Assembly (NCBI GenBank): GCA_019022495.1
Contig: JAFEKR010000037.1
Location: 1 to 64,000 of the forward strand
Reading direction: 5' to 3'
DNA length: 64,000 nucleotides
Source: Epichloe hybrida
Taxonomy: Eukaryota > Ascomycota > Sordariomycetes > Hypocreales > Clavicipitaceae
Every line of letters begins with the position of its first letter. Positions within the stretch are counted from its first letter, which is position 1. The position numbers and the translations under genes are program-made. Below, one piece after another: positions 1-64,000 of the stretch. A model generated the notes under the pieces. The model was not told where the DNA came from. It did not search any database and worked only from the letters and a program-made list of their open reading frames with translations.

Positions 1-831
1 TGGTTTCTGGACGGGATATAAGCTTGTCGCCATTGAGGGAACTCGGACACCCGACTTTTCGTAGCCAATGAGGGCAAAGCAGTGACAGTGGGAGTTGACC
101 AATCAGGGTGAGGCTGGTTTTTTTTTTCCCCAAGTTTAGACTTGTATGCGGCTTAGTGGCAGACATGGTGGTGGAACTATCCTGTAGGCTGGTGAGATGT
201 CGAGATGTGGAGACGCCGGTACGTACAGCGGTCGGGATGAATTTCGCGGTATGGCGACTTTTCTGCTGCCTCATGCAAGTACAACTTTCTGGGCCGCCGT
301 CCAAGCGCGCCGGCACCCGTCGGCGCAGCCTGCAGGCGAACCGACCACGTTGACATGACACGTACGAAAAGGTAGAGAATGAGGAGCAGCTCATTGTGCT
401 CTGGACAGATCAAGTGTCGGGGGACAAAGGAGGTTGATGGATTTGGGCAGACCAGGACCGGAGGCTTTTTTCAAATATGTGGTATAGACGGGGTTTCATT
501 GTTTGTGCTCTCATCATTTTTTTTTTCCGTCCAGAAATCATGTGCACTCAGGATAACAACTGCCCTCGGACGAGACAACCCCGCCCCCCAAAAAAAAAAA
601 AAGGCGAAAGTGATCTCGTCATGTAAGAGTGCTTCGAAATCGACCTTGTTCATCTCTATTTGAACGCAACCCGTTGAAATGCAAGGTATCCCGGACGCCC
701 ATTCGTGCATGTAGGTAGATTCCTTATGTCCTCCGCCACCGCCGCCCAATTGCCGCTTTGTATTTCATCCTTTTCAACGTTTTCAAGTTTTTGGCCAGTT
801 TTTTTTCCACGAGTTGAAAAAAAAAAACAGC

Positions 832-1393
832 TCAGTTCTTTGTGCCGACCACGGAGATGTTCAGGGCTGTGAAGAAGGTCAGCATGGTGAGACAAAATCG
901 GTGTGAAAGGTTTGCCATGGTCGCAGGCTTTGTGCGACAAGCAAGAGGATAGTGGCGGATTGGGAGGGTGAGCACATACTGGGAGGCAGGCTCTGCTTCA
1001 ACTTCTCGGCCTTCTCCGTGTCTTTGAGCACCAGGGTGTAGAGGTGCTTCTGGCAGCGGACCTTGAACTTGATGTTGTTGGCCTGCTTGTTCTTCTTGAT
1101 CCGCGCGGCTGTTGACTTGTTAGATCGTTTGGTTCTCTTCCAATTTTGGGCTCAATCATGTTTATCCCCCCCGCCAATCCAGCCAGATCGACATCCGATG
1201 GGAATCGTGACGTGGGAGAGGGCCCGACTCGGTTTCCTGGGACAAGGTAGAACACATACACGAAGCGTCCTTGCGGCGGCAGATCTCGATGAACTAGAAA
1301 AAGTCAAAAAGTCAGCACTTGATGTAATTGAGTAGCAGAGCACGGACGCAGACGCGTAGTTACCTTCTTGATATCAGCGACCTCACGAGGCAT
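832..1393 (-). CDS. rpl38: 60S ribosomal protein L38 (eL38)
   Basis: Four exons on the minus strand (1364-1393, 1260-1293, 980-1108, 832-866) splice in frame to 75 residues. The product starts [20 protein letters not shown], then [10 protein letters not shown] and [20 protein letters not shown], with the family's KLKQSLPP near the end. The start is the only ATG that gives this conserved N-terminus. The protein is a small basic component of the large ribosomal subunit in the cytosol. All three introns have GTAACT/GTATGT donors and AG acceptors. The last exon is short ([11 protein letters not shown]). None of the introns shows snoRNA boxes. The family assignment rests on near-complete identity to the conserved L38 sequence pattern. 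Confidence 0.95.
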
Positions 1394-2121
1394 TTTGGCG
1401 GTGTTGGATAGGTCTGTCTGGACGGGATATCTTGACAAAGGCACGACTCAGCACGGGGAGAGCGGATTGGTGTTGTTTTTGCAGGAATTAATTTTGTGCG
1501 CTGACTTTTCGCGGGGCCTGACGCACGGACCAAGCTTGATGCGCCACGGAGCCAGCTAGTGTGAGTGGGTGAATGTGGCTGCAGACATCCACGTCACGTG
1601 TAACAGCCATGGATTGGGGGGTAGGGGAGCCGATAGAGCATCCTGCCAGCCCCGCCTCCAAAATCAAGCGTCGACCAGCGTCATTACGTCGGGCCGCTTA
1701 ACGTCTGTCTCAGACTCTCAGGTGCCGCCCGAACAGAATCCTCAAATCCAATGGATCAAGTGGAGACACAACCCGCAGTCTGACGATGCTGGCTCTTCCA
1801 TTCATTCCGCCTCTTGAGTATTCTGCAGCTGTTGTGACATTGGATGCATTCAGGATTGAGTTGCAAGCATGAGGACTCCATGCAGTGAAATCGAGGCGGG
1901 CGTTTAAGGGAATCGGGCCGGGTAATTCACACGGGAGATATACAAAGAGGAAACACGCTCGCTTTTAAATCAACCGTGCTTCAAATTTTGTCTAATTCAT
2001 TTTGTAATGGCCCGGACTAGATACTGGCCGCAGTGGCCGTCGGTCGCTCGCATGCAATTAATACACACCTTTGTCGCCGCACACCGCAACTCCACACATG
2101 TTTTACGTCACATCGTTCCTT
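1394..2121. other. Intergenic: L38 upstream region and snoRNA-host 3' side
   Basis: I see no coding signal on either strand. It contains the promoter side of the minus-strand L38 gene and probably the 3' end of the minus-strand snoRNA host transcript. A 14-bp match (TCTGGACGGGATAT) to positions 6-19 lies at 1417-1430, just upstream of the L38 start codon. Confidence 0.6.
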
Positions 2122-2179
2122 CCTAAGTTAGTACAGGGACACAAAGTTTAAATAGCAACAAAACTTAGTGTTGAAGGTG

Positions 2180-2270
2180 AAAAGTGTCAGGAGAAGGTGC
2201 CTTGTCACAGGCGTTGTCATCAATGCATATGGCTAAGTTGACCGTCGTGATATTTGTAACATCATATGAA
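2180..2270 (-). ncRNA. Probable C/D-box snoRNA in host intron 6
   Basis: A near-consensus C box ATGATGT lies at 2265-2259, a C'-like TGATGA at about 2223-2218 and a D box CTGA at 2190-2187. It is 42 nt after the GTAAGT donor at 2307. A TACTAAC branch point follows (2133-2127). Position and boxes fit the five other units, but the C box has one mismatch and I recognise no target. Confidence 0.5.
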
Positions 2271-2402
2271 TAGTGAGGTGATGAAGAACAAAGCTCAGAC
2301 AACTTACATAAAGGGTTCATTACAAGGGTGGTTCTGCCATTGTCTTTGGTCAAGTCAGCAAAATGCCATGCACAAGTATGGCACCAAAATATGGTGACGC
2401 CT

Positions 2403-2492
2403 TAGCAGTCAGAAAAAAATGCGGATGATTTGTCGTCGCCGCCGAAGCTCAGACATATGCTTGTCATTTTCATTCGCGTTCATCAGGCTGAG
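2403..2492 (-). ncRNA. snR74: U27/snR74-type C/D-box snoRNA (guide for 18S rRNA A28)
   Basis: The C box TGATGA lies at 2485-2480, D' CTGA at 2452-2449 and D CTGA at 2412-2409, with flanking bases able to form most of a terminal stem (CTCAGC against GCTAAG). The guide GACAAGCATATG (2465-2454) is complementary to the 18S 5' region CATATGCTTGTC. Counting five bases upstream from D' gives a T at 2457, which pairs with A28 in yeast 18S numbering. That is the known site of yeast snR74 and human U27. The block AATGACAAGCATATG plus CTGA is the conserved core of that family. It sits 39 nt after its intron donor. Confidence 0.92.
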
Positions 2493-2597
2493 GTTTGGCC
2501 GCTCATGGCGATGGAAGAACTAACCAGTAGGAAATCTGTTACTTGTCAGCCCGGAACAGATCGAGTAGTTCGTATCAACGTGAAAAGTGTATGTAAT

Positions 2598-2687
2598 CTT
2601 GTTCAGTGAAGCATGAATGGTATAAAAAAGATTAAATGTCTGCATCGAAAACTCGAATAAGACTCGTCATCTGTATCATCAGGAAGG
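2598..2687 (-). ncRNA. C/D-box snoRNA in host intron 4 with two 25S-complementary segments
   Basis: The C box TGATGA lies at 2681-2676 and the D box CTGA at 2606-2603, 43 nt after the donor at 2724. Two segments are complementary to nearby parts of 25S rRNA: 2672-2663 (target CTCGTCATCT) and 2620-2611 (target GCATGAATGG). In the rRNA these lie within the same conserved region. The first is reminiscent of the U15 family guide. The exact methylation site is not assigned because the D' box is degenerate. Confidence 0.72.
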
Positions 2688-2845
2688 CAGGAGGGATGGT
2701 GGTGTGTGAAGGGGAATGGCTTACTATTGACAAACTATGATGCATGCAGCACCACTACGTCGTAACACATCAATTCCAGACGCTGCTATTGGACACATGT
2801 CAGTTTTCTGCATGTACAGCCTTTGCAAAGTCAAGTGATAATGAT

Positions 2846-2945
2846 GCCGGATCAGTGGGCGAGGTTTTCTAGGCCTGCCGCAAATTGGCTTTTCTTGCTC
2901 ATAGTTTCTTTTTCTTCGGAGCCCAGTGCCGCTTCATCATATAAG
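2846..2945 (-). ncRNA. C/D-box snoRNA in host intron 3, target unknown
   Basis: A perfect C box ATGATGA lies at 2940-2934 and a D box CTGA at 2855-2852. It is 40 nt after the GTATGC donor at 2980 and upstream of a CTTGAC branch point and TACATGCAG acceptor ending at 2808. I could not recognise an rRNA or snRNA target for the sequence before the D box, so this is a candidate orphan. Confidence 0.65.
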
Positions 2946-3055
2946 GTTGGTGCAGGACGAGTGCATTCGTTCATGCATACCTTGTCTAAAAATCTTCATG
3001 GATGTTAGCATAAGCGTCTTCAACCAAAGCAACCATCAATGAAGAGTGAAGACGT

Positions 3056-3150
3056 GGTACAATCAGAAATAGCCATTAGATATCGTCAAAGAAAAAGATC
3101 TCAGCCGGTAATTTCCAGCGTATATTGATACGAAAATGATCATCAGGAAC
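3056..3150 (-). ncRNA. C/D-box snoRNA in host intron 2
   Basis: It has a full set of boxes: C (TGATGA, 3145-3140), D' (CTGA, 3104-3101), C' (TGACGAT, 3088-3082) and D (CTGA, 3066-3063). It lies 49 nt after the donor at 3194. The stretch 3126-3117 is complementary over 10 nt to the conserved 18S segment AGCGTATATT. A neighbouring stretch resembles the complement of the 18S GGTAATTCCAGC region with one extra base. Which of the two is the functional guide is uncertain. Confidence 0.75.
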
Positions 3151-3349
3151 CAGGCGGGGGCAATGTGTGTTTGAAGAGGGGCGGTGTCACATACCATTTA
3201 ATTGCGAGCTCGCGACAGGAACGCAGCTACAGGCATCCATTCGTTTGTTCACTTGAACTTCACTCACACCCTGTAAAATTCGAGGTTAGCACGACCAGCT
3301 CCGCTAGGTACAGTTGCAATGCTTGATTCTTGACAGTCAGAAGACAGCT

Positions 3350-3442
3350 TCTTTTCAGACTGACGTGTAAAAAAAAACAGAGTTTTCATTCCAAAAGAGG
3401 TCAAAGACTCTAGTTTGCGGTTTGATTGTGTCATCAGGAAGC
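3350..3442 (-). ncRNA. C/D-box snoRNA in host intron 1
   Basis: The C box TGATGA lies at 3436-3431 and a D box CTGA at 3358-3355. The RNA sits in the 3487-3271 intron, 51 nt after the donor. Minus-strand bases 3417-3406 are complementary over 12 nt (target GACTCTAGTTTG) to a conserved 25S/28S rRNA segment that I recall as reading TTGACTCTAGTTTGACATTG. The D' box is degenerate (TTGA at 3404-3401). I do not assign a named family. Confidence 0.7.
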
Positions 3443-3699
3443 GAGGATGGAAAGGAGATGCAAAGCTCAATTGCATTCGAAACTTACAATCTGCTCGGGA
3501 TGTTGGTGTGTGTATAAAGGAGCAAGAAATGGTGGAAGAGAAAATTGCTGGCGCGAACAAAATTGTCTTTCGTTGTGGAGAAGGCGGTGGAGTCGAGAGC
3601 TCCGGGTCACGTAAGCAGGTCACGGGGTTTCGTGTGAGTGGCGTGGCAGCACGTGAGATTCACTTTCACTCTCACCTCACTTGTCGCATGAAAACGAAG

Positions 3700-5120
3700 A
3701 TGCCCGAGATAGCAGAAGGTGCGGATAAACCTGCACTCATAATGGCGAGCTATTACTGACGGTCAATATAAGTCGCCCGTATCGTTCACTTTCTCCGCCT
3801 CCATTTGGTTGGCAAGAAGATCAAGGACGCATCTGCCATAGACGATGGCAATGTCTTTGGCAAGGTGGGAACCACAGGTGCGGCTGTTGAAGCTGCCTTG
3901 AAGGGGAAAAAAGTATGATGTAATAATGCTCTTGATGGAGAGTCCTCAATTTTTTTTTAATTTGCCACTGTGTTATTTCGTATGTAGCTTGATAAGCGTA
4001 CTTACAACCGCCACCAAACAGGTAGTCTCGGCAGGCAGTCAAGGAAAGTATTTCTGGTAAGACCCTCAAACCCCCTTGAAACATATAACGGTGCGCTCAT
4101 AGTACGCAGGATAACATTAGACAAACCTCCACACCTGGTCATGCATTTTGGAATGACAGGTGTGTGTGTTGCCGCTGCATTCAGATCGGCCCACGACCGC
4201 CCGTACTGACTCGAGCAGGATGGGTACACATCAAGGGCGAGAAGACAGCATACACAAACTACTACAAAAAGCTCAAAGAGAGTGACCTCGCTCAATGGCC
4301 CCCTAAATTCTGGAAATTTCGACTCACGACGGACGGCAAAGCCCCTGTAGAAGTCGCCTTCACAGACGCTCGGCGCTTCGGTCGAGTTCGGCTCGTCGAT
4401 TGCTCTGGCGTCGACATCCGAAAACACTCGCCTCTCATGGAGAATGGGCCAGACCCCGTCATCGATACGGATAGATTCACCGAGGACTACCTCCGCGGCA
4501 AGATGAAAAACCGCCACGTCCCCGTCAAGGCGCTCCTCCTTGACCAAGCTATGATAAGTGGCATAGGAAACTGGGTCGCCGATGAGACTCTGTATCAGGC
4601 GAAACTCCATCCGGAGCAGTACAGTGACAGCTTCAGCGATGCGGAAATCAAGAAGTTGTACGAAGCCATTCGATATGTTTGTCAAACAGCGGTGGACAAA
4701 TTAGGCGACTCGGATGAGTTCCCGGAGCACTGGTTATTCAATTACCGCTGGGGAAAAGGCGACAAGAAAGCTGCGACTCAACTTCCCAACGGGGTGAAGC
4801 TGTCATTTATTACCGTGGGCGGCCGAACAAGTTGCTTCGCTCCAGGCGTGCAGAAAAAGACTGGGAAAGTTGTACCTGACGCGAAAGCGGAGCCTGTCAA
4901 GGTCGAAGAAGAGAAGGAAAAGGAAGGAACGACAGTGAAGAAATCGCGCAAACAAAAGACGGAATCGAAAGGGGCTGCTGACCTTGACCAGCCGCCCACT
5001 AAAAAGAAACGCATGATTAAGGTGAGGAAGGAGGAGGGGGAGGAGTACAACAAACAAGATATTCAGCCAGATGTAGACTTGTCATCTGATAGGATACGAT
5101 CGGCTCGGCTTCAGAGATGA
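3700..5120 (+). CDS. Formamidopyrimidine-DNA glycosylase (Fpg/MutM family)
   Basis: Five exons (3700-3718, 3773-3912, 4022-4056, 4110-4159, 4219-5120) encode 381 residues. The N-terminus MPEIAEV supplies the catalytic Pro2 and Glu3 of bifunctional Fpg glycosylase/AP lyases. HFGMTGW follows, then a helix-two-turn-helix around residues 185-215 (MISGIGNWVADETL). In place of the bacterial zinc finger there is a GGRTSCFAP segment, the zincless-finger form of plant and fungal members. The C-terminal ~100 residues are Lys/Glu-rich with basic clusters (KKSRKQK, PTKKKRM) that look like nuclear localisation signals. The enzyme excises oxidised purines in base-excision repair. The first intron interrupts codon 7, so the unspliced frame dies early. 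It lies head-to-head with the snoRNA host gene. Confidence 0.93.
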
Positions 5121-5742
5121 ATTCTACGTGCTTAATAAGAGGCTTATGTAATTTTCATTTCGTTTTGGAATATTTTCCCGAGGCCGAATTCGAATTCACC
5201 ACGTGGAGAGACAGTATTGGCTGAAGTGAAGAAACTTCACTCTGATGCGAACAGGACGAATCGTCAGAACGTGAGGTTTTTGTACAAACTAACAGAGTCA
5301 CTAAGTTTTGATTTTGCCCCCCAAAATAAACCTGAAGTAAACTCCGAACCTTTGACCTTTGATGAACGTGTAGGAACGCTAACCGCGGCAAATAACCTCA
5401 TAAAATGGAGCCAGTATGTTTATGAGCCTGTTGGTGACGGATCTCGCACGGAAACTCGATGGAGCTGATACTTATGAACTGAGACTCGAAAGAGTCCCTG
5501 TTGCCTCCTTTGTGTCATGATCGTGAGGACAGAGTAGCAAGAACAAAGGAGGAAAAGAAGAGAAAAAGAACTTCGAAACTGATTTGTACCTGGAAGTACA
5601 TACGACGCCAATGCAGGGTATAGGCTAAAACCTTTGTGCGAAGGGGTATTGTGAACGGAGTACGTGAAAGTCATTAGGCGATTCGAGATGATTATCGTGT
5701 GTAATATGCAATGAATATCAAAGATCCACGGCGGAATTTCCT
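5121..5742. other. Intergenic, convergent 3' ends
   Basis: About 620 bp between the converging DNA glycosylase and LOV-protein genes. I see no gene, RNA or repeat in it. It presumably carries both 3' UTRs. Confidence 0.6.
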
Positions 5743-6535
5743 CTATGAGACTTCAACAGCAAAGCCAACAGCGTATTGGTAGCCAGAGTCGTCCAAGGTC
5801 AAGGGTATGATAGTGAGAAGGTTGTTGAATTTTTGGCCATTTTTTCGGTAGTTGACGACATGCAGTTGAATTTCGTTCCTTTCATTGATGGCATGCCGCA
5901 TTCGTGAGCCAGCTGTCTTGCCGTGCGACTTTGCTGCAGTACTTGACTTTGCTTTTGGGCTGTGATTGGGTGACTGAAGGAAGCGGCAGTTCCGACCCAG
6001 AATTTCTGACTTTGAATAGCCTGTGAGGTCACAGAAGGCATCGGCTGCGTAGACAATAGGCTCATCGGGCAATTCGAGATCACACAACACGAGAGCAACA
6101 GAGCAATCAACGGGGCCAAGCTCGATTTGTGGATTTGGGCGACCCATAAGACGAAACTGGAAAAACTGGTCAGTTACGAATTCAAAAAGAGGACATGACA
6201 AACCCCCATAGCAATAGACAGGAAACGGGTTTGCTAACCAGAATAGTCATCAAGTCGTAGCCGCTGTTTGAGTACAGCCCTGGATAGAATACAGGGTCTG
6301 CCATAACTCGCCATTGGCTCCTCTTTGGGACGCTGGCCTGCTTGAGGTCAACAGCGGCTGACAGTGAATCGTCGGGAAATTGGTACTATTGAGAGACATG
6401 ACATTGTTAGTTTCCGCCAGACGGGAGAACTTGAACAACGGCAAAGTCGATGAATAAGTCGGGAGGTTGAGGGGTACTTACATTGAGAGCCTGTAGTTCC
6501 CATGGATTCATAGCAACCTCGACATTGGACGTCAT
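5743..6535 (-). CDS. env1: VIVID/ENVOY-type LOV-domain blue-light photoreceptor
   Basis: Three exons (6482-6535, 6239-6385, 5743-6156) give 204 residues, close to Neurospora VVD and Trichoderma ENV1. After a short N-terminal cap comes a single PAS/LOV domain. It carries the hallmark GRNCRFLQ flavin-adduct motif with photoactive Cys124, preceded by RPNPQIELGPVD and ITGYS-like LTGYS, and followed by the QLHVVNYRKNGQKFNN strand region. No other domain is present. In the family the protein binds FAD/FMN, dimerises on illumination and damps the White Collar complex, giving photoadaptation. The start is at the N-terminal ATG whose exon ends in a clean GTAAGT donor. Intron 1 has a CTAAC branch point. 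Confidence 0.93.
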
Positions 6536-7863
6536 TTTGTGTGCGAGTTGTGAGAGAAATGTTGCAGAGTTTCAAAGACAACGAAGGGAAGAGTTGGAGG
6601 AGAAGGCGCCAAAAAGTATCATAGGTAAGGCGACGACGAGTGTGTTTCTTGGGCAGTGATCAAGATACGACAGGGGCGGATTGTGCCTAATAAGGTATGA
6701 GAGCAGGAAACAGGCAATGTCATCTTTCCGATCGTGGATCCACCAAACAGGCACGGGAGGCTTGATTGTAGACAAGGTGAAAAACCAAGAATGGGACAGA
6801 ATGGGACAGAATGGGACATGTGGGAGGAAAGTAGCCGGCCGATGATAGCATAGCTGACGGATTATTAGTTGCAGAAGGCACGAGACAGCTCGCCGAAGGG
6901 CCGTCGCCCCTCCTGACCTCGAGATCGCCATTTCCAACAGGCAATCCTGGAGATCGAGGTTTGATCGAGGGTTGGTGTTAGTGTGTCCGGTGTGAGTGTG
7001 TCCCCCCCTGCCTGCCACCTGTCTGCCACCCGTCTGCTTCTAAGCAGCCAGAGTGGATCACCAACACGGGCAGACCGACCGGATTGGACCGATGGCGCCT
7101 CGCCTGGTCTCCGATGCGCGATCGATGAGCAGCAGCAGCTCCCATGACGATCACACGAATTGCTGAGCGACAAACATTACGTTGTGCCACCAGAGGCACG
7201 TCTGCAGCATGTCTGCAGCGCCCGTACCATGTTTTGCAATCGTAGCATCTTGGAAGTTTTTACGATGGTGACGGGGAGGCGCTCGATGCCCAGATTCCTA
7301 TGTTCCAAGTCATCGATGATTTCGTCGCGCTCCATGTCTGGAATGGATCAAGCCGCGGGCAAGTGTCGAGGCCCATTTCCCTCTTTGCTAGATAATATCA
7401 TTCATCATCGAATCTGACGCTGAACAAGATGGATCGTGATTGAAATTGCGACATGTCTCTGGTCATGGGCACATGGCCCATGGCCCATGGGTAAGCGAGC
7501 ATGCCGCCACCGATTCCCGCATCCGATGGCTGATGGATGAAGTCCATGGTGACAAAATCCAATCGAATCGAAAGCAAAAATCATGGGCCAGAAACGGACA
7601 TGGCGCGCATGGCGCCACGTGCAGATAGATAAGCCGTGGCCCGTCTGTAGCTGCCGCCCACATCATGGTGGGGATTCAGCCAACCAACAACCACCTTGAG
7701 CGAGAGCTCGACAATCGGACAATTTGACGGATTGACACCGCGTCTCGTCGCGTCTCGTCGCGTCTGTTCGCGTCTGTCCTTCATCGCCATCGTCATCGCC
7801 ATCACGACGAACAATCCTTGCTGCCCAGACCAAAGCAAAGCACCGGCGAAACAAGGAAACATC
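6536..7863. other. Divergent promoter region of the LOV gene and NSE2
   Basis: About 1.3 kb with no supported coding sequence. It contains a threefold GGGACAGAAT tandem at 6790-6820 and a CGTCTCGTCG-type tandem at about 7738-7779 just upstream of NSE2. Open frames here lack conserved features. Confidence 0.55.
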
Positions 7864-9238
7864 ATGCCACGCCACCTCCTCAACCGTGGCCGCCCTTCTG
7901 CCGCAGGTTCCTCTCCGGCCAGGGGTCAACCTGCCTCAACCGCAACCCTCCCCGAGTACCAGCCGCCGTCATGTCCCCTGAACAACGCCGGCCGCCGAGC
8001 ACTCGGTGAACTATCCCACAACCGCGGCACGCAGCCATACGAGAAGCAGCTGAAGGACGCAACCCGACAGCTCGGCCTCTGCGTAGGAGACCTTCACGAA
8101 AGACTTGGAGCTCAGCAGGACCGGTTGCGCAGTCTTCGTGAGCGACGGCGAGAAAAGGGAACGGATAGGACAGCCGAGGAAGAGCGACTAGAAGCCCATC
8201 TTGCCGAGCTAGAAAAGGACGTGGACGAATTGACAAACGAATCCGAAGAGTCACTACGCGACGTCATTGACCATCAAGCCGAGCTGCAAGATCAAACCGA
8301 CATCCTCGGGGACTTGTACACCGATGCCGCCACTGCAAGCACGGCGAACGTTCCAAGCACAGGAAACCCGCGACGGCGCGACAGAGACCAAGCAGGAACA
8401 GGAGATTCGTTAACGGCTGTGGGCAAAAGAGAAGGAGAAGGAGAAGAAGAAACACCCGTGCCCGTCCCCAGTACCCGGGACATATATCTCGCCGCTCGAG
8501 CCCAGAAGCAGGCCGAATACGAAGCACTCACCCCTCATCAACGATATGCGCTCAACAATAACTACGCCGCCTTCAAGAAGATATGGCACGACGCTGCGGC
8601 CGGCGAGAATGGACCTCCACTGGCCGATGCCTCGCGCTGGTTCCGTGCCGACGGACGCCCCGTCATGTCCCGACCAGGCGCGAGTAGTGCTCACCGAGGC
8701 ACAACAGACGCCGCCGACGACGACGCCGACGCCGCCGACGATGATGATGATGATGATGAAAACGACGACATAGCCGTTGCGCGAGAAGTCATCAGTCTCA
8801 ACTGCCCGCTGACACTGCGCCAAATGGAAGAGCCATACACGCACGCCAAGTGCAAGCATACCTTTGAAAAGTCCGCCATCATGGAGTATCTCCCTGCCCG
8901 AGGCAACGTTCAATGCCCACAATCCGGCTGTAGTCAGGTAAATCTCATCATGCGTCACCATGGTCTCCTCTTCGCTCTTCCCTCTACACATATACAAGCT
9001 GCCCCCCCCTGTTCTTTACTGACCCCGTTCCCTCCAGACCATGTCCAAAGCACTTTTCAGCCAAGACTTTTACCCCGACGAAGTCATGCTGCGACGGGTC
9101 CAGCGCTCCAAGCAGACACAGCGCGCTATTGACCATATGGACGATGACGATGAAGACGTTGACATGGGCGACGAGTCAGTCGTGCTGGAGCGGGAGAGAC
9201 GCGCACATGGTGGGAGTACGAAGCAAGACACATCATGA
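7864..9238 (+). CDS. nse2: SMC5/6 complex E3 SUMO ligase NSE2 (MMS21)
   Basis: Two exons (7864-8937, 9038-9238) encode 424 residues. The N-terminal half contains a charged, coiled-coil-prone segment (roughly residues 60-145) of the type that docks on the SMC5 arm. An acidic Asp-rich linker follows (around 280-300). The C-terminal SP-RING is built on LNCPLTLRQMEEPY, KCKHTFEK and QCPQSGCSQ, with the zinc ligands Cys-His-Cys-Cys starting near residue 313. The intron falls right after that motif. The frame is open upstream to 7696, but I start at 7864 because MPRHLLNR begins the NSE2-like region and the upstream part is a simple repeat. It works in DNA repair and chromosome segregation in the nucleus. 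The tail is again acidic. Confidence 0.88.
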
Positions 9239-9786
9239 TACCCTTACAGCGGATGGGGAAAAAACTTCACCAAAACAAACTCAAAGGGGATACCCAATTC
9301 CATGGATAGACCCATGTACAAAGTACTTCAGTATCGGACTGTTTCCCCCAAACCAAGCCCATGTATGACCATGAAGTGATCAAATAACCTACATTGCAGG
9401 ACCGCGGCGGGCACTCACTATATTTACAAGGTCGTTTGCTCCCTCGTATACCAACCGTTGATATTAAAACAAAAATGCCCCCAGCTCCCAACAATACCTG
9501 TGCGACAGAAAAAGCACCTTGGTTCTTCTTCTCAAATCTACCAACGCACGTCCTTAGTCATACAAGGGTGACGCTGACTTGTGCCACCGGTAAAATGCAG
9601 TTATCGGTGTAATCACGTACAAATCCTACCGCGCAGGCATAAAACTGCACCTATGCCAATGTTGCGTAAAGAAACACTCATTACCAAAGTGAGAGTTGCA
9701 TCCGCTGTTCTCATAATTCTTCCTATTCAACTTTTGAAAGTTCAACGCAATCTTCTGTTGTCCAATATCGATGCTGGTTGTGCGGC
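9239..9786. other. Intergenic, convergent 3' ends of NSE2 and carboxypeptidase
   Basis: About 550 bp. Short open frames on the plus strand have no recognisable content. I see nothing specific here. Confidence 0.55.
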
Positions 9787-11867
9787 TCACAGAATTATTA
9801 CGGAGAGATGTATGCCGAATATGTAGAGTACGAGCATCCAGCTCATGTGAATATGTACATGAAACGCCTTGCTATCCGGCGTTTTTGTCGCGATAAAGAC
9901 ACCCGTGAGTGTCTCCAACGTAGACGTGGCTTTGCCGCTTGTCGGGGACAGAGGCTGCGTCGTTGCCAAGGGCCAGTCAGCCGACTTGCTGTACAAGACA
10001 CCGTTGATAACTGTGCCTGTCCCCGCCGAAGCAAGACTCCGCGCGCCATCGTCACATGTTTCGTTGAACATGTAGACGTAGCATGTTGTAGCGGGCATGG
10101 CGGGAAGCTTGTCATAGTGTGAGGCGGCAGACGAGCCTGTCGTGTTGTACAAGGATAGGTTGATAGCCTCGCCCATGGAGATTGAGGTGCCCATCATGAT
10201 GCGGGCAAAGGCTTGGAACGCGGTTTCGGGTTGGTACCACGCCACCGAGTGGCCGGCTTTGTAGATGCGGCTGAAGGATAAGTTACCGTACTGGCGTACC
10301 AGCCCGCCGACGTATGTGTCGTTGACGATAATGGGTGCGTACCCAGCAGCGGGAAATTTAACTGCGTATTCGGGACTAGTCTGGTTGGCGATTGCCAAGG
10401 ACACAGCCTCTCCGCCGTACCAGTTGCAGATGTAGTCTCTGTCGCCGTATATGAGGCCGATGCGTACGCCTCGGTTCAGAAGATCTGCCAGCCGCTTGAT
10501 GTTGCCGCCGCGGGATTGGTCACCTGTGTCCTGGAAGACGTCGGAGATACGGTGGTTCATCATGGTGTAGTTGACTGGAGAGCCGATGGCCTTGAGAATG
10601 TGACCCTGGTTGAGGTAGGAGACAAACCGTAGAGCGGGGTTAGGGTCATGATACGGCGCGGCCAGGTCATAAGGACTGCGGCCACTGTGGTAATAACGCT
10701 CCTCGATGTCGAAGCAGGCGGCGTTGGCGGCTGCGCATATTGAGTTCACGTTGGCGTTGGTCCCCTCGCCGTTTGGATCCGAAGCCAAGGCTGCGGCTAC
10801 GCATTGTTGAACTTTGGCTTTGCAGCCATCCGGGGAACCGAACTTGGCAGAGTAGTGGATGGCTTCTACATCGGAGAGTGCCTTGAACCCATAGGTGTTG
10901 TTGTTTGCGAAGATTGGATAGTACGGGACCTGGATTTCCTGATCGACGCATCCATTGACGATACCAAGTGAGCCAAGACGAACTTCCACGGTCGAATTTG
11001 CACGCAGCTCTCCCGTCACTCGTTTCTGATTCTGCTGCTCCCATTTTTCGGCGAACAGCGGCCCGTATCTCCCGCCATAGCTCTCTGTGAATAAGTGGAC
11101 AGATACCGAGGTATTGGAAGCATTCTGATACAAAGGAAAAGTCGTGAGAAAGCCTTGCATCAGATGCCACACAGCAAGAGCAGCCGTTTCTGTGGTGTTG
11201 GCCATAGAGCTGGAATTCGTGGTGCTGAATGTGCCATTGAGATAGGCCCAAGACGTAGAAGAGCCAATTCCTTGCAACGGTGGTTGGCGTATATCGCCGC
11301 CAGTGTCGAGAATTATGGTTCCATTGGTAGGTTTATCATATGAAAAGCCCACTTGATTAGGCTGGTGAGGACGATGGAGATGACAATGGGTTAGCCGCAG
11401 ATGAAATGTATGCATTTTGAGGAACGCCCACGAACCTGATCTATGAATAGCATGTTGGAGGCTCTGTCCCATCCCCATTCCCTCGCAGCGGTGTCATATT
11501 TATCGATACCCTGCTCAATGACCTCACAGGGACCATTGCCACTAAAGAAGCCCAACAAGGAACTCGAACCAGGGCCTCCATTCAGCCATAGCGTCAGCTC
11601 ATCTGTTCGTTGACGAGCTTCGACGTACCAGAAGAACAAATTGGTCGAATGGGCACCGGGAATATTGACCCATCCGGTGTACTGTTTCTGATGACCAAAG
11701 GCTGTTTTGCAGGCTCCCCGGGGTTCCTTGTACGAGATGGTGATGTTGCCGTCAGCTGGCGAGCGCACCACCGTCAGGTTCAGAGCCGCGGCGTCCGTCA
11801 GTGGGAATTGAGCCCGACACCATGGCGCGCCCAGTGCCACCAGCAAGGCAGCATGCCGAACAAGCAT
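9787..11867 (-). CDS. Secreted serine carboxypeptidase (S10 family, S1-like)
   Basis: Two exons (11436-11867, 9787-11361) encode 668 residues. A signal peptide is evident (hydrophobic MLVRHAALLVALGAP, likely cleaved after CRA). The S10 signatures are all present: LWLNGGPGSSS oxyanion region, MLFIDQPNQVGFSY spanning the splice junction, catalytic Ser in FTESYGGRYGP, Asp in YGDRDYICNWYGG and His in YKAGHSVAWYQP. The enzyme removes C-terminal residues from peptides outside the cell or in the vacuole. The start at 11867 is chosen because the ATG at the far 5' end would put 43 residues before the signal peptide. The last ~20 residues are strongly hydrophobic (MSWMLVLYIFG...), which may be a GPI-anchor signal or an unrecognised intron. 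Confidence 0.92.
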
Positions 11868-12776
11868 CGAAAGCAAGGGAAACCAAGGGAAATACGAGAG
11901 ATGGCAGTTCTGGCGGAGCGCCCTTTGGCTGGACGGATTGTTTAAAACATATCGCTTCGGAGAGTGAGTGACGCGCGGGTCGGGGTGCGAGACCAAGGTT
12001 CAAGGAAGGGACTGGAGAGAAGAGAAGAACAAGAGAAGGCGAAAGAATTGCTCGGCGCCGAGAAGACAAAAAAAAAAAGGGACGCCTCATGTTTTGTAGA
12101 CCAGGACCAGGACCAGGACCAGGCCAGATGTTCTGTCCGACAGGAAAGCGCGGAGGACCCAAGAAAGACATTTCGAATTGTTCCACAGCCAGCCAGCCAC
12201 ATGGATGGAGTTGTGTACATGTGGGTATTTGTTATTCCGTAGGGACGACACAAACGCACAAATAATAATAAGGATGCTTGGCCGTGCAGCAAAAAGGCTT
12301 AGTCCACTTGTGGGGTTGGGTTGGTGCAGTAAAAAAAAAGGAGAAAGGCCGGCCCGCCAAAAACGCCTGCCAAGAAGCGCCCGCCAAGAAGCGCCCGCCA
12401 AGAAAAGGACATGACTGCCAACAAGCATGTGACATGACTCAACATCTCAACTCTGCTCTGCCACCGAGCCCATGACAAGATTTTTCTGGTCTTGCGTCTT
12501 GCCACAGCCGCCGACCAGCCATCGGCGGCTCTCCAGCGCAACAGAACAACAATACCCAGAAAAGAATCCGAAATTTCCCCTTCTTCTTCGCCTTCGTGTG
12601 AAGAATCCTTTGCTACGCAACCCTCTCCTCTTTGCTCATCACCTTGATAGTGTATGTACAGTTTTTGATTACACAAGCCGCTCATCCCAGCGTCAACGTA
12701 GTAAATACAAGTTGTCCCGTCCCGTCGGGTACATCGTCCGCGCTGTCGTTCCATGACTGCCTCTCATGCCAACTAC
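11868..12776. other. Intergenic upstream of carboxypeptidase, downstream of COQ3
   Basis: About 900 bp with no supported gene. It holds a short GGACCA hexamer tandem at 12099-12126 and a GCCCGCCAAGAA repeat around 12350-12405. Confidence 0.55.
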
Positions 12777-13685
12777 TCACTCCATGCCGGTGCTCCTCCT
12801 CACGGCAAAAAAGTAGTTGCCAACCTTCTCGCCCCCCCGCACTTCCTTCCATCCCAGCCCTGGAACATACATGACGCCCATGACTCTGGGACTGTCCCAA
12901 CCCTGGCCCATGAAGAACCGCCGCAGCTCCTCCTCGTTGATGTACTTGTCCCAATCGTGAGTCCCGCGCGGAACGATGCGCAAAAGATGCTCTGCCAGCA
13001 GATTTGTCGTGAACCAGCTCATCCACGTTCTCGCAATCGTGCTCATGACCAGCCACCCGCCGGGCTTGACAAACGGCCGGACTCGTTGCAGGAAGGGACC
13101 TGGCTCGTCGACGTGCTCAATGACTTCGAATAAGCTGACGACGTCGTAGCGATCCTTGTTCTCCCGCGGCACCTCGAGTTCCTCGATCGAGCTCTGTCTG
13201 TAGAAAAGCTTGCCACTTAGCGACGGATCCTTCTTTGCATGAGCCTTTGCAACGGACAGGACGGAGGGTGTCGGGTCAATCGCTGTGACTCGTTTCGTTG
13301 TGTGCAGCCGTGCAGCACTTTCAGCAAAGATGCCACCGCCGCAGCCGATATCGAGGTAGGTCAAGGTCGAATCTTGTAACCTGGAAGCTGTCGTCTCGGG
13401 TCGCGATTGTAGGCAGCCCCTGATGAAGTCCTGCCGCACCGGGTTCATCAGGTGCAGAAGCCGGGACGAGCCGTGGGGATCCCACCACTCGGAAGCGAGG
13501 GCATTGAAATGCGAGACCTCTTGGGGGTTCACGGACGAAAAGGTCGAGTGCCATTGCTGGCTCCTAGGCGGGCAAGCTTTGCTCGAGTGTACGCGTGGGC
13601 AGGCGTTGCCACACGCAGGGGCGCTCGATTGCGGTGTCCTCACACGGCCGAGGACGCGACCGACTGTTCTCAACGGCGGCATCAT
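12777..13685 (-). CDS. coq3: Ubiquinone biosynthesis O-methyltransferase COQ3, mitochondrial
   Basis: An intronless gene of 302 residues. The Arg/Ser/Pro-rich first ~45 residues look like a mitochondrial targeting sequence. The body has the UbiG/COQ3 pattern: VNPQEVSHFNALASEWWDP, LLHLMNPVR, the SAM-binding motif I YLDIGCGGGIFAESAAR, then SLFEVIEHVDEP and the conserved LAEHLLRIVPRGTHDWDKYI block. It catalyses both O-methylation steps of coenzyme Q synthesis at the inner mitochondrial membrane. It is divergently arranged with RIB3, 317 bp apart. Two consecutive ATGs open the frame and I use the first. Confidence 0.95.
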   Translation of the reverse strand: MMPPLRTVGRVLGRVRTPQSSAPACGNACPRVHSSKACPPRSQQWHSTFSSVNPQEVSHFNALASEWWDPHGSSRLLHLMNPVRQDFIRGCLQSRPETTASRLQDSTLTYLDIGCGGGIFAESAARLHTTKRVTAIDPTPSVLSVAKAHAKKDPSLSGKLFYRQSSIEELEVPRENKDRYDVVSLFEVIEHVDEPGPFLQRVRPFVKPGGWLVMSTIARTWMSWFTTNLLAEHLLRIVPRGTHDWDKYINEEELRRFFMGQGWDSPRVMGVMYVPGLGWKEVRGGEKVGNYFFAVRRSTGME

Positions 13686-14002
13686 GGGCGCTCAAGCTGA
13701 TGCTGTCGAGGAACAGAGCTGGGAGCTGGTAAGAAGCAGAAGTTGGAGAGCGGGAATCTGTGGGATACTATTCAATTCGCCGAGGACCCACTTGTGTGAG
13801 CGAGCTTCTTTTATGTATATATATGTACATGTACGTACAGTGGGGTGTGCACGGCACCGAGGAAAGCAGCCCACCCGGTACCGACGGTTCCTTCCCATTA
13901 CACCCATTAATACACCCATTACACCACCACCGCTGCTCTCGGTTCGTTCCTCCAGTCATAAAGACAAAGCGACACCTCGTCACGGGCCGGCCTCAACCCA
14001 AC
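13686..14002. promoter_or_regulatory. COQ3/RIB3 divergent intergenic promoter
   Basis: A 317-bp region shared by two divergent biosynthetic genes. It contains a TATATATG-like stretch near 13815 and a short ACACCCATTA repeat at about 13899-13924. No specific factor site is claimed. Confidence 0.45.
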
Positions 14003-14766
14003 ATGCCTGCTTCAACGATACCGACGAGTCAATTCGACTCCATCCCCGACACAATCGAGGCTTTCCGTAAGTAGCCGCCCCGGCGTGTGCCTGCACCCCT
14101 ACCAGCCGGCGCTGAACAAAGTTCCTTCCCCCAGGCCGAGGTGAATTCATCCTGGCCCTCGACGACCCCGGCCGCGAGAATGAGGCCGATCTGATCATTG
14201 CCGCCGAGGACGTCACCACCGAGCAAATGGCCTGGATGGTCCGCTACACCTCTGGCCTCATCTGCGCGCCCATGATGCCCTCGCGCGCCGACGCCCTCGA
14301 GCTGCCCGTCATGGTCTCGGCCAGCCAGGACTCCCGCGGCACCGCCTACACCATCTCCGTCGACGCCGCCCACGAGTCCGTCACCACGGGCATCAGTGCC
14401 CACGACCGAGCCCTCTGCTGCCGCTCCCTCGCCGACCCCAAGTCCTCTCCCACCAGCTTCATCCGCCCCGGTCACATCCTGCCCCTGCGCGCCGCCCCCG
14501 GCGGCGTCCGCCAACGAAGAGGCCATACCGAGGCCGCCATCGAGCTCTGCCGTCTCGCCGGCAAGAACCCGGCCGCCGCCATCGCCGAGCTCGTCGAGGA
14601 CGGCGAACCCACGCCCGGACAGCCCACTCTCACCCGAGCTGGCATGATGAGGGGCGAAGAGAACATCGCCTTTGCCAGAAAGTGGGGTCTCAAGGTCTGC
14701 ACCATCGCCGATCTCGTCGAGCACGTTGAGAAGATGGAGGGAAAGCCCAAGTCAAATGGGGTGTAG
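14003..14766 (+). CDS. rib3: 3,4-dihydroxy-2-butanone 4-phosphate synthase (riboflavin synthesis)
   Basis: Two exons (14003-14066, 14135-14766) encode 231 residues. Exon 1 gives FDSIPDTIEAF, and exon 2 continues RRGEFILALDDPGRENEADL, the acidic active-site loop of RibB/RIB3. Later come the VDAAHESVTTGISAHDRA segment, GHILPLRAAPGGV and RGHTEAAIELCRLAG, all standard for the single-domain fungal enzyme. It converts ribulose 5-phosphate to DHBP plus formate for lumazine synthesis. No GTP cyclohydrolase II domain is attached, as expected for fungi. The gene is very GC-rich at third positions. Confidence 0.96.
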
Positions 14767-15454
14767 AGGAAAACTTGACAGGAAGAAATACCACGTAGTA
14801 CATGACGAAGAGAAGGAACCCCCCCACCCCCCCCCGGCCCAAAAAAATTCTTGAGAAAGGAATGCCGCCTCCAACCAAACGCGGACTTGCAGTGACGACC
14901 GTCCAAAGATAATCAACGAGGGAGAAGGAGGATGGGGACCAGAAAGCATTAATCCTCATTTGTTCGCCTATTTGTGAAAGATTCCCTGGGACCCCTCTGT
15001 ATCTAGTATTCGCAATGTTCGCTTCTACAGTGTATGTATGGGCTTGCGATCTACGGAACGAGATGTTTCCAAAGCAAGAGGGCTGCGCACCTATGCACTT
15101 TTGGTTTTACTTTTTCCGAGTTCCACCTCTTTTGTGTGTAGAAGTCATTGTACTTGCATACACCTCTATCAAGCATGTATTTGACACTGGAAACAAAGCA
15201 GAGGTGACAAATTTTGAAGCTACCGACGCTCGCAGGTTCTTTGTAACACCAATCTCAGAGTGCGATGTGTACATGTTCCATGTTCCATGTTCCATGTACG
15301 TGTGCGCCTACGAATGCTGTCATGATGCGTGCTTTAAGACGGGTGGGGGGAGAGCAAACGCCTCGACAGAGAATATATACATGCCGTGAGTATGAAAAAA
15401 AAAAAAAATCGAGCCATTACGCCAGGTGAGGGAGAAGGGGGGGGATAAATCGAC
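14767..15454. other. Intergenic, convergent 3' ends of RIB3 and the ataxin-10-like gene
   Basis: About 690 bp. It contains C-runs near 14820-14838 and a threefold CATGTTC tandem near 15272-15296. No gene is seen. Confidence 0.5.
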
Positions 15455-18400
15455 CTATGCCATGAAATTATCCTCCAAACTTCTCCCTGTCGCCACGGCC
15501 CCGTCACCCAACCTCATATTCGCAGCCTTCTTCAAGAAGTCGCCCTCCTCATCCGCCACCTCGCCGACTACACGACCCGGGCCCGTCCCGCTTCTCACTT
15601 GGATCTTGATCTCGCCTTCGACGCCGTCCATTCTCAGCGTCGACACTACCGAGCCAGGAGGAGGGGGTTTCAGTCCAGGCTGAGGCGACATGCTGACGAG
15701 TTCTCTAAAGAAATTGTTGGCTGCTTCGCACCCGTCCAGAAGCCACTTGAGACAAATCGTGACGCGCTCCTTTGCAAACGGGTTGTGGTCATCGTACGCG
15801 CAGCTGTTGAGGAGAGGCACGATGCCGTTGAACTTGATCATTTGGGATTGCACCAGGGGATTGCCAGGGCTGCTTTGCCCGGCGGTGGGTTGGAGAAGCG
15901 TGGCGAGGATGGTGAATATTTGGCCCTTGATGCCGGGCCAGGGGAACTTATGAGCAGATTCTTGGACGGGCGGTGGGAGGGAGGGGGAAGGAGATGAGGG
16001 CTCCGCGGCATAGGGCCGCTCGATCATCGGGTTAGTGTTGTTCAGGCTGGGGGTCGGAGGACTCGGTTTCGTCTTGGGCGAGCGCCTGGGCAGTTCTATC
16101 AAAGGTTTCTTGGCAACACCTGCTTCGAGGCCGCTTAGTATGGCGATGAGGTCGTAGACCGTCTCCCACTCGATGAGCTTGGTGCGCGTATCCGTCATTT
16201 CGGCAACTGTGGTGAGGAAATCTAGATATTGCGCGAGACCGTCCTTGGCACGCTCCATATCCCAGCTGTCGACGGGGAATTCGGCCGGATCACATTTATC
16301 CTCGCGAATCTGGGCCTGCAGGTGCATCAACGCGGCACACTCGGGCACGACGCGCGTGCGAAAGAAGCTGAAGAAGAAGTGGACAAGCTTGATGTCTCTG
16401 GACTCGTCTTTTTCATGGGGTAAAGGTACGGCGGAGCAATTGTTACTGCTGCCACCGTTGCTGGCGCTGGCGTTGCCACCGCTAGGAGCAGTATTGGTAG
16501 TAGTCGTAGGAGTGACAGGGTTGTTACCATTACCAAGATTGGTGCTGTTATGCGCAGCGTTGTTGTTGGCATTGTTGTTGAGCCTGGCCCTAAACATGTG
16601 GCTGACAAGTCGCAGAAGGACAGTTTGCGCGGGGGAAATTATATCCTTGGGGATGCGAAGCGAGTTCCATGCATATGGAATCAAGGCACTGTGGTGAAGA
16701 GCCTCCACTATCTGGGTAGTGACCTGGAAGATGAGCGACTGTTCATCTTTGTCCCAGACGGCAATGAAGACGAGAAGCTCTCGCAGCAGACTCTTGCCGC
16801 AGTCCAAGGCTAGAAACATTCTGCATCTCGTTTTTTGCAGGTTCTCTCCAGCACGGGTGAGACCAGATCCCGCATTGTCCAGGATGCAAGACTTGACAAT
16901 CATATGCAATGCTTCAATCTGCTTCGGGTCAAGGATGTTGGGCACTTCAGTGAGGAGCCCGGTCAAGGGCCCCTCGCCATAGGACTCATCGTCGTCTTCA
17001 TCATCTATATCATCGTAGTCATGGCCATAGTCGTGCATATGGTCATGGTCATGGTGGTGTTGGTGTTGGTGGTGGTGGTGGTGGTGGTGGTGATGATGAT
17101 GATGATGGTCATGGTGGTGCTCACATCCAACGTCATGCTCAAGGTCGTGGTCGTGGTCGTGATCATTATGATGCTCACAGGTGTGGCCGTGGTCGTGGCC
17201 GTGGTCGTGGTCGTGGCCGTGGTCGTGGTCATGATCATGCACGTGTTCGTGTTGGCAGTGGTCATCATCCTCTTCCTCTTGGTCATGATGGTGATGACAC
17301 CCAAAACACTCAGGACAGTGATGGCAATGGTCTTGTTCTGACAGCTCGTCGTCGGCAACTTCAGGCGGCGGTGAATGATCGCCATGGTATGAGTGAGAGT
17401 ATCGATGAATCAAGTTCGTCTTGCAATGCTCGGCTCGGGATTGTGCGAATTCCACCGACGGCGTGTGCACAGTCCATTCTTCATAGTTTGGGTCCCGCGC
17501 TCGCAACCACCAAGTATCAATCTCTCGGGACACGCGACCATAAGCCTTGTCCTGCTCGAACTTGTCTGTCTCGTCCGGTTTCCACACAGGATTGATCTTC
17601 TCGTTGCTGTCCCCAACGTCGCCGGGCATATTGACAGTACCTTCGGGCAGCCAGTTCCAAGCCAGCGGTCGGATAGGCGCCAGATTGCCGGGTGGTTTGT
17701 CAGACTGATTCTCCGCGTAGTCCTTGAGTAGCTTTCTAGCCGTGTCGCACATCTTCGAGTTCCGCTCCAGCCAATGCTGGACCTGCTGTTTGGCCACGTC
17801 TGGCCTGAACCCGGAGCCGTCGCCGACTCCGTCATCCTGGCCACCAAAGGCACTCTCGTCCTCGTCGAACAGGACGTCAAACCAGAAGGACATCTTATTG
17901 CGGTCATGCTTGGCGGTCCAATTGTGCGCTTGCTGCAGGGAAGTGACGAGCAGCTTTTTGTCTACAGGGGGGGGGGGGGGTTCACTCATTAGAACAGAGT
18001 CAAATGCTGTAGAGGAAGGGGGATATTTCGCACTCACATAGCTCAGTTATATCAGCCAGCTTGAGCCTCTGGGTCTCGTCCAGAATCTCCCCATCGTACC
18101 CTTTACTCGTGACGTTTACGCAAAGGATGATGGTCTGATACACCATCTGGTCAAAGTGCACAGCCGCACATATATCCTGCGGAACCTCGGGCTCAGCATT
18201 GACCAAAAGATTTCTAGCAATGTGCATCAACTTGATCAAGGTCCCAAGGTCCTCTTTCATGCTGGCGTGGTTCATGACGATCAACGCTGTGCTCTCCTGG
18301 GGGGCGACGCCTTTCTCGGGGTCGTTCAAGCTCGACAGCGGCCCCACCGCTCTGGTCGTAAGGCTAGGAATGGCAGCGGCAAATATCCTGGTGAGCCATA

Positions 18401-18660
18401 TCCAGATGGCAACATTGCGAGACAATGCCTCTCTATGCAGAACAACGATGCTCCAGGTCAGCACGTGCTCTTCAGTTGGACAATGAGAAAGAGGGCCGAG
18501 ATGCAGGACAACTGATTACACGCACCGGGATGTCCTTAGAGTATGTGTCTTCTCTAGCGTTTTCGAAATCATGGAGCTCACTCGAGCCGCAGTCTGGGGT
18601 CCCATAGGGGGCGAACGGGTGAAATGGCCCTCGAGGCAAATGAGAGCTGCGGAGAAGCAT
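15455..18660 (-). CDS. Ataxin-10/Ctr86-like protein with long His-rich insert
   Basis: Three exons (18526-18660, 18038-18467, 15455-17961) keep frame and give about 1023 residues. The helical repeat-like body and a C-terminal segment (GIVPLLNSCAYDDHNPFAKE, then LKWLLDGCEAANNFF) resemble the ataxin-10 domain shared by human ATXN10 and yeast Ctr86. Residues of about 376-515 are a His/Asp-rich, metal-ligand-like insert with several Cys (CHHCPECFGC, TCEHH, GCEHH) and a run of more than ten His. A second low-complexity Asn/Thr/Ser stretch follows. The 5' exon is the least certain. Its ATG at 18660 directly follows an in-frame stop, and the first intron (18468-18525) has a weak branch point. Cellular role in filamentous fungi is not established; the yeast name suggests a link to copper. 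Confidence 0.7.
16985..17401 (-). repeat. His/Asp-coding low-complexity repeat inside the ataxin-10-like gene
   Basis: The plus strand reads as GGTGGT/GTGGTCATGGTC repeats. On the minus strand this is CAC/CAT-GAC codons giving alternating His-Asp dipeptides and a poly-His run. Both His codons are used, which argues for selection on the protein rather than only slippage. Confidence 0.85.
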
Positions 18661-19332
18661 CGCTCCTCAATGGATTCGCCCGTGCTGTCATGTGCAGTGC
18701 CAGGAGTCGGTGACGCGCGATCTGCTAGCTGTGTCATTGTGCACTCGTATCTCCGTCTGGCCTGCCGTGCTTATGAGCAGCGGCGAAATACGGGCAAAGA
18801 AGCTGAGATGTACAAGGACGTTGGAAAATGGGTTGAAGTCGGTGAGGTTGGCTGCTCGCTCGTCACTCAAGATTTTGGCGGGGCCAGGCTCGGGCAGAAA
18901 AAAAAAAAAAAAAAAAGATTTGCGGCTTCTGTGGCCGACCAGCGGGTTGGCTATTTGGTGGTTGGTCAGCAACAAGCCGCGGACGGACGGCCTTGTATGT
19001 GGAACGAAGATAAATCGCTTGTGTCCCGCATGTCAACGCATGAATGACTTCCGCACATGGTCACCAAGAAATGTCTAAATAATAGCCATGAATGAACTCT
19101 GGTAGTAGAGATGGATGGCGGGGTACTCCCAACGTTCCGCCGTCGGCATCATTGCGGCCTCGTCACTTTTTTTCCCACTTGCTACGGTCAACATAAACAA
19201 GCACATCGTAATTCATTCTAGAAAAGAATTCTGTTCAAAACCTGCATGAACCTGTTCGCCGAACCCCCTATCAACACCGCCTCATATTACCGAGCTTGTC
19301 TGCCCCCCGCCCTATCCCCCCAAAACAAAAGA
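18661..19332. promoter_or_regulatory. Divergent intergenic region, ataxin-10-like gene and MTAP
   Basis: About 670 bp between two divergent genes. A long A-run lies at 18898-18916. Frames on both strands are open for short distances but lack conserved content, although the 5' end of the ataxin-10-like gene may extend into this region. Confidence 0.45.
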
Positions 19333-20456
19333 TGTCCCAGCTCCCCACCACCTTCGACGGCACGTTCAACCAGATAATATATCCCCTCTACAAAAGTTGA
19401 CGCGAAAAGAAAACAAAAAGCTGACAACGTCCCAGAACCCGTCCACATCGCCGTAATAGGTGGCACCGGCCTGGGCCAACTAGAGGGCTACGAACCGATC
19501 GCCGAGCTGAATCCCATGACGCCCTGGGGCCCTCCCGCCTCGCCCATCCGCATCCTCTCCCACAAAGGCGTCAACATTGCCTTCCTTGCCCGCCACGGTC
19601 TCCACCACCAGTTCGCGCCGCACGAGGTCCCCAACCGAGCCAACATTGCTGCCCTCCGCCACTTGGGCGTGCGATGTGTCATTGCCTTCTCGGCCGTGGG
19701 CTCCCTCCAGGAGCAGATCAAGCCCATGGATTTTGTCATCCCCGACCAAGTCATCGACCGGACCAAGGGCATCCGCCCCTTCACCTTTTGTGAGGGCGGC
19801 ATCGTCGGCCACGTCGGGTTCGCGGACCCCTTTGACGCAGCATTGGCCGCTGTTGTGAAGCGCTGCGCCAAGAGCATGGAGGGCGATGGCGTCGTCTTGC
19901 ACGACAAGGGGACTCTTGTTGTGATGGGTTCGTCATTTTTTTCTCTTCTTCTTCTTCTTCTCCCCAAAGCCCATTCATCAATCTTTTTTTTTTTGCAGTG
20001 TATTTTTTTACACCACACAAAGCTGACTTTTTCTCTTCTCTCCCACGAACAGAGGGTCCCCAATTCTCGACCCGCGCCGAATCTCACATGTACAGAGCAT
20101 GGGGCGGCTCCATCATCAACATGTCCACTCTGCCTGAAGCCAAACTCGCCCGCGAAGCCGAGCTCTCGTACCAGGTCATCGCCATGGCCACCGACTACGA
20201 CTGCTGGCACTCGTTTGAGGACGTCAATGTCGAGCTGGTGTTGAAGTATATGAAGGCCAACGTCAGCAACGCCAAACGCCTGGTTGCTGCTGTCCTGGAC
20301 CAGCTCTGCGAAAGTGAGCACGGCGACTTGGTCGCGGCCAAGCACTGGGAGGGGTACGCCCAGGGCGGCTTGAAGTTCATGACCAAGCCTGAAGGTCGGG
20401 ATGCCGAGGCCATGAAGAAGATTGAATATTTGTTCCCTGGTGTTTGGCAGTCATAG
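19333..20456 (+). CDS. meu1: S-methyl-5'-thioadenosine phosphorylase
   Basis: Three exons (19333-19360, 19436-19927, 20053-20456) encode 307 residues: MSQLPTTFD, then EPVHIAVIGGTGLGQLEGYE. The family motifs are clear: FLARHGLHHQFAPHEVPNRA, FSAVGSLQEQIKP, EGPQFSTRAESHMYR, and INMSTLPEAKLAREAE with ATDYDCWH. It phosphorolyses methylthioadenosine to adenine and methylthioribose 1-phosphate in methionine salvage. Intron 1 appears to use a GC donor (GCACGT at 19361). The only nearby GT donor that precedes the conserved region gives the wrong frame, while the GC donor joins codons exactly as in homologues. Intron 2 is pyrimidine-rich. Confidence 0.94.
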
Positions 20457-23021
20457 ATTGGTTGCTAATTGGCGGGCATAGAAACTAGAGTAGCATTTTG
20501 GAGTGGCGTTATTTTCTTTTCTTTTTTTTTTTTTTTTTTTTTTCAGATTCTTATGGGAGAATTGAGAGTCACGGCGGCCACAGGAGTTTCATGTTTAAAC
20601 CTGGAACTCTGCGCAGACGCGCGGACATGAATTAGAAGGCCCAATCCACACAATCAGCTGGAGAGAAGGTCAAATTAAATTCTTGGAGCAGGCGCGGGAA
20701 ATGCTTTCAGTCTCTCAAATTTTATCCTCTTCATGGGCACTGGTCCTATTCCGATAGCTGATCCTCAAAAACAGATAGAACACACAAACTTGATAAATCC
20801 GCAGGAACCCAGTCAGCACAACTGTGACACAGCAGCCAGCCGCCTGTCTTGCGTCTTCTGCGAGCTGTTTAATCTCGTCTTGCGTATGCGTTCGAGGTTC
20901 CCCACGGCCGTGGTATCTGTTTCATGCAAACTCCAATCTCGAGAAAGCAAAGCGGCGATGGGTGTTGTGGGAGAGGCAAGCCGTTTGAGAATGTCTGGTG
21001 TGACGTCAAACCAGTCTGTCTGTCTGTCTGGTCCATTGGTACAAGATCAACAATAAGTGGAAGGCATATGATGAAGACGCACCAGAAGCAGGTCAGGATT
21101 ATCCCGATATTACTGCCCCTATGCCTGCCTGTCTTGGTTGAAATTTGGGCTGTGGTGGCCATTGCCTGGAGCACCATGTGTCAAACAACCACCACCTACC
21201 TCCTCATCCTCCCCTTCATAGCTCATAATTCATTGTCTTTGAGGCGGTTTTTTTTTTTTGGAACAAAAAGTTGAAAAAAAAGTCGTCATGCGCGGCGATC
21301 TACGTCGTGGTACTAGCTCGTTGGCCGGTTGGCCGAGCCCGTGATAACTAAACGCCCCTCCCCTCCTTTGCAAACATTGAATGTGGTCTCATCCCCTCCT
21401 TTGCATTGAATGTGGTCTCACCCCCTCCATGAGCCCCCCCCCATTTTGGCCAAGCATGACCTGTCACTTGTTGCAGGCGTGGGCAACATGCGCACATGAG
21501 TGGCGTCTTAATTCCAAAGTTGCATGTAATATGGAGCAATCCATATGGCCTCTCTGGTCCTCGTCAGACAAACCCCTGGCGTACGCCAAAAGTGTGAAGG
21601 GCGAAGGCGGGGGTAAAGGCAGCACCGCCGAAGCCATGTCCCGAATCGCTCCTCGCGTCTTCAGGGCTATTCAAAGCGGAAGGTGAGAGAAAGCTGCATG
21701 CGACGGACGACACCTGTCATCCTTGATGCCGACACTCGTACATACGGAGTACGAGGCGAGAAGCGATTCATCTGCGCATGCGCACCTGGCTGTCGATGAT
21801 CTATCTCATGGTCATGGCCAACCGTCCCACATACGAAACCTCGTACATATTCGTACATGTCTTCCTTCCTCTCAGAGTCGCTGCCTCGGATTAGTCCGTA
21901 TGTAATTCTCTCCTCGACAAGTATCATCATCCCCTTCGCCGTTACAGCTCACACGGGAGCACCCGAGGAAAGACGGGGCGTGCCCAGGATCTTGGTGGGT
22001 CCGGCACGTTGACGTTGATCAAGATCCAAGAACCCTGTTGAGCTCGGTCAAATCAGTATCCTACATAATAGATGTTGCTGTCCAGAGCCGAGTCAACACG
22101 AACACGAGGATTGACGTTGTTGTATTCGAAGCGTCGACACATCATTTGCCATGGCCGATGGCGGAGGGCCAGGCATCGCAACATTTCTTTATGACAACGG
22201 CAATCTCGCGCGGCTTCGTAGCAAGCACAAGGGTCCAAGAACCGAAAGCACGAATCAAGACAGCCAGCGGGACTCTCCCTCTTTCTTTCTCTCTCATTTG
22301 GAAAGAAAAATCCCAGTGAGTAAACTTCGCACTTGGTCGGGCAATATCTGCCAATAAGATCGGGCATGACTAGGGTCCCTTGACCCAATTCTCTCCATTG
22401 TGTGTAGTCCGTACGGAGTATGTAGTTCAATCAATTCCTTTGCGTGGCTTGAGAGACATCAAGCAGATCGTTTCCAACTACCGGCGATCGATGGGTGGCG
22501 TATGGCCGGTAAAGCCTGGGTATCCCAAGACCAAAAAGCAGAGAACACGACCTCTTTCATCATGTCGATGGGCTTCTTCCGGATTTTTTTGAGACGGAGC
22601 ACATCAAACATACGAGGCCAAGGTCCTCGACGGTTTTGAACTCGAAATCATCCTCTCCCGGGGCTTCCAGCCGCGATAAGCGAACACCGTAGCCGACATC
22701 GGAGTATTTGTCACATCAAAAGTTCTTTTCGGAATGATATACGGACGTAATAAGTGGAGGACGGTAAGTCGAAGAACAACGGAGCCGCACTATCTGCATT
22801 ATATGTAAAGGGCATTAGAGGGTCCATGAGGCTCGGCTAATAAGAAAGGGGTGGCAAGGACTTGCACTCTGCGCGGCAGGCGAAAAGCTTTGGAATGATG
22901 CGACGTGGTTATATGTAATAACGCATCGACTTATCCAGGTCAGACTGATTGGTGAGTGGTCGGTCCCCCTGGAAAGTGAGCCCAACCCAGCCCGGCTCAG
23001 CCCAGCTCAGCCGCCCATGAC

Positions 23022-23061
23022 GCATTTGCATTTGCATTTGCATTTGCATTTGCATTTGCAT
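23022..23061. repeat. Tandem repeat, unit GCATTT
   Basis: More than six near-perfect copies of a 6-bp unit, followed by a looser CATCCG/CATCTG stretch to about 23102. Confidence 0.9.
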
Positions 23062-24530
23062 TGACCTCTGCATCCGCACAACCGCATCTGCATCCGCATC
23101 CGTCGGGGGCGGGAGAGGAGGGTGTGGCGGGCGTGGTGGTTGTCAACCGACTTTTCACACTCTTTCTCCACTAGTCCGTATGTGGTCCATTATGCAGTCC
23201 GTACGCATGGCCAACAAGGAGCTTTATCTAGGGGACACACACTACATGCAACAGTCAGCATTCAACCCGTCGTATCAATCGAGTATTAGACGAACAACTC
23301 ATTTCTTCTCTCCTCTTCGTCTTGTTACGTCTTGTTGTCATATGCCTTGTCCACAAAGGGCAAGTCGGAGCATCTATTCCATCACGCCAACCTTGTCTTG
23401 ATTCGTTTTGGCATTGCTTCAGTCCAGCCAAAGTTGACTGCCCGCTTCCCGGGCCGTTGTCCAGCAGATGAATCGCGTCGGCTTGCGTACCATTCTTTTC
23501 CGTGTCCCCGGAACGGACCTCCGGACGGATACAACACACAAGGTCCCGCCTCACTGCCACTGGCGTGCAAGGGTCGGTACACATAACGTCTTTGCTTCGG
23601 AACCTTGGATTGATCAGTCATGAACGAAGGTACTCCGTATACCAGCATAATATGTCGTGCTACTTACTCCGTGCGTGTGGTGATTTGGCATATGTACTGC
23701 TCACTGCCCACCACCACCCATGCACATGCACATGCTTGACTTTGCCCGGGAGAAACGAGGGAGTCGTGACCCGAAGAAGACAAGGAAAGACAACAAAGAC
23801 AGATGGCCAAGGAAGAAGGGCAAGGGTAAAAAAAATAGAATAAATCAGAATGCCCGCTGCGTCTTGTACTCTGTACATACACGCCGGCGACTAAACCCCC
23901 AGATCCCCAGCGGCTAGCGAGACAACGAAACTCCCTCTGCCTCCCCCCTTTTCCTATGCATGCCATGGGTGGAGATGAGTGAGCCCGTACTTGTCCAGTC
24001 GACGCCACCATCCATGTATCGCCCCAATGCAATCCGTACGGAGTCGTACGGAGTACGTTCATGCAAAGGTGGCCATCTTCTGATATCCCTTTTACTTCAT
24101 TTGTCGTCCTTGACCTTGCCTTCCGCATACTACCTGTTGCCTGTAAGCAGTTTGTCCAAATGATACCCAATTGTTCATAACATTTGGTACTTTGCATCAG
24201 CATTATGGCATCTCGCAAACCATCATCCAATAATTGATCTCTTCTGTCGGCATTTGGGTGGAGTTACCAGGTAGGTGAGTAAGAAGCCCTGTCAACTGGC
24301 CGGGAACAAATCCTTCATTGTCCTCTTCTTTGACCTGATTTTTCCCTCAACCCTGCCCTACATCATGAACCCCCCCTCACTCGCTCTCTCACCGCTGTGC
24401 TTCTCTATCATCTTTTTTGTTCATGGCTCCGCAAGCACGAGTTGTTCTTGATGAACCCGGACGATACATGTCGGCATATTATATGTGCGTATATAAACCA
24501 CCTTCGCTTCGTCGCCGACAAATCTCGACA

Positions 24531-24560
24531 CTACCATACTACCATACTACCATACTACCA
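24531..24560. repeat. Tandem repeat, unit CTACCATA
   Basis: Nearly four copies, about 235 bp upstream of the methyltransferase-like start codon. Confidence 0.85.
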
Positions 24561-24794
24561 ATTTCACCGAGGCCGGCTCGGAACGCTTTCGTCTGCTCCT
24601 CTCATCCATCTTCTGGATGAAGTCAGCTTGTTGAAAATTCGTTCAGTCTTGTTAGTTTCCGCCGGTAAATTTGGCCGGGTTCGAGCCGTGGTCTGCTGGG
24701 GCAGCGGAGTCATCCTGTCTTCCGCCGTCTCTCCTCCAGAATCCTGGGCTGTCGTATCGTCTGGGCATTATCGTGCAGCTAACCCCTTTATATC

Positions 24795-25631
24795 ATGGCT
24801 CCTCCGTTGAGCAAAGCACTAGCCCACGGCAGTGTCATCAATATTGGAGGTGCTGATATGCCTAGCGATATTACGGAACGCCTATTGAGCACGTTGCAGG
24901 CGCCGTACGACAGGGGCAACAAACCCATCCTTCCCGACGAGCTGTTGTATGACGACAATGGACTGCGAATCTGGAATGAGATCATCTTCACTCCAGAATT
25001 CTACCAGACGCACGATGAGATAGCGCTGTTTAAGAGGCACGGAGAGTCGATCGCACGTCTTGTTTCACCGGGCGTGACCATGGTAGATATTGGAGCAGGG
25101 TTAGTAATTCCACTCTTGGCGCACAAGGTGACGAATCCACACGAAATTGAACCATGCGCGAGTTGTCTCGAGGATAACAGGTATAGGCTGACGTGACGTG
25201 GTGGCGAAAGTGACACGAGAAAAGTCGACCATCTCCTAGACGCGTTCGAGAAGACAAAGGTTTCGGCCACATATCTTGCTCTCGATATTTCTGCAGCCTC
25301 GCTGTCACACAACGTAGGGCATTTGGCCGGGTTGCACTCGGCGCCTGGATCGTATGTTACTTGCGCTGGTCTCTGGGGCACTTTCGAGGATGGACAGGAC
25401 TTTGTGGCGAGGCACATCAAAGGCCCGAGGCTGTTTCTGTCATTGGAATGTTGGAAAGCTGATGGTTCCGAGTTCCGTAAGTTTCGAGTGCCCCGAGTTC
25501 CTGGTCGTCCTCCCCAATTTGCTCTTGAATCGGAGCTAACAAGTTGATATCCAGGCCAGTATCTCATCAAACTCAAGGATCCCCGAGATCCCGAGGAGGA
25601 TGGAGACAGCGGCGTATCTGATATATCATGA
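24795..25631 (+). CDS. Short Egt1/EasF-type SAM methyltransferase, truncated or chimeric
   Basis: Three exons (24795-25099, 25211-25476, 25555-25631) encode 215 residues. The first ~165 match the N-terminal half of the histidine-specific methyltransferase domain used by ergothioneine Egt1 and dimethylallyltryptophan N-methyltransferases: LLYDDNGLRIWNEIIFTPEF, YQTHDEIALF, SAM motif I VDIGAGDTRKV (across intron 1), TYLALDISAASL and LWGTFEDGQDF. Homology stops after RLFLSL. The normal C-terminal ~150 residues are missing, replaced by a short acidic tail (ending DGDSGVSDIS) through a well-formed intron. It may be a decayed gene, a truncated non-catalytic product or a recombination chimera. It is tail-to-tail with a regulator gene 229 bp away. 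Confidence 0.65.
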
Positions 25632-25860
25632 GATGCATGACACAAGTACGCGGTGCACATGTGCTCCGTACACCATCGTAGGGCGGCAAGTGTCTTCTAC
25701 ACAAGGCGATGTGGCGGGGGTACCACAAGAATACGTTACTGTCTTTGTCCCACCACAAAAAGATGTGACAATCCAGGCCAGGTACCCTGGCAAGGCCGCA
25801 TTATGCGCATAGATAGATGTATAGAGCCTCTTAGTGTCACCTTGCTTGTTGTGCTCATGT

Positions 25861-28248
25861 TTATGTCAAACACAAAACCTCTTTTTCGTGCTCTTGTACT
25901 TTATTCACCAATCTTTCCCACCATGCATGGCGGAGATGAATTGGCTGCGCGGCCTCAACACTGCCAGGCGGTAGCGACAACGGGAAGTCATTATCAATCC
26001 ATCCCCAGATATTCTGCAGCGCTGCGTACAGTGGAGGGACGCTCTGTGGAAGAGACGAGGGGTCATTAGTCAAAGAATAATATCACCAAGGTTTTGGAAG
26101 ACACTTTCGCGTCAGAGATACTAACACTTCTGACAGGGATTTGCAGCACTTCGTCAAACCATTTGCTAGACACGGCTTTATGCTCGGATGAAGAAGCCAA
26201 GATTCCCAGCAAGAACACGGGGAAGAGGGGTGCCTGCGCGGTGAATTGCATACCAGACGTCGGCATGATGGCAATGCACCGTCCGAGGTCGTCCAAGTGG
26301 GAGACAATTTCTGGGTGGTTTCGAGGGAGCCTATACAAGTCAAAGTGCGTGAGTACGGGGTGCGGAGACAACTCGGGCTGCGGTTGATTACATGCAGGCG
26401 TCAGTATTCTATGGAGCTTACCGGTACACCCGACACAGCAGGTAGAGTATGGCAGCAATGCGCCACGATTCAGCGGTGACGTCTGTCATGATCGAATTCT
26501 CATCAATAATGTACCCCGCCGATTGATGACGCACCCAATCAATGACAGCATGTGAAGAGTTGACAACTTCCCAGTCTTGCGATTCTGGGCTCCATTGCCT
26601 CATTCTCAGGAGCTCCTGACGAAGATAATCAGCCGTCATGGGGACTATTGGACTCTCTGCGTCTTGATGTAGGCGGGCTGCGCAATAGGTCACTTGGCTC
26701 AGAATATGGAGCAACTTTTTCGAAAAGCCACAGCCGCCATGGATCTGATACATGTCTTTTTCGGTCCCATAGAGTAGCCATGCGAATCTCGAGGCCTCTT
26801 TCTCCATGTCGAATTCTTCCGGTCGAGGCAATGAAGACATGGGCTGAGCCAGGATGACCGCGCGACCCACGATCACAGACTGAGAGATCCGCAACGAGGA
26901 CGCTTGGATGTTTGACGCTCTCCAAAAGCGCGACCCGCAGTCAGTTGCTTGCAATAATTCTTCTCCATGGCGGAAACCCTGAAGCCAGCGTGGAATGAAT
27001 GGCTTTTTCAATCGTCGCTCGGTCAAGACAATCTAGTATATTTGTCAACACAAGCTTGAAGATGTACAAAGGTCGTTTGTCTGCAAAAAAAAAAAAAAAA
27101 AAAATTTTTGCGGATGATACGCGACTTACATCCTGCATTGACAAAATGACAGCAATAGTGATCATTTCGTTTGCTTGCGTCTCGTCCTGATAAGTCGCTG
27201 CGTCGTTGAGCAATTGAGTAAACCGCTTCTCGGCAGCCTCAAATCGTTTATTGACTGCGTTTCGTATTGACTCAAGGGGCTGGTAGTCGTATATATAGAT
27301 TCCCGCCAGACTCTGAAGGGCTGAGCGAACGCCGACACTTTTGTGCATTTGCGCAAAGTCCTTCAGCCATGAATTTGTCTCCTCCAGGACACTACGGCCC
27401 GGGCACCAGTTGCGGATATCTGATTTTACGAGCGTTAGCATATCCTAGAGTCCGTAACATACGCGACATGATCAAGAGGCAGCCACTTTGTTTAGCCTTG
27501 TTGACGTACAAAACTGCCAAAATCGCCGGTCTGTGGGGTCCATCTTGGCTTCGTAGCCGTACTGAGAAGGTATCAGCCTTGGCGCGCCCATGGACGCGAC
27601 TTCCACAGAGACATTATGAAAAACGGGTGACGGAGTTGTCCCGTTTGGCGTACATGCACCATAGCTCGAATTTGCCCTTTGGCCGACGTAGGTTGAGAAA
27701 TCAATGCTCAACTCGGGCATGGCATCTTGGGAAGCTGGTGGTGGAGCCCGTGGGCCAACTAACGTGACACCATATGGTGAAGTGGCGATCTCATTAGGTT
27801 CCGAAACGTCATCCAGTTCTGTGATTCTGGAAGTCTGCGATATCGAGGATGTGCGTGCGATCGAGTCCCTTTTTTTGTTATTTTCCTTCGGCCACGAAAA
27901 CTTGATGTAACCGTTGACCTGGCCATCGACAGGGCGGTGAAAATATTGTGACCTGTTCAAACCAAATGTGCCTACACAATCACGAAAGGGGCTTTTGAAA
28001 ACATGATTGTTGAGACTTGGAGAGTGACGAGTGGTTTGCTGGACATGATCGATTGTTGTTTCCACCGAAGCAGCTGTGCCGTCGACAAGTTTCGCGAGAG
28101 GTGGTGTTGGCGAGACGAAGCATGAATTTAGAGAAATCGAATGATCCGAGTACAGTGAATCAGGGTGGTGCCGAGGCGGGAAATCGTGATGGGATCCAGT
28201 GAAAAGAGCTGCGATATATGTCAGATCCTGAGACAGGCAGCGTGTCAT
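25861..28248 (-). CDS. Fungal-specific transcription factor domain protein, no zinc cluster seen
   Basis: Five exons (27510-28248, 27130-27419, 26422-27032, 26126-26330, 25861-26043) splice in frame to 675 residues. The C-terminal ~420 residues match the large fungal transcription-factor (PF11951-type) domain of C6 regulators: DPTDRRFWQFYIRNWCPGRS, ALQSLAGIYIYDY, DIVLTERRLKKPFIPRWLQG, MYQIHGGCGFSKKLLHI, ITAE-like VTAESWRIAAILYL and FTAQAPLFPVFLLGI. I chose the ATG at 28248, but no Cys6 binuclear cluster is visible in this exon or within 1.3 kb upstream. A phase-compatible splice (acceptor at about 28213) could instead join the open frame at 28995-29553. A T20-rich polypyrimidine tract is in intron 2 (27086-27105 region). 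Confidence 0.72.
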
Positions 28249-28688
28249 CTCGACGTCTTGTCAAGGCTAATGCCGATCAAAATGAAGATGCAGGTGAGGC
28301 GATCGGAACAACCCAATTTCAAACAAAACCCTGAAGATTTTGAGTTGCTGATGAGCATTCACAGTGTATGTTCAATGCGAGATAATAGGAACACTCAAGC
28401 TGATCATGTTGAAAGATCTGCCTCCTTTGATGGGCAGTCATAACACTTGAGCCGGCGTGATTCGTGCCACGAGTGTGGAACATGGAGGGGGCGCCAGAAG
28501 GAACAAAAACAAAAAAGGAAGTCGATGAAGGGTGGTTTGGTCTCAATACCGACTGTATAATCTTGCCTATAGAAAAGAACATGGGAGGGGGGGCATGAAC
28601 GTGCTTCCCGTTCCCAAGCGATAATACAGTTCTCCCGGAACTAATCCGTAGGAACCAGCACACCGGTGTGGGGACAGACGCATACCCA

Positions 28689-28721
28689 CAACGAACCAGA
28701 GCGAACCAGGGCGAACCAGAG
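28689..28721. repeat. Tandem repeat, unit GCGAACCAG
   Basis: Three imperfect copies (AGAGCGAACC AGGGCGAACC type) in the gap between the two preceding open frames. Confidence 0.8.
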
Positions 28722-28994
28722 TGCTTGGTGGCGATACATGGCAGCATGGGGTGTTACGTCCAAAGAGCAGGCTGCAGACGAACCCCCCCCTTGGTTTGCC
28801 ATGGAGAGGGTAAATATAAATATGCCTCGGGTGGCTTGGGCTGGGCCGCTTGGGCTGGGCCGCTTGGCCATCCTATGTCGATAGGCATGATGCACGTGAG
28901 CCAGCAACATTTTTCACGTTTGCGACAAGCAAGCAGGGCGAGTGAGTGCATTGAACAACGGAACAGGTACCCAAGTACTAAAATTTCCTCTCAC

Positions 28995-29553
28995 CTGGCT
29001 GCATGGACGATGTAGCTCCCATTCTGTCGACATCTGCTAGGGCAAGTGGCGGCGGCCGGACCACTGTGGAAAGAAATGCTGTGCTCGCCCCGACACTGTC
29101 TCGGGGACTGATTCGCTGGGTTGACGGAAGGGCCAGTTCCTCAGACGACGCCCAAGTCCAGCATGAATCAAAAATGGCCGCACTGTTCGACCAGGAGAAG
29201 CTGTTAGTCGACTCGTCTGCAGGGCTCCTAGTTGCCATGGCCATGATGGGACTCGACGCAGAACCGGCATGCTCCTCGGGTTGCAGTTCTTGGTCAAGAT
29301 GTTGCGACGGTGGTTGTGATGGAAATGGTTGAGCCTGTTTCCAGTGGGGTTGAGAGTATGGCGGGGCTTGCGGTGGCAGCGGTGGCAGCGGTGGAAGCGG
29401 CGGCAGCGGCGTCAGCAGCTGATGCCGCGTGGTTTTTGTGTGGCGGTGAGAGAAGACCTTGGCATCGACGGAATGGTGATGAGCATCAAGCGGAGCGGCG
29501 AGCTTGATACGTTTTGCAGCACCTTGATCTTCAAAATCCAACGGGCCACCCAT
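28995..29553 (-). CDS. Possible coding exon of unknown gene (perhaps 5' exon of the regulator)
   Basis: An open frame from an ATG at 29553 to a GTGAGA donor after 28995 codes for about 186 residues. It starts MGGPLDFEDQGAAKRIKLAA, with a LPPLPP repeat, then Gln/Pro- and Ser-rich sequence. Low complexity makes it hard to judge. Its end phase (1) fits the acceptor at about 28213 in the regulator, but that intron would be nearly 780 nt, long for a fungus. No conserved domain is recognised. Confidence 0.35.
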
Positions 29554-32500
29554 CGGAGCAGAAGAATAGTATACTAATATGATGGAGACAAACGGCGGTG
29601 ACCGCTTGTATTGTATTTTGTGGCTGAAGATGTGAGGGATGATCGATGGCTGATCACAGCTATGCCCTGTTGCTATCGAGCTCGTAAAGGCTTTGTCTCT
29701 GACAACTCGACTAGGCTGTCGACGAAGGTGTCTCACAGTGTGATGGGGGGTGATGGGTGCGACGCGCTTGCGGGGGCGGCTGGGTCGTTGGGGCGTTCGC
29801 TAACCAGCCAGGATCGGGCTCCATTGATTCAGCTTGTGCAGGTAGTCCATGTATTGTAACTTAATAATGCCGGTCCTGGACGATTGTAATGATGGCACTC
29901 AATTCGGAGGAGCCAGTAAAGACGATCAAATTTAGTCGAATATAGGGCACACAGGAGTTGTTGCGCTGGTGCACCCCAGCAAATGTTTTGCCAAAACGGC
30001 CCTTGAACGACAGGATCAGCCGGAGAGAAAGAACGCATTAGAGCGCAAACAGAAGGCAGCCAGCAAGTCGCGTCCCCATGTAATAAGGTTGGGATACGAC
30101 ATGGAGGAGGAGTCTGAAGGGCGACCGGGAAGGGCTCGACGCGCGGTCAGGCGGGCGAGCGGGCGGGTATGAGCATGTCGGCATGTCGGCAGGCGGGCCA
30201 GGAGTGATCAGTCAGCCAGCCGGTTCGTGCCTGCTTGCCGCTTGCTACTACTGTTCAATGAACATAACAGGGCATTTGGGTCAGATACCAGGGCAAGCGA
30301 GGGCAAGGTCCAGCGAGCAAAATGCATAGCCATCAACGTCTGGGAATCGGAGCTTTGAAATCATGTAACAATGGGGAGTGGTGTGCTGGGGCGCCGGTAC
30401 ACCTCTGACAATTTGTCCTTGTGAGAGTGAAAGACAGGGGGAGAGAGGGGAAAAGGGAAAAAGTGTCGCGTTCGGAGGGCATGGACAGAATGAACGGCGC
30501 GCGGGGGAGAAGACAAGCATTGTGAGGAGACAAAAAACTAGAAGTAACACTTGCTTACAGACGAGGTGTCTAGCGCAGGATGGGCCAGACCACGGCGGTC
30601 GAGTCGATATTATCGGTGCCTTTGTTCTCTGTTGAAAGTCTTCTATTGGTCCGATGCGGTCGCTTATCGTCTCTTTTCTCAAGTGCTCCGCAATATTTGG
30701 AAGCAATGGACGAGTTGTGGTCGTCGAGACGCAAGTCGAGAAGGGAAAAGAGGGAGACGGAGTAAAGAAGTGAGCACGGCGTTCCTGCATTAAAGAGGAA
30801 TGAATGGATAAGGTCAACTGCAAAGGAGCCAACCAGATAGTAAAGAAGGGTCGGTCTGACAGAAACAAGCCTTGGGATATTCATAACCGAAAAAAAAATC
30901 CACGAGTACGGAGTATGAGTCCCCGATAATCGTCGCTTGCAGCTTCTCGGTCGGGCTTTTTCTTGTGTTGCGACTTGCCGTTTCATCGATCTAGCCCGCG
31001 GCAGCCAGCGGGCCGAGCCTCAGCAGTGTGGCATATCTGTTCTTTCTGAGGCTTGCTTGCTTGCTTGTTTGGTTGGCCGTTTGGCTGTTTGGCTGTTTGG
31101 CTGTTTGGCTGTTTGGTTGGTTGGTTGGTTGGTTGGTTGATTGATTGATTGATTGATTGATTGACGCCAGAACCAACATGTCCACCTCATCAATGTTCAG
31201 CGGCGCCTTCTCCATTTTCAACTGGTCCCAGATCCCGGGTCCCAGATCCCAGATCCCTGCTCAGCTTTGTCAATTTAGGGCCTGGGGTGGACCCACCTAC
31301 AAGGGTGTCTGGTTGCAGATTCAAAGCGGCTTCTCATTCGATGTTCCCACTCCTAATCGCTCTGCAGCTGCAGCTGCTTGCTTGCTGCTGCAGACCCAGA
31401 CCACGCCTCCTCCCCTGCCGACTACTTCTTGTCGTTTGGTCGACTCCCGGCTCCGTGATCATTGCGGGAGCTAATACCAGTACGGAGGCTGTTCGACTGG
31501 TAGAATGGACACGGACAGACGGGCATTAATAATCAATAACGCCACCACCCGACAACAAGGGGGGGAGGGCGGCGGTGCTCTCACACACTGACGCCGTTGT
31601 TTCATTCTTCTTCCGAGCAGCCCCCCCCCTCATCCCCTTTGTTTTCCTCTAACCTATCTCGGACTTGATTCAATTGGGGTCCGAGATGAAGACTAATCAT
31701 TATTGCCGGCGTAGAGGGGCTATTTCTTTTTCATACCGATATTTACGTGTCAACATGTCACCGTCTCGGTCCCTTTGTGTGAGTCTGCCCTGCCACTAAC
31801 GCTGATGATTGACGGCGCCACCAAGATTTCCTGCACTCGACGTCCAAGGGAACGTTGCGAGCGCGGCCAAGTGGACTAAACGAAGGATGAAATACAAATA
31901 TACCACATACTTCGCACACCGGGGCGCCACAGTAGTTTCACATGCCGGAATCGCAGGCTTGTTCCCTATCACTTATCAACTTCCCATGCTTTGCAATGGC
32001 TATTGCATCTTCTCATTTTGGCGTCACGGGCTTGTGGATATGGCGGCAAACGCGCGCTCTTGCTCCGCATTGGCAATATGTACATAGATTTTAATTATTT
32101 ACTAGAAGGTACCTTTGATCTAGCCCCTGCATCCTTTATTTCCCTAGCTAATGTCTGCCTTGCTTAACCCCCCCTGTCATGTAGATTTTTAAAAATGTAA
32201 TTCCAAAGAGTGTGTTGTGTATGCTACCCTATCCCGTTGGGACCTCACGCACGTATTGTGTCCACATCATTCACAGTATACATTTACGTACGGATTCGTA
32301 CGGAGTAAGAGAGTACTTACTTATTAAAAGCCTACTCCGTAGACAATCTTCAAACTATTAGTCCGTACACTACCTTATATATACTACTCCATATTATATT
32401 ATTGCATTATTAGGCTACTACTTCTTTTACAGTAAGGTTTTTTTCTAGATCTTTATCCCCTTTATCCTGCCTAGTAGCGACTAGCTTTTATCCTAGGTCC

Positions 32501-35089
32501 GTAATAGGCTTAATGCACCTCGGCGCTTATCAACGTGATGATGAGCCTCTCGGCTTTTCCGAGCCAAGTCTTCCTGTAGGTTGGGGCAGCTGATTGTGCT
32601 TGATGTGAGGACGCGAGGCGCACCGTTTTTGGGCGCAGAGCAAACTGGCTCGTCAGCACGCCCGTGGCCGTGTTTGTCAGTCGTCAGCCCTGGCTGCAAC
32701 GGCAAGCACCGCAGTGCTGATTTCTTCATCCAGCTGTCACATTTCTGAATGGTGGGCGGGGTAGTTTACAGTCGCTGCATCGGTGCACCGTTTATCAATC
32801 GAACCTTGTACCGGGAGTATGTATTCGCTGCCCCCAATTCTCCATCAATGCCCTGATTTCGTGCTGCTGCGGTAGCAAATAGGATCAATTGCCGACGCCA
32901 AAGAGCATTTCAGAGCACGCCATGTCCTTGTCGGTTAACTTATAATATTACTCCATATCCTTACTAATTACGGAGTACGGAGTAGCTAGTCAAAAACTGC
33001 GAGAGCGGCCGGGCCAATGCGAGTGCTTCCCCGGATAATCAGTCACAGTTCCCCGGTGGGACCACCCAACTCACTCATTAGCCTAGTTTAATTATAGCGA
33101 TCTATTTATAGCTTATAGGTGTGCATGAATGAGAAAAAAAAGAGACATGTATATTTATATTGATAAATCAGCCAGGCCATAATATCATTCATATTCAACT
33201 CAAAATTCTAGTGTCTTTTCTATTTTTATCTGATGATATGATATACACATGTAATGGTGAGTGGGCCAGGAGAGCTCTTTGTGCTCTGATGATGTTGCAC
33301 CAGGGTCCCTACCCACTGCGGAGCAGGTGCCCAAGATCGCTAGCCATGGTGCCTGCCATGTTGTCTCTTTTCTCTCCAGTCTCCGCCGTCCATGCCCCAC
33401 AAGCTCAACTCTGTCACTTTGTGAGCGAGTCCACATCGCATTTCCAGCACGGCGAGGCTTGTTTCGTCATTTTTCCGCCTCAGTCGGCCTCAGCAGCAAT
33501 GCATTGATGCTGGAACAGCACTCCATAAGCGCTCTGTAATACCTTGCGTGCGTGAGTACGGTCTTGTTGTTTCCTCGCCCAAATTCATGTCTCGCCTGTC
33601 TTGTCCCGTCCGAGCCCCATCGTAAGTCGAGTCCACATAACAGCGCCCGGAAAAAGAAACAGTCAAGCAGGAAAAAACGAGAGAATTCGGCTGTGTCAAG
33701 CGATAAAACTCCTCTCGGAGAACCTCGAGGACGGTCCAGTCGCCTTATCTTTTTCACGTTACCCCTCGTTTGTTTCCTGCCGTCCGTTTCCTGCCAGGCC
33801 TCGCCTGCAGTCCAGCAGGGAATTTGCTTTGCTGGTCCACGTGGCATTTTCCTCATTTCCAAGGACCCAAGAAGCAATTGGTGAGAGAGGAGGAGGAGGA
33901 CGACGACGACGACGACAGGAACAGAAACCAAACTTTGCTCGATAGGCTCATCCCCACCTGGCCCGGCTAGCAGAAGAACGCCAGGAAACGAGACCAGACG
34001 ACCAGAAGTGCCTCACCCTTACCCCGATCCCCTCTCATCCTCACTTCTGCCTGGTTGGGTTGGCCAAGGCTTCGATTGTCTGCGGTCGGCCTTACTGCCT
34101 CTACAGGCCAGAAACTTGCTGCTTCCTCTTTTGCCACACACAGGTTTCGTCTGCGTTTAGTTACACACGCTGCCTTTTTTTTTCTCATTCTTCTCCCCTT
34201 TCGTCGCCTGCTTCGCGGCCGTTTTGCTAGAAACCCCCGCAAGCAACACAACAAGACCGTTTCCCTCGTGCCGCAGCCCCCACCCCAAGCTGCGGGTTAC
34301 TGAACAAAGCAAAACAAAACAACAAAAACCAAGATCACTCGGCACGGCCCTTCTTCTGTGGGTGTTCCTTCCCCTCTCACACGGGCCAGTCCGCCAACCA
34401 ACCTGCGCTAGCCCCGCTCACCCGCAATTGCAAACTCTGTGTCGACGTCAGACAACACTAAGTCGGGGTTCACCATCAAGGCTGTTGTTGTTGCACCGCA
34501 TCCATACTCAGCCTCGAATACTGGAAGGGTGTCGTACTTTCGTCTACCAATAAGACCTGGTTCGGACACATTAGTAGCTCAGACTAGCTACGACGCACGG
34601 TTTCTTTTTAAGAGTGTTGCAGACTTTGGATTGTCGGCGACTTTCTTACCCATCTTGGACTTGGACGTCTGACAGTGACGACGTGTGCGGCCTAGCACCA
34701 GACTAGACTCATCCACACCAACGCCCTCATTCTTCAGAGCTTCAGATCTGCGCTTCTCCGAGAACACACGGCCGCGGTGCATAAGTACAGGAAGTGCAGG
34801 CAGCCTACTCAGCCGAGAGGCGGCTGGGGCCTTGATTCCATAGGCGGCCCGCGAATTGCCGAATGCTGTTAAGCGAATGCTGTCGATCCTCTTTGATATA
34901 CCACCTTGGGACGACTGAAGGTGGAAGGGGGTGAAGGTTTCCTCTACGTGTGTTGCCGGGTTTCGGGGAAGAATCTCTCTTCTGTTGGCGTGTGACCGCG
35001 TCGTCTGTTAGTTTTCTGGCGATTCGGCGGGCTGAATCACTCTCTGGGTCGGTCTACTGCTCTTACTCGTCATTTTCATTTTATGCACC
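29554..35089. other. Gene-free 5.5-kb stretch
   Basis: No gene with conserved content is seen. It contains a compound GTTTGGCT/GGTT/GATT microsatellite, two AT-rich patches (about 32080-32510 and 32935-33260) with TACGGAGTA motifs, and open frames near 33400-34700 that either lack an ATG or are low-complexity. Pyrimidine-rich sequence from 33.9 to 35.0 kb may be the leader and promoter of the zinc-finger gene. Confidence 0.5.
31051..31164. repeat. Compound microsatellite TTGC / GTTTGGCT / TTGG / TTGA
   Basis: Four successive arrays, each differing from the last by one or two bases, cover 114 bp without interruption. The pattern indicates stepwise slippage and point mutation. Confidence 0.92.
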
Positions 35090-36236
35090 ATGCCATTGCC
35101 GCCATTGCCACCATTACGTCATGTTTTCGACACTGGATTACGGAGTTTTGCGCCGCGAAGCGGCAATCTGGATATGCTGGTTCAGCAGCAGCTCGAACTA
35201 GTTGCCCGGAATTTTGACATGAGGAACACTCCTCCTCAAAACTCGGATTCCGAGGACTTAATAGCTGAAATGGGTGACTATTTTACGCGAACGGCCATGC
35301 TGTGGGCTCATTTAACAGAACATCTGGCCCAAGGACCTCACATTGATCAAGAATCCCACCGAGCTCATGAACGATCCAAAGCAGAAACTCATTTATCTGA
35401 TCTCAGGGAGATAGTCAGGATCGATGTGCATACCGCAAGGCTCAGGTATGTTTTACCTCTATCGCTTCGGCTGCGCCAAATTGCCAAACAGGAATGAAAC
35501 GAGACAGAAAAAAGAACACCCGCTGACATTGTTCATTTTGAAACAGAAGAATAAGGGATTTGAGTTTGAAATTCTCCCAAGAGGTTCAGGCAGCCTGGCG
35601 TCCAGAATCCACCACGATGAATAAGCACTCAGTCATGCAAACCTCCATCTCACCATTCTGTGAAGGAAAAAAGTCAACAACATCAGAAGCCACATCATTT
35701 GCCAGCGACAGTGATCCATTACATTTTGCATCCCGCAAGCTCCTACCTAACAAGGGTCAAATGAGCCATCACCCAGATGTGAATGGGGACATGTCCGGTT
35801 CAGAATCTTCATCGGATGACAACGACGAGCAATTCCAAGCCATAGACATGGACGCACTCCGGCAACGGGGAAAGGGCGTCTATTTCTGTCCCAAAGGCTT
35901 GAAATGCGATAAAGGTGGCGTTGACAAGGATGGAAACCTCGTCGTCTTTGACAGGAACTCATCATTTGCGTACGTCCTTTTCTTTTCTCTTCCATTTTGA
36001 TCAGCGTACCCCCCTCCCTTTACCCTTGTTGCACTATTCGCGACAGACCGCTCAAGAATCCAGAGTGGGAATGGTAATGCTAACCGATGCAATATAGACA
36101 GCATTGCAACAAACATCGCAAACCTTGGCGCTGTGATGTACCTGGCTGTCCGAATCCTCCGAAGAAAAGGAGATTTGCTCGACGTGACGGGTTGGAGAGG
36201 CACAAAACAACAGTTAAGCATTACATGGTTACATGA
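35090..36236 (+). CDS. C2H2 zinc-finger protein
   Basis: Three exons (35090-35445, 35547-35969, 36098-36236) encode 305 residues. The N-terminal half is unrecognised and contains an acidic Ser-rich stretch (GSESSSDDNDEQ). The C-terminus has an atypical finger opened by YFCPKGLKCDKGG and closed by QHCNKH across intron 2. A clearer C2H2 finger follows: WRCDVPGCPNPPKKRRFARR, then DGLERH and KH. The protein ends about 5 residues later. This finger pair, with the KKRRFARRDGLERH helix, is common in small fungal nuclear proteins. A DNA-binding role is inferred. The start is uncertain. The frame's first ATG is used, but the Pro/Leu-rich first residues look weakly coding and an internal Met at about residue 28 is possible. 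Confidence 0.78.
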
Positions 36237-38966
36237 TGACGGACCACAGAACGATGGACTTTTGACATTCCGAGGTGAATATCCCCCGCTAGGGCGCTTC
36301 TATGCACAGCCAGGTACCTAGGTACCTGCCTACCTAGCAGGCATCCTCGGATACCAGACTGTAACCCACCAGACTGTAAAGGGGATCGGAGGAAAGAGGC
36401 TAGACTGTGACCTACAATATCGTCTGGGGGCCCATTAAGACACCAGCGCGGGGGTCGTGTAGGGATCCGCTGCATCCGAAGATAAAAAGATGCTGTTTTC
36501 TGCCCGCCTCCCATTCGTCACGCAATTGCACGAAAGAGTCGACAATGGTCTTGCTTCTACGCAGCACGGCTGCATGAGTTCTTTAAGCACGCCGTTCAGC
36601 TTGTATCCAATACCTCCTGGAATGCGCTGCGACAGGCCTTATCATCCAACGGAGTCTGGGGGATGGTCATCATCAAGCTGCGCAGAGCATCTCATGCTTG
36701 AGTGTTCATGAGACAGGTAGTGAGTGCCCAAGCAAGCTTGCTGGCCAAGGCAGAACTCACTATTTCCGAGCAGGCAATTTGGCTTTTGAAGTCTCCTTCC
36801 CCTCCCCCCCCCCCTTTTTTTTTTCTTTTTCCTTTTCTAACACAATCATGCGTGTATCATGGATGTTGGTGTCGTATAGGTCAATTGCAAACTTCATATC
36901 CTACAAGCTTGGTGACAGTTGAATCAATGCAGTACGTGTCAGTCGTGAGTGATGTGATGATCCCGCGTTAACCGATGAATGGAGGGAAGGAGCCTGACCA
37001 CACACAAGAGTGTCCAAGACGTGTTCCTTTCGTAGCCAAGAAGCCTTTTCCGGTCCAGGAGCTCGAGTAACAGGCATGTCACTCTTGGTGAGCCGGCCTG
37101 TCAAGTTCCGAGTCCAGAATAGCTGAATGTTTTCACCCCCTCACCACCACCTGCAGCTGCAAATAGCATGATTCCGAGGTCTAGGTTCTGCACTCACTTT
37201 CCTTGTTGTCTTACATGAGTCTGCGTCACTCGGGCAACATCGTCATCTAGGAAGCTTCCAAGTGGAGCGTCTTCCCCGGCACGTCTGCCCATTCCAGGCC
37301 CTCAGGCCACCTTGGTGAGTTGACATGGTCCGTAAGCGGCATGCAGGACACGTCGCACTTGTTCTATCCGATTGTGGTGGAGAGAGTAACAGTTGGTATG
37401 CTGCGTGGATGGATCAACACCACCACGTAATCATACCTGTTGTTGGTGCGCATTCAGCATCACTCTGGTGATAAGCTGGGACGCAAGAATTACTGATCAC
37501 TGAACCTCGGCCCGAGTCCCAGGGTTCGGGAAAGACCAAAGCCACCGAAGCCGTCGGTGTGGGCTTGTTCAGGCGCCGCCAAGGGAATCCTGAACTTGGT
37601 GACCCGTACGTACATGGAACCAACCGCATCAACGCATCGTTTTTTCTTCCCCGACAAACACAATACTAGCATATAGCTTATACCTAGCCCACAGGTTGAC
37701 GTTGAAATTTTGTGGCCGATCTTTTGGGCCTGAAGTCACATTTGTGTAAGTGGACCGGACACACAAGCTCTAGGCTCTTCTGGAAGTCATTATGCCTGCC
37801 GAGACAGCGTCGTATCGTATGTCCCGATTTCTCGGTTCTATATTGTATGAATTTGCGGAGACTATCATCCTTGGAGACGTGTGAAAGGGGATGAAACATG
37901 GAAAAATAGTTAGTCTCAACCAGATGACGCCGCGGTGCAGACATTCATTACTGTTCAACATTGTCAGCTCGGTTATTGAAGTTTGATCTGACCACGAATT
38001 GATGAGCGATTGCAGTATCGTCCATTCCGGTTCGTCGAGCTAGCCTCACTTCGAGACAGTGGCCAGATTTTTGCAAGAAATGCCAGTCTACGAGACGGCC
38101 TTCAAAGGCATATTCGCAGACAGAAGGCTCGGCCACGCAAGGAAGACCCCCATTCAAGCCCCAGAAAATGACCGGCTCACGTGCCCAAAAGTTGGTGCGG
38201 GCCTAAGGCACGACCACCACGAGTCGCAAACCCGGTCCGGTCACGAAAGCTCAAACCATGACAAGGACAAGGAGTATGAAGCTGCTACGCCTTCGTACGT
38301 ATCGAGCATCCGATAAGGAACTCGGGAAACGCCAGACGGTGAGCCTCCCGGGTTGCATGCAGCATCTTGTTCCTTCACCGGCAAGCGGTAGCCCCGTTCC
38401 AGCCGAACAATGATCAGATTCAGAAGTAATTAATAATGGAGGGGTCAAACATGCTAACTTAGTATCGGTCGCACCAGGCATAGAAAGAAAGGTGCTCTCT
38501 TTCTTGATCTGACAACTCTTGCGCAAGTCGGCACGAGCCAATAACGAGTGACTGTTACGAGCAGGCGAGGCGATTCAACAATGGCTGTTGTTACAGTGTG
38601 AAATGGCCGATCCCAGATGGCTTCCAACATCACACCAAACTGACCTCACAGGACCAGGACTGTATTTGCACTAGGGCACTGCAATGATTATGTGCCCACT
38701 TCAAGGTGCCGCTAAAATAATCGGGCAACAACCACCGATACCTTTCGGCTTCGTGATTGCATACCAGGCGTGCCAGCGACACTCACTCGTTGGCGTCTGC
38801 AAGCAGCTTGCCGGGAACATGCCGGGCCAGGGACAGGACCGAGTAGTCGTGTTGGGCTTTCCCACGAAGTAGGCTTTGGAGCTTGCTGGATTGCTCGGTG
38901 ACTATAAAGTCCGACATCGAGTAAACAAAGCGACAGATGGCGTGGTTTGGGAGATATCTTCGCTCA

Positions 38967-39020
38967 CCTCCCGCCTCCCGCCTCCCGCCTCCCGCCTCCC
39001 GCCTCTTGCCTCCCTCCTCT
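38967..39020. repeat. Tandem repeat, unit CTCCCGC
   Basis: Five perfect and two degenerate 7-bp copies, ending in a CT-rich tract. Confidence 0.9.
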
Positions 39021-39243
39021 CATCTCCCACAATGTGTCTCGCTTCACGATACAAGTCTCCTCAACTGACAGGAGCGCATTTGACAAGAGGACATACTTAT
39101 CAAATCAGGGTTACCATGTCATGTACGTGATATTGTTTAACCCATACAATACTGCAGGTACGGAGTAAACAACGTACATCGCATCGCAGGACCCTTAATG
39201 GATGAAATTTGGGCCAGGAAATTTGCGGAGAAGAAGACGTGAT

Positions 39244-39287
39244 GGATGGCAGATGGCAGATGGCAGATGGCCGATGGCAGATGGCAG
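39244..39287. repeat. Tandem repeat, unit GGCAGAT
   Basis: Six copies of a 7-bp unit with one A-to-C change in the fourth full copy. Confidence 0.9.
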
Positions 39288-39604
39288 TTTCTAGTGGGGG
39301 CGGCTACGTCAACTTCGGACGGAAAACAAAGATGAATGGGGATGAATGCTGCTACTAACTTATTGTAACGAATCCACGGGATATGAGGCGGCAAGCCACG
39401 GCCGGTCGATCTATGACCGCCAGTCCCTACGAGGCGAAGCGGATGTCGTATGCGTAAAAGGGTCGTCCATCACAACTCGTCCATGACAGGGTGAGGCAGG
39501 GTGAGGAGGCGTGAAGCCCGAACAGCAAAGACATGAAGCACATGACTTGACCGAGTCTTGTTTTGGGATTGCATGCTTGTCATGCTTGTCGTCATTATGT
39601 CAAG

Positions 39605-39638
39605 TCCACTGGCACTGGCACTGGCACTGGCACTGGCA
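39605..39638. repeat. Tandem repeat, unit CACTGG
   Basis: About five copies of a 6-bp unit. Confidence 0.88.
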
Positions 39639-41191
39639 ACAGCTGCGAACACTGGCTGGTCATTGACTAACAAATACTTCCAGACCGTCGCGGCTGGCAT
39701 GGGCGGCTGGCGGCACGGGGTCCAGCCCCTCCTCCTCCTTGCCATTGGGTGGATGGATGTTCACTCACGTCGGTGCCACAAGCGTCTGCGTTTTTTTGTT
39801 GTCTCGCTCTGTTTTCTCCTTCGATTTGGGGGGTTTTTTTTTTTTGCGACCGTCTTTGGCCGCTTCTTGTTGGTCTTGGCTGGGACAAGGAAGGCGACCG
39901 GTCGACCACTTTTGATCCTCATTCCCCATAATTATTCCGTCGTGGCAATGCAGCCGAGAGCCTCTGACGACAAGGCTCTGCCGGCCTTTGCCTTCGTCCT
40001 TGTCGGCGCCTTCGAGCGCTGGCGAACTCTCAAGCTGCGAATGCTCAACAAAGTCTCCTCGACGACGCATACTACCGAGTAATCGACCAGCAAACAAGTC
40101 ATGTTGCCGCAGAGCATCGTGCCATCCGAGCTTTCCGACCACATGCGTGCGTAGGTGCACTCCCAGCATCTTTCTTCCATTCGGGGCCAAATGGTTGGCT
40201 TGGCTCCGTCCACATTCTCGCGCCCCCACAATCTCCTTGGTCGACCCGAGTTTCTGCTGTTCTTCTCTAATCCCTCCCCCCAGAGAAGACTTGAACTCTG
40301 TTTAGAAGATCCCGTCCCACCGCCTGCATGGGCGGGAAAAGACGCGAGAGGAGGATCCCTTTTCTCGGGATGAGACATCTACTTGGGGCTGACACGTCAT
40401 TGGCAAGGTCATCCATCCACTTGTTTGTTCCCTGATGATGAAGTACATGCGGACAGGCCCGCACCGACCGCGAAGCACTGGCCGTACGAGAGGCGCGAGG
40501 GCGTCGCCTGGCTTTGCTTTGCTCGGTCCGCTCTTGCCGTCAATGACATTTCTGGATTCTGGATTCTGGATTGCCACCCAATACAAACCTTTTCTATTCT
40601 GTTGTCCTCTCTCTCGTTCTTATTCGGCCCTCTCATTCCTTGGAAAGTTATCGTCCCCCGCACATCCACCCCCCCCTTGTTATGTTCGTTGTGGGACACG
40701 ATGGACGACAAGTCCCACGGGGATAGGCAAATGCAAAGCGCAACAAACTTGGGGGTACGGAGTAGTGTGATGCAATTGCAAGTCCTGTGGTCATGCTCAA
40801 GAAGCCCGACTTTGTCGTCTCTCATCGTGTATCACCGCTTGTCCCACACCCCTAGCCATCTACATCTCAGCTAGAAAGCAAGCTACTACGCGCAAAGTAT
40901 ATAAAGTCTCGGAGCCGCCCATTCCCAAGGCATCTTGTGAGCGCGGAAGATAGACAGTCCATGTATGTCTTGAAGAGGTGCACCGACTATAAGAGCGACT
41001 ATAAGAGCGGAGTGCAAACGTGAATAGGTTCGTCCAAACGTTCACGCCTTGCCAGTCAAGCCCGGGGATGCTGCTACTACCAACAAGCCTTCTGCAACAA
41101 ACCTAGAACAAAACGACCATTGCCACGCTGCTGCCCTCTCTCTCCCACCACAATCAATCTCTATATTGCCTTGCATAAAGCAACTGTTGGC

Positions 41192-42718
41192 ATGACGAGC
41201 TACCTGATAATCGGAGCGGGTAACTTTGGTGCCGGCACCGCCTTGAGTTTAATTCAAAGGGAAGGGACCGCCAAAGTTACTCTGGTTGACACGACGCAAT
41301 TTCCCAATCCCCGAGCTGCTTCGCACGACGTCAACAAGATTGTTCGCGATGACTATCCGGACAAGCTCTACATGCAGATGATGAAAAAAGCCATGCCCAT
41401 GTGGCGATCCCATGACTTGTACAAGACGTGGTATCACGAAGTGGGCATGCTCAGAGCCGATGCTTCAAACTTTGGCGCGGAGAGCATCTCGGCGTACAAG
41501 GATGTGGGCGTCGAGAATAACTCACACTTTCTCCCTGTTGAAGAGGTCCGAAGGCGATGGAACGGAGCATTTGCTACAGCAAACTTTGAGGGTCTGGACC
41601 AAATCCTCTTCAACCCAACGGCGGGGTTTGCCGAGGCCGACAAGGCACTCGGGGCCGTCGTTCAAAAAGCCGTGGACCAAGGTGTCGAATACGTGTTGGG
41701 TGTCATGGCGAGGCTCGACTTTGGCCCCGACGGCGAGTGCATTGGTGTAACTCTGCAGTCGGGCGAGACACTGCATGCAGACAAAATCTTGCTTGCCACG
41801 GGCGCACGTACATCATCCCTCTTGGCGCAGAGCGCTCCCGCAGACGCGCAGCTTCACGCCGGCGACAGGTTGCTGGCGACGGGGGCAGTGAGTTTCTACG
41901 CCAAGGTTCACGGCGCCCAAAAGGAGAAGCTCTCGCCCATGCCTGTACTGAAGAACTGCTTGCCCCAAGTAAAAGGTACGTCGCAGCGTGCGTCGCAGCG
42001 GACAGTTGTGTTATATGCAATCCATGCAATCCACTGACGCGGCTGACTTGCCACCTGTGCAGGCGAAGGCATGTCCATTCTGAAAGACGGCACTATCAAG
42101 TTCAACTGCGACATGTGCTTTACCAACTTTGTGCAGTGTCCCCTCACCGGTCAGCGCTTGTCCATGGCCCCCGACGAGAGCGTGTACAATGTTTGGACTG
42201 GACCCAAGTTCATCAAGTTCTTCCAAGAGCGCGCTCGCAAGACGTTGGACGGGCTTTACGGGAAAGAAGTGGAGGATGTTGCCGTCGATGCCTATCGCAT
42301 TTGCTGGTGAGTGTGCCAAGTCTGCGCGCGACGACGCTGTCCCCACCACGGTGAAGACGTGCGTGTCGTGCGTGTCGTGCGTGTCGTGCGTGCGTGCATC
42401 CAGGAACCAATGCAATGGCAAGCTGCTGACACAATGGCGAATTGATCGCCCTTCCTCATCAGGGACGCGTCGACTCCAACACACGATTTCCTCATCACGC
42501 CCCATCCGCACAGCCAAGGCCTCTACGTGGCCACGGGCGGCTCGTTCCATGGCTGGAAGTTCCTTCCAGTCATTGGAGACTACGTCGCCGACATGATGCA
42601 GGGCATCCTCGAGCCCGAGTTCGCTGATCGTTGGGCCTGGGACAAGAAAGGCCGCCATGGCCGCTCAGCGAACCCAACTTACCACGTCGTGGGGGACCTG
42701 CAGGACTGGCTGGCGTGA
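41192..42718 (+). CDS. FAD-dependent amine/fructosyl amino acid (sarcosine-type) oxidase
   Basis: Three exons (41192-41975, 42063-42306, 42463-42718) encode 427 residues. The N-terminal dinucleotide-binding motif is LIIGAGNFGAGTALSL, followed by ASHDVNKIVRDDY, matching the N-D-V-N-K segment of Amadoriases and related monomeric sarcosine oxidase-fold enzymes. RICWDASTPTHDFLI carries Cys342 in the place of the covalent FAD cysteine of that family. The C-terminal YVATGGSFHGWKFLPVIG is also conserved. It oxidatively deaminates a secondary amine or glycated amino acid, releasing hydrogen peroxide. The precise substrate cannot be read from the sequence, and no clear peroxisomal C-terminal tripeptide is present (ends DWLA). 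The start at 41192 removes 24 unlikely residues before the Rossmann strand. Intron 2 contains a CGTGTCGTG tandem. Confidence 0.88.
42358..42398. repeat. Tandem repeat, unit CGTGTCGTG, in an intron
   Basis: Over three 9-bp copies plus a shorter CGTG run inside intron 2 of the FAD oxidase gene. It keeps the splice signals intact on both sides. Confidence 0.85.
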
Positions 42719-43791
42719 TCTGTCCGACAGCCCGAATCGAGCGACACAAGTCTGGCGGCAAAAAAGCGGTGGCTCTTCTGAACCAACGTGAGAATAAACG
42801 CCTTGTTGAAGATATGAGGGGGAAGTATGCATGGCATGCAGGTCACTGTGCGAACAGAAGAGCATTCTCTCTTCTTTCTCCAACTTCTTTGCACGGGAGT
42901 CGACCTCATCTGTGAAGACAAATGCGACTCGAACTGGGGACATTATGGTCTTTTACAAACATCTGATCGGAATTCTCTCTTGTTTTTCACGATTCAATAC
43001 CTTTTCCCTTCTTCACTATACCCCCCTCTGCTTCTTGCCTGCGGTCTTCTGGCGAGAGGGGGACTCTTGGACACATCCTCTTCTTCTATCGATTCCATTT
43101 CCAACCGACTGTTCCGTGATGGAGCTGGGCAACGAATGCCCATCGTGGCCACTCATCACAGACTAGCCAAGTCGTGGGAGCTGCGTCGTCTCACGACGGG
43201 GTGGTGGGCACCGAGTCGGAAACTATGGAGCACGCACGATGCTATTTACTCCCATCTAAACTGATGTTTTCTCTCGTGCTCGCACAGTAGCAACCTACCT
43301 ACTCGAGTACATTGCCAGCCTGTTCCTGTCCCCTTACCCACTGGGAGCAGAGGCATCTAGATTAGTATACCAAGGACGCCGTGACTGAGCCTGGCAGTGC
43401 CAGAAGAGAGATTGCCGCATGGTCACGCTCTCTCGGCGATCTATGCACAATGCCGAGTGCGAAACTGCTTCGAATCATCACCACGTCATGGGCTGGCTTC
43501 GTGGGTTTTATTAAATCATCATCATAATATCTGAATAAAAGTCTTTTCCATCCTTACTCTTCACGTGCGCGTCACTGGTCTCGTCATGTCGGCGTAATTG
43601 TTCCTTCTGAGCCGCGGGATCATGGATTAACATGGGGTAGGGTGGGGGAGTTGCTCCGCTTTTGATGTTTGTCCCGAAGGAAATTAGTTGTCTTGGGAGT
43701 GTATGTTCATAGCTTTCATTAATTCTATAGTCGTAGATACAACATGCGCTGTAGATGATGAAAGAACAAAATGAAAAAAAAAAAAAAAACA
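42719..43791. other. Intergenic, convergent 3' ends of FAD oxidase and MET10
   Basis: About 1.1 kb. An A16 run at 43771-43789 lies directly after the MET10 stop codon (T-run in its 3' UTR). No gene is seen. Confidence 0.5.
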
Positions 43792-46700
43792 CTAGTACAC
43801 CTCGAGCACATATCGTCCCTCCTCCTTGAGCTTCTCAATCTCCTTCTTGGGGTCAATCTTCTTCCCGCTACCCTGCGCCTCTGCCGCGATGGCCTCCTCC
43901 AGAACCTTTGTCACATCGGGCACCGGCCAGGTCGGGCCGCAGAGGTAGAAGCTGCCGCCGTCCTGGACATACGCCTTGGCAATCTGCTGCAGCGTCTCGC
44001 GCATCCTGTCCTGGATGTAGATCTTCCGAGGCTGGTCACGAGAGAAGGCGGCGCCGACGAGGGTGACGACGCCCGCGGCGAGGTACGCCTCCCATTCCTC
44101 ACCGTAGAGATACTCCTCGCGCTGGTGGCGTGAGCCCAGGTACAGCAGAATGTCGCCAATCTCCTTGCCCTCGGCCTTTTGCATGGCTCGGTACTGGACG
44201 AATGCGCGGAAGGGGGCGAGGCCGGTCCCCAGGCCGGCCATGATGAGGGGCGCCGTGTCGTTGGTCGGGAGCTTCATGACGGAGGGCTTGACGGAGGCGG
44301 TGACGGCGGCGCCCGGCCGCAGCCGGCTGAGGTAGCGGGTCGCGTGGCCGTAGCGAGTGCGGCCCTTGTTGTCGACCCAGTCGACCACGACGATCATGAG
44401 GCTGACCGAGTTGGGGGTGACGGCTTGGGCAGAGGCGATGGAGTATTCGCGGCGCTTGAGCGGGCTGACAATCTTGACGAGGTCGGCAAAGCTCGGGCGG
44501 GCCGACTTGAACTCGTCTAGGACGTCCACGTAGGTGAGCATGTCGACTTCGGTGCGACGCTTGAAGTCTTCGGCGCCGGCAGCGCTGCCCAGGGCCTCGA
44601 GCTTCTTCTTCTCGACGTCGGCGGCGGCGAAGTCGGCGAGGGCTTCGTAGAAGCGCTTGGGTGGCTTGCCGAGAATGTCCACGTTCTGTATGAGAGCCTG
44701 GTGGACGGTTCGAACCTCCAGAGCCTCGGCGTCCTCGCGTGCGGGGACACGAACAAGCTCGTCGGGGTCAAGGCCGTACGAGTTGATGAAGTCGACGACC
44801 TGTTCCTCATCGTTTTCGGCGTGGACGCCCAGGGCTTCGCCAATTTTATAGGTGAGGCCCGAGTCGCCGAGATCAAACTCAATGTGGAAGATGTTGCGGT
44901 CATATTCGGACGGTGTGAGGCGCCGGTTCTCCTTGACGCGGATGGTGGCTGTCTTGACGGGCAGGTCGGGACGCAGACTTGTCTGGGTGTGGTACGCCTC
45001 CTTGAAGACGAGACCCTTGGCGGCGGTCTGCCAGTCGCTGAGATCCAGGAGGGGCTCTTCGGCCTCTTCCTTCTCGTTGAAGGGCGCGAAGCTGTTGGCC
45101 TGGAGGGTGACGGGCAGCTGGGGAGCCTGGATGTCGGCCTCGGCCCAGGATGCGGGAACGTCGACCTTGGTGAGGCACTGGCTGACGGCTTCGACACACT
45201 CCTCCAAGGTAGGTGGGTTGTTCTCGACGAGCATGACGAGCTTGGAGATGGTCTCGGGTCCAATGCCTGGCCGTACCATGTTGAGGAAAGCGAGTTCCAG
45301 GAGCAGCTTGGCCTGGGTGTCCTTCTCGAATGCGGGAGAAGAGGACGTGTCCAGGACAGAGAGCTGTATGTCCTTCTCCCGGAGGGCCTTTCTCAAAGTA
45401 GCTGGAAGGCGTTTCTCGATCTCGTCGACCTTGAAGTTGGGGAGCTTGATGATGAGTTTACCACCCTCGGCAATGCTCGTCACGACATCAATTTCCTTGA
45501 GAATGCGGTCATCACCAACAACGACGGCGTCGGCCTCGAACACGGCGTAGGGAGCCTCCAGGACCATCTTGGATGCTCGCACATCGGTCCGCACAATGCC
45601 GCCCAGGGTGAGATTGTCGTGTGTGGTGTGGACATGGACATTGGTTTGGGAGGACTGCTTGGCAAGGACACTGCCGATGACGGAGGGCGATTCGACGGCG
45701 ACAGAGTCGTCGACGTCCCAAAACGTGTACTGCTCTGCCACCATGAGAGAGGGCAGCGGTCTCGCCTCGTCGGCATTGCCAAAGATTTTGTGCAGGGTGT
45801 TGAGCAGGCCCCAGGGGGTCAGAGACTGGGCGGGAGTGTACTTGATGTCGAGGACGGCGGGCTCGTTGTCAAAGTTGCCGCAGAAGGTTACGGCAGTGAG
45901 GACATCGCCGTACAGAGCAGACTGGGTGGCCTCGTCCTCGACAGCAACCTGGTCTCGGACCTGGCCTAGAACAGCAACGGTGCGGGCGGAAGAAGGGATG
46001 GACTTGAGGAATTCCTCCTCAATGAACGGACGGTAGACACGCACGTTGATGACGCCAACCTTGGCACCGTCGGCAGCCATCTTCCAGAGAGTCTGCTTGG
46101 CAACCTGCGTCTCAACGCTGCCGAATGTGACCAAGACGACATCGGGGGTCTCGTGGCCACGGTACTCGAATGGCTGGTAGATGGTGCCCAGCTCGTCGTT
46201 GAAGAGTTTGAGCAGTTCCATGACCTTGCCAGACGTGTCAAGATGTGTGTTGAGCTTGCCAGCCTCTGCGGACAGCTTGTTGTACAAGTCGGCGACCGCG
46301 GACTCGCTCAAAGCATCGATGATGCGGAGAGTCTCTCTCGCGACGCGGATGCCGTCGTATATGTGTACCGTGGGAAGCACAGTAGCCAGGAGAGTCGAGA
46401 AAAGAGACATGTGCTGGGCCTCATATGTGGAGGAGCTGCCGACCAGTCCCAAACCAAGATCCTCGGCCAGTCTCAGCGCAGTGTCATAGTTGGACACGAG
46501 ACCATCGCAACTGGTGTAGTCGGCGGCAGCGATGTGTGCGACAAAGGGGCTTGACAGGCCGTACAAAAGAGAGAGCTGATCAAGAGCACCTCTCAGCTGC
46601 TGCAGGCTACCCGAGGTAGCAAGCAGAGTCTGAGGAATATGTCTTTTGGAGACGTCAAAGTCCGGCGAGAAGATGTATCCAAGGGCAAGCGAGCCCGCGC

Positions 46701-47004
46701 CCGTTCTGGTCTGAAGAGGCAGAACCTGTGGTGTGTAGCCGTGCACATTGGTGTTCTGCTGGGAGGCCCAGTCCCTCGCAGCAATGTCAAGATCAAATGT
46801 GTCGGGGGAGTAGGAAAAGATCTTGTCAGAAAGTTTGTAGGCCATTTGCTGAACGAGCAGCTGGGCCGTCACGTAGGTAGGACCAGAGATGGTGTCCAAG
46901 GGTACGGGCCGGCCAAAGGGGAGAGTCGAGGAGAAAGGTTCAGGTGCTGTTGATTTCTGGGCAGCAACGCCGCTGCCGCTTGGTCCTCGTTGTTGAGAAG
47001 GCAT
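43792..47004 (-). CDS. met10: Sulfite reductase [NADPH] flavoprotein (alpha) subunit
   Basis: An intronless gene of 1070 residues, close to the yeast MET10 length. The N-terminal half is the pyruvate:ferredoxin-oxidoreductase-like region (STLPFGRPVPLDTISGPTYV, LSDKIFSYSPDTFDLD). The C-terminal half is an FAD/NADPH reductase: REYSIASAQ for FAD, GLGTGLAPFRAFVQYR for nucleotide, LYLGSRHQREEYLY, and the family's terminal YVLEVY. Together with the siroheme beta subunit it reduces sulfite to sulfide with NADPH in sulfate assimilation. The frame is open to 47277, but MPSQQRGPSG at 47004 is the start that matches family length. The upstream 91 codons look like leader sequence. It is divergent from the copper ATPase. 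Confidence 0.95.
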   Translation of the reverse strand: MPSQQRGPSGSGVAAQKSTAPEPFSSTLPFGRPVPLDTISGPTYVTAQLLVQQMAYKLSDKIFSYSPDTFDLDIAARDWASQQNTNVHGYTPQVLPLQTRTGAGSLALGYIFSPDFDVSKRHIPQTLLATSGSLQQLRGALDQLSLLYGLSSPFVAHIAAADYTSCDGLVSNYDTALRLAEDLGLGLVGSSSTYEAQHMSLFSTLLATVLPTVHIYDGIRVARETLRIIDALSESAVADLYNKLSAEAGKLNTHLDTSGKVMELLKLFNDELGTIYQPFEYRGHETPDVVLVTFGSVETQVAKQTLWKMAADGAKVGVINVRVYRPFIEEEFLKSIPSSARTVAVLGQVRDQVAVEDEATQSALYGDVLTAVTFCGNFDNEPAVLDIKYTPAQSLTPWGLLNTLHKIFGNADEARPLPSLMVAEQYTFWDVDDSVAVESPSVIGSVLAKQSSQTNVHVHTTHDNLTLGGIVRTDVRASKMVLEAPYAVFEADAVVVGDDRILKEIDVVTSIAEGGKLIIKLPNFKVDEIEKRLPATLRKALREKDIQLSVLDTSSSPAFEKDTQAKLLLELAFLNMVRPGIGPETISKLVMLVENNPPTLEECVEAVSQCLTKVDVPASWAEADIQAPQLPVTLQANSFAPFNEKEEAEEPLLDLSDWQTAAKGLVFKEAYHTQTSLRPDLPVKTATIRVKENRRLTPSEYDRNIFHIEFDLGDSGLTYKIGEALGVHAENDEEQVVDFINSYGLDPDELVRVPAREDAEALEVRTVHQALIQNVDILGKPPKRFYEALADFAAADVEKKKLEALGSAAGAEDFKRRTEVDMLTYVDVLDEFKSARPSFADLVKIVSPLKRREYSIASAQAVTPNSVSLMIVVVDWVDNKGRTRYGHATRYLSRLRPGAAVTASVKPSVMKLPTNDTAPLIMAGLGTGLAPFRAFVQYRAMQKAEGKEIGDILLYLGSRHQREEYLYGEEWEAYLAAGVVTLVGAAFSRDQPRKIYIQDRMRETLQQIAKAYVQDGGSFYLCGPTWPVPDVTKVLEEAIAAEAQGSGKKIDPKKEIEKLKEEGRYVLEVY

Positions 47005-48132
47005 CTTGGACGAGAAAGACGCTTGATCCTTTTGCCTCTTCCAAATTGTCGCAGTATGATATGATCCCCTCGAGTAAAGATGATGCCAATCGCGGAGCAC
47101 TCTCAGACTGTTCAAGGAGAAACAACAGTGGCGGAGAAGACAAGATACGAGATGGCCAAGAAAGAAAGGTGAAAGAAGAGTGAAAGAAAAGTAGAGCGTT
47201 GCTCCACGGTTCAGTACAACCTCGGCGTCATTGTAGTAAGCGTGCTCTTCTTGTTGCTGTTGTCGCCCCGTGGCCATGGCCTTGTGCGAAATTGTTGATG
47301 AGTTATGGAATCACGCAATTCGCTTTGCCCCAATTAGGATTAGCGCCCATGATGCAAGAGCCAGATCCTCGCGCCGGGTCCCCGGATCGACACATTTCTC
47401 CGACTTGCGCCATCGAGGGCCACCGAGGGACCGAGACTGGCGCGTGTGGGAGACGGCGAGGTTCCGCCGACAACCGCCACCCGCAAAATTGGCCTTCCAT
47501 TTACGGATTAATGCACGTGCATTTTCTGGCAGTTCGTACCGTACATATTGTTTGTCAGCCCAGGTCGTCATTGGCGGAGTGGCAAGATGCAGCGATATAC
47601 GGAATCCCCACGGAATCCCCACGAATTACATGAACGGCATAGCATATTCGGACCTTCATTGCTGGGAGTGCGACATTTGTGCGCGGTTTAGCGTCAGTTT
47701 GTCCCTGCTTGTTATTGATCGTGTCACCTCAGACCTGCCACAAAGTAGCAAGCAGAAAAAAAGTAACTTCTGCCCGCGCAACATCGATTAGTCAGTCACC
47801 TTCTTGAGCGCTTATCCATGATTGGCTCATCAAGCTCTGGCATGCGGTCCCACCTGTGTGCCGTGGATTGACCAATCCCGTCAACTTGTCAACTCCCACT
47901 CACGATGCTACCAGCAACATACATTCCTTGCAGTATTATCACCATCATTCTTATTCTTAATCGTCTTTCGGTCTTGCTTCATCACTGATCCATTTGTAAA
48001 GTTGAAAAACACAGGGGAGGGTACGATTGCCAATTGCCAATTGCCAATTGAAATCTCCAGAGCCGGGCCCTGTTTGGCAGGTGGTCACTTCAACTTGTGT
48101 CGCCCAGCGCTGGCTGGCACCTGTGCAACGCC
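47005..48132. promoter_or_regulatory. Divergent promoter region, MET10 and Cu-ATPase
   Basis: About 1.1 kb between two divergent genes, with CCAAT or its complement at several places (including the triple array at 48030-48048). I see no gene within it. Confidence 0.5.
48030..48048 (+). promoter_or_regulatory. Three tandem CCAAT boxes
   Basis: CCAAT pentamers at 48030-48034, 48037-48041 and 48044-48048, in a 7-bp TTGCCAA repeat, 85-103 bp upstream of the Cu-ATPase start codon. CCAAT is the binding core of the fungal HAP/CBC complex. Function here is inferred. Confidence 0.55.
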
Positions 48133-51100
48133 ATGGCGCAACCGAAACCGAAACCCATCACAACATCGTACCTCGTGGGCAACTTGCACTGTCCGTCCTG
48201 CGTGGCAGTAATCAAGAATGCTCTTGCAAAGGAATATGTCGGCAGAGTCTCTTGGGTGTCCCCCAATGTTGTCACCTCCGTCGTCACCGTTGAACACGAA
48301 GATGCAGGCGCCGACTTCATCCGCGACATGGGCAATACCCTCGAGGACGCTGGCTTCGAAATATGTGCCGTCGACACAGCGGCTGATATCCCAGATGACT
48401 TGAACGATCCAACTGAGGATACTGGCCGAGCGAGTGCCCGTCAAGAGAGCCGCCGTCGCCGAAGCAGCGGTGCTTTCGAACTCTGGTGGAGGTTATGGAG
48501 GGCCGCCACGCCTTCTGCCACGCCTTCTGCCACACCTCATGATGGCAGAGCGGCTGCACACTTGGACAACTGTGATGCTTGCAAGACAGTAGCAGCAGCT
48601 ATGGTTCACGAGAACGGTCTAAGCTTGGAACAACAACTTCGTCAGAATAACTTGTCTGCTGCCAGCCTCCAGAAGCGCCTGAATGGTGCTGCAAAGGCGA
48701 ACCCTGCCGTTCTCGAGCAGGTGGTTGTCGACGATGACTCAGAGGCTCCTCGCTTGTGGCGAGTGACAGTATCCATCGGCGGCATGACGTGCGCATCATG
48801 CGCCAATACCATTACAGAAGAGATTCAAAAATACCCATGGGTGTCTGGAATTGTCGTCAACCTCGTCGCAAATAGTGCATCGGTGGACGTCAAGGACCAG
48901 GGCCGAGCACAAGAACTTGTCAAAGCTATTGAAGATCTCGGATACGATGCCGCGCTTGACAAGGTCGTCGATTTGAACCAACTAGAGCATGCTTCAGAGG
49001 ACGAGCGCGAGGTCGAGATTCAGGTCGACGGCATATTCTGCGTCAAGTGCCCTGAACGTATACTCAAGACGCTCAAGAATCTGAGCTCTTCGCGCATCGA
49101 GATTCTTAAGAAGCCATCTCGAGAAAAGCCATTTCTCAAAATCAGATACTCTCCTCAAGCCCCCAAGTTCACTATCCGACATATCCTCAAGGCAATCGAG
49201 GCCACCGATCCCTCTTTAGAAGCTTCAATCTATCACCCGCCAACATTGGAAGAACGATCAAAGGCTATCAGAGCCAAGCACCAGCGCTTATTGTTCCGGC
49301 GCATGATGCTGACGTTACTGCTTGCGATACCCACGTTTGTGTTTGGAATCGTTTACATGAGTTTGGTGCCTGCATCAGATCCCACAAAACAATATCTGAT
49401 GAGGCCCTGGACATCAGGCTTGAGTCGTCTGGAGATTATTCTTTTTGCGCTCTCGACTCCGGTATACTTTTTTGCCGCGGACATTTTCCATTTCCGCGCC
49501 ATCAAGGAAATTCGCGCCATGTGGCGACCTGGAAGTCGTACACCATTCGTCGAGAGGTTCTACAAGTTTGGCAGCATGAATATGCTCATGTCCCTAGGGA
49601 CCACGATTGCTTATTTTTCATCGGTGGCACAAATGATTGCAGCCGGCCTGCGGCATGACACGAAGGTGCCCGAGAGCCGCTTCTACTTTGACTCTGTCGT
49701 ATTTCTAACCCTCTTCCTCCTTGTGGGACGATTGATCGAGGCGTACAGCAAATCGAAGACTGGCGATGCAGTCGGTGCGTTGGCTAAGCTGCGGCCCAGC
49801 ACAGCACTTCTCATGGAGAAGGATCACATCCGGGGTGGTGAGGTCACTTCAGTCGCACCCATTGATCAACTCGAACGCGGCGATACGATTCGTGTCCCTC
49901 ACGGAGCGTCCCCGGCGGTAGACGGGGTCATCCTCACTGGCGAGACTAATTTCGACGAGTCCAGTTTGACCGGAGAGTCCCGTCCTATCATGAAGGCACC
50001 CGGCGATGAGGTCTTTGCGGGCACTGTGAACAAGGGACATGCCATCACGATCAGCGTGACCGGCACATCCGGAAAATCGATGCTCGACCGAATTGTGGAA
50101 GTAGTGCGCGAGGGACAGACCAAACGAGCGCCCGTGGAACAGATTGCCGATCTTCTGACTTCATACTTTGTCCCCGTCATCACACTGATTGCAGTCGTCA
50201 CCTGGATAAGTTGGCTCTCTCTTGCACTGTCTGGCGTGGTGTCCGGCGATGAGCTACAATCATCTGGTGGTTCTGCGGCGTTTGCATTCCAATTTGCCAT
50301 TGCCGTCTTTGTGGTTGCTTGCCCCTGCGGCCTCGCTCTAGCTGCTCCGACAGCCATATTTGTCGGAGGCGGTATAGCAGCCAAGCACGGTATACTAGCC
50401 AAGGGCGGAGGCGAAGCATTCGAAAAGGCTAGTAAGATTGACTGTGTGGTGTTTGACAAGACGGGGACGTTGACGGAAGGCGGCGAGCCCAAGATTACCG
50501 ATTCGGAGCTCTTTCCTGACCAGAACATAAGGGATTTTGACCAACAGACTCTTTTATCTGGACTCAAAGCGGCAGAAGAGCAAAGCAGCCACCCCATTGC
50601 CAAAGCAATTGTCAATTTCTGCGGAGAAGATGTTTCATCTGCAACGCTCGACAAGATTGAGGAGCTGCCCGGCCGAGGAATGAAGGCATCTTACCAGGAC
50701 AAACCATTCGATTTGGCCGTGGGCAACGAATCGCTCATGCGCGACCTCTCCGTCACCTTGTCCCCAGCCGTGCGCAGCCGCCTACAGAGCTGGAAAACCG
50801 AAGCCAAGTCAGTCGCGGTCATGGCAGTCAAGTCCCACGACGACGACAACTGGTCCCTTGGAGCTATCCTGTCCATATCTGACCCCATACGGCCCGAGGC
50901 TATTGCTGTGGTCAAGGCCCTACGCGCCCGCGGGACTCAAGTCTGGATGCTCTCGGGAGACAACGCCACAACTGCCCAAGCCGTGGCCCGCCTGGTGGGC
51001 ATCAAGGAGGCAAACGTACTCGCCGAGGTACTGCCCTCGGAAAAGGCCGACAAGGTTCGACATCTCCAGGCTACAGTACACGCCGACGATGAACATCGCT

Positions 51101-51543
51101 GCTTCGACCGTCACCGATATAGGACGCGGCGTGCCATGGTGGCCATGGTAGGCGACGGCATCAACGACTCCCCCGCCCTGACCACAGCCGACGTGGGCAT
51201 CGCCATCGGCTCCGGCAGCGACGTGGCCATCTCGAGCGCAGACTTTGTCCTTGCGTCGTCGAGCCTGGGCGCCGTGCTGACGCTCCTGGACCTCAGCCGT
51301 ACCGTCTTCCGCCGCATCAAGGTCAATTTCGTCTGGGCTGTGATATACAACCTGTTGGCTGTTCCCATCGCAGCAGGGTGCTTATACGCCATCAAAACAG
51401 GGAACGGCTCTCACGTCAGGCTCGACCCGGTATGGGCCGCGCTGGCCATGGCCCTCTCGAGCATCAGCGTCGTGTTGAGCAGCCTCGCCTTGAGGTTGAG
51501 AGTGCCATGGGTGGGTTTCCGAGCTAGACCCTTGAAAGAGTGA
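48133..51543 (+). CDS. Cu(I)-transporting P1B-type ATPase (CrpA/PCA1-like)
   Basis: An intronless gene of 1136 residues. Three N-terminal cysteine metal sites: NLHCPSC (Cys20/Cys23), GMTCASC (220/223) and GIFCVKC (303/306). Eight predicted membrane helices follow. The TM6 metal motif is CPC (730-732), phosphorylation Asp775 lies in DKTGTLTEGG, SSHPIAK is the HP-locus variant, then MVGDGINDSPAL, TM7 YNLLAVP and TM8 MALSSISVVLSS. CPC plus YN plus MxxSS is the Cu(I) (P1B-1) signature. It exports or sequesters copper. The long soluble N-terminus and three cysteine sites fit the fungal detoxification pumps rather than the Golgi Ccc2 type, though that distinction needs phylogeny. The ATG at 48133 is used, not the in-frame one at 48097, because the metal domain starts just after it. 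Confidence 0.94.
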   Translation: MAQPKPKPITTSYLVGNLHCPSCVAVIKNALAKEYVGRVSWVSPNVVTSVVTVEHEDAGADFIRDMGNTLEDAGFEICAVDTAADIPDDLNDPTEDTGRASARQESRRRRSSGAFELWWRLWRAATPSATPSATPHDGRAAAHLDNCDACKTVAAAMVHENGLSLEQQLRQNNLSAASLQKRLNGAAKANPAVLEQVVVDDDSEAPRLWRVTVSIGGMTCASCANTITEEIQKYPWVSGIVVNLVANSASVDVKDQGRAQELVKAIEDLGYDAALDKVVDLNQLEHASEDEREVEIQVDGIFCVKCPERILKTLKNLSSSRIEILKKPSREKPFLKIRYSPQAPKFTIRHILKAIEATDPSLEASIYHPPTLEERSKAIRAKHQRLLFRRMMLTLLLAIPTFVFGIVYMSLVPASDPTKQYLMRPWTSGLSRLEIILFALSTPVYFFAADIFHFRAIKEIRAMWRPGSRTPFVERFYKFGSMNMLMSLGTTIAYFSSVAQMIAAGLRHDTKVPESRFYFDSVVFLTLFLLVGRLIEAYSKSKTGDAVGALAKLRPSTALLMEKDHIRGGEVTSVAPIDQLERGDTIRVPHGASPAVDGVILTGETNFDESSLTGESRPIMKAPGDEVFAGTVNKGHAITISVTGTSGKSMLDRIVEVVREGQTKRAPVEQIADLLTSYFVPVITLIAVVTWISWLSLALSGVVSGDELQSSGGSAAFAFQFAIAVFVVACPCGLALAAPTAIFVGGGIAAKHGILAKGGGEAFEKASKIDCVVFDKTGTLTEGGEPKITDSELFPDQNIRDFDQQTLLSGLKAAEEQSSHPIAKAIVNFCGEDVSSATLDKIEELPGRGMKASYQDKPFDLAVGNESLMRDLSVTLSPAVRSRLQSWKTEAKSVAVMAVKSHDDDNWSLGAILSISDPIRPEAIAVVKALRARGTQVWMLSGDNATTAQAVARLVGIKEANVLAEVLPSEKADKVRHLQATVHADDEHRCFDRHRYRTRRAMVAMVGDGINDSPALTTADVGIAIGSGSDVAISSADFVLASSSLGAVLTLLDLSRTVFRRIKVNFVWAVIYNLLAVPIAAGCLYAIKTGNGSHVRLDPVWAALAMALSSISVVLSSLALRLRVPWVGFRARPLKE

Positions 51544-53100
51544 CGACTTTCAGCTATTAGTCAAGGTCAAGAGCATGAAGCCTTCACATGCACATCGTGC
51601 GTGTACAATAAATCATTGGCTGGTGGATTGGCGCACCAGGCTTACGTACGTCAATGAGGGTGGTTGTTTCGATTTTGTTTTGTGTTTCTGACCTCCCTGG
51701 GTCGGAGCGTCTGCCTAATAACTTATCAATTGTAAAAATATCATTTCATTCTCGGGAGTTAGTCCAAGGACAGAGCAGTAAAATCTGCTCCTTAACGCGG
51801 AGCGCAATCTCACTCTGTTCTCTCCATGCAACCAAGACAATTTGTCACTCAAGTTCGTGACCAAGAAGCCGTCCATCCACATCTTCCACTTTGCCACTCC
51901 GTTTTTGCCTACAGAAAAAAAAGAAAAAACCCCCGCCCCGTCGGTAATACATCAAGGACGTGGTCATGCGCGCCAAGCCGAACTGGACCGTCCCACCCAG
52001 CTCCTCCAGCAAGGCTGAGTTTAGTGAAAACTCCAGGCTTTCTTGTGAGGGGGGGGGGCCATGCCGTGGCTGAATTTGTCTTGGCGTCAACCTCGGCATC
52101 AGCAATCAAACCCGAATGCACGCTGCGGCTGGCTGCCAAGTTATCCCGGATGAAAAAAACGAAAAAAATTAGATTTACTGACCGATGCTCGCCTTGTCGC
52201 TTCCTCGCGCTGCAGCGTCACCTCACTTCGGTCCTGCTGTGATGCGGCCGTGATAATGGCCTGGGCGGAGCAAGGGAGTGCGCGCGGCTTGTCGTCGCGC
52301 AATCAGGCTGGCCTTCACCCAAACGACAACACCTTGCAAGGGCTTTGTGCCGTGGGAAACAGGCAGCCCGCACACTTCATCTGTTAAGCAAGCCACGAGA
52401 CATGTCACGAGAAAAAGGAGCTTCGAGGTGAGGTGAGGGTATAAAATTGCATTCACTTGTCTTGGACAAGATATTCTAAGCCATCCGATACCATCCACAT
52501 GCATAATCAATCAAAAAAAATGAAACCAAAAACACCTAATGATATTCCCAGGCCAAAGGCGTGGCAGTCCCAGACTAGCCCAAGTTCCTCCTATACCTGG
52601 TGGAGCCACCGCAACTCCTTGAGATTCCCACCTATGCCATCGAGTGGCCAGGAAATCGACAAAAAAAAAAAGGCAACTGAAGGTTGAAACCGACAGTCCG
52701 TGTGAATTGTAAAACTAGAAAATCATATCCATCCAACTCCGATAACTTTCATGATACACAAGGGAATATGGACCGTGGTGCACATAATAACGCTGCAGCG
52801 TCTGTGTCGGGACGCATTAAGAGGCATCTTGGGCCAGACTCAAGGGAACAAAGCGCGTAGTTGAAAAGTTCATAACAAATGCTGTATGCGTCGATTGTTT
52901 CCCCGAAAAAAAAAAAAAAGGGGAAGCAATGATGCCAAGAAGAAGAAAAAACCGAGGCCCCACGCAACGCCATGCTTTTAAAAAGTCAAAATGCAAGTGT
53001 TCGTAACTTGAAGAAATATGTCGACAAGGTCGGGTTAAAGCGCCGCTAATGACGAAACATTAGGTAGGTTTGGTGATGGAACACGATTGGCCTCGACAGC
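51544..53100. other. Intergenic, convergent 3' ends of Cu-ATPase and cyclin
   Basis: About 1.56 kb. Short open frames around 51830-52240 and 52460-52690 look non-coding (poly-A/C interruptions). No RNA gene is seen. Confidence 0.5.
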
Positions 53101-54240
53101 CTAACGAACGGTGACGGCACCACTGAGGAGACGTCCCCACATGCCTCGCTTTTGTCGCTTCTTAGCAGTTTCTTCTTGGAGGTCGTGGTACTGGTCGGCA
53201 GATATTTCGTATGGAAGCATGCCATCTCCAGATACAGATTGTCCCGGGGCCGACTTGGCAATGTCTGCGTCCAAGACGATCTCGATGGGGGAGTCGTGCA
53301 AGCTGCCTTGAGGCTGCGAGGTTCCGTACATACAAGGCGAAGGGTCAGACTCCAGGGGGGTGGCAGAGCGAGATTGCTGTCGGCTCGAGGCAATCGACGA
53401 GGCGTACGAGCTGCCAGAGCTGCTGTATGTAAGACCAGGAGGAGTGACAGCGCCACCGCCTTGGCGGAGCGGAACGGTCTCGGGGCTGGCGTGTCGAGAG
53501 CGTGATGGACCTCGAGATGCGGGAGGGCTGTGGTGGCGGGCAGCCATTTCCTGTTGGCGTCTCTTCTCCTCATGGTGACGCATTTTGCGAGCATGTCTCT
53601 CGGCAACGCGGCTGCGAAGAGGGACCAGGAACGAATCAAGCTCCCGGTACAAATCCTGCTCATGAATTCTCAAGTCCCATTCGAGAAGAAAGAGGAGCTG
53701 CTTCTCCATCAAGTTGACCTCGGTGCGATTGAATCCAAAGCTGTAGAGGTCGGTGTTGATGTGGGTGTAGTTGGCCCAGTGCTTGTTCTTGGGTGAACTG
53801 TCGTTGAGATACTTGGCAGAGAGAATGAGCGAGGCAAGAAAGATGCGGTGGGTTGTGCATCGCAGGCCACGAGCCATGGGTTGGAGCTTCGACTTTAGAC
53901 GAGTCAAATAGACCAGAGTTGACATGAGTGTCGGGACCTGGACATTGGAGGATACAACGAGCTGCGTGATGAATTCCTCGAGAGAGGGCAGCGTATTGTC
54001 CGCGGTTTCAACGACTTCAGATTCGGGGCTTGGAGGGGGCGAGGGAGGAAGATCTGACTGCTGTTGTTGTTGAGGCTGGTGTTTTGTCGTGCTTGGCGGC
54101 ATGGTGGTCGAGTCGCAGGTAATGACATTGTGAGCGGCCTCTGCGAGGAATGAGATCATCTCTCGGCTCACTGGTTGATATACAAATATGTCAAGGGCGG
54201 CCTTGTTCAGCTCGTCCATGGTCAGTTGTCGTGTCGCCAT
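53101..54240 (-). CDS. Pho85-type (PCL1/PclA-like) cyclin
   Basis: An intronless gene of 379 residues. The cyclin box runs from about residue 70 to 190: LEEFITQLVVSSNVQVPTLM, STLVYLTRLK, RCTTHRIFLASLILSAKYLN, then KHWANYTHI and NRTEVNLMEKQLLFLLEWDL. This is the pattern of the fungal PCL1/PCL2/Pcl9 G1 cyclins that activate the Pho85-class kinase. A Gln/Pro-rich insert separates the N-terminal helix (LTMDELNKAALDIFVYQPVS) from the box. The tail (Arg/His-rich then Ser/Pro-rich) is low complexity. I start at 54240 because the upstream 92 in-frame codons look like leader sequence and MATRQLTMDEL matches the family. Confidence 0.9.
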   Translation of the reverse strand: MATRQLTMDELNKAALDIFVYQPVSREMISFLAEAAHNVITCDSTTMPPSTTKHQPQQQQQSDLPPSPPPSPESEVVETADNTLPSLEEFITQLVVSSNVQVPTLMSTLVYLTRLKSKLQPMARGLRCTTHRIFLASLILSAKYLNDSSPKNKHWANYTHINTDLYSFGFNRTEVNLMEKQLLFLLEWDLRIHEQDLYRELDSFLVPLRSRVAERHARKMRHHEEKRRQQEMAARHHSPPASRGPSRSRHASPETVPLRQGGGAVTPPGLTYSSSGSSYASSIASSRQQSRSATPLESDPSPCMYGTSQPQGSLHDSPIEIVLDADIAKSAPGQSVSGDGMLPYEISADQYHDLQEETAKKRQKRGMWGRLLSGAVTVR

Positions 54241-57200
54241 GATGAAAGAGGGGATGTATGGTGATGTGTCGAGAGTGGTGGCGATGCGGCAATGTCGACA
54301 GCAAAGGAAACCACGGCCGATGCAAGTGGAGTTATGATGGAGGGACAAGAGGTTGAAGATCCGATGAACGCACGCTCCAAAAAAGTAGGAGAAGCGTGGA
54401 CGGTATATTATATCGGGAAAAATGTGGCCGCAGTTCCAATGATATAAATTGAGGAATGGGCAAATGAATAAAAAGGAAGCAAGGGAGACCAAAGATTGGT
54501 TCTCGATGTCAGACAACGGAGGGCGAGAAGCTCATGCGCATGTGGCCTTCTAGTTCAGACAAGTGACCACCCAAGGGCCCGTGGACGTTCGTCAGTTGGT
54601 GACGTTGAGAACACGGGGCTGAGCGGTACACTCGTAGGGGTGCCACAGGAGGGGGTGCCACAGAAGGGGGGAGGGGGAAGAGGAGGGGAAGGGGGCGCGC
54701 AGGAAGAGGGATGTGGGGTGGGGCGTGTGATCAGGGTCGACTCAGGTTGGTGTCAATTTGCGTGCCAGTTGCGTGTCAAGGCGACGGGTTGCAGGATGAA
54801 TGCCCAGAGGTGATGACGGCAGGGTTTTCTGGGTTTTCGAACCGCAGTATTGCTGGGAGCTGCGCGGCGCAAATTCTTCGATCAGGGAGAGCCGAAAACG
54901 AGATCCTACAACGCCAAGAAGAGAGAGTCAGTCAAGCGTTCCGTCAGAATTGCAACCAGCAGGGCAAATGCTCTTGCTCAGCCAAGGGCTGCGGAATCGG
55001 CGGCAGCGCTCGGCGGAAGCGCTGGGCGATGCGGGCAGTAACGGCGGGATCGGGGGGGGGCGCAGGTACCAACCTTGCCGGAGATGGTGCGCCTCAGATC
55101 GCTAGCGGCCAGGTCGACAAGGGGAATGTGATCCCAGCAGGCGCGAGGGGCAGAATCCTCCGAGTCAGGATTACTCTGCAAAGTCGAAACGGACGACGCG
55201 TCTTCCTCTTTCCTGCTTGTTCGTGATTGCGGAAGCGGCGGGCTGGATGTGAATGACGAGTGCGTTCAGTGATGTGCCAAATACGAGTGGCCGGGAATGC
55301 CGTATGCTCCGTAGTCCGTAAATCCGTGCAACCTGACACCAATCTTTCTATTGTGTTTGCGGGTGAAGCGGGTCGGGGTTTCGGCGGTGTGGCTGGAGCG
55401 TGCCAAAGGTCAAGATCCACACGTGGCTCTGCCGTCGTCTTCGAGGGAGGTAACTGAATCAGTCGTGTGCGTTGTGATGCGGGTGTCAAGCGTCAAATGT
55501 ACGTCGGACGCTCGAGGAAACGAAGTGACTGACACGACACTTTGTGTCAAAAAAATTTGTCGTAGTGAATGTGCGGAGTGTTGCGTTGCAAGATTAGGTA
55601 ATAGCTCGAGGATGATGCCCGATACGGGAGTTGTTTGCTGCAACGGTGAAGACGAAGACGCCAAAATCCCGTGGACTAGGTTGCAACGAACGGGATGACG
55701 AGATGTAAACTTCCGACCAGCAGAAGAACGTTTTCGGAAGGTTTTTCCGGTAAAGTAATGGGAACCTCCCCTTTGTCGCTGGCGGCTCGCTCCTTTGTTC
55801 AATGCTGACGAACCGGTCAACTCAAGGTCAGTGCTTTCCTATCGGTGAAAGCTATCTTTGCTATTGTTCCGATTGAACTGGCACTCGTGTATTCTGTTTC
55901 CGTTTGCAATGCACGATAGGTAGTGCAGAAAATCGAGTTGGTCAAGGGAAAGAAGTGTAGCCTGTGAGCGGTGATTTTGTTTTCCTTTCTAGGTGTGTGT
56001 ATCCAGATTGAAAAGTTGGATGTCTGTCTTGTGCCGTGATGGCGTTGTGGTCGCAGCAGCCAGTGCTGGGCGAAGATGGCAATTACTTTGAAAGATAGGA
56101 GGGGGGAAGGGGGGGGGGGAGAGAGAAAGAAGAAAAGACTGTGTCGTCGATAAGGCAAACGACTTGGCTTTTCTAGAAAATTCAGGCCGTCACACACACA
56201 AAGCCGTGATGTTCAGTTGGTGAAAGAGCGGACTATTTTCCAAGTGCTGTTCTTGTAGCACGAGAGGCGAAACAGATGTGCTCGTGCAGTGTTTCGTCTG
56301 GAACGGTGATGATGAATCACACAAGTTTTATCCTGTCTGCGAAATTCAAAATGAACAGACGGTCGAACGGAACACCAAGTTTATATAGAGGCGTTGCAAA
56401 GGCTCGGGGTGAATCGATTTTCTGCACCGCGCTTCAATGGTTGAGTTAGACAAACGCAAGGGGGGTTGGTTCCTGGACCGGATGAGCCGTCGACTTGTCG
56501 AATTGCTGCTGCAGTCCGCAAGTCGTGGGCCGTGGGCCGTGGGCGGGCGGTTGGGGTGGGTGCGACACGAGTTGCGTTGACGTGCGTGACTGGGGTTGGG
56601 GCGAGGGCACTGGAGCCACCTTTGAAGCTTGTGGCTTGTTCACTTTTTTCTTCCGCCAACTGGAATGCCGCGGCAAAATTGATGATTCAGCGTATGATTA
56701 TGATTCCGTGCGACGATCCGTTTCCTATGTATGCGGTCTTTCGTCGCCGGCGTTGTGATGAGCAAGACGATGGGAGTAAAAAGAAAGGTACCAAGCGATC
56801 CGTGTCGGTGTCTGTCGGGGTTCTGCGCCGGTATCAAACCAAAATGCAGCCACAAACTTGGGAAATGTCTTCTCGTTGGTCGTGTTCAACTGTGGTGCAA
56901 TACCTCACAGAGGTATAGACTTTGATGACGATCCCTTCTTCCTGAGAAACAAGAAAGAAAAAAAAATATGTGGATATACCCAAGCACGGCGAGGATTTGT
57001 TGACCACTCAGAATCGTCGGAAGGAGCCAGCCAGCCAAGGGGCGAACACTAAGCCGGCAGGTGCGATGAGTCGAGCAAAAGGGAAATGGCTAACAATGGA
57101 ACCGAGGGGGAAAAAAAAAGGTGGAAAAGGAATATGAGAACTGGGGATCCTCCCTTCAATACTACCCCGCAAGAATTCCTCGGGATGAAAAGAAAAAGGA

Positions 57201-58002
57201 AAAAAGGGGATGGTTCTGAATGAACAAAATTGTCTACGTGTATACAAGGCCACAATGTTTCAACAAAGAGGGGAGGGGTAGCTAATAAGTAAAGGGCAAT
57301 TCAGGAATTCTGGAGGTATGCAATGTTTCCCAACAAGAGCTGTTCAAGGATAGGCAAGGACCCTTGACGCCAACCAAAAAAATACGAATCTGAAGAGACG
57401 GTTGCGAATCATTTGCCGTTGGGTCGTAGGAGCGCGTACGTGCTGGCTGCTGGCGCAAAGTAAAGACCGTCTGTCAGCAGACAAGGCCCAATTTTGGAGA
57501 CGGCTGGTCTGCATGTTGGAACCGACTGGCTGTGTGTGAATGTGTGAATGGATGCTTCTCAGGCGAAACACGCCGCCTCGGGACTTGATTGGCTTGAACA
57601 CCCCTAGAGCTTGAAACAAAAGCGGGCCATCGTCCTTGAAACCTCCGTACAAGTTGCCGTGTATGAGATGCCAATGCGAGCTGGCCAATTGACTTGCTCC
57701 GTACAGCTCGTTTTACAGAGCGGACAGGTAATAGGATTCGCCTTTGTCGGGCCTCGGGCCTCATCTTGGGCGCGGCTTTGCTTTTTTATTGCAGATTGCA
57801 GCCAGAGCCAGCCAGAGAGAGGACAAGAGACGGCCAAGAGAAAAGCCCTGAATTGTTTCGTTGTTTGGACCTGTGAATACTGGGGCCAATTCACCTGCAC
57901 AACTCCTCGTATACATACGGCCGCCAAACTGACGCAGGGGAAATGGCAGTGGTCGCATCTTACTTGTGTATTTTCACATGAGGGGACCCCGTTGGCGGGT
58001 TC

Positions 58003-58037
58003 CTCTTTTCCTTTCCTTTCCTTTCCTTTTTCCTTTC
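58003..58037. repeat. Pyrimidine tandem, unit CCTTT
   Basis: Over five copies of CCTTT with a T-run extension. Confidence 0.85.
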
Positions 58038-59281
58038 GTCTTTTTTTTTCCCTTTCCCTCGTACCTGAACGGTGAGGGGGATTTTCCTCGGCACAAGACA
58101 CTGGTGTAAAGCCGGGTTCTCCCACATTATCGGATGGACCAGTGCTCCCCCCCCCTCCCCCCAAGTCATTCGTAGCGGAGGCAATATTACTCGACCGTGA
58201 GTGAGACTTGAGCTCGCTCACTCGCCGAAAGATGCTGACTCGGCAAAGGGCCGCATCTCGTCAGCAGAAGCCTAAGTAAGGCTTGACTCCTTAGGGGGGG
58301 CGTGCATCCGCAAGAACGAGTCGGACGGCACCTGGTTCACTGAAGAGCGCAACTAACAAGATTAATCTCAGGTAAGATGGAGAGGGGTCGTTTGAAATGC
58401 CATGATTTTTTTTCTTCTTCAGTTGCCAGCATCTATCTGGAATTCGCCTGCATCACCACTTGCATGGTATCCTCACGGCATCGACGAATTACTTGAATGT
58501 CCATAAAGTGGTTTCACTTCATGTCCCCCCCCCTTCCCCCGCTCACTCATCTCCATCTCCAATCATTCTGTGCCTGTCTCGTAATAATACACCACCAAAC
58601 GAGAAAAGGGCCGGCCCATCTTGGCCTGACGGGCGCAACTTCTATTGCCCCTTGGCCCTTGGCTGGGCAGCGCTCGCCCCGCCCCGATTGCCCATCTGGG
58701 TGTTCATGTCCATCTGACTGATGTCTGGTATGCGGATGGGTGGCGGCATTTGGACATGGACGGATCATGGGGTTGACGCGGGGCAACCTTGAGAAATGGC
58801 AGGCAATAGCGGTGTTTTCTCGTCTTGTCTCGTCCGGTCATCTTGAGAGTCTTGTCTGTGGGGAGGACGTGTGGGAGGACGAGGGGGCCAAGTTGTTCCC
58901 CGTGAAGCCTTTCCATTTGATTGGCATTGGGCATTGACCGAGACCATCATGGCCGTTATCTCGCCACGGGGAATTCCCGCCCATCTGATTGCCGGGGGGC
59001 CGTGTCTAGATTTTCGTGCTGTACTACATGTACATTCAATAGTCAGAGATGGGTGGGTGAGATGAAGAAATGCGATGCGGAACATTTGCAAAGTTCCAGA
59101 GCCATGCTTTCCGTGATCCATCCGTAGGTCAAACCCCCAGCGGGTCACACGCATGTTGACGTGACGGGATTGCTGATGAGGAAGGACAAAACAAGGGCGG
59201 GACAAGTTTTGTGGGCGAGGGGCACCGCACCGTCTCTGTTCCCGGCCTGCAACTGCCCTGCGACTTGCGCTGCGACTGCCC

Positions 59282-59282
59282 T

Positions 59283-59313
<31 letters not shown>
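59282..59313. repeat. Tandem repeat, unit GCGACG
   Basis: Five copies of a GC-rich hexamer. Confidence 0.85.
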
Positions 59314-61478
59314 GGTGTTCGAGAGACATCAATTTATTAGCAACAAGAGCGAAATGAAGCCAACGTCTTCGCCCTCGGTCCATCCCATCTCCCGCGCATC
59401 ATGGGAACACAAACAAGAAATCTTCAAATGAAATGAATCCTTTCCCCATGCGCCACGCGGATTACACGATCCGTAATACGTCCTTCGGCCGCAACAACTT
59501 CTGCTATTACGAGGCTCCACGTGCCCGCCGAGAAGTCGTAGTCGTGTGCAAGAAAGGCCGCCGCCCGGCGTCTTCCGTCATACCCTTCTGCGGCGGCGCC
59601 GATGGCCGGGACATGCTCAGCTTCACATTGGCTTGCAATTCTCTCACCTGAATATGTACATGAAAAATTCGTCACTACTGAACAAGAGCACGAACCCGGC
59701 CCTGAGCAGGAGGAAAACCCCTCCCTTCCTTTTTTTTTTTTCCACGCCCCCCCTCCCCCCCACTGTAGATCAATCGCCTTTTACCCATTCGCCCCGGATT
59801 CTGGCAGATTCAAGTCCACCTCGCTGCAAGCTCTGATTGGGCCCCTGTCGATGTGTCGCAAGGCTAGCATCGCGCACGCCCTTCCTCTTCTCCCTCGACC
59901 CCCGGACGCGGAGCCACGCTTTCGGAGTGTGGCTGATGCGGTCTGGTTGCTACTTGAATCTTGACACAACACATCGCCGCCGCAAGTCAACGCCGAGTCA
60001 TGGAAAAGCAGGTGATGCATGTTTTCCCCATTGTCCTGACACAGCACGCGCCCCTGACGCCAGGCCCGTTCCGTCGCGTTGCAACCTCCCAAGATGAGCG
60101 GATGGGAAAGTCAAGCCTGGTGCAATTTTTTTTTTTTTTTTTTTTTTGATTTCATCGAACAGGTGCATGCGGTGCGGGGAGGAGGTGAAGTCGGCAAAGT
60201 CAAGTCCTGGTCCATTCTGCGGGCGCCCATGTATATGTATATGTACGTACGTACGGCTGCGCACAAGCGCCGGTTTCATCAGGCGCCTTCTTGCCTTGCC
60301 GTGCTTGCATCGACCCGCCGTCCTATCAAGATGCCTGTCCTGGGCCCCGACGGCCGGGGGTTTGGTCATCATCACAGACATGAAAGACATGCAGATCCAT
60401 TGCGGCTAACGTAACGTATGAATCGAATCGATGCTAGACCGAGGAGCGTGACATGGAGCACGGAATGTAAAATAGAAGACGGAAAACGGAAAACGGAAAG
60501 GAGACGGTAGGCGCCTCGCCAGCCCGACAGTGAAGCAAGCCTTAGAAGCAGCCTGCTGGCCTCTACTGAAATATCACGGCTCAGACAGCCTTGCCGCGAG
60601 AGACGATGGCGCATTTGAAGCAACATCGTAGAGGCGGTGGTGTGCGAGCAAGTGTTCTTCTTTGATGTTGTTTTGAACGTCCAAATCTATTTATTAGCCC
60701 CTCTTCTGTCCGTCATCTCCAGAACCAAAAAAAAAAAAAAAAACCAAGCGTAGACCTCGCGTTGTCTACCCCGTGCATGCATTTAGAACAGCGACAACAA
60801 GAAGAAGAACAAGACGAAAAAAGCATCACTAAGCAAGTCAGTTCGTGCAGCCTCGCGAGGAAAGCCTGCCTCATTTCGGTGAAACGTGCTCGTCTTGTGA
60901 ACTTGACATGCTGAGAATCCGGCACCAACACGGTGATACATCTTGTCATTGAAGGTTTGGGCGTGACTTCCACCGTTGCGTCGTCATTGTTGATTGTTGT
61001 TTTTGTATCCTTTGCTGTGTGGTTGGTGTGGTTTTTAGTTCAAGTTGGCTGACAAGAAGAGTTGATGACCCGGGCAAATATCATGGTACAAAGCCTTCCA
61101 GTCGTGCGTTGGACTTTGTGGTGCTTTTCGCCATGTCAGGCAGACTGACCCAGTCTCGAAATTCATACAATAGCAACACGACTGGTTGAGGCGGGAGTGC
61201 CTTGCCGTTATGTGGTCCACATTCTCTTGAGATCTTCTGCCCCCTTCACTCGTATCCTGAAAGCCTCGTTCGTAGCAATGCGGTTAGCATCGCCTCTCTC
61301 CCGTCCACCCTTTACTTCCACAGATACCAGACAGCAATCACTTCCCTGGATACCGGATGACCATGTGGTTCAGTCAGTCGTCTGCTCCACCTATCGTGAC
61401 AAAAAACCACCCCCCCAAAACAAACAAACAAACAAACAAACATCAATCGCTAGTGGCACATAGGTCTACTACCCGTCT

Positions 61479-62688
61479 CTAATTGTAGTAGCCATTCATG
61501 CGGCCAACCTCTTCTTGTTGATCGGCGAGGTAATCCTCAAAGTAAGGGTGATTGCAGGATTGCTTGGCAGAAATGCGGCCAGCAGGATCGTACACCAACA
61601 TCATCTCGAGAAGCTCTAGACCCTTGCTATCAAGATTCTGACAGAGTGATAATCTGTAGTCGCGCTTCCACTTGGGAAATGATGACTTGAAATCTGGGTA
61701 TGAGGTGACGCCTGGCCAGACTTCCTCATCTGGAGTACCGAGCGCCCTATTCAAAAGAAAAGAGAGAACAAGAAGATCAGTCATGATATCCCTTCTCACA
61801 TTTCGCACTAATACGTACCGGAAGATCTTGAAGATCTCATCAATCTCCGAATCACCGGGGAAAAGAGGTTTCCGCGTGCACATCTCGGCAAAGATGCATC
61901 CGACCGACCACATGTCAACACCCGTCGAGTATTGTCTACCGCCCAGAAGAATTTCGGGAGCACGATACCACAGCGTGACAACCTCGTGCGTATACGTCCT
62001 CAGAGGAACGCCAAAGGCGCGGGCGAGACCGAAGTCGGCCAACTTCAGATTACCCTCCTTGTCGATGAGCAAGTTCTGTGGCTTCAAATCGCGATGCAAC
62101 ACCCTCCGCGAGTGGCAGTACTTGATCCCGTCACACAGCTGCATCATGAACTTGCGGATGACAGCATCGCTGAGGCCGAGTGTCATGACAGTTGACGAGG
62201 CCCCTTCAGGAAGCGCCTTTCCTCGTCCACCGTCGCTGATGGGCAGCGCCTCCATGTATTTCTTCAGATCTAGGTCGAGGAATTCAAAGACAAGATAGAG
62301 CTTGTGGCCGTCGGAGTGAACAATGTTGAGTAAGCGGACAATGTTGTCGTCCTTCATCTCTTTGAGGAGGGAAATCTCGCGGATGGCGGTGCTGGGGACG
62401 CCTTCGTCTTCGGCTTCGAGGCGAATCTTCTTTAGGGCGACGATGCGGCCGCCGTTGGCGAGGTCACGGGCCTTGTAGACGACACCGTACGTACCTGTTC
62501 TGATGTTAGATGGGTGTGTTGCAAGCACAGCTTTCCTGGAAGACAGTTCTCCTGGATTGGAGGTGTCCAGCACAAAGCTTGCGTTGCATTGTAGGTGCGA
62601 CGAAGTCGAGAACAACTTTGTCGCCAAGGCCAAGAAAGGATGACCACTCACCCTCGCCAACCTTTTCCAGCTTCTGATAGTTCTCCAT
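61479..62688 (-). CDS. cdk1: Cyclin-dependent kinase 1 (Cdc2/Cdc28/NimX)
   Basis: Three exons (62652-62688, 61819-62494, 61479-61746) encode 326 residues. The Gly-rich loop has the inhibitory Thr14 and Tyr15 (EGTYGVVYK, across intron 1). The PSTAIRE helix is exact ([16 protein letters not shown]). [10 protein letters not shown] is the catalytic loop, [11 protein letters not shown] the DFG segment, and the activation-loop threonine is in [17 protein letters not shown]. An ascomycete-type insert of Gly/Ser-rich residues after [10 protein letters not shown] explains the length over human CDK1 (297). It drives the G1/S and G2/M transitions with B-type and G1 cyclins. Intron 2 falls between F-K-I-F-R and A-L-G-T-P. 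A 21-A run precedes the start codon. Confidence 0.97.
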
Positions 62689-63603
62689 GGCCAAGAGGTC
62701 TTTTTTTTTTTTTTTTTTTTTGCGAAAGCCCTCTCTGGCAACCAATTCCTAGACCAGGGACCAGGTTCCTACCGGTCGGTTCTGTCCGCCGCAAAAGGGA
62801 CAAAAGGGAGGTGGGCACAAAAAAACACCGTCAGACGGGTGCGACCTGTCGAAAAACCAAAAGTCGGCTTGACGAAGCTGGACAGGACAAAGAAGTGGGA
62901 GTTTGTCCTCCCTTGACCTGTGGCAGCGGGGCTGGGTGGTGAGCAGAAGAAAATGACAAAGATGCGTTCCGTCACCGTGGCGAGCAAGCGAGGGGTCAAC
63001 GGGGTCAACGGGGTCAACGGGGTCAACAAGAGGTCAACAGAGGTCAACACGGCACGCTGCACGCTGCGCGCTTCACTCTGCACGGCTGCACTCACTGTTC
63101 GCGATGGGGCGGCGCCGGCGCGGGGCGGGAGACGCGCCTGGCCTGACGTGGTGGGACCAGCAGGTCAACCAACGGGTCAAGCAAGCACCGAGTACGGATC
63201 CGTAGAAAAGGCGAGAGGCAAGCGAGGCAAGGCCAGGAATTGCACGACAAAAACCAGATTCCCAAAAAAAAGGAGTGTCAGAGTCTCCCGGCAGTTCGGG
63301 TACGAGGGCAGGACTTGCATATGTTGTGTACGGAGCACAGGAGTACCGTACCGCCTGGTAGGTACATCAACAATACGTCAACAATTGTTGTCTTTTCATG
63401 GACAAGGCGAGCTGTCGGAGTCGCGCGTTTGTTGGCGGGGCGTATCGACAAAGCCACCAATGACCATACAACGTTACTGCCTGTGTCTGCACGGCATTTA
63501 AAAACCCGTCCGTCCCTGCATCCTGCGTCTCCACCAGCCAGCCAGCCCATCACCGTCACCATCACCGTCACCATCATCCATCATCATCCATCAAATCTCA
63601 TCT
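62689..63603. promoter_or_regulatory. CDK1 upstream region
   Basis: About 900 bp between CDK1 and the partial gene at the right edge, both on the minus strand. It holds an A21 run just upstream of the CDK1 ATG (62701-62721) and a GGGGTCAAC tandem (62992-63048). No gene is seen. Confidence 0.5.
62992..63048. repeat. Tandem repeat, unit GGGGTCAAC, upstream of CDK1
   Basis: Four 9-bp copies, then two looser AGAGGTCAAC copies. Two more GGTCAA sites follow at about 63160-63180. The array is 304-360 bp upstream of the CDK1 start codon. Confidence 0.88.
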
Positions 63604-64000
63604 TCATCTTGTTTCTCCAGTCGCCTTCCCCGCAGCAGCCCCATCCGCGCGCCTCAAGTCCAAAATCTTGCTCAACCTCAACTGTCCCTTTGCACCCCAA
63701 CCCGACGGCCCGGCTTCCACATCCGGCCTCACAGCAACGTACCAACCCCAAGCTCTTCTGTCGAGCTCATCCCTTTGTAGCACCCCCGCCCAGCTCGCGA
63801 ACAGCAGCCTCAACGCACCTAGTAATCTCCCCAAGTTGACCTGCTTCTCATCCTTCAGCCCAACGAGCGTCTTCTTGCCTTCACTGCCACCGCCTTCGGA
63901 TGGCGCCGTGGCAAAGCTCCGAAGAAGGTAGTTCCGCGCCCCTTCCGGGCGGTGAATCGGCATCCCCACCGTGGCCAGGGACGACGGCGTCTTGTTTTCG
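63604..64000 (-). CDS. C-terminal part of an unrecognised protein, cut by the window edge
   Basis: An open frame runs from the right edge to a stop at 63604, about 131 codons. It contains ordered, non-repetitive sequence: VGMPIHRPEGARNYLL, VNLGRLLGALRLLFASW, RAWGWYVAVRP and WGAKGQLRLSKILDLRR. The composition argues for a real protein rather than a shadow, but I do not recognise the family. The upstream part lies outside the window, so a start cannot be given. A plus-strand frame in the same region is lower complexity. Confidence 0.45.
   Translation of the reverse strand, partial: ENKTPSSLATVGMPIHRPEGARNYLLRSFATAPSEGGGSEGKKTLVGLKDEKQVNLGRLLGALRLLFASWAGVLQRDELDRRAWGWYVAVRPDVEAGPSGWGAKGQLRLSKILDLRRADGAAAGKATGETR

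What the first reader, a model, noticed from the sequence alone, without database searches (positions are those of the whole stretch)
2122..3560. A non-coding snoRNA host gene: six consecutive introns, each with one C/D-box snoRNA
Seen directly: six GT-donor introns in a row on the minus strand, each with a C box 39-51 nt after the donor and a D box 70-90 nt later, and with CTAAC/CTGAC branch points. Known: intron-encoded C/D snoRNAs are excised by splicing and trimming, and this donor-to-C-box spacing is typical. Inference: the exons are non-coding and the gene exists to make snoRNAs, like vertebrate UHG. Protein-based annotation would leave this 1.4 kb empty.
Basis: partly seen in the sequence, partly recalled or inferred. 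Interest (0 to 1): 0.82.

Follow-up and report, generated by a model that had tools for sequence, protein, structure and literature searches.

The report
Fungal intronic snoRNA cluster snR78-snR73
This stretch carries six small guide RNAs, each inside its own predicted intron of an apparently non-coding gene; it matches a gene cluster already described in many fungi that directs chemical marks on ribosomal RNA, so it is real but ordinary.

Summary
On the minus strand, 3487-2123, six predicted introns each hold one C/D-box snoRNA. The nested pattern (donor, box C, box D, branch point, acceptor) occurs six times here, nowhere else in the 64 kb, and at most twice in any of 2,000 shuffles of the locus. 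Rfam names three above its gathering score: Afu_300 (snR77-like), Afu_513 (snR76-like) and snR75. Three more score below it: snR78, SNORD27 (snR74) and snR73. Their order is that of the published fungal "snoRNA gene cluster I". The seventh member, snR72, appears fused into the first snoRNA (weak matches), a fusion published for Neurospora crassa and Euascomycetes. The same papers report the intronic layout, the non-coding UHG-like host and alternative splicing. So this is one more copy of a known gene. Minor details: predicted 5- and 11-nt exons, a tight last branch point, and a bulged A in the snR77 guide duplex. No transcript data and no relatives' DNA could be examined, and 26S rRNA pairing was not tested.

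The parts
3353..3441 (-). C/D snoRNA 1: snR78-type D' guide plus snR72-type D guide (probable fused snR78/72, like N. crassa CD5)
   Evidence: Rfam snR78 27.6 bits (gathering 48, E 0.015). snoZ122 21.1 bits (gathering 38, E 0.71) covers CACGUCAGUCUGA at the D guide; SNORD38 (21.7 bits, E 0.036) and DdR16 (20.2 bits, E 0.31) also match weakly here. C box 3436, D box 3358; GCUUC/GAAGC stem
3061..3150 (-). C/D snoRNA 2: Afu_300, snR77 homologue
   Evidence: Rfam RF01509 80.2 bits, gathering 40, E 1.1e-13; weaker snR77 match at the same place, 25.7 bits, gathering 50
2850..2944 (-). C/D snoRNA 3: Afu_513, snR76 homologue
   Evidence: Rfam RF01514 78.9 bits, gathering 48; snR76 38.6 bits at the same place, gathering 55
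2601..2684 (-). C/D snoRNA 4: snR75
   Evidence: Rfam RF01185 72.6 bits, gathering 40
2409..2491 (-). C/D snoRNA 5: snR74 / SNORD27
   Evidence: Rfam RF00086 30.4 bits, below gathering 52; 12-bp guide to an 18S rRNA at 25-36, placing D'+5 on A28
2185..2271 (-). C/D snoRNA 6: snR73
   Evidence: Rfam RF01207 33.1 bits, below gathering 37, E 0.0064
3271..3487 (-). predicted intron 1 (217 nt)
   Evidence: GTAAGT ... CTAAC ... TTACAG
2986..3194 (-). predicted intron 2 (209 nt)
   Evidence: GTATGT ... CTAAC ... TTTTAG
2783..2980 (-). predicted intron 3 (198 nt; acceptor may be 2786)
   Evidence: GTATGC ... CTGAC ... TAG/CAG
2536..2724 (-). predicted intron 4 (189 nt)
   Evidence: GTAAGC ... CTGAC ... 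TAACAG
2334..2524 (-). predicted intron 5 (191 nt)
   Evidence: GTTAGT ... CTGAC ... TGGCAG
2123..2307 (-). predicted intron 6 (185 nt; acceptor uncertain)
   Evidence: GTAAGT ... CTAAC ... CTTAG, only 5 nt after the branch A
3195..3270 (-). predicted exon 2 (76 nt)
   Evidence: between introns 1 and 2
2981..2985 (-). predicted exon 3 (5 nt)
   Evidence: between introns 2 and 3
2725..2782 (-). predicted exon 4 (58 nt)
   Evidence: between introns 3 and 4
2525..2535 (-). predicted exon 5 (11 nt)
   Evidence: between introns 4 and 5
2308..2333 (-). predicted exon 6 (26 nt)
   Evidence: between introns 5 and 6

Best explanation
This is the filamentous-ascomycete version of snoRNA gene cluster I (snR78/72-snR77-snR76-snR75-snR74-snR73). 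An apparently non-coding RNA polymerase II transcript is spliced; each excised intron is debranched and trimmed to one C/D snoRNA, which guides 2'-O-methylation of 18S or 26S rRNA. Shown here: snoRNA identities (three above the Rfam gathering score, three below it but in the expected order), intron signals, an 18S guide match for snR74, no long reading frame on the exon model. Inferred from work on relatives and general knowledge: transcription, splicing, debranching, trimming and the 26S target sites.
For: Rfam matches in the order of the published cluster. In N. crassa Table 1 the homologues CD5, CD24, CD12, CD7, CD21 and CD31 are all intronic and all on chromosome VI. The first snoRNA matches snR78 at D' and snoZ122 at D (both weak), as expected of the published snR78/72 double guide. 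Nested intron pattern 6 here against a shuffle maximum of 2 in 2,000. The snR74 D' guide pairs 12 bp with an 18S, with A28 at D'+5; maximum of 20 shuffles 8 bp. Donor-to-box C is 39-51 nt, against mainly 41-60 nt from 5' splice site to snoRNA in N. crassa.
Against: No transcript data. Three of six snoRNAs are below the gathering score. Only 1 of 12 guides tested against 18S beat all its shuffles (four of the six snoRNAs are expected to target 26S); the snR77 guide's longest run, 8 bp, is within chance (shuffle maximum 9) and needs a bulged A to extend. Convincing stems next to the boxes were not found for snoRNAs 3, 5 and 6. 26S pairing, exon conservation and synteny were not tested. The snoZ122 match ranks below SNORD38 and DdR16 by E-value.
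Confidence: 0.96

Rival explanations
1. An unspliced polycistronic snoRNA precursor processed by endonuclease cleavage, as in S. cerevisiae.
For: The same snoRNAs in S. cerevisiae come from unspliced primary transcripts.
Against: Donor, branch and acceptor signals flank all six snoRNAs at regular distances. Among the hairpin loops of 3-8 nt listed from one minimum-energy fold of each of the five spacers, none is a four-base loop with G at its second place, the loop type known (recalled) for yeast RNase III (no shuffles).
Confidence: 0.02
2. A short-protein gene whose introns happen to hold snoRNAs.
For: The exon model is not fixed and small reading frames exist. On unspliced DNA, the ORF listing gives a 119-aa frame with a GTG start (3264-3623, minus) and a 114-aa one with a TTG start (3415-3759, plus).
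Against: Both long frames lack an ATG start as listed and run across snoRNA or intron 1 sequence. Joined exons have stops in all three frames, with no complete ATG-started frame over 32 aa. Published hosts of these clusters lack long reading frames.
Confidence: 0.02
3. Chance motifs.
For: Boxes C and D alone occur elsewhere in the window.
Against: Three Rfam matches with E from 8e-13 to 1.6e-14 and the nested pattern test.
Confidence: 0.001

Closest known systems
Fungal snoRNA gene cluster I (PMC3596301, 2013) and the N. crassa cluster (PMC2780460, 2009)
   Same: Same snoRNAs in the same order, each in its own intron; fused snR78/72; host without a long reading frame. Introns joined without exons between them are reported for such clusters in Euascomycetes (cluster III is the example given).
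   Different: Different species; exon sizes could not be compared, since the figures are not held.
S. cerevisiae snR78-snR72 polycistron
   Same: Homologous snoRNAs in the same order.
   Different: Seven separate snoRNAs from an unspliced transcript there; here six, intronic.
Vertebrate UHG and gas5 snoRNA host genes
   Same: Works alike: non-coding host, one C/D snoRNA per intron. That SNORD27 (matched) is a UHG snoRNA is recalled.
   Different: Different snoRNA set overall; common descent of the host was not tested.

Membership tests
Box C/D snoRNA | Box C (RUGAUGA) near the 5' end and box D (CUGA) near the 3' end | tested here: met
   TGATGA in five and TGATGT in the sixth; CTGA in all six. 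The base before TGATG is C, not a purine, in four of six (snoRNAs 1, 2, 4, 5)
Box C/D snoRNA | Terminal stem bringing the boxes together | tested here: inconclusive
   5 bp close to the boxes for snoRNA 1, 4 bp for 2, 3 bp for 4; nothing convincing near the boxes for 3, 5, 6
Box C/D snoRNA | Guide complementary to rRNA with target at D/D'+5 | tested here: inconclusive
   Met for snR74 (18S A28, 12 bp); consistent with U578 for snR77 but the run is within chance; 26S targets not tested. The 18S used is that in L001, not this organism's
Fungal snoRNA cluster I, Euascomycete form | snR78/72, 77, 76, 75, 74, 73 in this order on one strand | tested here: met
   against the order in PMC3596301; three members are below the gathering score and the snR72 half rests on a weak match
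Fungal snoRNA cluster I, Euascomycete form | Each snoRNA within its own intron | tested here: met
   Predicted from splice signals only
Fungal snoRNA cluster I, Euascomycete form | Host lacks a long reading frame | tested here: met
   No complete ATG-started frame over 32 aa on the exon model, whose outer ends are arbitrary
Fungal snoRNA cluster I, Euascomycete form | Spliced host transcript detected | not testable with these tools
   No RNA data held

The most novel reading that the evidence does not exclude
The predicted 5-nt exon 3 (followed at once by GTATGC) and 11-nt exon 5 are too small for ordinary exon recognition, so introns 2-3 and 4-5 are removed stepwise or by recursive splicing, and skipping could link snoRNA output to splice choice. 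Published work already reports joined introns and exon skipping in such clusters, so this would be an extension.
Probability: 0.2. Interest if true: 0.3.

Novelty: new member of a known kind. Interest (0 to 1): 0.12.

Why it matters
It gives a correct annotation (six rRNA-methylation guides and their host gene) for a stretch without a long protein-coding gene, and it is one more example of an ancient, order-conserved snoRNA cluster. It opens no new question of principle.

Tried and rejected
Unspliced polycistron, small protein gene and chance were considered and set aside (see rivals). A seventh, separate snR72 after snR73 was looked for: one search lists no TGATG[AT] between 2222 and 2050 on the minus strand, and by reading I saw none from there to 1500. 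Folding exon 2 gave nothing unusual (z -0.80).

Literature: searches (one search found no paper). Read: PMC2780460, passages and section 3 part 1; PMC3596301, passages, outline, section 4 part 1 and section 8; PMC12309372, passages. By their titles, none of the 15 listed of 1,060 papers is about this cluster in Fusarium; of the 10 listed of 28, the only one I know to treat this cluster is PMC3596301. One search, aimed at Hypocreales, failed on a search term and was not repeated. So I do not claim that the cluster is unpublished for this group.

Full report
Observation. The minus strand from 3487 to 2123 holds six intron-like units, each with one C/D-box snoRNA. Donor-to-box C distances are 51, 49, 41, 43, 39 and 43 nt; box C start to box D end is 77-88 nt; D box to branch A is 52-69 nt. 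A first pattern count found 5 non-overlapping units in the window, all here (2,000 Markov sequences, maximum 1). It merged neighbours. A second count, per box C with donor upstream and D box, branch point and acceptor downstream, gave 6 on the minus strand of the whole window, all here, and 0 on the plus strand; 2,000 dinucleotide shuffles of the locus gave mean 0.0035, maximum 2. Limits were fitted after seeing the data. Boxes C and D alone are weak evidence (18 matches on both strands, 6 of them in this locus).

Identity. In the 64 kb scanned at gathering scores, Rfam reports 3 matches, all here: Afu_300, Afu_513 and snR75. Scanned at E up to 10 over 3 kb, 14 matches are listed. Below the gathering scores are snR78 (27.6 bits against 48), SNORD27 (30.4 against 52) and snR73 (33.1 against 37), plus snR76 on Afu_513 and snR77 on Afu_300. 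In transcript order this is snR78, snR77, snR76, snR75, SNORD27/snR74, snR73. Table 1 of PMC2780460 equates U27 with snR74. The other six matches (SNORD38, DdR16, ceN28, SNOR75, Entero_5_CRE, SgrS) are weak and are not taken as meaningful.

The first snoRNA. Scanned alone, 3300-3500 gives 6 matches, all below gathering score: snR78 (E 0.015), SNORD38 (0.036), DdR16 (0.31), snoZ122 (0.71), ceN44 (2.6), TUG1_2 (3). The snR78 alignment covers CAAACUAGAGU before D'. The snoZ122 alignment covers UUUACACGUCAGUCUGA at D, with one letter different from that part of the consensus. N. [quoted passage not shown] That snoZ122 is the plant counterpart of snR72 is recalled, not from a call. I found no separate snR72 after snR73.

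Guides. Against an 18S rRNA from L001, 1 of 12 typed guides beats all of its 20 shuffles: the snR74 D' guide, 12 bp at 25-36, placing A28 at D'+5, the site listed for N. crassa CD21. The snR77 D' guide has an 8-bp run at 575-582, which puts U578 at D'+5 but is within chance. By hand, five further pairs follow after a bulged A, and the Afu_300 consensus keeps that A. Table 1 lists 18S Um575 for the N. crassa homologue CD24; that this is the same site is my reading. The snR73 D' guide's 8-bp run equals its shuffle maximum. Large-subunit targets could not be tested.

Host gene. Predicted internal exons are 76, 5, 58, 11 and 26 nt. Joined, with arbitrary outer ends, they have stops in all frames and no complete ATG-started frame over 32 aa. 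Unspliced DNA holds a 119-aa GTG-started frame (minus) and a 114-aa TTG-started one (plus), both running over snoRNA or intron 1 sequence. The 5- and 11-nt exons may be skipped or mark stepwise splicing. PMC3596301 describes introns without intervening exons in Euascomycetes, with cluster III as its example. PMC2780460 found transcripts of N. crassa cluster I lacking exon 2 or exons 2 and 3. That its cluster I is the snR78 cluster is likely, because its cluster III has the same members as cluster III of the other paper, but I could not see the figure. The intron 6 acceptor as drawn is only 5 nt from the branch A, so the true acceptor may lie further on.

Mechanism. Most likely the transcript is spliced, the introns are debranched and trimmed, and the snoRNAs guide rRNA 2'-O-methylation. 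Identity and intron signals are shown; expression, splicing and methylation are inferred.

Novelty. The cluster, its order, the intronic layout, the fusion, the non-coding host and the comparison with UHG and gas5 are in print. It is a new member of a known kind and of low interest.

Noticed in passing
window 969-1109 (-): Part of a ribosomal protein eL38 gene (Pfam Ribosomal_L38e, E 6.1e-21) lies downstream of the host gene on the same strand.
   Followed up: partly
window 4164-5120 (+): A formamidopyrimidine-DNA glycosylase-like reading frame (Pfam H2TH, E 5.8e-22) lies divergently upstream of the host gene.
   Followed up: partly
window 3061-3150 (-): The snR77-type guide carries an extra A relative to the 18S target, giving a bulged duplex; the Afu_300 consensus has it too (pairing beyond the bulge read by hand).
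   Followed up: partly
L001 2050-4963: A contig titled as a Planomonospora parontospora genome record holds eukaryotic rDNA (18S, 5.8S and the start of the large-subunit gene), so it looks like contamination.
   Followed up: partly
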